From Symbiodinium natans (lineage: Eukaryota; Sar; Dinophyceae; Suessiales; Symbiodiniaceae): a stretch of DNA of 64,000 nucleotides. Each line of letters opens with the position of its first letter. Within the stretch, counting starts at the first letter, position 1. Below the pieces are notes generated by a model. That model worked only from the letters and a program-made list of their open reading frames with translations. It was not told where the DNA came from and searched no databases. The stretch lies in assembly GCA_905221605.1 (NCBI GenBank), contig CAJNDS010000765.1, forward strand, positions 1 through 64,000. Reading direction: 5' to 3'. The position numbers and the translations under genes are program-made. Below, piece after piece: positions 1 to 64,000 of this stretch.

Positions 1-344
1 CCCCCCCCCCCCCTTAAGCCCCCCCTTAAGCCCCCCCTTAAGCCCCCCCTTAAGCCCCCCCTTTATGAAATTTTACAAGATCAGTGTTCACAGACTGGCT
101 TGATCACACAATCCAGAATACACAAGATGCACAGCAAAGTCACTTGATGCAATCACTCACTCAGCAATCTTGTTTGTGCCGCCTTGAGCCAAAGCACCGA
201 GTCAATGCTCATGTTGAGCATGTCGCTGTGCCAATGCTTCTCTGGAAGCATGCCAATTGTGACCTTATATTCTAACACTTTAAGCCCCCCTTAAGCCCCC
301 CCCTTAAGCCCCCCCTTTAAGCCCCCCTTTAAGCCCCCCTTTAA
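1..344. repeat. C-rich TTAAG satellite array, left part
   Basis: Tandem units of about 10-11 bp made of a C run plus TTAAG fill 1-65 and 278-344. The stretch between them is a solo LTR. The same array resumes at 16912 on the far side of the large LTR element, so 1-344 and 16912-17120 were once one continuous satellite that was split by insertions. Nothing coding is visible. Confidence 0.85.
66..277 (-). mobile_element. Solo LTR (212 bp) with 5-bp target duplication
   Basis: The segment starts TGAAATTTTACAAGATCAG and ends TTCTAACA. It is flanked by the direct repeat CTTTA (61-65 and 278-282), the expected 5-bp target-site duplication. Its ends resemble the LTR of the large element that follows (TGAAAT... 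CCTAACA), and the interior shares phrases such as gagccaaagca, so it belongs to a related family. No internal region or second LTR is present, which is what LTR-LTR recombination leaves behind. Orientation is inferred from similarity to the minus-strand neighbour. Confidence 0.8.
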
Positions 345-647
345 TGAAATGTTCAAAGGTCACTTTCTGTACAATATTAGACTGTATGTAAACTACCAAA
401 CACATGACTGTTCAATCAATGGTCTTGACCACACCACAATACAAGCATACAACTGTCAGATGCAATCTCTCGCTCAGCAATCTTTTGTGTCACTTGGGCT
501 GAGCCAATCTTTAGGCACTTGAGCCAGTCTTGAGCCAAAGCATCATGGACATGGCAATGTCCACACGCCAATGTTCTCTGTCAGTGTTGCATGTTGTTCA
601 TGCAATGGACAATGTGCATGTGCAGGAAGTAAAGCTCAATCCTAACA
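345..647 (-). repeat. 3' LTR of the large non-coding element
   Basis: 303 bp, TG...CA. It aligns with 16612-16911 over its full length with a few substitutions (for example at the 7th base) and one 3-bp indel in the segment after tcaatcaat. The base run just inside it (648-657) reads CAAGGGACGG on the minus strand, a weak polypurine tract candidate. Confidence 0.85.
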
Positions 648-3600
648 CCGTCCCTTGAATGAATGCTTCAGCAATCATTCACACTAACAGCTTTACAACA
701 TATGACTGTACAACAATTCTTGATGCTGCCGACCTTCTTGGGGGTCAATCTTCATTTTGTTCTAGGGCAGTCATCTGTTACTTGGTAAAACAAAGACAAG
801 GGTCTGGAACTGGCATCTTGTGGCCAATTTCTTGTTCTAGAGTTCCATGACCTTTACAATCGCAAGATCAACAACTGCTTTGAATGAATGACTTAGCAAT
901 CATCCAAACACAGCTTACTCGCAGTCAATAGAACCAGAAACTAGAGACCAGTGAATCAGAAAGCGTTTTTCTGCCAACGGGGCTCAATGAGCTCAGTTCT
1001 TCTTCACGTCAAGACTGCAATAACTTTTGGTTGCAGTCAACCTATCCGAAGGCATTCTTGGATTTGTCAATCTTTCTGCACCAAAGGCTCGTCGCTTCGT
1101 GTGACATTCTGAGAAATGGCTTTGATGTCACAATGAGTAGGCCAATGTGACTCAACATGCTCAATACGGCAGGTCTTGCAACATAGGTGGAGTTGCAATG
1201 ACTTTCCAGATCCAAGTTCAATACGGTGTCCAACACCATACCGAAGATCTCAATGAAAGCAATCCAATCGCAATCATTCGTCTTCTTCCGGAAACAACGC
1301 AAAACATCCCATGAGGCAGTCACTAGCAGACTGCAAACAAAACCAATCACTGTTCGTGCAATTGAAATCTGCAGCATGAGAACAATGACAGAACCAAACT
1401 AATTTGGTAAAACCTCAATACTGTGCGAAGAGGTTCAAAAGAAGCAGCTGACCAATGAGCAATGCTGAGACAACGCTGTCACTCAAGTAGGACCAGCCAG
1501 GTTGCATCCAACGCAATCCAGAAGATTCCCACGCGCAGGTTTGCAACGGCGATCAATACGCTGCTTTAGAGCAGGGTCAAGGAAGCAATCTCAAATCTGC
1601 ACTCCGAAAGAATGACCCTTCTCACAACTTGCAGAACCGAGCTATGCCACGTAGAGATAGCAATGCCGGATATATGGCTTCCTGAAACCAGTGTATGTCA
1701 ACCGCGAAGAAGATATCACCAATCGACTCGGCCTGAAACAAAATGGTAGATAAGCAAAGCAACCAATGAAACCATTCCATCATCCAAAGAACTCTCATGC
1801 ACTGATACAGTTGCCAATAAAAGTCTGACTCCACGCAAAACTTGAATTCCAATCCTACACAACTATGGGTTGTGAGCTATACAACTTTGGGTTATGAGCC
1901 CAATGAGGCGTTCCACCAAGCTCGCGGCTACCAGCGACGCTACCAGCGATATTCGATCTCACTGTGGTCGAATGAATGCAATGACTCGGTTTGCACATAG
2001 AAAAAATACGGAAATAAAGAATCACAAATAATAATAATGAGTTCACAAGTGCTGGTAAATACCACGAAGACGAAGCAACTGCGAATACCTCCAGCAACTG
2101 CGAATGCCTCCAAGCATATGTCAATCCCAATCAAAAATCCATCGTCTCGCTCTCAATGACCAGAGTGGTCAATGCATAACGTTTGCAGAATAACCAATCA
2201 CCACCAGTGTCCATATTAGCTCTTCGTGGCCGTCATAAAATCAAGCGTCATTGGCGATGTCCCCTGCAATATACATAGGACCATCTGTCAAAGGGCAACG
2301 TCAAACCGTAAAATCACAATCGCATCGGCGAAGTGTGCGATGTAAGGATCAATGGCACTCAACAATTGCCATGAAGAAACATCACGCGGAAGCAATATCC
2401 GCACAACGCGAAGATCAGAAGCAAGGAATATCAGACACCACCAATCCTTCGTGCATCCTGCTCAATCCAGCATGTTGCCATAGTATCTGGCACTTTTCGG
2501 GCAACAATACAGACAATCTCGCCAGTCTTCTTCTCGTAAAGCAACGCTCTAAACCAAGAGGCATTTGAAAACGGGCTACCTCTCGCTAGAAAAGCAGCAA
2601 AGCAATCAGCTGTAGGAAATCATGCTGCAATCCTGCAACGATGCAGTGAACCAGACACAAGCTCGGCTCATTCCACACCTGTCAACAGCTTCTCGAGGTC
2701 AATAAGCTGTTATCAGCCAAGCGCTGGGGCAATGAACTCCAGAGGATGAGCGCGTCGCCAGAAAACCACAATGCCACTGACATGTTATATCAGGAGAAAT
2801 GGGTAAGCCACTTCGTCGCAATCGGCACCATGCAGAAAATAGCAGCACTCGTTCGCGCAATTGTTCACCAATCTCACACGCTGACTGCAATGTAGCACAC
2901 ACCGCCAAAGTGAAGGAACAATGCTTCATCTTGTGATCAGTCTGCGGAACGCAAACCAATCTGCTGCGGTCTTGAAAGAAGGAACTTGAATCACGCACTC
3001 AATCTGCAAGCAGCACAGGTAGTGACGATGAGCTGCTGCACAATGAAACTGAGTATCTGTGCTGGGCAACACAAACTCAATCCGAGGACTTGCCAATGCC
3101 TCGCACTGTACAATGCAAAGCCATCTTCGTGAATCTCGATTGTCTTGTTATGGCAATCCGAAGAACCAAAAAGCAATCACTGGCACTGAAGGAAAAATCA
3201 TCAGTCATGTACTCAATACAAACTGTGAAGTCAAAGTCTGCAATAATACTCTTCTGCCATCTGCACAGTCAAACCAATCCGAGTGGACATGCAGTTCGTG
3301 GAATCATCAAAGGTGTCTCCAATTGTTGAAGCTATACAGCTCTACAAGAATACAACCAGTCTGAACAAACGAAGTCCTAGGGATAAGGCTCAAAGCAATC
3401 CCGCGGAAACCATCTCCAGCAGAATGAATGGCAACCATTTGTCCTTACCACTTGTACTCGTCACTCGTCGCAAAGAAAACGCAATCGCAGTACTGGAGAA
3501 AACCATGGCTACAATCAGGGATCAAGGCGTAGGACGAATCAGCAATCGCATCTGCCAGTTTCAAGAAAGAAAACAACAACACTAGGTCAAGGCCAATCAG

Positions 3601-4150
3601 AATGGTCGCTTCTTCTATGTACAAGAAGAGGTCTCCTGAAGGAACAATGGAGGAAAATCACCTACCAATGTTTCCTTAGGTCTGGCTCCTACATACAATT
3701 GCTCCTCGGCAATAGGAAACAACTTCGGGCAATTCACCCTTTGATCGGTTCCTGAGGTTCCTAAACTCAATCATTCAAAACAGGCTCATCAAAACAACAC
3801 TAGACCACAATGCTCTCGCGAACTTTCTGGCAGTCCAATCCTAACGAGCAACATGACCGAAAGCTAAACGCAGCACAGATAGGGTCCGGGCAATGAGCAA
3901 CTGTAACTAAGGCCTGGACGGCGGACAACAACAAGCAGCTGAGCAATGTGCATCAGTGATATCAACAAATCTGGCACCGAATTTCGACGCAAAGAAGCGC
4001 AATCGGCTCTTCACGACATCAATCTCTAAGATGCAAAGAAAGCAAACCACACGACAGCTCGACCAACGAAGTACAAATATAGCCCAAATCAGCCACTCAA
4101 TCAACGCATAAATCAGATCAACAATTCAAGCCTTCAGGCAATACCTGGAG
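648..4150 (-). other. 3' internal part of the large non-coding element
   Basis: About 3.5 kb without a recognisable gene. Short ORFs of 60-110 codons occur on both strands but none resembles a retroelement or host protein. The composition is moderately A/C-rich on the plus strand, with many CAATC repeats. It ends in the TGGAG copy (4146-4150) that was duplicated when the nested copia inserted. Confidence 0.7.
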
Positions 4151-4284
4151 TGAAAATGTTTTGAACTCTCAAAGACGCCTGCAGATGCAACTCGATCTCA
4201 AAGTGAAACATGTGAGTGCATGAAATACTGCAAAGCAAATCACATGATAAAATGGGGACTTTCGATACGGCAAAATGTTCAACA
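4151..4284 (-). repeat. 3' LTR of copia element 1
   Basis: 134 bp, begins TGAAAATGTTTTGAAC and ends AATGTTCAACA. By reading it is identical to 12432-12565. The inner neighbour at 4285-4293 reads GAGGCGGGG on the minus strand, a plausible polypurine tract for plus-strand DNA priming. Confidence 0.92.
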
Positions 4285-4819
4285 CCCCGCCTCGATGCTG
4301 CATTGAGCTGGCGGAATGCTTGCTTCGTCTACTTCACATTTGCCGATGCCCCACAAGAAACAACAACATACTTAGTTCAGGATTGCACTCCAAAAGTCTT
4401 GGCGTCTTCTAAGCTCTGCCTCGAAGGTCTTTGGCTTAGCTTCCACTACGCAGCACTGTACAGCTACGGCCTATGCAGAATCTCTTCCCACCGGCTGGTG
4501 AGGACAGAGATGTAGATGCTTGTATGGCCCAAGCGCAAGCACACAAGGTCTTTTGAAGATCTCGTCAGAGATTGTGATGGCCTAATTACCATCAGGGCAC
4601 GATTGCCCTCTGCGGGTTCAGGGTGCTCCACACCCATCACAGTCGATGTCGGGTTGTCAAGGATTGACACCAAATTGGTGTGGCAAGTTGTGGTGACGTT
4701 ACAGAACACAAGGACTGGCAAGTGAAGTTTCATGAGCATCACAAGCTATGTACACGAAGCTATATACATGCGACCACTGCGCAGCATCATGAACATTTCC
4801 AAGTGGAAACTGAATTGTC

Positions 4820-5773
4820 TCATCCCCCACATTCCTTGCATGGCTTGAAACCTCGTCTGATGGCCTCACGCCTGCTGTACCTCAATACTCGCTTTGCACA
4901 CTTCAGTTTAGGACATTCCCGCACACTGTGGAACGCATATCCACGGCTCGCGGTCACGAACACGATGCGATGCCCTTGCGGGTCCCTGACTGACATGTGG
5001 TCTGGTGTTTGTGGTGGTGCATCGCACTGCTCAAGGATCGGCAAAGCATTCTCACGCAACCAAGCATTAAGATTTGCCTCAACCTCACTCCAAGATGTGC
5101 TCGCACTCGGCTGCGTAGCGCCCGGCACTGCAGTTGACGGTGCAGCTGTCGGGTCTGGTTCATCATCGCTTGTGTCTCCTTCGGTGGCTTGCTGCTGCAA
5201 GTTAAGGTTAGGGTCTGTCTTAGGGATCTCGGCGGGTTCGGGACCTATCCTATCCCCAGGAACCGAAACCCCACCAACCTTTATGTGCACGCTCACCGTG
5301 GGTGCACTTGCTGCTCCTGCCTCAGCAGTCTCACGAAGTTGCGACGCTCTGCTCCGTCGGCAGCAGAAACAGATGCATACCATCACAAGGATTGTGCTTT
5401 GTGCAAGCATCAGGCTCGCCTGCGGGTGATTAACCATGAAGTCATGGATCAAGAAAATCGCATGTAGCACTCTTTCAAGAAAACTCCACAGCATGCTCTC
5501 GTAGCCACCATCAGCCTCATCGCCTGTGTCTCGGCCCAAGGCGTCTGCACTGGTATTGGGCTCATCTGGGTTGACACCAGCAATGTTGTCAAGCTGAAGG
5601 ATTAACGCAAGAACCTGAAGAACTTGTTGCACGTTAACTGATCCCTTCTTGACTACTCTGCAAATCTTCCGTCGCGATTCGTGATCAAGCAGCTCAGATT
5701 CACTGACCACCTGGAACCCATTGTCCTTGCAGCGCACGTTCAGCCTTCCAAGCAGGAACTCAATCCTCTCAGG
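4820..5773 (-). CDS. Third ORF of copia element 1: membrane segment plus Ada-like zinc motif
   Basis: 317 codons in the same frame as Gag-Pol, separated from it by a single TAG (5774-5776). There is no ATG in the first ~80 codons, so readthrough of the TAG, splicing or a non-AUG start would be needed. What can be seen: an acidic N-terminal part, one hydrophobic helix at about 5360-5419 (MLAQSTILVMVCICFCC, then Arg/Ser), a Pro/Ser/Thr-rich linker, and a C-terminal module in which His, Cys, Cys and a final PCKEC are spaced as in Ada-type or YHxxxC...PCxxC zinc modules (FHSVRECPKLKC, then GFKPCKECGG). It sits where retrovirus-like elements carry env, but nothing resembles a fusion glycoprotein. 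Function unknown. Alternatively it was one polyprotein with Pol, now broken by a nonsense change. Confidence 0.65.
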   Translation of the reverse strand, partial: PERIEFLLGRLNVRCKDNGFQVVSESELLDHESRRKICRVVKKGSVNVQQVLQVLALILQLDNIAGVNPDEPNTSADALGRDTGDEADGGYESMLWSFLERVLHAIFLIHDFMVNHPQASLMLAQSTILVMVCICFCCRRSRASQLRETAEAGAASAPTVSVHIKVGGVSVPGDRIGPEPAEIPKTDPNLNLQQQATEGDTSDDEPDPTAAPSTAVPGATQPSASTSWSEVEANLNAWLRENALPILEQCDAPPQTPDHMSVRDPQGHRIVFVTASRGYAFHSVRECPKLKCAKRVLRYSRREAIRRGFKPCKECGG

Positions 5774-8700
5774 CTAAAGTGCTTTCGTCGGCAAATCCGA
5801 CACGTTGTCTCCCGTGCCCACGGGAATCACCTCAAGGAGTTTCTCCTGAGTCTTTTGCTGCAGCCACAGCAACTTCCCGTCTATGTGCCGCGTTCGGCCT
5901 ACCCCCTGACGATTGCCAAGGGATCTGGCGGCAGCATTGTCGCATAGGCACGACAACTTCACATCAAGGTCTGGGCACACGTGGCATATGCAGTTTTGCA
6001 ACAGGATGGCGGTGGCGCTGCCTGCAACAAGCGAGTTATACTCGGCTTCACACGATGACAGGCTTATAACCTTTTGCGTGTGAGAGCTTGAATACAGCAG
6101 TTGGCCATCCCATACCACGCAACAAGCGGACACGCTGCGGCGTGTGCGTTTGTCTCCACTCCAGTCGCTGTCTGAGAACATTTCGAGCACTGAGGTTTTG
6201 TGCTCAGACACACGGTTGCACACCAGCCCCTTTCCCAAGGTTGGCTTTGAAAGCCCGATCACATGTGACCGATGGGAACTCACATAGCTCGTGAGGTGCC
6301 TTAGCAGTTTCCAGCACCCTTGCGTAGGCTTGTGTGCACGGGTCGCGAGATACCGGATGCCGAACTGAGATGCCAGCAAATCAACGCTCAGATACATGAG
6401 TATCCCCAAGGCAGATCTGTAGCGCGTCGCCGTCTCCGGATCAAGCTCTGGGTCTGGCTCAGAATCAGTTGGCAATCCCCCAGTTGGGAACGGTGCTGCC
6501 TTGGACCTCGCCTTTGCACCTGATAAACCCGTTACTTGAAGAAGTTTGTCCAAGTACTTAACGTCAGGCTCTACAACCAAAAGCTCAGGGCTCACAAGGA
6601 CGTGGCGCCTCTTCAGAAAAGTTACTTCTTCTCCTACTGAACGGATCCAATCAACCGAAACTTTGAATTTGCTTTTCAGGTGCCTCTCTAGGTCCTCCAA
6701 GCGTTTCACAGGTCCTGTGCACAGCATGTCGTCGACGTGCACCATGCCTGCCCCGGCTGGCTTTGGAATTCTGAACAAGACAGGCTGTTCGGCAAGCGGC
6801 TCTGCCTCAACAGCTGTTTTGATTTCCTGCATGAAATCCCGAAACCAGGTAGCCGACCCGTCTCTCTGCCCCGGCAGCATGCGTAGTAGCCTGAACCACT
6901 GGCCATTCACTTTGGTCAGGGTTTCATGCTCTTGCTTGCACTGGAGAAAAGCGTCTGAAACGTCAAGGCTCATCAGTGCCCATCCTTCGTGGAAGTGGCG
7001 AACGAAGAGGGCCGGTATGATGCGCAGCATGCACTGTGTCGTGGTCGGGGCAAAGAGATGCTGTCTCTCTGGATCCAAATGTGCAAACTCTCTTGCGACT
7101 AACCTGGATCTCCTCAGCCACTTCTTTTCGCCACCCAAAGTTTTAGCACGCCAGCTGCGTACATACTTGGATGACAACGTCCTGTGGCCTGGCTGCCACG
7201 ATTGCATTTGCTCAAGCACACTGCTGCCCAGGAGGCGTGCAAGTTCGAATGCGTCCGCTGCAGCATCAATTTCTGCTTGCTCAGATGCACTGCACTGTGG
7301 CTCGACTTCGCTGAAAGGCTTGATCAAGATTGAAGGGATGTCAAGGTCAGAACCAGGCTGTTCTGCCCACTCACTTTGATTGTCATCCTGGTCTTCGCAA
7401 TCAAGAAATTGCTCTGCACTTTCGTCTACCAACTCAATGGATTCATCAAGATGGAACATTTCTGCATCATGTGCACTAACTTGCAAAGCATCAAGCCTCA
7501 GCTTCTTCCGGGCTGGTGCATCCCCGCCTGTGTGCTCAGCGGCATGCCTCACGACTCCTGGTGGCAACATGTCCTCTGCTTGGTCCACGCTCGCCATAGG
7601 AGAATCTAGGGGGGCGACCCCTATTGGTGTTTCAGCCTGTGGCGGCTGAAGCGGTGTTGAGCTCATGGGCGTAGGCGGCTCAGGTGTGTATGCAGCTGGC
7701 ATGCGTGGTGGTGGTGGCACAAGCTCCGAAAGCATGGCATCGTCAGGCAACAAGTGTTCTGGAAAGGGCATGGGACGCTCTGATGCTCCCTGCTGCGACG
7801 GCACTTCGGCCACTTGCTCATGTGCCGCCTCTCCTGCCTCTTCCCCGCCTGCGCTCAACGCCTCTGCCTGAGTCTTCTGTTTGCGGGCTTGGCCAACTTG
7901 TCCTGCAAGGAACGACGCCTGTGTCCACGGCATGTCTACCAGACTGGCACACATTGTCGCTAGATATTGCTTAGGCAACCTGCGGATGGATCTGGAAGAT
8001 AGCATGTAACCCCCTTCAGTGACTCCAAAATGCAAGTCTGAAACCGGAAGTTTCCCTAGCCAAAGCATTTTGCACCATCTAGCTTTTCCTTTTATGGAAC
8101 TTTTGACACGGGCAAACACTGTCTCCCCAAAACACACCAATTTGCCTAGGTACGGCCGCCCATTTATCACGTGAAAAGCACTTAGATCATTTTGCCTAGA
8201 CATCCGCATGTGCAACCACGCGGCGTGGCGCCAAGCATAGGCGTGCATCGGGTGGCTGGACCCGATGGTGGTCTCTGCCCGCTCTTCGAATTGGTCCAAG
8301 ATGCATCCTGCCAATTGTCTGATGCCGTCTATGCTCTGCTCGGCCTCGTTGCCCTGATGATCACTCGCCTCCGTCTGCTCAAGATGGGTCTGGAGGCCCA
8401 TTTTGCTGCGGAAGGCCTTGATGCCTCGTTGCAGGGCCAGGCAGGCCGGCTCTGAGTCTGACCTTATGGTGCATGTTTGGTGGCCACAGTAGTTCAAGAA
8501 TCTGCAAGTTTCGGCAACAAGGTACTTGAAAGCGATTGTGCCACCTTTGGCAGGTGTCGGAATGGCATGGACTGCACCAGTGTGGGAATCCTTCAACACC
8601 AGCACCACAAGTTTCTCTTGCGTGTGACCTTCAAACTGGGCAGGAGTGCGCCTACCAGTACCTTCAAACTGGGCAGGAGTGCGCCTACCAGTATATGCAA

Positions 8701-11700
8701 AATCCATGCAGCACACGGAATCCTCACGCACATCTGGCTTTGCACGCACATGCTTATCTGCTTTAGCTCTGAACCTCACGCAATGCGGGCACCAGTCAGC
8801 ATAAGGCATGTGACTCAACTCGTGGCGCCTCTGCTCCTCAGCCGTGGGTGCTTCCACGAACTTTTGCTCACGCAACGGCTCACGCCCATCTGTCTGGAAC
8901 TCGTGCTGCTGCAGCAGCTCCTGTGTCTTCAGGTGCTGCTCTATCCTCTGGAGGACAGTCTTCTTGCCCCCTGACTTGCCTATCCCAAGGACTTGGCATG
9001 CCGTTCTAAGGGTGCTAAGGGTACAACCCAAGTGAAGCTCTATGCCATTCACGATTACATGCCCTTGAGCTGGCACATCCTCGGCTTGAACAAGTGGTCC
9101 AACGCCTCCACCATCATCACCAGTAGCAACATTTTCATCGTGCTCATCATGCTCTTCAAAATTCATTGCATCATCTGGCACATCAGGAAAATCATCATCA
9201 GGCGGTGCTGCTGAAGGCATGGCATTGGGCACACGAGAGAACAAGCTGTCGATGTTCACGGGATGCACAGACCCGATGGTGATGGTCTGACGGTTCACCG
9301 GAGGGGCAATCTCGCAATCTGCTTGATCAAGATTTTCCACAAGGCTGTTGACCTCGATCACTTGCCAGCCTGTGGGTCTCTGCTGCAGTGTCGTCCTGTA
9401 TGCCACCCCTTTGTGCCCAAGTGGGACTGTCACATCAAGGAAGTTTGTGGTATAATCTCTACGGGCAAAGATGCCGGGCTGAACCTCGACAAACTTATCC
9501 GGCAGGCTTAACCAAACATCCCCAACCGTTAGCGCCATCACAGCTCTGTCGGCCTCGTGATTAGTACACACTGATACATTCATGATTGTTCCAGTGGCGT
9601 GCAAGGAATTGTGGCGATAATGCAATGGTACACGGATCGCATTGTCCGGGCTCGTCAAGAAAGGGGTATTGTCGGTATGTATCAGATTCCAACCCCGTTT
9701 GAGGAGTTTCCCCACACTAAACAACGGTTGCGTCACACTCCCCAACAACCACCTTTCCTTGAACTGAACCCCATCTATGTCAAGCACTGCCGTCCTCATT
9801 TGTGATCCCGAAATCACACTTCCCTGAGCATCACGATAGCTGTTTGTCGTGATGCCGCCAGCAACCCCAACATGGCGCCAGGATTCGGGCAGGCACGACT
9901 CGTCCGAGCCTGAGTCTATCACTAGCTCTTTTGTGGTTCCTGGCATGTCAGAGGTCACTGCGCGCACGCACAGCGCATCGCGCGCATCAGCACTCTTCTG
10001 AGTCATCAATGCGTGCCTTATCCTTGCCGGGACATGCTTGCTGACTTCACACTTGCGCTTGGTGTTGCATTCGGCGGCAAAGTTGCTCGCATGGGTGCTC
10101 AAACACGCAGCTGCACAGGCAGGCCTGTCACTAGGCATCAAGTTGATACCACATAGTTCGCCCTCAGGCACGGTCCAGGCACCATCTTCATCTGCATATG
10201 ACATGTCAAACATCTCAACGCTGGTGCTTGGAACAACAGGCTGCAACTCGGCTGGCTTAGGTGAAGTCACCGCTGCATTTGCAACCGATTGGCACAAACT
10301 CACAAAGCTCAACCAACTCGGGTCAGGGTCGTCCTGGCGGGATTGCCCATCACACATGAGCACTGCATTGATGCGACCCTCTTGGCAAATGGTGAACTCC
10401 GGGCTTGTCATGTCAATCGCAACACGAGCAACACGATGCTGGGTGGTGGCAGTGCTTGGCGCAACTTGAGAAACTGAAGGTCCGAGCGTGCTCACAGTCG
10501 TTGCAGCGTCGGAAGGTTGCCCAGATGGTGCATTCTGGACTGCTTGGACACGCGGTGCACTCCAACACTCACTGGCATAATGACCCTTCTTACCGCAATT
10601 ATGACATGTTCCCTTTGCACGCTGGCCTTTACCTGTGCCTGGGCTTTCTTGGTGGGGACCTTTGCCTTTGGGCTGCCTCTCCTTGCCTTTGCCTTTGGGA
10701 TGCCTCTCCTTGCCTTTGCCTTTGGGCTGCCTCTCCTTGCCTTTGCCTTTGGGATGTTTCTCCTTCCCTTTGCCTTTGGGATGCCTCTCCTTGTCCCTGC
10801 GGATCAACGCATCCACTTCCATGGGCACTGGCGATTGCTCTTGCCCAGCACTTGGCGCCATGGGCACCACACCCAAAGCCTGGTGCATCTTCGCTGAGGT
10901 CCAGGAGGTGGTCGTCACCTCATAGCCCAGGACGTAATCCCTGATGCTCTGGTATGTGCTAGCTTCAGACATTTGCAGCTGCACATGTTGTCTCAGCGCA
11001 TGAGGCAGGCAACGGACGAGTGTCCCTAGCATCACGTGCTCACCTGGCGAGTTGTTGGTGACCTTGCGATATTCTTCAGCTACCCTTTCTAACCCCTGAA
11101 TTTGTTCACGAAGGCTCCGGTCTTTCGTGAAGGTTGGCAGGCTCATCAAGGCGTTCAGAAGGGCTAAACCTCGGAACTTGGTTCGTGGTGCAAACGTGTT
11201 TGTCAGGACTCTCCAAACCTCCAGGCCACTCTTGTCAGACACTTGGCGAAGGATGGCTTTAGGCTTTGCACGCAGAACACTGGCAAGGATTGCAAACAGC
11301 CGCTGGGATCTCGCGACGCGGGCTGCGTCGGCTGTGCTCAGATCCACTGGCGTGTTGAGGTTTTCCTCCACGATCTTGAGGTCCGTTTCGTACTCATGAT
11401 CTGCGAAGACTAGCCAGGTTCGAAAGCTATGACTCCATTCAGCCCATTGAGCAACATCATTGTCATGCACAGCACTGCCAAACTCCGTAGGACGGTTCAA
11501 GATCTTATTTGCATCGGCAAACCCCGCTGTACCACTCGAACTTGAGGGCCGGGCAACGGCTGCTTGAGCAGCCTGTGCTGCAGCTTGGGCCGTCTCGACC
11601 ATCTGCGCCATCAGCATCTGCATCTGGGCCATGTCAAGCTGTCCTGCTGCAGGGCTGCCTGGGAGGAACGGGTTTCCACTGCCACTGGCTGTGGCTTCCT

Positions 11701-11740
11701 GAGGCAACACGGGCAACTGCTGGCCTTGCGAGGACTCCAT
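5774..11740 (-). CDS. gag-pol: Copia Gag-Pol polyprotein, element 1
   Basis: 1988 residues from the first ATG (11738-11740); the frame is open a little further upstream without an ATG. Domains in order: Gag with a Gln/Ala-rich start, Lys/Gly repeats (about 313-367) and a CCHC knuckle CHNCGKKGHYASEC (379-392); aspartic protease with DSG at D609; an acidic linker and a SAP-like helix-extension-helix motif (about 902-937, TLSTLRTACQVLGIGKSGGK); integrase with an HHCC-type region (HELSHMPYADWCPHC) and a D1013/D1095/E1134 triad; reverse transcriptase with LDVSDAF (D1593) and VHVDD (D1670/D1671) in place of the usual YVDD; RNase H with SDSDW (D1859), SSCEAEY and CDNAAA. It supplies the proteins for cytoplasmic reverse transcription and nuclear integration. 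An in-frame 33-bp tandem duplication lies just after integrase D1013 and may impair that enzyme. Confidence 0.93.
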   Translation of the reverse strand: MESSQGQQLPVLPQEATASGSGNPFLPGSPAAGQLDMAQMQMLMAQMVETAQAAAQAAQAAVARPSSSSGTAGFADANKILNRPTEFGSAVHDNDVAQWAEWSHSFRTWLVFADHEYETDLKIVEENLNTPVDLSTADAARVARSQRLFAILASVLRAKPKAILRQVSDKSGLEVWRVLTNTFAPRTKFRGLALLNALMSLPTFTKDRSLREQIQGLERVAEEYRKVTNNSPGEHVMLGTLVRCLPHALRQHVQLQMSEASTYQSIRDYVLGYEVTTTSWTSAKMHQALGVVPMAPSAGQEQSPVPMEVDALIRRDKERHPKGKGKEKHPKGKGKERQPKGKGKERHPKGKGKERQPKGKGPHQESPGTGKGQRAKGTCHNCGKKGHYASECWSAPRVQAVQNAPSGQPSDAATTVSTLGPSVSQVAPSTATTQHRVARVAIDMTSPEFTICQEGRINAVLMCDGQSRQDDPDPSWLSFVSLCQSVANAAVTSPKPAELQPVVPSTSVEMFDMSYADEDGAWTVPEGELCGINLMPSDRPACAAACLSTHASNFAAECNTKRKCEVSKHVPARIRHALMTQKSADARDALCVRAVTSDMPGTTKELVIDSGSDESCLPESWRHVGVAGGITTNSYRDAQGSVISGSQMRTAVLDIDGVQFKERWLLGSVTQPLFSVGKLLKRGWNLIHTDNTPFLTSPDNAIRVPLHYRHNSLHATGTIMNVSVCTNHEADRAVMALTVGDVWLSLPDKFVEVQPGIFARRDYTTNFLDVTVPLGHKGVAYRTTLQQRPTGWQVIEVNSLVENLDQADCEIAPPVNRQTITIGSVHPVNIDSLFSRVPNAMPSAAPPDDDFPDVPDDAMNFEEHDEHDENVATGDDGGGVGPLVQAEDVPAQGHVIVNGIELHLGCTLSTLRTACQVLGIGKSGGKKTVLQRIEQHLKTQELLQQHEFQTDGREPLREQKFVEAPTAEEQRRHELSHMPYADWCPHCVRFRAKADKHVRAKPDVREDSVCCMDFAYTGRRTPAQFEGTGRRTPAQFEGHTQEKLVVLVLKDSHTGAVHAIPTPAKGGTIAFKYLVAETCRFLNYCGHQTCTIRSDSEPACLALQRGIKAFRSKMGLQTHLEQTEASDHQGNEAEQSIDGIRQLAGCILDQFEERAETTIGSSHPMHAYAWRHAAWLHMRMSRQNDLSAFHVINGRPYLGKLVCFGETVFARVKSSIKGKARWCKMLWLGKLPVSDLHFGVTEGGYMLSSRSIRRLPKQYLATMCASLVDMPWTQASFLAGQVGQARKQKTQAEALSAGGEEAGEAAHEQVAEVPSQQGASERPMPFPEHLLPDDAMLSELVPPPPRMPAAYTPEPPTPMSSTPLQPPQAETPIGVAPLDSPMASVDQAEDMLPPGVVRHAAEHTGGDAPARKKLRLDALQVSAHDAEMFHLDESIELVDESAEQFLDCEDQDDNQSEWAEQPGSDLDIPSILIKPFSEVEPQCSASEQAEIDAAADAFELARLLGSSVLEQMQSWQPGHRTLSSKYVRSWRAKTLGGEKKWLRRSRLVAREFAHLDPERQHLFAPTTTQCMLRIIPALFVRHFHEGWALMSLDVSDAFLQCKQEHETLTKVNGQWFRLLRMLPGQRDGSATWFRDFMQEIKTAVEAEPLAEQPVLFRIPKPAGAGMVHVDDMLCTGPVKRLEDLERHLKSKFKVSVDWIRSVGEEVTFLKRRHVLVSPELLVVEPDVKYLDKLLQVTGLSGAKARSKAAPFPTGGLPTDSEPDPELDPETATRYRSALGILMYLSVDLLASQFGIRYLATRAHKPTQGCWKLLRHLTSYVSSHRSHVIGLSKPTLGKGLVCNRVSEHKTSVLEMFSDSDWSGDKRTRRSVSACCVVWDGQLLYSSSHTQKVISLSSCEAEYNSLVAGSATAILLQNCICHVCPDLDVKLSCLCDNAAARSLGNRQGVGRTRHIDGKLLWLQQKTQEKLLEVIPVGTGDNVSDLPTKAL
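8628..8693 (-). repeat. 33-bp tandem duplication inside integrase
   Basis: Two adjacent copies, 8628-8660 and 8661-8693, identical by reading. They add the residues TGRRTPAQFEG a second time, directly after the first catalytic aspartate strand of element 1 integrase. The frame is kept. Confidence 0.9.
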
Positions 11741-11768
11741 TGGGACTGTGTTTAAGCAGAAAAAATGC

Positions 11769-12266
11769 TCACTCCAAATCAATCACAGAATCGGAATGCT
11801 TCAATGCACGATCAAAGACTTGGCTCGCACTGGAGGATCTCTGGCGACGCTCGGAACCTTGCCTGCCCACTGAAGACACGGGACACACCGAAGAACTGGA
11901 AGGCTCACAATCGGTGGCACGCAACAATGAACGAAGGTCGGCGTTGGCTGCTTCAAGATCCCTCTCAAACAACGAACTCTCTTCTTCTGGATGCAAAGAT
12001 GCAAGCTGCACACTCTCGGGCACACAGCTGTCGGATACTTCCTCAGCCCCGAAAACAATGAAAGCCTCTCTGAGATCTCCCTGGCTCAAGCACTTAAGTC
12101 CAAACTGCCACACCTCAGGCACGGAGTGCAGTTGCTCAAGACGCTGCTCGAACGCTTCCTGATACCTGTAAAGGATCTTACCCCACGAAACCTGTGACCT
12201 GTTCTCTGGCTTGGGCCTCCGGATCAGTTGCTCCACGTAGAAGCTGTGCAGCCTCTCCCGTTTTGC
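11769..12266 (-). CDS. Small ORF upstream of Gag in copia element 1
   Basis: An open frame of about 165 codons between the primer-binding site and Gag, in a different frame from Gag, ending 29 bp before the Gag ATG. It contains no ATG, so it would need a non-AUG start or splicing from the leader. The product is mixed polar with a likely helical acidic part (SSLFERDLEAANADLRSLL) and a Ser-rich tail. I do not recognise a family. It could be a real leader protein, a displaced N-terminus of Gag after a frameshift, or chance. Confidence 0.3.
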   Translation of the reverse strand, partial: AKRERLHSFYVEQLIRRPKPENRSQVSWGKILYRYQEAFEQRLEQLHSVPEVWQFGLKCLSQGDLREAFIVFGAEEVSDSCVPESVQLASLHPEEESSLFERDLEAANADLRSLLRATDCEPSSSSVCPVSSVGRQGSERRQRSSSASQVFDRALKHSDSVIDLE

Positions 12267-12414
12267 TCAAGCACACAATGGCTCGTCCGGTCGGCCCCGG
12301 GAACTGCAAGCTACGGGTCCCTGAATCCTAAACCAACAGGACAACGTCAAGAGGCTCCACACGAACTTCGCCTTGCAAAGAACGAGAACCCCCGTGTCTC
12401 GAAGCTTGGGTCAG

Positions 12415-12431
12415 CCCAAGCTCCGCTACCA
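12415..12431 (-). promoter_or_regulatory. Primer-binding site of copia element 1
   Basis: On the minus strand TGGTAGCGGAGCTTGGG follows the 5' LTR directly. It would pair with a tRNA 3' end ...GCTCCGCTACCA. This differs by one base in the acceptor part from the animal-type initiator tRNA-Met end CTCTGCTACCA, so initiator tRNA-Met is the likely primer. The same site, apart from one base near its end, occurs in the surrounding non-coding element. Confidence 0.75.
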
Positions 12432-12565
12432 TGAAAATGTTTTGAACTCTCAAAGACGCCTGCAGATGCAACTCGATCTCAAAGTGAAACATGTGAGTGC
12501 ATGAAATACTGCAAAGCAAATCACATGATAAAATGGGGACTTTCGATACGGCAAAATGTTCAACA
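12432..12565 (-). repeat. 5' LTR of copia element 1
   Basis: 134 bp, identical by reading to 4151-4284. It should carry the promoter and the transcript start and end signals. At 134 bp it is short for copia LTRs. Followed by the target duplication TGGAG (12566-12570). Confidence 0.92.
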
Positions 12566-12570
12566 TGGAG

Positions 12571-15500
12571 TCAATGCCGACTCCTGGGGTCAATACTGAC
12601 TCCTTCCTCCTCTCCGTCCCTCGGCTAAGGCTTCAGCCGCAAGCCGAACAACAAAAAGGATGGGAGGGCGGGAGAACGAGAGGACCAATCAACACGGACG
12701 ACTCAGCAACACAAAAGGAAAGCACGCAAGCCAAGCGTATCAACCAAGGACGCCAAACGCACCAAGTCAGGCAAAACAGGAGCCCGCCAGGGCCAATCGC
12801 CATCAGTAAGAGGCGTCACCTCTCTCATAACTGGCAACGTGCAATAAACAACCGAAGAAACTCCAACACGCCCATAATGTAGACAAGACAACCGACCAAG
12901 CAAACGGGGCAAGGCAAAACCAACTGGTGTAGCAATTACACGTTGCTGTTGGCAAAGGTGCAGCAGCAGAAGCCAACACTTCAATTTGCAGCACTAAAAC
13001 TTCAAGAAGACGCACATGTCACCCGACAGTGACCAAAGCGATTATGCATGCTAAAGAACACAGCGCAAATGTATACCGAGGCAATCAATCAAGCAAGCAT
13101 GTAAGCAATACCAACTTCCAGCTTCAACTGCTCAAGCCAGTTTTTTTGGCACCATCACCTTCGTCAAGGCGCTATACAGCACACCGCTTCTGCAAGAAAC
13201 ACGCACAATGTAAACAGGACGTGCAACGACAACAGCAACGCGCGCAACCAACTCAACTCTCAATAGTCAAGCGACAATCACATCTTGCAAGTGGAGCTCA
13301 ATCTGACTTGCAAGACTAGAGAAACACGCTCCTCCAATGATCTTGCCGAGAGACCAAAACAAGCAACCAAAACTCGACGCACCAAAAGCAACTGCTACAA
13401 GTATGCAATCAGCACAAACGCTCCACAGGCGGACTGAATGAACAATCCGGCCTGCTAAGCAATGGGAACAGGCTCCCACCTTGAGTCTGCCAATCACTTC
13501 AAAAACTAAAACCACCGCGCACATCATCAAGTCAGCAAGCAGCGTCACACCTAAGCAGTCACTCAGACAAACTCTCAAATCTGCCATAGAATGCGCAAGT
13601 TTCCAAACCAAAACAATTGAGGATCAAAAGGTCCAATCATGAGTCGTAGGAGTTGTAGGCACAACTGTTTTCCAACCAATGTAGCAACGACAACGCGGCA
13701 CAAAGCAACCAAAACCAGGCAACCAAAACGCACAATACTTGTCATCACCATGAGCCAAGAATCAACAGCGACTCAACCTGAGCCACCTTGACCCGAATCT
13801 CCAATAACAAGCAGACGCTCGTAACAAAATCAGACTCACAAGCAAGCATACGCTCACCACCAGACTCTTCAATGTATTGCAGCGCAGGCACCAAGCAATG
13901 AACTGTCTCAACTCACGGCTCCAACTAGCCAACCCGAGCAAGCAAGCCAGCAAGCACGCACTCTTCCAACAATCCACAGATGAAACGCACAACGGCTGAC
14001 CAACGCCTTGAAGAGACAATGTCACGCTTCCGTCCCTTGCTGTGCAATCAGCACATCTGAGAAAATCAATCACAGCCAAGTACACAAAACTCTAGTACTT
14101 GAGCACACCCGCCAAGGGCTTCTGTACGACAAAACCATTTTCAATCGACCGATTTTTGGTTTTCGGCGTGTTTTGGGGTTTAGGATCCACGGAAAGGAGC
14201 AAACCCATCCAACTGCCAACTTGGGACTAGCAATAAGGCCAGCTTCAAGCGGCGACATCGACCTGGCTGCAATCGAGCACGACAGACAACAAAGCCAACA
14301 ACCACAACGACGAAGTCAGGCAAGGAATCAATCAGCTCACTCCTTCAAGCACAACTGCCATGCGCATTAGCAATCCTGCAGAATGAGATATTCCTCTGAT
14401 CAATTTCAAGACAACATTCATACGCGCCTTTCAATGAATACTGTCCCGAGCGAACGGAACACGAAAATAATAAAGGCATGCACTTCTCTCAAATTCAAGG
14501 GAACGACCAAGGACCATCACAAGTATGCAATCCAAGCAGACAAGCACACGCAGATCCATCAATCACGCTTGAAGCAAGACAAGCGAACGTTTCCAATGCT
14601 CTGATCTGCGCCGACCATGTCTGAGCCACCGAGAAACAAGCAGTCATCAATCCAACAGGCTCTGGCAAAAGGCGAACCACATCAACCAACCGAGCACAAG
14701 CCAATTACGCAGCTCGTGCCTCAGCGCACTCCTTGCTGTGCAATCAAGGTACAAAGACAACCATGCTCACACATGCTCAAGCAAGGGCAACAGCGAAGTC
14801 CAATGCTTCACGCAAGTAAGATTCGACACAAGCAAAAAAAAACTCTCAAACAACTTGCCCAATCCGAGCTTCACTGGCGATATTACAAGGTCGCAGCCCA
14901 ATCCGCCCATCGGAAGCTTTCGCATATCAATGGCTAAGCTGTCCGAGCAGCTAGCGCTTTGTCAACCGGGCAGCGAGTCCGAGATGACGAAAGACAACAA
15001 TGATAGAGGCTCAACTATACACGCCGGTTTGGGGCCAATTGTTTCAAGTAAGCAGCAAGTACTTCAACCATCAATCCCAACTACAAAATTGTCACAATGC
15101 ACGCTTCTCAAAAAGCACAAGTCCGACACTCGCGAATCAAGCACAAGCAATACGACAGTGGACACCTGCAATGCCTTTCAAATTCTCACGCCAGCACTCC
15201 CAAGCGCTAAACAATGTTTAAGGCTTTCGATAGCGGTGAGCGCTCACAATAGTCAAGCGTGAGACAGGGTCTCAAAATGTTCGGCCGAAGGAACTGCACA
15301 CAGTTCCAACCAACGTAGCTACAATGCTGTTTTAGCAATACGCCTACTAGGTCGTGGTCGACGGCCCGACGTGTTCGGGAATGCAAGCTACAGCTGGGCT
15401 GAATTCAATGGTCAACCTTGTCCATCCAATCTGTCCGGCCTCTCTTGGCCAATCACCTTCAGATCATTCCTTTTCAAGCGCACTTCTCTGGACATCTCCT

Positions 15501-16594
15501 TTTCAGCACCTTTTTATCCAATACACAACTCCTTCACATACCCTCAACGGTTCTTCAGTCAACTCTCTCAACTTCAATCAAGCAATCGACCAATCCTTCT
15601 TCAACAACACCTTGGTGCTCCTTAGTCACGCAGATACACGCAACGCTTCTGTGCTTTGATCCACAACAATCATGTCTGTTTCATCTGTTCTACCTTCTTT
15701 CCTGAGTAGTCTTGCGCGTCTGTGCAGTACGGATAGCTTTGGCGTAAGGTATCTGCACTGTGTCGCAAGTGCGAATTCGCTTTTACCATACCTTTCAACT
15801 TTGCGGTGCATGTGAAGATAGAAGCATATTTTTGCCGCAGTCTGACAGCAATGTTTGCCTTTTGAACGTTGTGCATGATTCTCGAGTGGCCCAAACTGCA
15901 CTTGTTAGGCCTCCGGCCAAGAGCGCAAAATGTGGCTTGTGCTAATTTTGCCGTTGTGGACGGGGAAGGTGGGTGTTTGTGAGTTTGTGCGCTTCTCTTT
16001 GGTTAGTGAGAGCAAGAACGCCAGAAGTGCTTTGCGCATTGCGTTGACCTTTGTCTGCGAGCAAGAGCGAGAACGCAGCACAGGTCGTATCAACTCTTTG
16101 CAACAGTGGAGTGCGCTTAGCACAAGTGCCACGTCTTCCAGCTAGCCTTGCCACCAGGTGCCCGCACATGCACAGTTTTTCTGGGGACTGGAACCCTCAA
16201 TCATTTCTTTCTTTCCTCTTTCTTTCTTCAATCTTTCCTTTTCGTCTAAGGCTGGGACAAAAGCTCTAAACCCAATGGCTCTTCTCGGCCACCTTTCACT
16301 TTCTTTGGCTTTCTTTCGCCTTCCTTTGTTTCAATACCTTTTACCTTTCCTAATCCTTTTCCTTTCCTTTTTCGTTGGGGACTTGAACCTCCAATCTTTT
16401 CAGTGGGGACTGGAACCTCCAGTTCCTCGCAATTCCTTTTCTCTGTGGGGACTGAAACCTCCACTTCCTTTGTCCATTCTTTTCTTTCAATCTACTTCTC
16501 CTCTTGTCACAAGACAATCTACCAGGCAGCGACAACGAACTTTGTACAATCCTACCTTACTGAGCTAGTCCACGAGCAGGCCCCAGCTCTTCAG
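12571..16594 (-). other. 5' internal part of the large non-coding element
   Basis: About 4 kb without a recognisable gene; short ORFs only. It is CAA/CAATC-rich like the 648-4150 half. Near its 5' end (16180-16470) there is pyrimidine-rich DNA with four copies of a GGGGACTGGAACC-type motif at about 16183, 16377, 16404 and 16447. Confidence 0.7.
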
Positions 16595-16611
16595 CCGAAG
16601 CTCCGCTACCA
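16595..16611 (-). promoter_or_regulatory. Primer-binding site of the large non-coding element
   Basis: TGGTAGCGGAGCTTCGG on the minus strand, directly inside the 5' LTR. It matches the element 1 site in 16 of 17 positions, which suggests the same tRNA primer and possibly the same reverse transcriptase. Confidence 0.75.
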
Positions 16612-16911
16612 TGAAATTTTCAAAGGTCACTTTCTGTACAATATTAAACTGTATGTAAACTACCAAACACATGACTGTTCAATCAATGTTGACCACACCA
16701 CAATACAAGCATACAACTGTCAGATGCAATCTCTCGCTCAGCAATCTTTTGTGTCACTTGGGCTGAGCCAATCTTTAGGCACTTGAGCCAGTCTTAAGCC
16801 AAAGCATCATGGACATGGCAATGTCCACACGCCAATGTTCTCTGTCAGTGTTGCATGTTGTTCATGCAATGGACAATGTGCATGTGCAGGAAGTAAAGCT
16901 CAATCCTAACA
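16612..16911 (-). repeat. 5' LTR of the large non-coding element
   Basis: 300 bp, TGAAATTTTCAAAGG...CAATCCTAACA. It is homologous to 345-647, and TTTAA follows at 16912-16916 as target duplication. Confidence 0.85.
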
Positions 16912-17120
16912 TTTAAGCCCCCCTTTAAGCTCCCTTTTAAGCCCCCCTTTAAGCCCCCTTTAAACCCCCCTTTGGAGCCCCCCTTTAAGCCCCCTTTAAA
17001 AAGCCCCCTTAGAGCCCCCTTTAAGGCCCCCGTGTTAAGGGGCTTAAAGCCCCCCCTTGAAGAGCCCCTTAAAGCCCCCCCTAAAGCCCCCCTGAAAAGC
17101 CGCAGCCAAGCTCCCCCTCT
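16912..17120. repeat. C-rich TTAAG satellite array, right part (degenerate)
   Basis: Continuation of the array seen at 1-344. Units here are more degenerate (TTTAAGCCCCC and variants), and it fades out near 17120. Isolated related words recur at 18183-18280. Confidence 0.8.
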
Positions 17121-17640
17121 GTGGAGGGTTTAAGCAGCAGTTTAAGAGGCCTAATACTTGCTGGGCCTTTGGGCAGCAATTTAAGAGGCGTAATACTTGC
17201 TGGGCTTCACGGTTCCAGCACGAAAGATCAGAAGAGACCCTGCCACCACAAAGTTTCAGCCCTGCAAGGTGAATGGTCCCCCCAACGCCAAGCTAAATAC
17301 AGTCGGCCTTAGTCCAGAAGGGCTTCTGCATGAGAACTCTGTACCTGCCCCCAGGGAAAGGCGCAACGCAAGGCTGTGGGTGTTTACGTCGGGACTTAGT
17401 TGAGCTCAGGCACGCCATGGAGGCAAACTGCAGAGTTCAAGTCGAAATCTTGGAACATTCCGAACTTGAAGCATCTAAAGTTCTAAAGCTCAAGCTCAAC
17501 GATGTTCTTTTTGGAAACCACTACAGCAGCTTGCCGTCAGAGCAGCTTTTTCAACTAGTTGTAAGAGACCCACTCTCTGCAACCACAAAAAACAAAAGGA
17601 AGCGAGCGGGGTGGAATTGCCCTTAAGCTCCCCTTTAAAA
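17121..17640. other. Spacer without recognised gene
   Basis: Contains two near-identical phrases, ...TAATACTTGCTGGGC at about 17149 and 17190. A related phrase in inverse orientation lies at 25665-25740, on the other side of the 1.9-kb tandem array. No gene is recognised. Confidence 0.5.
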
Positions 17641-18160
17641 AGAGTCTCACTTCTCTGGTTTCGAAGAATGAAATCCAAATACATTCCCTTCTTTCTCGTC
17701 GTAAAGGGAAATGAATGTTTAGAGTCTTACTTCTCTGGTTTCGAACAATGAAATCCAAAACAAGTACAAAAAATATAGAAAGATTCGAGGGTGGTGGAAC
17801 TTAGAATACATTCCCTTCTTTCTCTTTGTAAAGGGAATGTATGTTTAGAATCTCACTTCTCTGGCTTCGAATAATGAAATCCAAAAACAAATACAAAAAA
17901 TATAACAAGATTCGAGGGGGTGGAATTTAGAATACATTCCCTTCTTTCTCTTCGTAAAGGGAATGTATGTTTAGAGTCTTACTTCCCTGGTTTCGAAAAA
18001 TGAAATCCAAAAAAATACAAAATTATAACAAGATTCGAGTGGGGCGGAAGTTAGAATAAATTCCCTTCTCTTCCTTTGTCTCACTTCTCTAATTTCGAAG
18101 AACGAAATCCAAAACAAAACAAGATTCAAGGGGGGTGGAGTTTAGAATAAATCCTTCTCT
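17641..18160. repeat. About 125-bp tandem repeat, 4-5 copies
   Basis: The phrase CACTTCTCTGGTTTCGAA followed by AATGAAATCCAAA recurs at about 17645, 17725, 17852, 17977 and 18084, giving periods near 80, 127, 125 and 107 bp. Each full unit also carries ATACATTCCCTTCTTTCTC, then TAAAGGGAATGTATG (an inverted pair that could form a hairpin), and a run of A-rich DNA. Non-coding. Confidence 0.8.
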
Positions 18161-18482
18161 CTTATCTTTAAGATAAATTAATGTTTAAAGCCCCCTTAAG
18201 CCTTCAAGCTCCGCCTTTTAAGTCCCCTTTAAGTCCCTTCAGCTTCTCCAAAGCGCCTCTTTGCCCCTCCCCTTAAGCCTTCTTTGAGCAAAGGTGATGG
18301 ATCCATCAAGCGTAAAAGAAACAAGAATTCCCCAGCCTATTCGCGGGGTGCAAGACATGCAAAACCAAACTGCGATGCCTTACCAACAGACAAATTCCGT
18401 ATCAAAACAACAAAACCTTTGGTTCCAAAGGAAACTGGTGAGAGTTTCTGCGTTTTTCCGATGAAACCAAAGCTGGTAGAGT

Positions 18483-19192
18483 ACAGGGGAGGCCCACACA
18501 CGCGAAGCCAGAATTGCCTAGATTTTTCGACCCCAGATTTGGAGTCGCGTAAACTGGCAAACATGTGTACAGTACAGGAACGACTTGGTCTCCTAGGACT
18601 TGCTGAAAATCAAGCCCCAAAAAACAATCTCGAAACCAAACAAGTTGGCCTGATGTGGCCTCAAACCCACACGGTCTTGCTTTGTTGCGACACGTTTGTG
18701 GCCTGTTGTGGCCTGACGTGGCCTGAAAACCACACGTTTGTGGCCTGTTGTGGCCGACGTGGCCTCAAAAACACACGTTTGTGGCCTGTTGTGGCCTGAT
18801 GTGGCCTCAAAAACACACGTTTGTGGCCTGTTGTGGCCTTGTTGTGGCCTCACGGCGCATTTTTCCCCGGAAAAATGCAATTTGTGGCCATGGGGACTCG
18901 GGACCCTATAATACTATTGAAAGGGTCCCCACGCACAGCAGACGTAGGGTAATGAGGCCAGATCCGAAGACCGACCAGAATTTTAATCCAGGTTTTTTCC
19001 CAAGTCGCTTATCTTCTAAACTGAACATTGTTACAAGTGTTCAAAGACGACCTATGCACTGTTCAAAACGCGGCGCCGAAGAAAAGTTGGCAGACATAGA
19101 AATCACGTGGGGCCCCATGGCTTCACCACTCCTCCGCTGCCCGTCACTGCATCACTTTCTCTCACTCCGTCGTCCTCGCTTCCTCACTCTTT

Positions 19193-19272
<80 letters not shown>

Positions 19273-21105
19273 CTCACTTTCATTCTCACTCTCACTCTCA
19301 CTCTCGCTCTCGCTCTCGCTCTCACTCTCATCCTCACACACTCACAGACACTCTGTCACTCTCTCACACGCAAGCACTTGCTGCTCCAAAACATACGTCT
19401 GTTTGGCTCTGGCAAAGACCAGGGTCGATGGTGCTAAATTCAAAATGCTGTATAGACAGGTCTGACCCATCAACGGCGCGTTAACTGCCGCAAAAACTGA
19501 GATTGGAGACAGCGCCAAAATATGTCCAAGCATGCGCGAATGCACTTGTGGCATCCGTTCACCAGCCCCACAACCTGACCATTGTTAGAACCCCAATGAG
19601 GGTGCTCGGCAACAGCTGATTCGCCAGGAGCACAAGCCGTTCCTGCACAGTAGGTATCCTCGCTGTTCAAAGCCCAAGCCTGCCAAAAGCTTTCATTCTG
19701 CAATGTCCAGCAGACGACTCTGCGCAACAGCAGAAAACGTTGAGCCACGTTGGTCAACTTCCCGAGCTTGAAGGGCGCCTCCTATCCACAGAAAACACCG
19801 ACAAAGACCTGCAGCTCAACTGGCAAACCAGCAGAATTGCCAGGACGAAGCCCAAGTTCCGGGGAAGTCGGGCGACCCCGCTTTCAGGGCCGCAAAACAC
19901 AAGCAATTCTGGCTTCGCGAGGACGGGCCTCCACAGTTGCAGTTCTGCCTCACTGCAGCATTACAAAGACGAGTGTGCAGCTGCTTCGGACAAGCCCCCG
20001 TGCGCTCAGCGCGACGCTGCCCAAAGTGACTAGAACAAGGGCAGGTGCGCAGCCAACGAGATCCGGTTGCTTGAGCCCACAGGCTCAAATTCGGTGCCAA
20101 AAAATGGGGCCGTCTCGCGGTCCCAAAAATGGTGCCGCGAAATGGACCCAGCTCCCGCAGCACAATTTGGAACTGAATTGGGGGCGTGAAACTGCGACCC
20201 CAAAATTGGGGCCGTTTGGCGACCCCAGTTTTGGGCTCGGAGGTCGTGGTTCTCAGTAATTGATCTTTCCACGTTAAGTGCTTGTCTGTGGGCCAGAGTC
20301 GCCTGAGTGTAGCAGTCTGGAAAGCGCGGGATTGAGCCCAAAAATAGAAGAAGGCAGCTTTCTTGTGGAAGCGATCAACATGAAAGAAACGTGCACAGGG
20401 GAGGCCCACACACGCGAAGCCAGAATTGCCTAGATTTTTCGACCCCAGATTTGGAGTCGCGTAAACTGGCAAACATGTGTACAGTACAGGAACGACTTGG
20501 TCTCCTAGGACTTGCTGAAAATCAAGCCCCAAAAAACAATCTCGAAACCAAACAAGTTGGCCTGATGTGGCCTCAAACCCACACGGTCTTGCTTTGTTGC
20601 GACACGTTTGTGGCCTGTTGTGGCCTGACGTGGCCTGAAAACCACACGTTTGTGGCCTGTTGTGGCCTGACGTGGCCTCAAAAACACACGTTTGTGGCCT
20701 GTTGTGGCCTGATGTGGCCTCAAAAACACACGTTTGTGGCCTGTTGTGGCCTTGTTGTGGCCTCACGGCGCATTTTTCCCCGGAAAAATGCAATTTGTGG
20801 CCATGGGGACTCGGGACCCTATAATACTATTGAAAGGGTCCCCACGCACAGCAGACGTAGGGTAATGAGGCCAGATCCGAAGACCGACCAGAATTTTAAT
20901 CCAGGTTTTTTCCCAAGTCGCTTATCTTCTAAACTGAACATTGTTACAAGTGTTCAAAGACGACCTATGCACTGTTCAAAACGCGGCGCCGAAGAAAAGT
21001 TGGCAGACATAGAAATCACGTGGGGCCCCATGGCTTCACCACTCCTCCGCTGCCCGTCACTGCATCACTTTCTCTCACTCCGTCGTCCTCGCTTCCTCAC
21101 TCTTT

Positions 21106-21185
<80 letters not shown>

Positions 21186-23041
21186 CTCACTTTCATTCTC
21201 ACTCTCACTCTCACTCTCGCTCTCGCTCTCACTCTCATCCTCACACACTCACAGACACTCTGTCACTCTCTCACACGCAAGCACTTGCTGCTCCAAAACA
21301 TACGTCTGTTTGGCTCTGGCAAAGACCAGGGTCGATGGTGCTAAATTCAAAATGCTGTATAGACAGGTCTGACCCATCAACGGCGCGTTAACTGCCGCAA
21401 AAACTGAGATTGGAGACAGCGCCAAAATATGTCCAAGCATGCGCGAATGCACTTGTGGCATCCGTTCACCAGCCCCACAACCTGACCATTGTTAGAACCC
21501 CAATGAGGGTGCTCGGCAACAGCTGATTCGCTAGGAGCACAAGCCGTTCCTGTACAGTAGGTATCCTCGCTGTTCAAAGCCCAAGCCTGCCAAAAGCTTT
21601 CATTCTGCAATGTCCAGCAGACGACTCTGCGCAACAGCAGAAAACGTTGAGCCACGTTGGTCAACTTCCCGAGCTTGAAGGGCGCCTCCTATCCACAGAA
21701 AACACCGACAAAGACCTGCAGCTCAACTGGCGGACCAGCAGAATTGCCAGGACGAAGCCCAAGTTCCGGGGAAGTCGGGCGACCCCGCTTTCAGGGCCGC
21801 AAAACACAAGCAATTCTGGCTTCGCGAGGACGGGCCTCCACAGTTGCAGTTCTGCCTCACTGCAGCATTACAAAGACGAGTGTGCAGCTGCTTCGGACAA
21901 GCCCCCGTGCGCTCAGCGCGACGCTGCCCAAAGTGACTAGAACAAGGGCAGGTGCGCAGCCAACGAGATCCGGTTGCTTGAGCCCACAGGCTCAAATTCG
22001 GTGCCAAAAAATGGGGCCGTCTCGCGGTCCCAAAAATGGTGCCGCGAAATGGACCCAGCTCCCGCAGCACAATTTGGAACTGAATTGGGGGCGTGAAACT
22101 GCGACCCCAAAATTGGGGCCGTTTGGCGACCCCAGTTTTGGGCTCGGAGGTCGTGGTTCTCAGTAATTGATCTTTCCACGTTAAGTGCTTGTCTGTGGGC
22201 CAGAGTCGCCTGAGTGTAGCAGTCTGGAAAGCGCGGGATTGAGCCCAAAAATAGAAGAAGGCAGCTTTCTTGTGGAAGCGATCAACATGAAAGAAACGTG
22301 CACAGGGGAGGCCCACACACGCGAAGCCAGAATTGCCTAGATTTTTCGACCCCAGATTTGGAGTCGCGTAAACTGGCAAACATGTGTACAGTACAGGAAC
22401 GACTTGGTCTCCTAGGACTTGCTGAAAATCAAGCCCCAAAAAACAATCTCGAAACCAAACAAGTTGGCCTGATGTGGCCTCAAACCCACACGGTCTTGCT
22501 TTGTTGCGACACGTTTGTGGCCTGTTGTGGCCTGACGTGGCCTGAAAACCACACGTTTGTGGCCTGTTGTGGCCTGACGTGGCCTCAAAAACACACGTTT
22601 GTGGCCTGTTGTGGCCTGATGTGGCCTCAAAAACACACGTTTGTGGCCTGTTGTGGCCTTGTTGTGGCCTCACGGCGTATTTTTCCCCGGAAAAATGCAT
22701 TTGTGGCCATGGGGACTCGGGACCCTATAATACTATTGAAAGGGTCCCCACGCACAGCAGACGTAGGGTAATGAGGCCAGATCCGAAGACCGACCAGAAT
22801 TTTAATCCAGGTTTTTTCCCAAGTCGCTTATCTTCTAAACTGAACATTGTTACAAGTGTTCAAAGACGACCTATGCACTGTTCAAAACGCGGCGCCGAAG
22901 AAAAGTTGGCAGACATAGAAATCACGTGGGGCCCCATGGCTTCACCACTCCTCCGCTGCCCGTCACTGCATCACTTTCTCTCACTCCGTCGTCCTCGCTT
23001 CCTCACTCTTTCTCTCACTCTCACTCTCACTCTCACTCACT

Positions 23042-23089
<48 letters not shown>

Positions 23090-24631
23090 CTCACTTTCAT
23101 TCTCACTCTCACTCTCACTCTCGCTCTCGCTCTCACTCTCATCCTCACACACTCACAGACACTCTGTCACTCTCTCACACGCAAGCACTTGCTGCTCCAA
23201 AACATACGTCTGTTTGGCTCTGGCAAAGACCAGGGTCGATGGTGCTAAATTCAAAATGCTGTATAGACAGGTCTGACCCATCAACGGCGCGTTAACTGCC
23301 GCAAAAACTGAGATTGGAGACAGCGCCAAAATATGTCCAAGCATGCGCGAATGCACTTGTGGCATCCGTTCACCAGCCCCACAACCTGACCATTGTTAGA
23401 ACCCCAATGAGGGTGCTCGGCAACAGCTGATTCGCCAGGAGCACAAGCCGTTCCTGCACAGTAGGTATCCTCGCTGTTCAAAGCCCAAGCCTGCCAAAAG
23501 CTTTCATTCTGCAATGTCCAGCAGACGACTCTGCGCAACAGCAGAAAACGTTGAGCCACGTTGGTCAACTTCCCGAGCTTGAAGGGCGCCTCCTATCCAC
23601 AGAAAACACCGACAAAGACCTGCAGCTCAACTGGCAAACCAGCGGAATTGCCAGGACGAAGGCCCAAGTTCCGGGGAAGTCGGGCGACCCCGCTTTCAGG
23701 GCCGCAAAACACAAGCAATTCTGGCTTCGCGAGGACGGGCCTCCACAGTTGCAGTTCTGCCTCACTGCAGCATTACAAAGACGAGTGTGCAGCTGCTTCG
23801 GACAAGCCCCCGTGCGCTCAGCGCGACGCTGCCCAAAGTGACTAGAACAAGGGCAGGTGCGCAGCCAACGAGATCCGGTTGCTTGAGCCCACAGGCTCAA
23901 ATTCGGTGCCAAAAAATGGGGCCGTCTCGCGGTCCCAAAAATGGTGCCGCGAAATGGACCCAGCTCCCGCAGCACAATTTGGAACTGAATTGGGGGCGTG
24001 AAACTGCGACCCCAAAATTGGGGCCGTTTGGCGACCCCAGTTTTGGGCTCGGAGGTCGTGGTTCTCAGTAATTGATCTTTCCACGTTAAGTGCTTGTCTG
24101 TGGGCCAGAGTCGCCTGAGTGTAGCAGTCTGGAAAGCGCGGGATTGAGCCCAAAAATAGAAGAAGGCAGCTTTCTTGTGGAAGCGATCAACATGAAAGAA
24201 ACGTGCACAGCACACGTTTGTGGCCTGTTGTGGCCTGATGTGGCCTCAAAAACACACGTTTGTGGCCTGTTGTGGCCTTGTTGTGGCCTCACGGCGCATT
24301 TTTCCCCGGAAAAATGCAATTTGTGGCCATGGGGACTCGGGACCCTATAATACTATTGAAAGGGTCCCCACGCACAGCAGACGTAGGGTAATGAGGCCAG
24401 ATCCGAAGACCGACCAGAATTTTAATCCAGGTTTTTTCCCAAGTCGCTTATCTTCTAAACTGAACATTGTTACAAGTGTTCAAAGACGACCTATGCACTG
24501 TTCAAAACGCGGCGCCGAAGAAAAGTTGGCAGACATAGAAATCACGTGGGGCCCCATGGCTTCACCACTCCTCCGCTGCCCGTCACTGCATCACTTTCTC
24601 TCACTCCGTCGTCCTCGCTTCCTCACTCTTT

Positions 24632-24711
<80 letters not shown>

Positions 24712-25366
24712 CTCACTTTCATTCTCACTCTCACTCTCACTCTCGCGCTCGCTCTCACTCTCATCCTCACACACTCACAGACACTCTGTCACTCTCTCAC
24801 ACGCAAGCACTTGCTGCTCCAAAACATACGTCTGTTTGGCTCTGGCAAAGACCAGGGTCGATGGTGCTAAATTCAAAATGCTGTATAGACAGGTCTGACC
24901 CATCAACGGCGCGTTACGCAAAAACTGAGATTGGAGACAGCGCCAAAATATGTCCAAGCATGCGCGAATGCACTTGTGGCATCCGTTCAGCCCCACAACT
25001 TGACCATTGTTAGAACCCCAATGAGGGTGCTCGGCAACAGCGATTCGCCAGGAGCACAAGCCGTTCCTGCACAGTAGGTTTCCTCGCTGTTCAAAGCCCA
25101 AGCCTGCCAAAAGCTTTCATTCTGCAATGGCCAGCAGACGACTCTGCGCAACAGCAGAAAACGTTGAGCCACGTTGGTCAACTTCCCGAGCTTGAAGGGC
25201 GCCTCCTATCCACAGAAAACACCGACAAAGACCTGCAGCTCAACTGGCAAACCAGCGGAATTGCCAGGACGAAGGCCCAAGTTCCGGGGAAGTCGGGCGA
25301 CTCCGCTTTCAGGGCCGCAAAACACAAAGCAATTCTGGCTTCGCGAGGACAGACCTCCACAGCAGA
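18483..25366. repeat. Tandem array of a ~1.9-kb unit, 3.6 copies
   Basis: Units begin at ACAGGGGAGGCCCACAC: 18483, 20395, 22302, and 24207, where the fourth copy has lost about 290 bp at its start and its end at about 25366. Spacings are 1912, 1907 and 1905 bp. Copies 2 and 3 are nearly identical, so the array was homogenised recently. Each unit holds 42-bp subrepeats (TTTGTGGCCTGTTGTGGCC), a hairpin GCATTTTTCC/GGAAAAATGC, an inverted pair GGGACCCT/AGGGTCCC around TATAATACTATT, a TCTCAC microsatellite and a GGGG/CCCC-rich block. Open frames up to 325 codons exist on both strands but show only low-complexity or repeat-derived sequence. I read it as satellite-like or an unknown element rather than genes. 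Confidence 0.9.
19186..19345. repeat. TCTCAC microsatellite in tandem unit 1
   Basis: A simple-sequence tract of CTCTCA/CTTTCA repeats. The same tract recurs at about 21099-21250, 23006-23160 and 24628-24780 in the other units, with small length changes. It produces false Leu-Thr and Arg-Val frames. Confidence 0.9.
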
Positions 25367-25879
25367 GTCGGTCATGCAGGCGGCCTCAAGTATTGTTGGA
25401 CCTGCGATCAATATTTCTCCCAGCACGTCAATGCGAATTTCCACTGCATGCATAAACTCCAAATAATGCTTGCACTTGTCCACGCGAGCTTGCTCGACAG
25501 ACAAAAAAGCGGAAAGTTGGGAAAGGCGCAGCCTCTCCCATTTGCATAGCAGTGACGTGGCGCGGGGCTAAGCCGAGAACCCCATGTTTTGTTTTGATTT
25601 GGACATATGCTTCCACGCAAGTTGCCCGGCTTTAACAAGCGGGGGTTGGAGGGGGCAGCTTCCACTATTTGCATTTAAACTGCTGCCTACAGAAGCTCCA
25701 GCAACATTAAGCCTCTTAAACGTCTTCAACTGCTGCCCGTCCTCCAAATAGGGTTTTGTAGAAAGCCTCGCAAGCGACCTTCAATGCGGTAAGCGGATCT
25801 TTTGGCTTTCCAGAGTTTACGGCCGTGTTTCCCAGACCTCCCACACCACAAAAGCCCTTGAAGCCCTTGAGCGGGGCGC
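25367..25879. other. Spacer without recognised gene
   Basis: Follows the truncated last tandem unit. Short ORFs only. 25665-25740 carries on the minus strand GGGCAGCAGTT...TTTAAGAGGC, resembling 17125-17200. Nothing else is seen. Confidence 0.45.
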
Positions 25880-27094
25880 GCAACATTGTCGTATCAGAAG
25901 TGCAGTTAAACTGTGTCCTGCAGTTGATTCTGTCCAAACGGCACTGTCAGAGGCTTTCAAAACAGTTGTTTCAAGCATTGAGTTTTTTCAAGCTGCTGTT
26001 TCCATCGAGCAATTTTTAAAAAAACGTTGCATCTTTTCAAGCTTGAGTCTTTTTTTCTCCTCTTCTGCTTTTGGACCTTGCACCAAAAAACTGGAGAACC
26101 GAAAACCGCATAAGAAGCAGTGAAACTGATCAAAAAAGCAGGGAAGCTCACACAGTGACCTCCAGAGTCAGTTCTAGGTTTACTTTTGCTGCCTTGCTGC
26201 TGCAGTTTTCGGGAAGACTGACAAGACTTTAAACCGAAACTCAGCAACAGGTTTTTGTTTTACTTGCAACAACTTTGACCTCTGTGAGCTCTTTCTGTCT
26301 GGTAAAAAAAAGTGCAGCAACTGGGCCCAAAAGGCTTCTAAATTTGGGTTTCAATTGAGGCTCCGTCTGCATTCACACTCAAAAGAGGGCCGTCAATGCA
26401 TTGCTAAACTTGGCTGGCATTCAAGACAAAGCAGTCTTTGCATTGATCGTTTGCTCTGTCTTGCACAGTTAAAAGAAGTTCTGGGTTTACACTTGCGCCT
26501 TGCTGTTTCAAGCACGCTTTGGACAGGCACACTTTGTCACTTCAAGAAGTTGGGAAGATTAGGTGACAAATATCACTCTGGCACGGAGTTTCTGGGCAAA
26601 GTAGCTGGAACTGCCACTGGGGCGCACGCAGCGGGCATGGAGAAAAATTGGCAAAAGTCCAAAATGGCTTCCAAATTGGGTTGCAATTCAAGGCTCCAAA
26701 CCTGAGTGACCTTGTGTGGTCACTATTTTGTGTTGTCTGCATTAACACTCAAGAAAAGGGGGCCGTCAATGCTTGTTTTTTTGGCTGGCATTCAAGATAA
26801 GGCAGTCTTTGCTCTGGAGGTCATTTGAGCTTCCCTGATCAGTTTTGCTGCTTCTCATATCGGGTTTGGTTTCGGATTATCCAGTTTTTTGGTGCAAGGC
26901 GAAGGCAGAAGAGAAAAAAAAATCAAGAACACTTGAAGATGTAACGTGTTTTAAAAATTGCTCAATGGAAATTGCAGCTTGAAAAGCTCAATGCTTGAAA
27001 CAAATGTTTTGAAGCCTCTGACAGTGCCGTTTGAACAGAATTCAACTGCAGGACAAGACGAGTTCAACTGTCTTGCTGATACAACAAATGTTGC
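25880..27094. mobile_element. Foldback element with ~270-bp imperfect inverted arms
   Basis: Left arm 25880 to about 26160 and right arm about 26825-27094 are reverse complements with moderate divergence and small indels. Shared words include GCAACATT...GTATCAG at the tips, CGGCACTGTCAGAGGCTT and GCACCAAAAAACTGGA. The 0.65-kb centre has a direct repeat (about 26365-26445 and 26738-26815, sharing GGCTGGCATTCAAGA). No transposase frame is present. This fits a non-autonomous TIR or foldback DNA element, but I could not define a target duplication. An inverted duplication of local DNA is the alternative. Confidence 0.65.
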
Positions 27095-27264
27095 TTGTTT
27101 TTTGATGGTTTTTTGGAACATCTTCTTTGAAAAAGGTTCAGCTGTTTTTTTTTGCCAGTATTGCCCAATGAAGTGGGCCAACTTCTTTCTTGATGCAGCG
27201 TGGGCGTCGTGTGCTGTGGTTTTGGCTGGTGTGTGTGTGGGGTGTTGGTGTGGTGTGGGTGGTG

Positions 27265-28170
<906 letters not shown>

Positions 28171-28179
28171 TGGCCTAGA

Positions 28180-28335
28180 AGGGGTGTATGTATAAATGAT
28201 ACATAAATGTAGAATCTCTATCTATATATATATACATACAGAAAGAGCAAGAGATAGAGATGGAGAGAAAAAATCCATAGATGTATGTATGCCATATATA
28301 AAGACATAGATTGATATGTGTATGTGGGTGTCTCA
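28180..28335. repeat. AT-rich simple-sequence tract
   Basis: Interleaved TATG, TATA and GAGA words over about 150 bp. No coding sense. Confidence 0.7.
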
Positions 28336-31200
28336 AGCCCATTTTTAAGGGGAGGGACAAAGAAGGAGACATGCTCGTTCACGGAGGCATCTCCTTTTGG
28401 GGCGCTGGGGTTCCAAGACGATTGGCTAGTGCTTGTGCGCGTACTTCACCCTTGGACCATGTGTGATTAGAGCACTCTAAGTCCCAAAGGTTTGGGTAGT
28501 CTAGAGTCAGATCGCTGGCGCTGTCTCCTACACCAGTGGTTCATGGGATTTGCAACTGCGTCTTCCGTTCATTCATTGCCTTCTTAGATTTGGGACCTTA
28601 AATCCGGGTGATCAGCGGAGGGATCAGAAGGCCTCAGCAGCAAGGATAGCCTTTGGCACAGGGAAGGAACACGTCAGAGCCACGTGCAACGTCCCTGTAT
28701 CGCAGAAGCGCCGATGGCATTGGTCCAACAATCAACAATCCCCAACATGTAGGTTCCCCTCGAGTTCTTAAAGACAGCAGGTTTGGGTCCTTTTGGGATT
28801 TTGGGGTGAGTTTGCACTTTCGAGATCAGGCTGGCCTGCTGCTGTTGTTTTGCAGCACAGCCCGCGCATTTTCAGTTGTTTGATTGATTTGTTTGAAGTT
28901 TGATTAATGAAAACAAACCAGAGTTTTAAATTCGATTTCCAGAACAGTGCCACTGTTTTTTTGTTGAAAAAACCCGAAATATTTTTCAATGACACCACTT
29001 TTGTCAGTGCCCTCCCAATCATTACTCATAGAGGCTTCACATGGTAGTTCTTAGAGCTCTTGAAGGGATTCTGTGGGACTTTAAATTCATCACTAAGAGC
29101 CAATACATCACAGCCATGCGCTGTGATGAAAACAGGACTTTTGCGAACGAAGCCGGGGCCTTAGTCATTCTTCGTCTATGAGCGCCGTATTCTCGTGATG
29201 CCGAATAAGGGGGGGCGGGGGCACGGTTTAGGATCTAGGGTTTTTTGGGGGTGAGGGTTTTAGGGGTTTACTGTAGAGGCAGGTTGTCTGGGCTTAGGAC
29301 TTGTGGTGCTTTGTTTCCCACGTTGTCTTCATCGATCGTCTCTGCATGCATAGAGGCAAGCTGCATAAAGCACTTGCCCTGTGAAAGGTAAGTATGCCAG
29401 CCACATCCAGCCTCATGATGACCATGTTTTGCATAGGCCAGAGCTCCGAACCGATTCTAGGGTTTAGGGATTGCGAGCGGCCGCTTCGTCCGCACCTCAC
29501 TTTGGGCTTGGCACAAAGCTCGGAAATGGCAGCAAGCTGTTGAGGCAGTTGGGATGGGGGGGTTAGGTTGCGGTTAGAACCCCCCCCCCCCGGAACTAAT
29601 CGACTCGTTTACTTCACAGCAGAGGCCGCGACTTGTGGTTGCTGTCACAGCGATCGCAGCGTCGCTGCGCCGCCATCTTCGGCCCAGCTCAGGCTCTCCT
29701 CAACGCGTATATTCATGTAACTTATAATTGCGATACCTTGTTTGATAAATTTATCTAGTCCACTATACAACGATGAAAAAGCATGAGATTTTGGGCCTCT
29801 GATAATGGCAGAGAGCCGCACCATCAGGAGCCAAGGGCTCTGTTGAGGCTTTTCTCCTGTAGCGAATCTCATGCTCATCGACACCTACCCTCGTCAAAAG
29901 CGGCGCCAGATTCGTTGGGATGCAGATGTGTTGCGTAAATGCCCCCATCCTCATCTTGTGCCAGGTTGGAAATCGGCACTTCTTTGCGCTGGACTCAGCA
30001 GGATCATACTTCCTGAGGTGGAGTAGTCATGAGTAGTCCAAGAGTACATTCCAGGTGTACATGCGTCGACGTATTTCAGGTCAACTTGCCATTTGTCAGA
30101 GTTGAATTCCAAACTCTGCATCCCGACCATTCATCTGAACAACCCTGAGCCGTCGAATCCCATGCCTGTGACTTAACCCTAACAGATCAAGCCCCCCCCA
30201 AAAAAACAAAACAAAAAAATCAAAAAAGCAGTCGGCCATAGTGGGGCCCCAGGTGAACTTTGCCGCTTCCTCGGTGCTCTCGGACGTCGCTTTGATGGGC
30301 GAGCTGGAGCCTTGAGGGCACGCGTTCTGTGGTCCTTATGGGGGCTTCTGGAGTCCTTGAAAAGTTCTTAGGGCCGGGCCATGAAGGCCTACAGATGGCA
30401 ACTCGCACATCGTTGGCAATCATGCATACTTCTTTGCCCGAAAGAGTGTTTTTCTCGGAAAACGTTCCGAGTCCCATGGCCTGCGATCCTCTATGAGGGC
30501 TTGAAGCCACAACACGGCCTTAGTCAAACCCATGCACAGTGCCCTTCCGAGGCCGTGTACGTTAGCACGGCTGCGGGGGAGGCTGGGCGCGACTTGTGAG
30601 CAGGTTTAGCCAGGATCCAGGGTGAGGCAAAACCTCCGGAGTATGGTGCTCAGGCGAAATAGGATGTCATGCATGGCTCTTCATTCTGTAGCTGGTGGAG
30701 GAACCCGGGAGAGTGGCCTGTAGCAGGTGCACGTTGAACATGGAAAGGCCTTTGGCATGATCTTTTCGCCCTGCCAAACCTACACCCATACGCCTATCTG
30801 ACTCGAGCCGAGTAGGGAGCTGGGGTGGCACAACGCGGTCAGCAAAAAGGCTCTAAAAGGTCGAGCTATATACTATATAAACCCACAGCCAGTGAAAGTA
30901 GCAATACCTCCAGGCCGCAAACCTTTCCGAAGAAGGGAGAACAATCGGTCCAGGCGGTTGTCTTGTCAGAACACTGCCTTGGCCACCCGTGAGAGGTATC
31001 TGAGCCGCATGAGGAAGCTGCGGCCTTGGGATGGGCGCAGCCACCATCTTGGAGCTTGAAAGCCACCAACGGGTGCAATGACGCCGCTGGCTTTAGCCTG
31101 GCCTTAAACGCCGGTTACTTTGTGGCATGCGGTGTGTTGAGAGCTGCCACTCCTACAAGGGGGTCCTACATGCCGAGTCCTGCTCCCATGGAGTGCAAAG
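28336..31200. other. Anonymous DNA, no gene recognised
   Basis: About 2.9 kb with only short ORFs. It contains isolated poly-C (29580-29591) and poly-A/C (30187-30225) runs and a few TTTAGGG-like words at 29220-29270. I see no domain or RNA gene I can support. Confidence 0.4.
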
Positions 31201-31378
31201 AATTGTTGTAGATTATTATGATTATCTTTTTTTTGATTATTTTTATTATGATTATAATATATATGTATGTATATTTATATTTATATTTATACATATGCAC
31301 ATGTATATATATGATTCAGCCCCGGCGGGCCCCCCCCCCCCCCCAATGGTACCCCCCCCCCCCTGTGGTGTGGTTGGG
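31201..31378. repeat. TTTAT-rich tract followed by poly-C blocks
   Basis: 31201-31320 is TATTTATA-rich. 31330-31365 has two C runs bordering the telomere-type block. The phrase CCTGTGGTGTGGTTGGGGG occurs here (about 31362) and again at about 31535, so the telomeric block was duplicated with its border. Confidence 0.7.
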
Positions 31379-31710
31379 GGGTTTTAGGGTTTTAGGGTTT
31401 TAGGGTTTAGGGTTTAGGGTTTTAGGGTTTTAGGGTTTTAGGGTTTAGGGTTTAGGGTTTAGGGTTTAGGGTTTTAGGGTTTAGGGTTTAGGGTTTTCCC
31501 CGCGGATGGGGTACTAAGATGATCCCCCCCCCCTGTGGTGTGGTTGGGGGTTGGTTTTAGGGTTAGGGTTTAGGGTTCAGGGTTTTAGGGTTTAGGGTTT
31601 AAGGTTTAAGACTTAAGGTTTAGGGTTTAGGGTTAGGGTTTAGGTTTTAGGGTTTAGGGTTTAGGGTTTAGGGTTTAGGGGTTTAGGGTTTAGGGTTTAT
31701 AGGGTTTTAG
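31379..31710. repeat. Interstitial telomere-type repeats (TTTAGGG)n
   Basis: Two blocks, 31379-31497 and 31555-31705, of TTTAGGG with frequent TTTTAGGG variants, separated by about 57 bp that repeat the left border. TTTAGGG is the telomere repeat reported for dinoflagellates. Both blocks run in the same direction, so this is not a simple head-to-head fusion. G runs follow at 31731-31762. Confidence 0.9.
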
Positions 31711-31762
31711 AGTAGGGACCGGGGAGTACTTGGGGGGGGGGGGGGGCATGGGGGGGGGGGGC

Positions 31763-33330
31763 CCAGGACGCTCGACGCTGAACCATATATATAGACATAT
31801 TCCTGGCTCGTTTGAGAACCTTCGGGGCGCTCTCCGGAAGAAAGTCCGCCCACCGATCTTCAAAGCCCGAGGCATCGGTGCTGGCGCTGCTCCGAAAAAA
31901 TTGGCTCTTGGAGTGCGTCCCGCGAGCGAGGTGGGTTCCTCAACATGCCTATGGTTCAAGCACCCAGCTGTGAACCCCCCAGGTGAGAGGCTTCTGCCTT
32001 GTTGTAAGTCCTCCCCTATCTTCAAGAACTCGAACCAACCGCGCAACGCACCGCCAGAAAATATACGGCAACAGCTGCACTCGAGATTCAGCAAGGATTC
32101 AACTTCACTTCGGCGCTTTGACCTGTGACACCGCCCCTGAATCCCGAGGTCAAGTGTATACAAAGCAGGGGACCGCTTTGCTGCATCTATTCGGGGATTG
32201 AAGGGGAACACCTCAAGGATTGCGAGCCAGGAAGATGGCGACTAGTGCCGGCTGATGTGGCCATGTTCAGGTCCAGAAAGCATAGAGTACGAGTGCGGCA
32301 TAGAACTTCCGAACACTTCCGATCTGTCACCTAGTTGTTGGGTCCTGGGTCCCCCGTTTCTAGGAGTCCCATGGCTGGCACTTGAAGTCCTCACTCGCTT
32401 GACCTGGCGCAGATGGAGACGGACGGTTTCTTCATGACTTCCATGGAGCAATCAGAGGCTGGGACCCTGCGACTACATGAGGTTGGATCCATGCCCAAAC
32501 CTTGCCCTCTGCAGAAGGCGCAGAAGTTGACACAGCTTTGCCCTAAGCATCTGTGAGGACGAGGCGTTTGCGTCCTTGTCCTCCATGAGCATCTCAAGTC
32601 ACAGCGAGGCGGAGCGAAGAACGCGTAGGTGTTTCGACTTTCGGGACTTCTACACGAGAATCCCTTCCGAAGGTCCTTCTGAGATGGGGGTGCAAGGTGT
32701 CAGGCATCTATAAGGGGACCCCAAGATGAGTTGTAGCTCGCCCTGACTTTTCAGTTCTGCCAGTCCTGGGCAGAACAGGCCTCGTTCTTACTTCAGTCAC
32801 GCAACCTTGATGGGAGGGGCAACCCCAACTTTCAGATTTGGCAAATCGCTTGTCGTTAGCCTCGGCCCACCCTTGTTGCCGCCACCATATTGGACACATC
32901 GCGCGCGGCGCGCGTGTCCACTGCTTGACTCCTGCTCGAGTGCAGGCCCGCATCTTGCGGAGCCCAGGCCTCGGAAGCCTCCAGAGGGAGATGTCGCACA
33001 CACGGGTTTTGGCCATTTGGGATTGATGGGCTGGTTGAGGGCCCTTGCCGCGCGAAGGGGCCCGAAGAAGTGTGCCGGAGGCCCTCCCAAAGTGATTGCT
33101 TGCCAACCCTACTGAGCAAGCCCTCGGAGCCAGATTAAAAAAACAACTAAGCCAGGCACCCTGGCGTGCAAATAAAGAAAGGAGCTCTTTGTTATGATAC
33201 AGGAGGAAGTCAGTTCATGTCGAATGGGCCCCATGAATTGGACTAGAAGAATGAAGGAGGTTGGTGCGTCACACTGCGCCTCCTGACATCCTAGCCGGCT
33301 TTTCATGCCCTTGCATAGCGAGACCATCGG
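31763..33330. other. Anonymous DNA, no gene recognised
   Basis: GC-moderate DNA with overlapping short ORFs on both strands and no recognisable motif. The Pro-rich minus-strand frame near 31690-32211 is partly read through the G runs and is not convincing. Confidence 0.4.
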
Positions 33331-33339
33331 GGATGGCAG

Positions 33340-33412
33340 GGCAGAGAGAAAGAGAGAGAGAGAGAGCGAGAGAGGGGCCCCTGGGTCCCTCAAGCCCTGT
33401 AGAAGAAGAAGA

Positions 33413-33469
<57 letters not shown>

Positions 33470-33470
33470 G
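33340..33470. repeat. (GA)n microsatellite
   Basis: GA repeats with GAA interruptions at 33349-33374 and 33400-33470. Confidence 0.95.
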
Positions 33471-36400
33471 GAATGATACAGGCTTGTGTGCAGAAGAAGA
33501 AGAAGGATACTGGGGAGAGCGTTCAGCCCTGGTCACTTGGCCGAGGTCAAATCGTCCAGCGCGTTCAGCGGCTGGAAGCCACTCGGGCGCCCGTCCTCCT
33601 GGCCTTGGACGACCTGGACCGGGGCGGGGGAGGGGGCGAAGAAGCCATGGCCTTGAACAGCACAAAAGTGCACTTTTGAGACTTGAGACCGATCCTTTCA
33701 AGCGTTGATGCTTTAGTTACTTCGATGCAAGGACCCCATCATGGCCAGCGCGGAAGGTGCAGAGGAGCTGAGGCACCCTCTCGGGGGAAGGGGGAAGGGG
33801 GGAGAGGGAAGTATGCGCTCTTCGCGAAGACCTCAGACTCTTAGACACAGAATCGGCAGCGGATTTCATTTGGGGCCAAAGTTGAGTGGCTTGTGTAGCG
33901 ACCTGTGTACCCACCTTCAGTAGTGAGTCGATTAGCATGGCCTGCTCGGCTGCTATAAGCATCTAACTCTTTACGGGCAATGTGAGCTCACATATGGCTA
34001 TGCATGTGTGGTGTGTTTGAGCTTGCTGATGGCTCCTTGCCCCTGGCCTGATAGACGATTCTCTGGACAGACCTTCCGACAGTCGCCTTGCTTGCCGTGT
34101 GCAAAACCCTTAACCTCTGCCATGAAGCCCTATGAACCATATAGAAAGTCATGGAAACCCCATAAGCCCTTATGCGGACCTTCCAACCCCAAACTGTGCA
34201 CAAGCGCTCCTTCTGAGAGAAGGCACCCCAGGAAGGTCCTGACGGAGCTGCTGCTCCGCACGGAGCGCCTCGAGATCTTCCTGGGCGCCCGCGAGGCCCC
34301 CTTTCGGCTGCTACTGCCAAGTGGTGCTTGCGGGTTTGTTCTTGGCAGGAGGGTTCAAGCTTTGTTGTTGATCATGCACTGTTAAACGTGTGCGAGGGCA
34401 TTTTTGTTGTTTTTGCTGTCGTGGAGGTGTTCAGGTTTCAGGAAAAGGCGGTGCGCTGTTGCTTGAGGTGTGACTCCCAGAAGGTGCTGTCTGCATGTCA
34501 CTCGAGGGAGCTCGAAAGGGAGTGACTTCCAACAATCTCCAACCGCTCCTGCCGCAGGCACTTTCTCCCACGAGCCCTTAAACAAAAGAAGGGAGTCCCG
34601 GAATCCCTTCCGCGAGGGGTGGGAGATGACATGGAGCCCTGTGCTCCATGTCCTCGCCGCTCTTGTCGCCGAAAAGCCCCTAGTCTCGGCATGGCGTGCT
34701 GTCTCCAAGCTTGGCTAACTCTCGAGATGGAGCAGGGTGCCACTGTGCCAGCGAGCCAAGCCCCGAGAACCCCGGCCCCGGAAAGGGATAATACTCGGCA
34801 CGCGGAGCACCAGGCACAGCCCCCAAAACCCAAAGCAACAACAGCTGAAAGAATCACACCCCTAAACATCCCTAAACATCCTTAAGCCCCCAAGAAGCCT
34901 TGAATGAGCAGAGGACCAGGTGGGGTGAGAGTGTGAACCTTGGAGGCGCCTTTTCGGGCGCTGGGGGCGCACAAGGCCGCGGCCAGCCGTGTGTGCCATC
35001 CTTGCAACTGTTTCGTGACTCTGCATATATTTCTTGAGGATGGTTTGAGGAGGTTTCGGGGTCAAGGCTCCAGAGCTGAGGGCGCAGAGACCGGACTTTC
35101 GAAGTGAAGAACGGGGCTAAAAACTCAGACAACCAACCAGTCCTCAATGAGCTCCGACCTGCTGTTGGCAAAGCATTCGGCACGGCATATGTTGAGATTT
35201 TGGGGAGACGGCGGTTCCCCTTTTTGTTGGGGAACTCAAAGCCCCTAGCCGAAATCCAAGCCTCTCGGAAGAAGGTGGTGGCGTACTCCCTGGAGCCACT
35301 CAAAGCCAGCGAGGCTGGGGGTGGCTTCTGCAGGGGAAAAAATGTAACCTCTGCAAGATGTAGGGCGTAGAAACCACAAGATGACGAATGGACAATGTTG
35401 ATTCACACAGATTCTCGAAACTATGCTTCAGAGCTTCGTGCCTTAGCGCTGGTGTCGAACACCTTTCACTCTGTGATCGGGGTTGTGGCCCTTAGGTTAT
35501 GGCAGGGCTGCATGGGATGCGGCGTCTGGCGCGATGGCCTGTCGAGCGTCCTAAATGCTTGAAGCTTTTGGTTCGGGAACACCTTCCTGACTCGGAAGGC
35601 CCAAAGGTTTGAGCGGGCGCTGATTCCATACCAGCTAAAGGTTTTGAGGCTTCGGGGGATGTTGAGATGACCCCCTTCATCCCATCATCTTCGTTGCCCA
35701 GGCGGCGCGGCTATTTCTGCCCGGGAGCCCGGGAAGCTTCATGTTATCCATGGCCCAAACCCAAAGAGAGGAAGCTATACCATTTTTACCCCTTACGCAC
35801 AGATGGGCCCATAGACTGAATGACTCGATCCGTAGGCACGGAGAGAGCCTATTCGCGAACATCACCGCGATCCCGTGAGGTGGAGGGTCCACAGGCCCCT
35901 GGTGATGTCCGACTTCTCCCAGGAGCGCCGTGGCTTCAGGGAATCCGGGGGGAACTGCAACAGGGGCCCTGTTCCATGCTTCAGGGCGACGCGTGACTCC
36001 AACTATCCTTGGCTGAGGATCACGTCTCAAAGGGAGCTGACACCATAGATTCGACAAGCTATCTGCAACTGCAGGCCATGAGCGGTGGTGAACAGGCTGG
36101 CCTGCGATGATGGACGCCCCACCAGATAGAGAGGGGGTTCGGGCTGCAACGCCGTCCAGTGCAAGAGTTGATACCTGAGTTGGAGCCTCCAATGCCCCTA
36201 AGAGGTTGGGTTCGCGCCTCACTCAGGGTTCCTACTGCAGGGCCCGTGCGGTAGGCACGATTATGCGCAGCTTTACTACTCTTCAAGCTTAAATTGCCGT
36301 TACAAGGTCTGGTTGCAGACCTGGTTTGGCACCTCTTCTCGCAATGCCTTATGGCTTCATAGCAGACATGTTTGAGCCGAATTACGCGCTGCAAGTTCAC

Positions 36401-37510
36401 TATGCCGCTGCCCTGTGCAGGGTCCTCCTTCTCTCCTTCCGCTGATCATGACGGCTCAGAACCGAGGCGCAATCAGGGACGTCATACTCATGGACGTTAT
36501 ACGTGAGATGTTGCCTTTAAGTGCTCAAGTGCTTACTGTGGCAGGCATGGTATTGCAACAGCTCGCCAGCCATCCAGTACTCTCGTGCGACACTGAGATG
36601 GCACAAGCTGTCCCGCCCAACCTGTCAGACCAAGCCCAAGAAGAAAGCATGTTCCCAGCAGGAGGAATGAAGAGTCATTTGGGCCCTCGTCTCCGCTCAT
36701 TGTGAAGGCAAGCCCCACCAGGTAGCTACAGGTCTTTCGACTGCCCGGCACGTGCGTCTCAGGGTAGTTCCATGGTCCCTTAGTATGCTTAAAAGGGGAC
36801 TTCCAAAATACCCCCCTGACTTTGCCCTCATATTCAGCGCCCGTATAACTACCCTTAGAGTGCGGTGGCTGCAAGCGCCCCCCTCGCAGAAATGCCACGT
36901 CGCCTCTCAGGCTTTGCGGAGGCTTGCCTGGTCGACTGCGGGCCGGGCCTTCAGAAGGGGTGCAAAAAAGGGCACTTGTTTGGGTTGTACAAGTTGTAAG
37001 GAGAGGGTTGTTTAAAAAGGGGCTTCGGGGGGGTTTTCGCCCTCCCGAACCTTCCCCCTGGGTTGGCGCGATTGTTTCAGCACCCCCCTCCCGCAGCGTT
37101 CCGTGGCTTCTTGACTTCGAGCATGCGGAGATCCGTCCTCTGGAGCAAGATCGTTTTCCCTTGGAATAAGCAGGACCAAGCACTGGTGTTTGAAGATGCT
37201 AGGATCTAGGATCTCAGGCAAGGCCTCGCAGTGCATGACTTTGGCACGTGCGCTCGTCTAAGGCACTAGTTGTCGAGAACCCCCTAGTCTGTCTTGCACG
37301 ATGTCTGAGGCAGCTGCCGATTATGTCCTGCCGAGGAACGGGACGTTGTTTGAAGCCTGGCTGCACGTTGGTTCTGTGGGCTGCATGGTTGTGCAACGTC
37401 ATTTTTTCGTCATCTTTCCTGCTACACCATACTGTTTGATGCCATGCACGGGCAAAGTTCTCAGCCCTGATGCATCGTCGGTGTCCATGCCTTCTCCGAT
37501 GGGAAGAAAC
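33471..37510. other. Anonymous DNA, no gene recognised
   Basis: About 4 kb. Some stretches look exon-like, for example 34215-34325 on the plus strand (VLTELLLRTERLEIFLG), but I cannot link them into a gene or name a family. Minus-strand frames at 35677-36222 and 36533-37183 are long but show no motif. Confidence 0.35.
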
Positions 37511-37513
37511 GTA

Positions 37514-37836
37514 GCACAGGACATCCATCAGCGGCTGCTCTCCACAGCCGGCGAGGACTTGATAGAACAAAAACGGGAGCGAAACCCGGGATTCGAGCCT
37601 GTAAGCCTGTAGGCACAGGAGAGTGAGACTCTGCTATCAAGCCGGAGGTTCACAGTTCGCTTTTGACGTGACGCTATTTGCGATTTGTGGCAAGAGTCAA
37701 CTAAGAGCTTTTTGGTGGGCTTCCGTACTGCATTTAGCATTGCAGCATATTGCAGCCATTACCTTCATCCGAAATTGCAAGAAGGGGGCTTTAATGCTGA
37801 AGAGTTGCAGAACGCTCGTCGACGGCTCGTAACTAG
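37514..37836. repeat. Duplicated 0.3-kb module, copy 1
   Basis: Aligns with 38065-38388 over nearly all its length: ACATCCATCAGC, GCCGGCGAGGACTTGATAGA, TTCGAGCCTGTA, GACGTGACGCTAT, GCAGCCATTACCTTCAT and CGTCGACGGC occur in the same order. It includes GATTCGAGCC, which fits an RNA polymerase III B box. It may be a SINE-like repeat; no clear A box was found. Confidence 0.7.
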
Positions 37837-38064
37837 CGTCAAGCAACTTTACGATTTCGATCGCCTGTTGCAGGTGAGTGCCTAGATGCTGCCTGATGCC
37901 ATGTTGAGTCGGTTTTTGGGCTTGCAGCTTTTGGTCCAAGCTTGGCTCTTAGCGAGCGAGACCGGTCACATAGCAAGGTGAGAGCAGCACTTGTGATACA
38001 GAGCCAGGGGAAGAGCGCCAAGAAACACTCCGACACCGCATTGTGCAGCACACTGTTGACACGC

Positions 38065-38388
38065 AGCGCAGGACATCCATCAGCAGCTGCTCTCCAGAGC
38101 CGGCGAGGACTTGATAGAGCAAAAAGGGAGCGCAACCACCATCGCCTTGGTTTCGTCTTGCTGCGCCACCGAGCGATCGGGGTTCGAGCCTGTAGGCCTG
38201 TAGGCACAGGAGTGGGATTCTGATATCAAGCCACAGGTTCGGAGTTGATTTTGACGTGACGCTATTGGCGACTTCAGAACTGTTTGGTGGGCTTCGTTCT
38301 GCATTCAGCATTGCAGCCATTACCTTCATTGCAAGGAAAGGGCTTTAACGCTAAAGAGTTGCCGAATGTTCGTCGACGGCACGTAACC
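38065..38388. repeat. Duplicated 0.3-kb module, copy 2
   Basis: Second direct copy of the module at 37514-37836. It has a 40-bp insertion relative to copy 1 before GGTTCGAGCC and several small deletions. The copies are about 230 bp apart. Confidence 0.7.
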
Positions 38389-39650
38389 CTGCACATCTTT
38401 TCAACAACCCTGTTGAGACAATTCCTTGGAAGTAGTAAACAAAAAACTCTGTAAAATCCTGCACAACCCCGGAGCTCCCTTACTTTCATTGGCCTAGAAA
38501 GCATATGGCTCATAGACTCTAGACCTTGGCACGTTGAACTCCCTGCACCGTGGATCGGATGCTGCCCGCGTGGATGACTAGCCTGATCGCGAGAAGGTGC
38601 GTGAAACATGCACTCGGACCACGCCCTTGCTTTTGCGACATAGGAGAGACCACGAGAGCTGTACAGAAGCATGTTTTCGAGCATACGTGGTCATACTGCT
38701 TGTCGGTGCGGTACACACTGTACAGACAATAGTAGACTTTATGTGGACTTGTCTGTGGGCTGTGCCGCCACTCCTGTGACTAGCAGAGGCAAGAGGAAAA
38801 GAAGGGTCCGTGCCATGGTCATCGTTTTTTACGCTCTTGGACATTCTTGCTGTGTCTGTTCTTGGCTTGTTTGCACACTTGCGAAGGTTGCTGACGGAGA
38901 AATTGAAGCAGAAAGAACGAGAGGCAACTGAAGTCGGTGCCACCTGCAATGCAGGCCTTCAATACACGCACTTCCGCAAGTGAAGGAAGCCCTATAGCTG
39001 CACACGCTCATGAATCCAGTGAGAGCGCAGATTTTGCACGCGTTCTTGTTCATTTCATGCTTGTCGGAAACACTCCCCTATCTTCAAATTCGAGAAGTCA
39101 AGCGCTCTTAGGGGATAGCCTTGCAGAAGTGTGTTCTTTTGAAGTTTGAAGTGTCTGATCGGTGCAGTTTGGGCCGACCTCAGCCGCATTCGAACCTTGT
39201 GGAACCCATCGCCGTGGGACTTGGTTCAAGGGTTCTTTCGGCTAGCGAAAGCTGGGCGGTCATGCAGATGGATGCCGCGTCGCAAGCGCAGTGTGGAGCC
39301 TCAGATCGGACTTGAAGCGAAGTGTGCAGTGATGCACAGCGCACTGCTGCAGAGAACGGCTGTTAGCCACGAGAATCGTGGTAAACCGTGCCGTTGCATT
39401 TTGCAACCACTGCCCGGCCTCCCCATCAGCACGAAAAGTTGCCAGCGGCCAGTACGCCCCGAGGCCCGAGACGCGCCGGAAGCGCCCGTGACTGAAAGTG
39501 CAGAGGCTCGGCATCTTTGTCATGGAGGCCAGGCTGGGAAGTGTGTTTGTTTTTTTTTTGCGCTGGGAGATGATGCCCCCCCCCCCCCTGAACTTTTCCT
39601 CCCCCTCTCCCCATCTCTACATCTCTCTTCTGTGCATAGCCAGCGCCCAA
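38389..39650. other. Anonymous DNA upstream of the Kelch gene
   Basis: Short ORFs only. A T run (39549-39558) and a C run (39576-39588) lie about 70-110 bp before the first convincing Kelch exon. Earlier exons or the promoter may be here but cannot be placed. Confidence 0.35.
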
Positions 39651-39656
39651 TCGAAA

Positions 39657-42600
39657 GCACGGGGGGAGGCTCGCTGGCAGCTCTTCGAGCCCGCGGAGGG
39701 CGCGCCGCGGCCGGCGAAGCGGCAAGGCCACAGCGCCGTCGTCGACGCGGCCTCGCGGCGACTCCTCGTCTTTGGCGGCCTCGCAGGCCAAAAGCCCCCG
39801 TTTCAAAGCCTCCTCGTCCTCTCTCCTCCTCTCTCCTCCTCTCTCCTCCTCTCTCCTCTCTCCTCTCTCTCCTCCTCCTCCTCCCGCGTTTTTTTTTTTC
39901 CCCACCCTTGTTGTTCTTCCGTTCGTCCTCCTGCGGGCTCTCTTTTCTCGTTCCGAGGTGGTCGCAGCTACCTGAACGACGTCTGGGCTTTCGGCCTCGA
40001 GGCGTTTTGAAGGGCTCCCGAAGGGCTCCGCTTCTCTGCTCTGCTCCTGCCCCAAACTCTTAAAGAACGAAGCGAGAACCAGGCCAAGGAGTGGGAGGAG
40101 CTGGGCACGGCCGGGCCTCGGCCCTCAGCGCGAGAAGACCACTCCGCGATCCTGGACATCAAGGCCCGGGCGATGCTCCTCTTCGGGGGCTACGTTCCTG
40201 GAAGAGGATACAGCGGGGGCCCTGAGATGAAAGGGTGCATCGAGCCTTTTTGGGGGACCGGCGCGCCGAGGCGACGACGCCTGGGCCTTCGGCTTGGAGG
40301 CGGGCGGAGCGGCGGAGAGCGCAGGTGGGAGGTGCATTTTGGGAAAGCTGCGCCCCAGTTGCCTGCGAGGACCAACAGTGGAGGGAGCTGCGGCGCGAAG
40401 GCGAGCTCCCTCCAGGAAGGGAGCTTCATTCCGCCATCTTCGATCCCAAGGGCCGGCAGATGGTGGTCTTCGGGGGCAGAGGCGCCGGGAAACTGCCCCG
40501 CTCTTTTTGGCCTCCCGAAGCTTCCAGGGTGAGAGTCCTCGAAGCCTCACATACGCCTAATATAAGCTGCGCGTCTTGCGAGGCGGCGATTTACGCGTGG
40601 GCCTCAGCCCTCCGGTCTGCATGTCATGTCCCTTTCCAAAAAAAGAAGCAAGGGGCGCGCCCCCCCGTCTCGGCAGAAAAAAAAAGGTCCAGTTCCCCGA
40701 GGTGCCCTGGACGATGTGTTCATCCTGGAGCTCCAGGCGCGCGGCGCTTGAAGTCCGTATAGCGACCAAGAGAGACAGTCTCGGAATGTCTCAGACCATC
40801 GGGATACTGCGTGGATGGGGACGCAAGGCTCTCTCAGGTATATTTTGTCTGGTGTGTGCTAGAAGAAATGGCGCTTCCTGGACTGGACAGAAGGCTCTCA
40901 GGATCTCTGAGGTATCGTGCGGCGTGTTGGCTGGTGGAGGAGTGGCGCACGGCAGCCGACTATACCTGGCTCAGACCAAGGTAACCAGGGCCGAGCAGCG
41001 CCTCATCGTTATGACATAAACTGCACGTGCGGGCCATGTCGTCGAACAAAGTCAGAATATTATGTTTTTTTTCAATCGGTTGTGCCAGGGCGCCGGTTGG
41101 GACTCAGAATGTTTCAAAACGTCCGAGATCAAGTTCGGATTCGTTACTGCCGTACATGTGCGGGACGCATCTCCCGCTGTATTAGCACGCCCCCCCAAGT
41201 GCACCAGCTTATTGTATAGGACTGGTTGTTGCTGTTCTTCTGCCTTCGGCTGCGCCCTGCTTGCAGCACATTCGCCAGTCCCTTCCTGCCTCATTGCCCC
41301 CCCTCCCCGTGTAGTCTAAACCACAAGCCTCAGCCCCTCTCCGGGTGCGTTTGGTTTTGAGGGTGTCCGGCGCAGCTGAACCGATGTACTTTCTCAATAT
41401 GAGGGGGAGGATGATTGTGGACGCCAGTTCAAACATACACTCCCTGTGCCGTTCCTGAGAGCGCCCATGCCCGAACAACGTTAGGCCTGTGCTGCCAGAG
41501 CAGCCCTTCTCTAAGAGCATGCCCAAACATCTCGCTTTTAGCAAAAAAGCCTCCAAGTCGCAGTCTCCTCCTCTCGAAGCGATCCAGGAAGACAAGAGAC
41601 GACGCAGCTCCCTCTCGATCCACATACCACTTCCGTGGTATACCCTGACAGCTGTGCCCGCAGCATGTTTTCCTCGGAGGCCGAGCGCTGGGCGAAGCTG
41701 CGGCCCGAGGGCCGGCGGCCAGCGGCCAGGTGGGGACACTCGGCCAGCTACGAGGAAGCGGCCCACGCTATGCTGCTTTTCGGAGGCCCGGGATCCAAGA
41801 AGGGAGGGGGTAAAGGGGCGGCCAGTGAAACCCAGGTGGCAGGGTGTCCGGGGCAGGCTTCGGCAAGGAATGCAAGGATGAAGAAGGCTGGGCATCATCC
41901 TGCTCAACAAGACTTGGGCTCTTGAGTGCAACTGCTGAAGCGAAAGAAGGAAACCGTGAACGACTCTAAGCTGAGGAAATGCTGAACGAAGTAGGCTTCT
42001 CTGCAGCAACCATCGAGCTGAACATCGCAACACTGCTTCATCGAATTGAACTTGTCAGATGCACCTCGCAGAAGGTGCTTATCGTGTCCATCAAATAAAT
42101 GTTTCACAATACTTTTTACATCCGTATATGAGCCTGGGTAAGCCATCAGAGGAAGTGAGTCCCAGAGATGAGATAACATGAGGGTAGATAGATAATAAGA
42201 ACTTGAGGTGGAGGTAGAGATCACTGCTAACTGCCAAGTGTGTTATAAAAACAGACGTGTCTTGAAATGAAGCCGGGGCTCTGAATGCATTTTTTTTTGC
42301 GGGGGAGGGGGGGGGGAACAGGGGCAGGGATAAAAATTCGGGTTCAGAGTGTGCGCCCCTGGGTTTCCCCGCAAATCCGGAGCGAAGCGGAGTGGAATGG
42401 AGCGGTCGAGGAGCCCAGGGTGACAACTTCTTCAGCGACCTCTGGTCCTTGGACCTGGAGGCGCCCGAAGACGTGCCAACAAGGTCTCTCTTTCCCACGG
42501 TCTCACAAAGTCCCCTTTTCCCGCGCCCCGGAAGGCAAAGCGCTGGGAGGAGATCCAGGCCGCGGAGGGGCCCCCGGCGCGGCAGTTCCACACCTCCGCC

Positions 42601-45600
42601 TGCGCTGCCGGGCAGCTGCTGGTCTTCGGCGGGAATGGTCCGGGGGCCCGGCCCGGGGCGGCGCCATTGCAAGAGGAGAGAGATTTCCCCCGCAGCAATG
42701 TGGGAGGTTGCCGAAGCCCCATGCTGTGCGCGATGCTGAGGTGCAGGTGGCCGCTTGGGCGACCTCTGGATGTTCGATCTCGAGGCAGAAGGAGAGAGGG
42801 AGCATGGGAGAACTGCAGTCAGGCGGTGAGTGGTTTCTGTTTTTAAGTTGTTTGTTGGGCTTGTGTTTGGCAACGGGGCTCATGGACCTAGAACTGGCAG
42901 CAACTCATTCGGCGCCCTGCGGGTCGTGTGGTCCGTGTGGGGATGTGGAAGGCGCCTTGAAGACACGTCAACATATGCCAACCGGCGCATCTTGATCGCC
43001 CGAACTCCGGCCTGCGTTCCAGGAATGCCCTTAATTCCACTATACTCGTACCAATCCTAGAACGCCGCTACCAGATTTTGGATAATTGGCATACGTCATG
43101 GGTTTTGTGACTGAATGTTGACCGACTGCGTTTTTGTTGGACATAAGTGCTATGATCATGGTGCCATGTAGTGTCCAGTAGGGATACAGAGCACCGCTGA
43201 GGATCTGTTCTTATCAGTGTGACAACTGAAAGTCACTCAGCACATAATCGAGAAGTGTACCCAGAGCCACTTGAATATTTGTGGCTCAAGACGCTGAGCA
43301 GAAAAAGGGTTAGCGCGATGGCTGCTTGATGGGCGGAAGGGGCAATTACGCTATCAGTGACGTCAGCCGAGCCCCTCATTGATCAGGCATGTCGGGACAG
43401 GCGAGTGATTATTCAATAGGTTATGAGTCCAACGCAATGGTTCCCACTGTTGCGTTGGGCACTGCCAACTCCGCTGATTCTCATTCTGTCCTGGCACGAG
43501 TGCGTCAAAGTATGGAGTTTGTCATTCCTCCAGAGGTCCTGAATCAGTTTTCCACATGGGGAGGCTCCCAGAATCAACAAGACACAGCTGTGATGTTGCA
43601 AGAGCTCTTTCGAAGGACGGAGGTTCTCGGACGAGCTGCTCAACAGATTCCTTTGTCGTTGTCTGAACAGGTTGCGACTGATGTGGAGATGAGAATGCAA
43701 GGCTTCACATCCAGACTGGATGACATGGCATCCCACCTGAGGAATCTGGAGATGGCAAGTGATCACGCGTTTCGTGATGTTCGGCAGGCGCAGGCCCGCC
43801 TAAAGCATGACGTTGACGAGCTGGCACAGAGTCAGTTGGAGCTGCGAAAGCAGATGGCCCAAATCGTCGACCGACTTGATGCAATCGAGTTGGTTGTAGT
43901 AAAGGACGTGGAGCAATTGACAATTCGAATGTCTCTGTGTCAGGAATCCCTAGAGGAAAACCTAAGCTCTGCAAGTCAGCTTGAAGATAGGTTGGATGCT
44001 TGTCAAGACATGATGAACGAGCAAGCCAATCTTTTGGATGATCTGCAGTGCAAATGGCGCCAGTTTCAGGAGCCGCCACAAACTCCGCCGAGGTCAGCCG
44101 AACAATTTCCGCTATCTCCTGAGGTGCTTTCTTGTAGTCCCCGGCTCACTTCAGCAGGCAGAGATGAGCTAAGTCACAGATTCACGTTGCATGACGCATC
44201 TCCTTGGACGTGGACGGCTGGTCAGCACTCACAGGGTGATGCTGACTTTCATCCGTGGTTTGATGCGCGGTTGCTGCGTGAATGTCCACCCCTGCCAGGT
44301 GCCACAGGCGCGCAAGGTATGCAGGTGCCTTCAGGTGTGCAGGTGCAGGCAGGTGCCACAGGCGCGCAAGGTATGCAGGTGCCTTCAGGCGCGCAAGGTA
44401 TGCAGGTGCCTTCAGGTGTGCAGGTGCAGGCAGGTGCCACAGGCGCGCAAGGTATGCAGGTGCCTTCAGGCGCGCAAGGTATGCAGGTGCCTTCAGGTAT
44501 ACAGGTGCAGGCAGGTGCCACAGGCGCGCCAGGTCTGCAGGTGCCTTCAGGCGTGCAGGTGCAGGCAGTGCCTTCAGGTAAACAGGTGCAGGCAGGTGCC
44601 ACAGGCGCGCAAGGTATGCAGGTGCCTTCAGGCGTGCAGGTGCAGGCAGTGCCTTCAGGTGTGCAGGTGCATGCAGGTGCCCCAGGCGCGCAAGGTATGC
44701 AGGTGCCTTCAGGTGCGCAGGCGCAGGCAAGTGCTGCAGATGCACGAGGTATGCAGGTGCCTTCCGGTGTGGAAGTCCCACCAGGTCTGCAGGCGTTCAC
44801 AGGTGACCTGCGTATGCAAGGTATGCAGGTGCCTTCGTGTGTGCAGCCGCCTTTCGGAACGCTTGTGCAAGCAAGAGCGGGCCATACTCACGGGGCGAGT
44901 GCTGCTGGACCATTGCCAACCCTTACAGCTGAATCTGTAATTACTTCGCACTGGTCACAGGTGGCCCCGACAGAACCCGTGCATCAAATGACAGAGACAG
45001 CTCCCCAAACGTCGTTCAGACGACAAGACCAAGCCCCGTCAGACACGAGTGATGGTATGTCCACACGGCCTCTAGGGTTCCAGTCATTGCAGCAGGAAGC
45101 AGAGCAAGCTTCTCTCCATGCCGCGACGGCGGCAGCGTTCGAGGCCAAGGGTCAAGATGACTGGAAGTGTCTCCGTCAGGCTCCGCAGCTCTTGATTGCA
45201 GCTGAGAGAACGTGGGAGAAATCGTTAGCTCTAGATTTGTGGTTGCAACAAATGGGTGTGTGTGCCAACGCTGTGAGCCCAGCGATGGCTCAGCACTGGG
45301 AGTGGGTTCTGAAGACCGCTCAAGATTTGCATAAACGCACTCAGAGTCTCAGTGTAGCTGATAGGGTGTTGTTGTCTGATGCGTTTGAGTCTGGGGTGAG
45401 CGGCGTCCGAATCCCAGATGGACAAGCCGTGCACGAGAACAAGCTGTTGTTGACACTCATGAATGTGTTGCCAAGCGACATTAAGCGACCGTTATTGGAG
45501 GGAAGGCCAAACTCTTCACCCTCAAGTGTGGAGCTTCTGCATCAGACATACGAGTGGTTTAGTCCGGGGGGTAAAGAAGATTGTCGTTCACTCCTTGATT

Positions 45601-48600
45601 TCGTTCGGAGACCAGGCAGCAACTCATCTAGTGTCAGTGGGTGTCGGGCGCATCTGCGGTTGTGGAGGACGGCCAGGTCGAGACTGAATCGTCTTGGGAT
45701 GTCGCAACCGCCGGCTACGGAGCTTCTGATTGCCCTTGAGGAAGTTCTAGCGCCAATGGAGCGCAAGTTTGAGACACTTCGTTTTGCTCTTCAAAATGCT
45801 CGCTTGTCGCACGGTGTCCGACAGCCAACTGCGTCCGGGATTGCTGAGTTTGAAAAGCTTGCAGAACAAGAGTTGTTACTGCTAGATCAGGATGAGCGGG
45901 TTAGAGTGGCATCTTCCACCGATGTCCGGGTGGCTTCAGCGGCTGACGCAGTCAAGGTCAAACCATGCCACTTCTTCAACAAGCCTGGCGGGTGCAATCG
46001 CAATCCTTGTCCATTTGCGCATATCCCACGGGAGAAGTCCACGCCTGACAAGCCATCACCAAAGCCTAAACCAAAGCCAAAGCCTAAAGCAAAGCCAAAG
46101 CCCAGCCCAAAAAGGGAAGACGGCCAGCACCCTAATGCCAAACCTAAGGCAGATCCAAAGGCCAAAGCTAAAGCAGCAGCAGCCAAGGCCGACAAGCCGG
46201 TTGTAGAGATCATCACGTCAATGATGCAAGTGTCGCCTGAAGCAGCAACGGCTATCAATGCACTTGGTCCTGATAACGGTTCAGGGGGTTTGCCGTGGGT
46301 GTTAGTTGACTCCGGTGCAAATCAGATTCTTCGTCCTTGGAATGAGCAAGCGGAGAAAGATCTGGAAGGTGCGGCGCCTCTCTTGGTGACTCTGGCTAGT
46401 GGAGAGCAGAGGCAAGGCTGGAGAACAGTCGAAGGTGAAGTGATGTTGCCAAAGCAATCGGGCAATGATCATCAGCATCACCCGTGGATCTTGCCGGTCA
46501 CTCGGTTGGTTAAGGATCTTGGCTATCAAGTAGTATGGTCAGAATCAGGAGCCGAGTTGATATCACCCCACGGAAAGCACATTCAGTGTCACTCGTATCA
46601 TGATTTGCCTTACATCAGGTGGAAAGATTTCATCCCGATTCGCAGACAGCTTGCTCACAAGTACCGCTCACGGAATGCCACAGTGAATCAAGCAGATGCG
46701 AGCTCTCCTTGTGAGTGCGACTCTGTAGATGCAGAATGCGTTCTGCAAGATGCTTCTCTGTGGTTAGGGGACTGCGAGTCAAGCATCGCTTCCGTCCGCA
46801 AAGTCCAAATGCAGGCGGTTGAAAGCCTGGCAAGAACTCTTCTGCCCCAGTGTGAGGTCTCAAAGCCATCTGAGCTTGGAGATTTCTTGGAAATGGTGCT
46901 TCGCGAATTGCCCTACAAGTCGCGTCATGTTCGTCGCGATGCTACAGTGCTTGACGGGGGTAGGTGCAACAGCATTGTGTTTGGGTTGTATCAGCATGGA
47001 GGCTTCATCGGCCTCACAACGGCCACGTATCAACTGCCAGAAACAGCCGAATTCATCAATGCTGTTCTCGCACGACAACTGCCTGAAAACGCTCGTTGGA
47101 CTTCGGTTCAGATTGGGATGAACACCAGGGCCAGCCCGCATCGAGACACTCGCAACACCGGTCCCTCATACCTCAGATCGTTTGGTGAGTTCAGCGGGGG
47201 AAGACTGTGGGTTCAAGATTCGGGAGGTGATGTCGATGCAGTGATTCATGGAGTGTCAATGACAGGAAGCATGCATTCTACATATGGTCATTGGTTGAAG
47301 TTGGATGCCAAGGGACTGTACCATGCTGTGGAGCAATTTGTGGGCACACGTGTATCAGTCAGCGTGTACGTGACAGGATCGGGTAAACTCGTGACATCTG
47401 AGATGGGACAGGTCCTGGAACGCTTGAAATTCCGAGTCCCAGAGACCCATGCAGGAAGTCACAATCCCTCACGCGTGGCCACAGTGCAGGACGTCGTTCA
47501 GACAGCCCCAGAAGTCACGCGCATAGCATTCAGTCTGATTTTTCCAAGTCAAGTGCCCTGTTCCCAGATCTGCAAATCAGCTGTCCCGCTTGAGGAGGAG
47601 CCACCTGTCAAGATCTGCTTCGGGCCATTGGCCGGACCTTCAGGACAGAAGGATGAGCATGCACGATGCGGACACACTCCAGCCCGCCCAGACTGCGAAG
47701 CATGCCAAGAGTCGCTTGGGTTACGACGTATGCACCGTAAGGTCAGCATTGATACAAGGACAACGGCAGTGCTTAGTTTGGACGTCACTGGACCACATCC
47801 CAAAGCGCTGGAAACCGAAGCTACATATGCGCTCGTTGCTGTGGCAGCTTTGAGTGACGGACTGAACCTCGTCTACGTAGTCCCCTTGAAAGACAAGACG
47901 TCGTTGAGCGTGTTGCCGGGCACGATGAAAGTCTTGTCAATGCTGAGATCACTTTACGGTGGATTTCTGCCCATTGCACAGATACATTCAGATTGTGAGG
48001 GCGAATTCTTGAGCACAGCTTTTCGTCGGGCAATGCTAGACGCAGGTCTCAAACAGACTACGACACAGCCGGGGGATCCCAGCCAGAACGGACGAACAGA
48101 AAGGTATATTGGTTTGACCAAGACCCGGACAATCGCCATGCTACAGGAAGGCAGACTGCCGCTTACTTTGTGGTCACATGTGATGGTGCATGCAGCCTTC
48201 CTTCTTCGCCAGTCTGCGCTAAGCCGCGACATTCCGGCTAAGTATCCTGCACCAGGTGATTGTGTTCTCGTTCCGGCAAAGAGCGAAGCAGTTCGTGAAG
48301 GTGGGGATTTCATTCCCAAGGTGAGGTATGGAGTGTTTCTCGGGGTTGACGAGTCAATTCCCGATGGAGCTGTGGTCGCAGTCCGTGAAGGTTCGCACAC
48401 CTCTTTCCTGCATGTGTCTGGTCCAAAGAAGTGGCGTTCACCTGGGATAAAGCGTTGGCGAATGCATGCACATCCCAACGATGGCTCAAAGGCTGTCTGG
48501 ATTTCCAGCGAGGGAGATGTGGTGTGGACAGCCCCACACCGTGAAACCATTTTGTCGTTTGAGGAGCGCAGGCCAGCTGACAGTACAAGTGATGTGGGCG

Positions 48601-51600
48601 ACTATGTCCGGAAAGGTTTTCCCGGCTGGGACGCTCAACGACACTACAACCTGTTCACACACTCTTGTGAGTCGCCTGATGAGCATGGTGAGGTCACGGA
48701 TGTGCCGCAGGGTGGCGTCGAGGTATCATGGTTCGAAATTGCTGGATTCCAGGCTGGATTGGTCAAGGAAGCTGCGAACGGGGATGATGTTTGGAAAGTG
48801 TGCGGTGATTATCTTGTCCGTAGGCATCTCACACCGAGGGTTGGGATGTTTGTCCCAGTTGAGGACGACATGTGTCCTTCTCCGAACACAACCTTATGTC
48901 CACCGAGGGTGACGGTTGTGTTAACTGAGGAGGGCCAGAGGCAAGTACTGTTTGACAGATGGGTGGAAGGAGTGCCGGATAGGCCAGCCTACTCAGATCA
49001 CCGCAAGTGGCGAGGTGTCACGTTATTCCGCATCATCAAATCAGAAGCACCCAGGACAGAGGTCGCTGAGGGAGCTGAGGCGGTCCCCGCAGCCATGGTG
49101 CAGGCATTTCAACCTCAAGAACCAAAGTCCAAAGACAGATACTGGCTCCCCGATCCCGACGCGCAGGTGCAAATGCATCGCATGGACCAGGTAGCGGAGT
49201 GTTTGGAAACAGATGCTCTTGTGAACGTTTCTGTTGATCCGCGGGAAGCTGAGAGGGCTGATGAGTCGGAAAGGGCTCGCTGGGAAGATGGTATACGTCA
49301 AGAGCTTGGGAATCTGGACGCAATGGAGGTCATGGAGCGAGTGACTGAAGAGGATCTGAGAAAGCGGAGGGCAAATGGCGAAAAAATCCCCAGGCCTTTG
49401 CCCAGCAAACTGGTCCTAGTCAAGAAGCCCCAGCCGGAAGCTGCAGAGGGTGAGGGAGGCTACAAGTACAAAGCCAGAATCGTGGTTTGTGGAAACATGC
49501 AGGCCGAAGCTGCAAAAGAAATCGGCAATCGCAGCGAGGTTCCTGATGCTTTCTTCACTCGATGCTTGTTCACACTGGCGTTGCTGAGGTGGTTCAGCTT
49601 CACCATCCTCGATGTTAATGCTGCCTTCTTATACGCTGGTCTCCCAGAAGGTGACCCAGCTATAGTGGTTGCGCCGCCGGCGCTTCTCCGACGTTGGAAG
49701 CTCGCAGGTCAAACAGAGATGTGGGTGCTGAAGAAAGCCCTATATGGGCTCAGGGCTTCGCCGCGCCAGTGGGCAAGGGAACGCAACAACACCGTGCGCA
49801 ACAAGAAAATCAGGTTGTCCGATGTCGAGGTTGCAATGTTTGCGCCCGCAGACGTTCATGAACACGTGTGGGTCCTCAAGTCCACAAAGCGAGGGATTGT
49901 CGCGTATGCTTTGTTTTACGTGGATGACATTTTGGTTGCAGCTCAGGCCGATGTGTTGCATCTTGTCAGAAGGGCCATCAAGGAATGGTGGAAGGTGAAA
50001 GATCAAGGCACACTCATCAATCCGAAGGATCCCATGTATCAGCATGACTTGCACGACGAGTTGAATCCTCAAGCCGAGCTAGGGTTTTTGGGGATGAGGC
50101 TTTCCTTTGTAGGGGAGTTTTTGGCATGTCACCAAATTCCTTACCTCAAGAGTTGTCTTGGGGAGCGCAAGTTTGGCGACATAAAAGGTTCGCAAAGTTT
50201 GCCAGCTGTCACAGAAGGAGGCGAGCCTGAGTTCGAGGATCGCAACTGTGACAGATATCGGGAGCTTGTGAGAGCATGCCAGAAAGAGGTTGGAGCGTTG
50301 CTGTGGGCGTCACAGCGCTCACGCCCGGACATCGCTGCAGTGATAGGGGTGTTAGGCTCGCAATTGGTCGTTCAACCAACTAAGGTTTTGGGGTGGTGCC
50401 ATCAGGTTTGGAGATATTTGGCTAACACTGTCGAAATCAAGTTGATGTTTCGCCAGAGTGATGCAAGTGCGATTTCCCTGAGCGTGTCTGCCGATGCTAG
50501 CTTCGCAGCAGGCGGTGATAGAAGCCGCAGCGGAGTGGCAGCCCTATTATGCGGCCAGCTCGTGCAGTGGTCGTCGGTTCGTCAGAGTCTCGCAGCTGCG
50601 AGCGCAGTGGAAGCCGAAATCCAAGCCGCCGGACTGGGATCGGTGACAGCAATAGCCGTGCTGAACCTTGTTCGAGGGCTGCTGGATGAAGGCTCGGTGA
50701 TTGAAACCGAGCTTTTGTCTGACAACACAGGATGCATAGCAAACATAACGCATGCAGTGACATCGTGGAGGAATCGTCACTACTGCGTGAAGGCAGCTGC
50801 TTTGAGAGACCAGCTTCAGGAACACAGCATTGCTTTGCGCTATTGTTCGGGCAAGCTGATCTTAGCAGATGCTCTAACAAAGATTTTGGGAAGACAAGCC
50901 CTAGAGATCGCACGGGCCGCGTTGAGACTAGCTTGACGTCAGTTTTTTGCTTTGCTTGGCACTCTGACCCCTCCTGAGGAGGAGTGTTGGACATAAGTGC
51001 TATGATCATGGTGCCATGTAGTGTCCAGTAGGGATACAGAGCACCGCTGAGGATCTGTTCTTATCAGTGTGACAACTGAAAGTCACTCAGCACATAATCG
51101 AGAAGTGTACCCAGAGCCACTTGAATATTTGTGGCTCAAGACGCTGAGCAGAAAAAGGGTTAGCGCGATGGCTGCTTGATGGGCGGAAGGGGCAATTACG
51201 CTATCAGTGACGTCAGCCGAGCCCCTCATTGATCAGGCATGTCGGGACAGGCGAGTGATTATTCAATAGTTTTTCATGGAGCATCATGGAGCATCATGTG
51301 CTTTGAGCCGATCTGCGCTGCGCTGCGTCTCGTGGGTGAATGTGCGTTTCATGAACAGTATTTAGCAGCGGTGGTAGTAACTGGTATACTGTATACTCGT
51401 ATAGTAGTAGCAGAAGGTCGCCCATGGGGAGAGTAGGGATGGACACATGAAGGAAGACCGAAGGGTAGACTTCATGAGGGGGCAGGGTCGTGTAAACATC
51501 AAGTTAAGCGTCGAGTAAAACATCATGTTAAGCGTCCAGTGCGCATCCAGTCCAAAGGCACATGCAGGGGACATTCCGCCATGCATTTTCCGGCCGCTGC

Positions 51601-53292
51601 AAAATGCACCGGGCCCTCCCCCCCCGGCGTCATGTGCTGTGAGGGGTAAGGCAGTTGTCCTTTCCGGAAGCCCTCCATGCAACTTTCCAGCTGCCGCAAA
51701 ATGCACAGGGCCCCGCCCTAATTTCATGCGGTTCGGAAAACTTCAAATGCGCCGCCTCAAACAAGAGAAGGTCTTAAATCTTTGAAGGCAATCTCAACTT
51801 TAAAGTTTAGCAAGAGAATCCCAAACCTGCAAAGAATGGCCTTGAAGATCGAAAGAGCGTAGTTGAGTTTACTTTTTCCCTAAACCCTAAACCCTAAATT
51901 TTAGGTCAGGCCTGAAAGGCCTCAAGCCGAGCCCTAAGGAGTTAGGAAAAACAACACAGGAAAACTAATCATTCTAAACGGAAAGGCCAAAAAAGAAACC
52001 CTGAGAAGCTTGGAAGACAAAACAATCTAAACAGAAAAACCAAAAAGAAGCCCTAAGGAACAATGTCTAACATTCTTAGCAAACAAAAAGACATCTCAAG
52101 AAGTGAGAAGAAACACAGGAATACATAACATTCTTAACCAAAAACAAACCCTAGGGAGTAGCGAATAAAGCCAGCAAGAACAGCAGGGCGCACACTGGAG
52201 TCTGAAAACGGCGCTCTTTTCGACACGCGCCGGGTCCAATAAACATCATGTTCACTGGACAAGGAAGTCCCGGGGGACCCCCTAAATATGCACACTGATG
52301 TTTACTCGAATGCCCCTTCCCTTCATGACGACCAACTCCGACTAGGCATTCGCAAGCTGAATAGGTCTCTTTGATGTTCTCTCAGCTAGCATACACTAGG
52401 CGAAAACAGCACTAAGCAGATGAGAATTAAGGACAGTAGCAAAGGACCGAGGCCAAGTAGCCGAGAGCGCACTTTGCTGTTGCAGGTGGGCAGGCTTCAT
52501 TTCCTAGCAGAAACAACGCGTACGGACAGAGCCAGTGGCCAGGGAATCAAAATAGTTTCTACAAACCATCAAGGGGAGCTTCCAAACTGAGCCAAGAATG
52601 AAATTTCGGGAGTTCGTCTCGCGTCAAGAAAGTAAGTATTCGCACAGAGAGAAAGAAGAAACGATCAACAATCACCGGATCCTGGCAACGCACCTCAGGC
52701 ATGAAGAAAACACATCAAGCAGGGGATGAGGGAAGCGGCATGCAGGTGAACCGAGCACAGTGGCCATTGTCATCTCCTGGGGCCTGGGTTGGGTGGAGAC
52801 TCGCTCATACCAATGAAGCATGGACCCACGTGCTGAAAGAATCGACCATCAAGTTGCACTGTGAATCGGGGAGAGGTGAGGGGCCTCAAAAGAAGGCAAA
52901 ACAAATCGGCAGAGAAGCAGCCGGCCACTGCTCCAGCAACAGTTTTTCCTCGCCTTGGACTCGGACACAAATCCGAAGCTCGCTTGCACTTGCGGCAGCT
53001 TCCCTCCTCTTCCCACGGTCCCCCCCAGTCGAAATGTGAGATTTTGCGCGAGGCCCGGCGCTGGGAGCTGCTCCCGCCTGTTGCAGCGAGCCCCGGAGCG
53101 CGGCACCTGCACGCCGCGGCCTTCGACTCCGCCTCCGGGTCCTGGCTCCTCTTCGGCGGGGAAAGCGAAGGCGGCGGCCTCGGAGAGCTTTTCTCGTCTG
53201 CCGCACGGGGCCCCCACAGACCGACCCAAAGCCCGAAGAGCGAGGTGGGACACGTCTGGACGAGCTCTGGGCCTTGGACCTCTTCGAGGCCG
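39657..53292 (+). CDS. Kelch-repeat protein gene, multi-exon, split by a copia insertion
   Basis: Short GC-rich exons, each encoding part of a Kelch blade, lie in order on the plus strand. The first half of a blade (W..L....P.R..HSA....LLVFGG) appears at about 39670-39795, 40100-40205, 40370-40495, 41680-41810, 42535-42640 and 53055-53170; the second half (L.D.W.F.LEA) at about 39957-40008, 40265-40303, 40697-40750, 42420-42475, 42753-42795 and 53246-53290. Examples are GHSAVVDAASRRLLVFGG, YLNDVWAFGLEA, FHTSACAAGQLLVFGG, LGDLWMFDLEAEG and LDELWALDLFEAG. This gives about six blades, enough for one beta-propeller, which usually acts as a protein-binding scaffold. Frames differ between exons and exact splice sites are unresolved, so ends are approximate. 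The intron after 42795 holds a whole copia element (43135-51268). No N- or C-terminal partner domain is seen. Decay into a pseudogene cannot be excluded. Confidence 0.75.
43135..43418 (+). repeat. 5' LTR of copia element 2
   Basis: 284 bp, starts TGTTGGACATAAG and ends TTATTCAATA, so the 3' end is TA rather than CA. The boundary is set by the GTTTT target duplication and by the first base at which the two copies diverge. It contains a 7-bp inverted pair GAGCCAC/GTGGCTC (43264-43287) and the first ATG of the polyprotein (43389). Confidence 0.92.
43389..50936 (+). CDS. gag-pol: Copia polyprotein with oxygenase-like domain, element 2
   Basis: 2515 residues. The first ATG lies inside the 5' LTR; a later ATG (MVPTVAL, just past the primer site) is an alternative. 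In order: coiled-coil N-terminus; Gly/Ala/Gln/Val repeats (about 300-465); a Gag core with W..SLALDLWLQQM, as in dinoflagellate copia; a CCCH finger C860-x8-C869-x4-C874-x3-H878 instead of a CCHC knuckle, then Lys/Pro repeats; protease VDSGA (D974); a 2OG-Fe(II) oxygenase-like domain (about 1180-1330) with HRD (H1251, D1253), EFSGGRLWV, H1312 and R1321; integrase with a His/Cys region (HARCGHTPARPDCEAC) and D1465/D1535/E1571, the last pair in D-35-E spacing; reverse transcriptase with LDVNAAF (D2075) and YVDD (D2179/D2180); RNase H with SADASF, AVEAEIQ and LSDNTG. Gag builds the particle and Pol copies and integrates the element. The oxygenase-like domain may act on nucleic acid or protein, which is not determined. 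Confidence 0.95.
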   Translation: MSGQASDYSIGYESNAMVPTVALGTANSADSHSVLARVRQSMEFVIPPEVLNQFSTWGGSQNQQDTAVMLQELFRRTEVLGRAAQQIPLSLSEQVATDVEMRMQGFTSRLDDMASHLRNLEMASDHAFRDVRQAQARLKHDVDELAQSQLELRKQMAQIVDRLDAIELVVVKDVEQLTIRMSLCQESLEENLSSASQLEDRLDACQDMMNEQANLLDDLQCKWRQFQEPPQTPPRSAEQFPLSPEVLSCSPRLTSAGRDELSHRFTLHDASPWTWTAGQHSQGDADFHPWFDARLLRECPPLPGATGAQGMQVPSGVQVQAGATGAQGMQVPSGAQGMQVPSGVQVQAGATGAQGMQVPSGAQGMQVPSGIQVQAGATGAPGLQVPSGVQVQAVPSGKQVQAGATGAQGMQVPSGVQVQAVPSGVQVHAGAPGAQGMQVPSGAQAQASAADARGMQVPSGVEVPPGLQAFTGDLRMQGMQVPSCVQPPFGTLVQARAGHTHGASAAGPLPTLTAESVITSHWSQVAPTEPVHQMTETAPQTSFRRQDQAPSDTSDGMSTRPLGFQSLQQEAEQASLHAATAAAFEAKGQDDWKCLRQAPQLLIAAERTWEKSLALDLWLQQMGVCANAVSPAMAQHWEWVLKTAQDLHKRTQSLSVADRVLLSDAFESGVSGVRIPDGQAVHENKLLLTLMNVLPSDIKRPLLEGRPNSSPSSVELLHQTYEWFSPGGKEDCRSLLDFVRRPGSNSSSVSGCRAHLRLWRTARSRLNRLGMSQPPATELLIALEEVLAPMERKFETLRFALQNARLSHGVRQPTASGIAEFEKLAEQELLLLDQDERVRVASSTDVRVASAADAVKVKPCHFFNKPGGCNRNPCPFAHIPREKSTPDKPSPKPKPKPKPKAKPKPSPKREDGQHPNAKPKADPKAKAKAAAAKADKPVVEIITSMMQVSPEAATAINALGPDNGSGGLPWVLVDSGANQILRPWNEQAEKDLEGAAPLLVTLASGEQRQGWRTVEGEVMLPKQSGNDHQHHPWILPVTRLVKDLGYQVVWSESGAELISPHGKHIQCHSYHDLPYIRWKDFIPIRRQLAHKYRSRNATVNQADASSPCECDSVDAECVLQDASLWLGDCESSIASVRKVQMQAVESLARTLLPQCEVSKPSELGDFLEMVLRELPYKSRHVRRDATVLDGGRCNSIVFGLYQHGGFIGLTTATYQLPETAEFINAVLARQLPENARWTSVQIGMNTRASPHRDTRNTGPSYLRSFGEFSGGRLWVQDSGGDVDAVIHGVSMTGSMHSTYGHWLKLDAKGLYHAVEQFVGTRVSVSVYVTGSGKLVTSEMGQVLERLKFRVPETHAGSHNPSRVATVQDVVQTAPEVTRIAFSLIFPSQVPCSQICKSAVPLEEEPPVKICFGPLAGPSGQKDEHARCGHTPARPDCEACQESLGLRRMHRKVSIDTRTTAVLSLDVTGPHPKALETEATYALVAVAALSDGLNLVYVVPLKDKTSLSVLPGTMKVLSMLRSLYGGFLPIAQIHSDCEGEFLSTAFRRAMLDAGLKQTTTQPGDPSQNGRTERYIGLTKTRTIAMLQEGRLPLTLWSHVMVHAAFLLRQSALSRDIPAKYPAPGDCVLVPAKSEAVREGGDFIPKVRYGVFLGVDESIPDGAVVAVREGSHTSFLHVSGPKKWRSPGIKRWRMHAHPNDGSKAVWISSEGDVVWTAPHRETILSFEERRPADSTSDVGDYVRKGFPGWDAQRHYNLFTHSCESPDEHGEVTDVPQGGVEVSWFEIAGFQAGLVKEAANGDDVWKVCGDYLVRRHLTPRVGMFVPVEDDMCPSPNTTLCPPRVTVVLTEEGQRQVLFDRWVEGVPDRPAYSDHRKWRGVTLFRIIKSEAPRTEVAEGAEAVPAAMVQAFQPQEPKSKDRYWLPDPDAQVQMHRMDQVAECLETDALVNVSVDPREAERADESERARWEDGIRQELGNLDAMEVMERVTEEDLRKRRANGEKIPRPLPSKLVLVKKPQPEAAEGEGGYKYKARIVVCGNMQAEAAKEIGNRSEVPDAFFTRCLFTLALLRWFSFTILDVNAAFLYAGLPEGDPAIVVAPPALLRRWKLAGQTEMWVLKKALYGLRASPRQWARERNNTVRNKKIRLSDVEVAMFAPADVHEHVWVLKSTKRGIVAYALFYVDDILVAAQADVLHLVRRAIKEWWKVKDQGTLINPKDPMYQHDLHDELNPQAELGFLGMRLSFVGEFLACHQIPYLKSCLGERKFGDIKGSQSLPAVTEGGEPEFEDRNCDRYRELVRACQKEVGALLWASQRSRPDIAAVIGVLGSQLVVQPTKVLGWCHQVWRYLANTVEIKLMFRQSDASAISLSVSADASFAAGGDRSRSGVAALLCGQLVQWSSVRQSLAAASAVEAEIQAAGLGSVTAIAVLNLVRGLLDEGSVIETELLSDNTGCIANITHAVTSWRNRHYCVKAAALRDQLQEHSIALRYCSGKLILADALTKILGRQALEIARAALRLA
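43419..43435 (+). promoter_or_regulatory. Primer-binding site pairing with an internal tRNA-Met fragment
   Basis: GGTTATGAGTCCAACGC follows the 5' LTR without a gap. It lacks the TGG start that pairs with a tRNA CCA end. Its complement, GCGTTGGACTCATAACC, reads as a tRNA anticodon arm with the loop CTCATAA typical of elongator tRNA-Met. Drosophila copia is known to use a cleaved 5' half of initiator tRNA-Met with a GGTTATGGGC... site. This site therefore suggests half-tRNA priming, here with a different tRNA-Met. Confidence 0.7.
44288..44780 (+). repeat. In-frame minisatellite in Gag of element 2
   Basis: Imperfect repeats built from GGTGCCACAGGCGCGCAAGG and TATGCAGGTGCCTTCAGG, coding for GATGAQGMQVPSG-type units about eight times. 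Unit order varies, as expected from slippage or unequal exchange. The antisense strand gives long false frames. Confidence 0.9.
50976..50984 (+). promoter_or_regulatory. Polypurine tract of copia element 2
   Basis: GAGGAGGAG directly abuts the 3' LTR at 50985, 40 bp after the polyprotein stop. It is the expected primer for plus-strand DNA synthesis. Confidence 0.8.
50985..51268 (+). repeat. 3' LTR of copia element 2
   Basis: Identical by reading to 43135-43418. Followed by GTTTT. The ATG and first ten codons of the polyprotein recur here and read into host DNA. Confidence 0.92.
51274..53040. other. Remainder of the Kelch-gene intron downstream of element 2
   Basis: No gene is recognised. 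51575-51720 contains an imperfect direct repeat (CATGCATTTTCCGGCCGCTG and CATGCAACTTTCCAGCTGCC, each followed by CAAAATGCAC). 51884-51900 is a short CCCTAAA run, telomere-like in reverse orientation. The rest is A-rich. Confidence 0.45.
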
Positions 53293-55120
53293 GAGAGGGA
53301 CATCGAGACGGGGAAAGGAAAGAAGGAATCTACGAATCTACGAAGCCCCAAAAACCAACCTGAACCTAGAAGCTTGAGACAATTTGAGACCTACATAAAC
53401 CCTGACAACCCTAATAATGCCTCACAAAAAACCAAGGCCCTCAGCTGTAAGAAAATCAACCCTAGACAAAACCTAAATCCTTATCAGCCCTAAGAACCCT
53501 ACAAAACCAAAGCCATACGCCCGAGGGCGAAACCCTGCAAAGCCCCAAGCACCCTAAGCCACAAGATTTCCAAAGCAAAACTTATAACAGAAAACAACCA
53601 ACAACAAAAGAAAACATCCTGGCTTTCAGGGGGGGTCCTCACTCAGACACCTGCACGATTGCGTGGGGCAGCTCTGCACAACACAGAACGCCACGGAGCC
53701 CAATATTCGTGTGCTTGGAGGGCGGCGACGGCGCAGCTGCGACAAAGAAGTGTGCCAGACCCACAAACGCAGGGCGCAGAAGCGTTTCTGGAGCACGCAT
53801 GCCTGACGCGTGAGAAAAAGTCGGGGCAAGCTCCGGGCTTGCCCCTTCTTCGACATATCCGCGGCATTCCGTATGATTCCATGGCAATCTCGGAAACCTC
53901 CCTCTGCGCAACACATCAAATACAAGCGGATGTGAAGGAGTTGAACTCATGCTTGCAAATGCTTCGCGCCGTCCGCCTCGACAGCCCTGCAGTGTGCTGG
54001 GGCTGAAGCCAGACAACATGTGCCGTGGTCATGCTGCTATGTGCATGGGCGACTCGCTCTGCGCTCTGGCAAACATCATGAGAGGCAAAGGATCCCAAGC
54101 AGCACGGTTCCTACCTCCAGGTTCTGATGATGCCCGTAGGTGTGAACTTCCTCCGGGAGAGTTTCTAACAGTTCCTCGTGCTCCATTGTGTTGTTGATTG
54201 ATCTCAGGCAAGACCTTGGTTGTGCTCTTAAGGAGATCGTCATGAGGTGGCCCACAGGTTCCTGGTTACGAAAAGCGAGATACCGTGCGGACAAAAGTGA
54301 GCACGCAGAAGCGCTGCCAAGTCTAGTTGGCGGTGATGACATCGTAGAGTCGGAGTGCGAACTGCCAACGCCTGCTGGTAGTCAAAATTTCCCTGTACCG
54401 ATCACTTGCAAATACCAGGTCTACCGCCTAAATGGAAAATGCCAGGAGCTTTTTTGAATTACCCGCATGGCAGGCAGACCGCATGTTCGACTGGCTGTGC
54501 TGTTCTTCGTCATGACTTCTCCGAATGTGTTGAGTATGTTTGCGTATTTTGCAATCCGCGCAATATCAGTAAGAAGTATTGAATGAAGATGATGTCTTGT
54601 CTATGTTGCTCTTGACTAGTCGTCTGCGGCCAACAAGCTTTTGAAGAGTTTGGCAGAAGCACAGGATGTGAAATCAAGAGCTCTTCAGACAAACAGCCCG
54701 CGGTTCAAGCCGCAGGGCTGGCACACCGGGCAGCGACCCGACTGGAAGTCTCAAGTCAAAGCCTTCACACAGGAAGACCGATTCCTGGGTTGGCATGGCT
54801 GTGGCAATACAAATGACATTACGTTGACACCGCGCCTACATCACATATCTGATTTCCTTTGACTTTTACACCACAATGACATCGCATTTACTCTGCATTT
54901 ACATGGCATTGACCTGATTGCATCTACAACTGTGCAGTGGACACACCCAGGACATCTTTCCGTGACTTTGCTGTTTGTGTCTTCTTCCATATCTGGAAGA
55001 GGTCATTCTGCAGATGGCGTTCCGGAGGCGCTTGGGATCCAATCTGCTTGAGCACGATGCACAAAAACAAGAAAGTAAGTATCTGGTTTGAGGTGCTGCG
55101 CGCTTGGACGTGTTCTGTTT
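53293..55120. other. Spacer between the Kelch and Roco genes
   Basis: CCCTAA-like degenerate words at 53390-53580, then anonymous DNA with short ORFs. Early Roco exons (for example leucine-rich repeats, common in the family) could lie here or further upstream, but none was recognised. Confidence 0.4.
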
Positions 55121-55124
55121 GCAG

Positions 55125-55285
55125 AGAGAAGTCAGGCGAGCACGTCACGTTGTCCAAAGCCAGGTGGCAAGAACACGGCGAAGAGCCCCTGGCAGTGGTC
55201 AGGCTCTGCTTCGTGGGCAAAGGGCGCGTGGGAAAGACCTCGACGCTGAGGCCTTGCGAGGGGTGGTGTGTGTGTGTGTGTGTAT

Positions 55286-55334
<49 letters not shown>

Positions 55335-58300
55335 TTGCGAGGGCCATCCAGGGATGAGGTCGTTGTAAGTCGTTGTGAGTGGTTGTGAGTCGTTGCACGC
55401 ACGTGCGGCGGAAGCTGAGGCGCATCAAGGGGGAAGAGCTGCCCGAGAAAGAGGCGTCCACCTTCGGCGTCGCGCGCTCCGTTGCCGAGGTGCACGACCT
55501 GGATGAAGAGTGGAGGCAGTGGGAGGGCAGAGTTATCGACAAGGACATGGCTCGCGCAGGAGTGAGGAAGATACAGCAGCAAACGAAGGCGCAGCAAGAG
55601 GTGGAGAAACAGACAGGTAACAAGGCCTCGAGCCAGAAGACCGAGAAGAAGGACAACGCAAACGAACCGCTTGAGCCGTTGGATGCAGACGCGCAGAATG
55701 GAGCTTCGGGCAAGATCATGTCAAGCACGTCAGCCGGGGAGGATGCCACGATTGACCCGCATCAGCCCGAACAGCGACAGCAAAATGCTCCTGAGCTTGG
55801 ACTCAAGGGACAGCTCCCGCGGATGCTCGGCCCGTCGCAGCTCAGCGGCGAGCTGGTGCTGGAGTTATCTGGAGGGAAAGCACAGGAGGAAGCGTCCAGG
55901 CCGCAGCTGAGGCTGCAAGCCTGGGACTTCCCCGGGCAGCGCGAGTACGCGCAGCTAAACCTCTTGTACTTTACTGGGCAGGCCATGTATCTCGCGATGT
56001 GTGATTTGAGCGCTGACCCGGTGGAGGAGTGGCAAGACCTGAAATTCTGGCTCTGGGCGATTACCCGCTACGCCAAGACGGAGAGAGAGAAGGAGGGCCA
56101 CAAGAAGAAGAGGGGAGGAGGGGGTGAGAGGTTTGAGGAGGCTGAAGAGCAGCCGAGGCCGCCGATTCTGATTGTAGGCACCCACTGGAGCAAAAGGAGG
56201 GAGGGCGCCGACGTTACCTTGCAGAAGCACCTGGAAGGTCTGGTGGAACAGCTGCCCAGCCTGAGGCGGCAGCTGCAGGATGGCCCCGGAAGCTGTGATG
56301 GCGAGGCCTGCCGCTGCAAGTGGCTGTTCCCCGTCGAAAACAAGGCCGATTGCTTGGAAAAGTGCAAAGGGATCGGGGCGCTCCGGAAGAAGATCGGAGA
56401 GATCGGCCAGGAGATGATTCTCGACAGAGGTCTGCAGCGCACGCCGGCTCAGCACGCCGGCATGAACTCCAAGCGCTACCCCGTGTCTTGGCTGCGCGGC
56501 CACGACCTGCTGCGCCAGCTCGGCGAGGGCCTCGCCTGCACTGCCGCCAGAAAAGATGTCCGACGCTGCGTGGAGGAGGCCCGAAGAGCGGGAAAGCACC
56601 TGCAGAAGGATGCAAGAGGAGCTGTGACTTTCCCTCTGCAGTCGCTGCTGGACGTCCAGTGCTCTGTTTGGGAGGGGTTGAAGGCACCGGCAGGCACTTC
56701 GTTGAGGGTTTGCCTTTTTGGGGAAGAGAACGATGCAGAGACCATGGAGGTGAGCCTGTCCTTTGATTTCCTGTCTTTGGAGACCGTGTCGGAGCTGCTG
56801 CAACGCATGAGGCCGAAGCATCTGGAAGGCGCGGGGAACAACCCGAAGAGGGTCCTCTCAGTCAGCAGCCAGCTGTAACGAGAATCGGGGCCCCTATCCT
56901 CCCAGTCACATGCGGCCTCAAGTGATGGCTGCTCTAGTAGCATCACACTGATCCTTGCAGCAAAATACATAGACATATCCCACAGCGAGATGCAGCCATA
57001 CAGCAAACCTGCAGGTGAAGAGGTGAAGAAGTTGTTGAGGGTCCTGCACTCTTTGGGCACCTTGGTGTGGTTCGAGGAAGAGCACCTGGACCAGATTGTG
57101 AGGCTCTCAGGGTGCTGTAGCCATGTTTGGAAGCTTTGGCTTGCTGCATCGTGCGAATGCGAGAGTTGCGCACCTAAACACAATCAACATCCACACAAAA
57201 ATGGCCAGCGACCCCGCAAGAGCTGGCAGGGGGCAGAACGCAGACACCGAAATATTAAAGCAAGCCCCGGAAGTGCGCGTCGCAGACGAAAGGAAATGCC
57301 ATGCTGTGACGGGTCAGCTTGGGACCCAAAGTGACAACCCTGGCATGCTTGGGTGGTCAGGCAGGAAGCCGTTCAGGGGGAGGGTTCCAGCATTTCAGGG
57401 GGTCACGAGTTTTGAAGGAAAGTGTTCAGAGACCTTCTTTCGTGCTTTTTGGCCTGCCCTCTGTCCGCTGGCGGCGTCAAATTTTCGTGCTAGCGGGGAG
57501 GGCTGGGCCACAAATTGTCGGCGTGGAAGGGGCGGATCCTGGTCTGTTTGTTCCCACACCCCATTTCCGGACTTAGAAGTGCCTGGAGACCACATTTGTT
57601 TTTCCAAGGGGCTCCAGACGAGAAGCATACTTCGAAGACACACATTCAAAAGTAAGACGGAAAGAGCGAGCGTCGGCAAGTCTAACTCCAGCTCTGTACG
57701 TTCCAGGGGTGGGTCCGCGGGTTCCGCATCTTGGGGATCGCTCTCAGGTGATGCTGAATCCGAGCAAGGCTGCCGAAGCGCTGACGGGCCTCCTGTTCGT
57801 CCGCTTCCGTGAGGAGTCCCACTGGGAACACTCCCAGGAGTATCAAGCATACATGGACGAGAAGATAAGGCGCGCCGATCCCGGCGACCTGCTGCGCTTC
57901 AAGGCCTGTGGAGTGGTGACGCTGCAGTTCCTGAAGCATCTCTGGGCACAAGAGTTCCAGGAGGAACACGAGGCAATTCTGCGGGAGGTGCTCTTGAGAC
58001 GTGGGGTCATGGTACAGCTTCCCGAGGTGGATCAGTTCATGGTGCCCTGCTGCCTTCCAAAAGCCCACCTCTTGCAGCCGCCAGCGCGGACCGAAGACCT
58101 GCTCCTTTACGTGCACCTGGATGGCTTCATGTCTCCGCATCTCTTTCCGAAGCTGGCATCGATCCTGTACAAGACGTTGACCTCTCCGGGGAGTGGCGCT
58201 GCGGGTCTGTCGCCAGGCCCGCCGCAAATCTACAGCAACCTGGTGGAGGTCCGCACTGCGGATGCGGCGGTGAACCTGTCGCTTTTCCCGCTCGGGAGCC

Positions 58301-59295
58301 CGGAGTTGCTGCGAATCCATGCCAGCCACGCAGGCCACGCTGGTCAAGCCAGTCCGCAGGACCAAGAAGACCTGAAGCTGGCCTTGATGTCGGCCTGGAG
58401 GAAGGCATTGGGCTTCGAGTGCAAGGCGATGAGGGATGCTGTCGACGCACAAGACCTGTCAGAGTATGCGGGCATCTCCTCGGGCATCTTGCCGTGGCTC
58501 CAAGAGATGCGCTCCGTGCTGTCAGTCGATCGTTTCGCATCGCGATGCCCTTGTGTGACCCGAGGCTGCAGAGTTTCCACTTTCTCCGAGAAGTGCAACC
58601 TCTGTCGAGGTGCATGCTTGCTGGAGGAGCGCTTTCACGCGGATCTAAGTGATGAGCTTCGCAGGGTCATCGCTGCCGTCTCCTTGTTCGAGCACACGCG
58701 GCCAGCAGGGAGCTTTCGCTTCAAGCAGTTCAACTACCCGGGGGATGTCGATCTTGCCGAGTACGTGATCCTGGAAGCTCGCGACGAGGCAGAGGCCCTG
58801 GAAAAGTTAGCTGCCGAGCTCCAAAAGAAGTTTGGAAAGCACTGGAACGAGGACTTGGCTATTCACTGGAGTGGCCTCAAAACTGGAGATCCACGCTCAT
58901 CAGACAAGGACAAGCTCCTGACTTGGAGCCGCGCAGAAGTCGGGCAAGGCTTCAAGCTGTGCCAAGAAGAAGGTGCCCAGATTGGTTTGGTCGAGGCCCT
59001 CAGGAAGGGCGCAAGAGGCCGCACCGCCAAGGTAGACGTGTTTGCCAAAACATGCCTCTTCCAAGGGCAGCCGTGTGGCGCACATCAGGTGCGATTCTTC
59101 GAGGTGACAAACGTGCTTTATGCCGGGTACATTTGCACGGAGGACGCCTCGAGACAGGTGAGGCCTTTGACAAAGGATGGCAACCAGATCGAGTACCTCG
59201 AGAGAGGGTTGAAGGAGTACGCTGCGAAGCATGGCAAGCCCATGAAGTATGCCGCTTCCTCAGCACCGCCACGGTGGGACATGCAGATTTGTTAG
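55125..59295 (+). CDS. Roc-COR (Roco) GTPase with C-terminal nucleotidyltransferase-like domain
   Basis: At least four exons. Exon 1 (about 55125-55247) ends in the P-loop VGKGRVGKTST. The next (about 55400-56749) carries STFGV (switch I), WDFPGQREYAQ (G3) and LIVGTHWS (G4-like) of the Roc GTPase. A third (start unresolved, ends 57097) has EEVKKLLRVLHSLGTLVWFE, the start of COR. A clean GT-AG intron of 650 bp (57098-57747) then joins ...LDQI to VMLNPSKAAEAL in phase 0, exactly across a conserved COR strand. The last exon (57748-59295) completes COR (GVVTLQFLKHLW, then YLVP-like MVPCCLP), passes a Cys cluster (about 58550-58610) and ends in a domain with GS-x10-DVDL (58708-58755) and KVDVFA (59032-59049), the acidic triad pattern of Pol-beta-type nucleotidyltransferases. 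Roco proteins are GTP-regulated dimers. The coupled enzyme is unusual. The TAA at 56876 lies within an intron if the 56749 donor is used. Confidence 0.8.
55263..55332. repeat. (GT)n microsatellite in a Roco intron
   Basis: A 70-bp GT tract with two GTAT interruptions, lying between the P-loop exon and the exon with switch I. Confidence 0.95.
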
Positions 59296-59885
59296 TCGTT
59301 CAACGTGTCCTGTCATTTATGTGTAGATGCATCTCCGTGGCACGTGCAGACTGCGTGAGCAGAAGACGTAAATCAAGCCCATCTAAAGCGGCACGTCCCT
59401 TAATTTATAATGTAAAGGTGTGATTCAGCCGGACCACGTAAACTTCCGAGCAAGCAACCTGCAATCGTAGCTTCACTGCAACGGCCATCAGAGCCAGCAC
59501 AACAATAGCTAATTAGTTGGCTTGTGCATCGGCAAGGCTATCTCAGCAGGTTCTCATAGAGAGCGGGTTCTGCCAGTTCTTTGCAACAGACACGGTCCTT
59601 TCGGAATGGGGTGAGAGCAAGGTGAAAGGGCGGGCGGCGGACATAAGAATGCGACGGCCGCGACGGAATGCTCAGCACGGAACAAAATTAAAGACAAACA
59701 AGAGGGACACGCCTAGCCGCGCAGGGGTTTTTGTCCTCGCCATGCTGACCTTCTTCCGGTCATTCCAAACAAAGATGTCGCGCGATGTCTTCTGTCTGCC
59801 ATGCATTTTCCGACATCGTGCGTGTTGTTGTACTCGTCCCGAGTCGCCAAGAACTATCTAGGCTCAGAGAAGAACCGAGCACCAA
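59296..59885. other. Spacer downstream of the Roco gene
   Basis: No gene recognised; only short ORFs. No obvious terminator signal is seen. Confidence 0.4.
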
Positions 59886-60314
59886 ATGTTGTTTGAGAGT
59901 TGTCGCTGCTCTGAGGTGAAGCGGCTTTGGGAGCGGAGCGCGTTCTTCTTCCAGCGCGGCTGGGATCAGGAGCTCCACCTGAACGTGCTGACGCTGCTGT
60001 GGCCGCTGCTGCAGCACTGGGCCGCCCAGCTCTGCCAGCTTGCCGCACATGCGGAGGCCCTGGCCAGCATGCTCAAGACAACCCCAAGCCCACCCCAGCA
60101 GCCCCAGCAGCACCAGCAGCCCCAGCAGCACCAGCAGCCCCAGCAGCACCAGCAGCCCCAGCAGCCTCAGCAGCACGAGCCACTGACGCCCAAGCAGAAA
60201 GACACGATCGAGGACGTGGCCCAGCTGCGCCGCCGGGTTGAAAATCAGGCTGACCATATATTCAAGCATTGTGAGAATGTCGTACCACTCTTAGATGATT
60301 CTTTCCAATCGTAG
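59886..60314 (+). CDS. Gln/Pro-repeat ORF, possibly an exon
   Basis: An ATG-started frame of 142 codons. The first 60 residues look like real protein (helical, Leu/Trp-rich: LLWPLLQHWAAQLCQLAAHA). Then a CAGCAGCCCCAGCAGCAC minisatellite (60095-60175) encodes PQQHQ units, and a polar tail follows (TPKQKDTIEDVAQLRRRVE). No family is recognised. It might belong to the endonuclease-like gene downstream, as a 5' exon, or be a separate gene. Confidence 0.4.
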   Translation: MLFESCRCSEVKRLWERSAFFFQRGWDQELHLNVLTLLWPLLQHWAAQLCQLAAHAEALASMLKTTPSPPQQPQQHQQPQQHQQPQQHQQPQQPQQHEPLTPKQKDTIEDVAQLRRRVENQADHIFKHCENVVPLLDDSFQS

Positions 60315-60823
60315 CAAGTCTCAGCCCTCATCCTAAATCCCAACCTACCCTACACCTTGCGTAACCGAACCAAACTGAAACCTGCTCAACCAATACCCTA
60401 ACTTATCCTAGCAGAACCTGAACTTACCCGAACCAAACCTATAGCAAGCTTCAGACCCTAAACCCAGCAACGCTGCCCCTGCTGAGAAACCTGATGGTAA
60501 GGTGCAGGGCCGAAGTTTGCTAGGCTTGAAGTGTTAGTTCGAATGCCATGCTGTGCTGCGATGCCATACAAGCGCTTTGCATGGATACTGATTTGTGCCT
60601 GGCATTGCCTGGCTGCTTGCTGACTTGCCCTTTGCTGTTTGATACTTCGACTCTTTTTGTCTTGCGACTCATGTGCGCATGACTCGTCACCCCCGCAGTG
60701 CTAGAATAGCTTCCGCCCGTAATGCAGTATAGTACAGTCGTACATGTAACACATACACACACATTCAGCTCAGGCTCTTCTTAATTTTCTTGCGACTTCA
60801 GCTAAGGCAAGAGCTTGAAGGTG
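60315..60823. other. Spacer or intron before the EEP-fold gene
   Basis: Starts with degenerate CCTAAC/CCAAAC words (60320-60470); the rest is anonymous. Nothing coding is seen. Confidence 0.4.
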
Positions 60824-63062
<2,239 letters not shown>

Positions 63063-64000
63063 CTCTGCTAGCTTTCCTGTCCAGTTCTGCAAGTCTTGGA
63101 CTGCGTTGCCGGGTCATCGCCTGTCATCGCCGTGTGGCTGCGTGGCGGTTGAAGGGAGGCTAGCGGTTGCTAGCTGCAAGCCCTACTAAAGTCTACTAAG
63201 TTCTTAGCGGTGCTTCGCTCGACTTGCTCGGAGGCATCGCTGCTCCCGAAGAGGATCGACAGCGTCGCCACCATACAAAGCAAACAAGGCAACAGTCGCA
63301 TTCGTGCGAAGGTCTTCTGCGGTGGCCTCAAGGACTCTTGTGTGTGTGTGTGTGTGCCCTTGCTGCGTCGCATTTTATCCATTTTATCAGAGCAGAAGGA
63401 GGCCATGGCGAACACTTGCTGAAACCGCCGCGAGGACCCCCAGAAGGTGATGGCAAAGGAAGTCCTCCAGGAGCTGCTTCCGGGGTGCAAAAGCCGGGAA
63501 GCCATCGAGCTCTTGGAGTCGAGGCGCGTATTTCTGGTGCTTTGCTGTGTAATCTAATTACAGGCTTTGTGACGAATGCGTAGTTTTACGGAAGCGTCCT
63601 GCAGGGCCGGATAGTACAGAGAACAAAAACCCCACACCAAAGATGCAGCGAAAAAGAAAGTAAACGACTGAGTTCACGTGCAAAAGGCAAGTAAACTAAG
63701 TAGCACCAAGCCAGCACAAGGCTGTTGCCTACAGCAAACTGGACAATGCAAGCAGAAAAGCATTTCTCTGATTTTCTGTATGCGCATGAAAAACCGCATG
63801 GCCGCTCAGCTGAAAGTCACAAAACTAAAACAACGAGAGACAAGCACTAGTATTAAGCAGACGAAAGCAAACAGAGTGAAGCAAGCAGCACAGCGGCAGC
63901 ATTTAAACTTAAAGACTAACTTACAGTAAGTTTCATACAAACATGAACACAAGCCACAAAGAACAGAAGCAGTAACAAACAGAGACGCAACAAAACGAAG
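63063..64000. other. 3' flank of the EEP-fold gene
   Basis: 63450-63540 holds an exon-like frame on the plus strand (see the EEP gene). A short GT tract is at 63340-63357. 63600-64000 is A-rich (AAAC/AAGC words) with nothing recognised. Confidence 0.4.

Follow-up and report, generated by a model that had tools for sequence, protein, structure and literature searches.

An intact Ty1/copia element in Symbiodinium natans

The window analysed here (64,000 nucleotides of the S. natans genome, contig CAJNDS010000765.1) contains a complete Ty1/copia retrotransposon at positions 43130 to 51273, with two long terminal repeats (LTRs), target-site duplications and one open reading frame. The two 284-bp LTRs (43135-43418 and 50985-51268, forward strand) are identical, which suggests a recent insertion. 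They are flanked by the two copies of the target-site duplication GTTTT (43130-43134 and 51269-51273), and a purine-rich sequence, GAGGAGGAG, precedes the 3' LTR. The open frame (43383-50936, forward strand, 2517 aa plus stop) corresponds to a Gag-Pol polyprotein. Its first methionine (43389) lies within the 5' LTR and is a putative start only.

All features of the polyprotein are on the forward strand. The Gag part exhibits in-frame, G-rich, collagen-like tandem repeats with 54/81-nt periods (44296-44771), the match of which to Pfam Collagen (E-value = 5.7e-5, 23.2 bits) is under the cut-off of 27.2. Where a CCHC knuckle is usual in copia Gag-Pol, a CCCH-type zinc-finger-like segment is found (residues 858-881, 45954-46025), again under the cut-off of its Pfam family (zf-CCCH, E-value = 0.2, 12.1 bits, cut-off 20.5). 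The aspartic protease motif DSGAN (residues 976-980, 46308-46322) was spotted by eye. It is followed by the oxygenase-like domain described below, by an integrase region (47703-48362, a span hand-picked as a search seed) with a weak match to Pfam rve under the Pfam cut-off (E-value = 0.0096, residues 1521-1566), and by a reverse transcriptase (RT; Pfam RVT_2, E-value = 3.3e-11, 49392-50012) with a YVDD motif at 49917-49928. The LTRs, the target duplication, the protease-integrase-RT order in a single frame and the RVT_2 match are those of Ty1/copia, and the element is a young and intact copia retrotransposon.

Elsewhere in the window, positions 18483 to 25327 hold three to four direct repeats spaced about 1.9 kb apart, except for a final step of about 1.6 kb; they are 88-100% identical in most parts and 76% in one, and have the look of a dinoflagellate tandem gene array. 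In keeping with a dinoflagellate host, the 759-Mb assembly contains 205 exact occurrences of the 21-base spliced-leader sequence, and none of the reversed control.

A conserved oxygenase-like domain in Gag-Pol

A predicted TET/JBP-like 2-oxoglutarate (2OG)/Fe(II) oxygenase domain of about 190 residues (residues 1169-1355, 46887-47447) lies between the protease motif upstream and the integrase and RT downstream. Its HxDxxN motif, HRDTRN (47139-47156), provides the predicted Fe ligands H1253 and D1255, plus N1258. A GGRLW motif (G1272-W1276, 47196-47210), the second predicted Fe-ligand histidine H1314 (47322-47324) and the predicted 2OG-binding arginine R1323 (47349-47351) follow, with a Tyr/Phe position six residues after the arginine. 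Residues are numbered from stop to stop in the frame 43383-50936, so that H1253 to R1323 span nucleotides 47139-47351. The preliminary description of this locus had pointed out HRD, NTGPSYLRSFGEFSGGRLWV, a later histidine and an arginine nine residues further on; all are present in the frame, its H1251, D1253, H1312 and R1321 being our H1253, D1255, H1314 and R1323, a shift of two that fits counting from Met3. It had also placed the domain between protease and integrase, in agreement with DSGAN before it and the weak rve match and RVT_2 after it.

The domain is highly repeated in the genome. A search with a 162-residue stretch gave 1454 first-look candidates, of which 150 were scored: the window copy and 149 other places (E-values from 5.9e-23 to 1.9e-13, 28-39% identity). 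None of the 150 has a stop codon inside the match, and many belong to frames longer than 2000 residues. A large minus-strand frame of the window itself (5774-11782), copia-like by eye, did not match the domain profile; therefore not all such elements carry the domain.

Sixty loci, hand-chosen for diversity among the match lists of this search and of a genome search with Pfam Tet_JBP, were fetched, and the domain was found in all 61 copies (window included). The copies fall into 37 groups at 60% identity, with representatives less than 60% identical. In these figures, which are partly conditioned on sampling since copies were picked for matching the domain, H1253, D1255, N1258, G1273 and H1314 are identical by alignment column in 37 of 37 groups, W1276 in 35 of 37, and R1323 in all 36 groups with a letter at that column; asparagine at the strict D+3 spacing occurs in 36 of 37. 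Over the 61 individual copies, the first histidine is kept in 60 (Q in one), the aspartate in 61, the second histidine in 60 (P in one), and the arginine in 59 of 59 with a letter. The dN/dS ratio is 0.04-0.49 in 28 close pairs of copies (at least 120 codons, identity 0.6-0.99, dS <1.5, at least 10 differences), pairs that share copies and hence are non-independent. None includes the window copy, which is alone in its group, because no fetched copy was close enough. These ratios show purifying selection on the domain in relatives of the window copy. The preliminary description had proposed looking for the four residues and for selection in other dinoflagellate copia polyproteins, and both appear in the organism's own genome.

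Distances between domains track those between RTs (Mantel r = 0.82, raised by near-copies among the 18 elements compared; 0 of 2000 permutations as high), which is most simply explained by a long common history of the domain and its element. The RT tree joins the window element with two of the fetched loci, L024 and L027 (99), a grouping that is absent from the domain tree but not firmly contradicted by it. A chance motif is ruled out by the 149 further matches without stops and by the residues kept in 37 groups; that the domain is real and conserved is close to certain.

Related elements

The placement of the domain was examined in 21 stretches (the window and L009-L028). It lies before the integrase in 13 of them (window, L009-L011, L017, L018, L020-L023, L025-L027), the integrase match being some 2.8 kb away in L026, and after the RT in six (L013-L016, L019, L028). 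In L024 it is found between the RT and an integrase-like stretch seen by eye; neither integrase nor RT was detected in L012.

Some of these elements exhibit a methyltransferase-like segment, upstream of the domain (L009, L018, L020, L022, L023, L025) or downstream (L013-L016). The label is a tentative one, taken from its motifs: an acidic motif I, SLPC (PC) and E-x-P, which resemble those of C5 cytosine methyltransferases. The segments cut from seven of the ten stretches (L009:3691-4329, L018:3776-4414, L020:5404-6042, L023:3742-4380, L025:5557-6195, L013:3904-4542, L015:5619-6257) had no relative in Pfam and the PDB. A pair of oxygenase and methyltransferase in one element would, if true, be notable. 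All six elements with the domain after the RT match a Tpt1/KptA RNA 2'-phosphotransferase seed. Pfam PTS_2-RNA is over its cut-off in L015 (residues 2555-2744, E-value = 9e-10) and L028 (residues 2279-2474, E-value = 8e-21), inside copia-type polyproteins that also bear the oxygenase domain, with the RT upstream of both.

Database searches and predicted structure

Searched alone against Pfam, the PDB and 5.8 billion proteins, the window copy had no relative but the window's own protein. Protein searches with the family alignment returned one protein among 2647 candidates and six at E-value ≤1 among 5789, all unnamed. Pfam Tet_JBP (PF12851) matches 16 of 38 family members at E-value ≤1 (best 6.9e-7). 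Among the nine Pfam families matched by these members, 2OG-FeII_Oxy_3 matches two and Asp_Arg_Hydrox one, and no AlkB family occurs. Nine of ten members scanned in detail match Tet_JBP, all under the cut-off of 34.9 bits (best 29.1), and one has no match. No match with bits shown reaches this cut-off, and we regard the domain as TET/JBP-like without formal membership of Pfam Tet_JBP.

Against the whole genome, Tet_JBP matches 27 places at E-value ≤1 (best 1.2e-3), none over the cut-off; in control genomes, a sub-cut-off match was found in one of 14, E. coli. One of the stronger Tet_JBP matches of the genome is a 1299-residue frame present in multiple copies, with equal score at six places (G000 C908, C1850, C2263, C345, C350 and C606).

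The family profile had six matches among all PDB sequences, the first five being CcTet and TET2 with non-significant E-values (0.23-1.3); the catalytic HxD, H and R of the family are aligned with those of TET2 and CcTet in these matches. The best Tet_JBP member (L020), searched alone against the PDB, retrieved solely fatty-acid-binding proteins (E-value = 1.6). PHROGs matches are weak and odd and were set aside; the best, phrog_274 (annotated DNA endonuclease V), is matched by 8 of 38 members (E-value = 4e-4), and the window copy matches phrog_10746 (unknown function, E-value = 0.048). Six NCBIfam families match one member each; the best E-value is 0.035, and an Fe2+-dependent dioxygenase among the six has 0.17.

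The double-stranded beta-helix anticipated by the preliminary description is predicted by AlphaFold (pLDDT 86.2, pTM 0.83). A Foldseek search of the PDB gave 104 matches at E-value ≤0.001. The best 50 of the 104 comprise Ofd2 and nucleic-acid 2OG oxygenases (AlkB, ALKBH, TET, FTO; the 3rz entries are our own assignment), with modest query-normalised TM-scores of 0.36-0.53. With both of two models, NgTET1 ranks first among solved structures, and ALKBH5 and TET2 are among those that follow. Counting rows less than one Z unit apart as ties, NgTET1 (Z-score 12.4) and ALKBH5 (12.3) are tied; for the second model, 6n1f and ALKBH5 are also less than one unit from NgTET1.

Probable position within the 2OG/Fe(II) oxygenases

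The HxD...H triad, the 2OG arginine and the predicted double-stranded beta-helix are those of the 2OG/Fe(II) superfamily, as the preliminary description had proposed, and the domain is very probably active as such an oxygenase. We can be more specific than that description. The Tet_JBP matches, the order CcTet/TET2 in the profile-PDB search and the residue six positions after the arginine (R+6) lead to the TET/JBP-like reading. All 35 groups and all 57 copies that have a letter at R+6 show Tyr or Phe in this place, and none shows Arg; this Tyr/Phe criterion is our own, with a reference set of only two proteins, TET2 and CcTet. AlkB proteins carry an RxxxxxR motif, according to the part of the orchid study covered here (PMC9289625), and its second arginine is found in 0 of 35 groups. 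A plain AlkB assignment is rejected on this motif, although AlkB-type structures tie with NgTET1; a prolyl hydroxylase has the lower structural match. The domain probably belongs to the TET/JBP branch rather than to AlkB. The asparagine at D+3 is common to TET2 and the window domain and is not universal in TET/JBP, since CcTet lacks it. The domain resembles the TET/JBP dioxygenases (NgTET1, TET2, CcTet; PF12851) in fold and catalytic layout and, for TET2 and CcTet, in R+6. It differs from them in scoring under the Pfam cut-off, in being located in a retrotransposon polyprotein and in its length of about 190 residues.

The alternative that survives best, though we consider it unlikely, is an RNA demethylase like ALKBH5, which would demethylate the genomic RNA of the element, at m6A or a similar modification, and so shield it against decay. 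ALKBH5 ties with NgTET1 in Z-score, and such a domain occurs in orchid Ty3/Gypsy elements, where in the part of the study covered it forms a separate ORF outside Pol (PMC9289625), unlike here. The invariable Tyr/Phe in place of the RxxxxxR arginine, and the 16 of 38 members matching Tet_JBP against none matching an AlkB family, argue against it. Still less probable is a prolyl- or lysyl-type hydroxylase whose protein substrate would be Gag, integrase or a chromatin protein of the host: NgTET1 leads both structural rankings, ALKBH5 and TET2 come soon after it, and Tet_JBP matches far more members than the other families. The wider superfamily includes catalytically dead proteins and two of the 61 copies have each lost a histidine ligand, yet a captured fold retained as a DNA-/RNA-binding or structural module is very improbable, given the low dN/dS and the invariance over 37 groups of the Fe and 2OG ligand positions (the arginine where a letter is present), a complete catalytic set that a binding-only module would not need.

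Proposed function

The best reading, to which we assign a probability of roughly 0.6, is that a TET/JBP-like oxygenase in the copia Gag-Pol oxidises 5-methyl groups of bases in the element's own DNA. H1253, D1255 and H1314 would hold the iron and R1323 the 2OG, and N1258 may face the target base, a role that we take from TET, where an equivalent asparagine presumably does so. Copia proteins encoded in Pol are expected to be packaged together with RT and integrase. Since the domain lies within Pol, after the protease and ahead of the integrase, we propose that it is packaged with these enzymes in the virus-like particle and would meet the new cDNA before or during integration. There it would convert thymine to 5-hydroxymethyluracil (5-hmU), or 5-methylcytosine to 5-hydroxymethylcytosine (5hmC), and the hydroxylated bases may alter host silencing or packaging of the new copy.

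The odds moderately favour a methyl group of a DNA base as the substrate; thymine in particular is less likely than not. Thymine is the sole abundant 5-methylated base of unmodified cDNA, and would therefore be favoured if the domain acts on cDNA. 5-methylcytosine is expected only after methyltransferase action, and for this reason would be favoured if the domain acts after integration.

Comparison with known systems and significance

Mobile, many-copy TET/JBP-type oxygenases are known from fungal TET+ elements (KDZ, EnSpm, Helitron and others; PMC12730594), which are DNA transposons or Helitrons, in contrast to the dinoflagellate copia Gag-Pol described here. The orchid Ty3/Gypsy elements, in the part of the report covered, are likewise LTR retrotransposons bearing a 2OG/Fe(II) oxygenase, but theirs is an AlkB m6A demethylase with RxxxxxR and reported RNA demethylation, in a separate ORF of a Ty3/Gypsy element of a flowering plant (PMC9289625). 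SymbioLINE-Dnmt and SymbioDIRS-Dnmt3, as presented in the passages covered, are dinoflagellate retrotransposons with a DNA-base-modifying enzyme, in their case a cytosine methyltransferase in LINE and DIRS elements rather than copia (PMC5890265). The known cases that we found are thus fungal DNA transposons with TET/JBP and orchid Gypsy elements with an RNA demethylase. In the passages covered of the open-licence PMC literature (subscription papers, bioRxiv's own preprints and Repbase lie outside it), no TET/JBP-like domain is reported in a retrotransposon or a dinoflagellate copia element; as far as searched, its presence in a copia element is unreported.

High levels of 5-hmU in dinoflagellate DNA were first reported in the 1970s (PMC11071213). 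The published passages covered, including those of PMC11071213, name no dinoflagellate enzyme for it, and one of them regards 5-hmU as a likely product of TET-family enzymes. It is conceivable, though we think it rather unlikely, that retrotransposons are a major source of this base: a packaged TET/JBP-like thymine hydroxylase would mark nascent cDNA, so that new copies integrate carrying 5-hmU, and in related elements that bear the methyltransferase-like segment as well, the two together could produce 5hmC in a similar manner. In the sections covered of a study on Breviolum minutum, enrichment of 5-hmU is seen on multimapping reads and on the majority of repeat classes (PMC11071213), which fits the main reading, oxidation of bases in the element's DNA, without proving it. 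The same sections name Mavericks, not copia, as the repeats with the strongest 5-hmU, which counts against the main reading, and where they mention copia it is because of low accessibility and not of 5-hmU (PMC11071213).

A TET/JBP-like domain present in many copies and under selection among relatives is a concrete candidate source of dinoflagellate 5-hmU. If it acts on DNA, the element would be a retrotransposon that takes a base oxidase of its own into the particle where its DNA is made.
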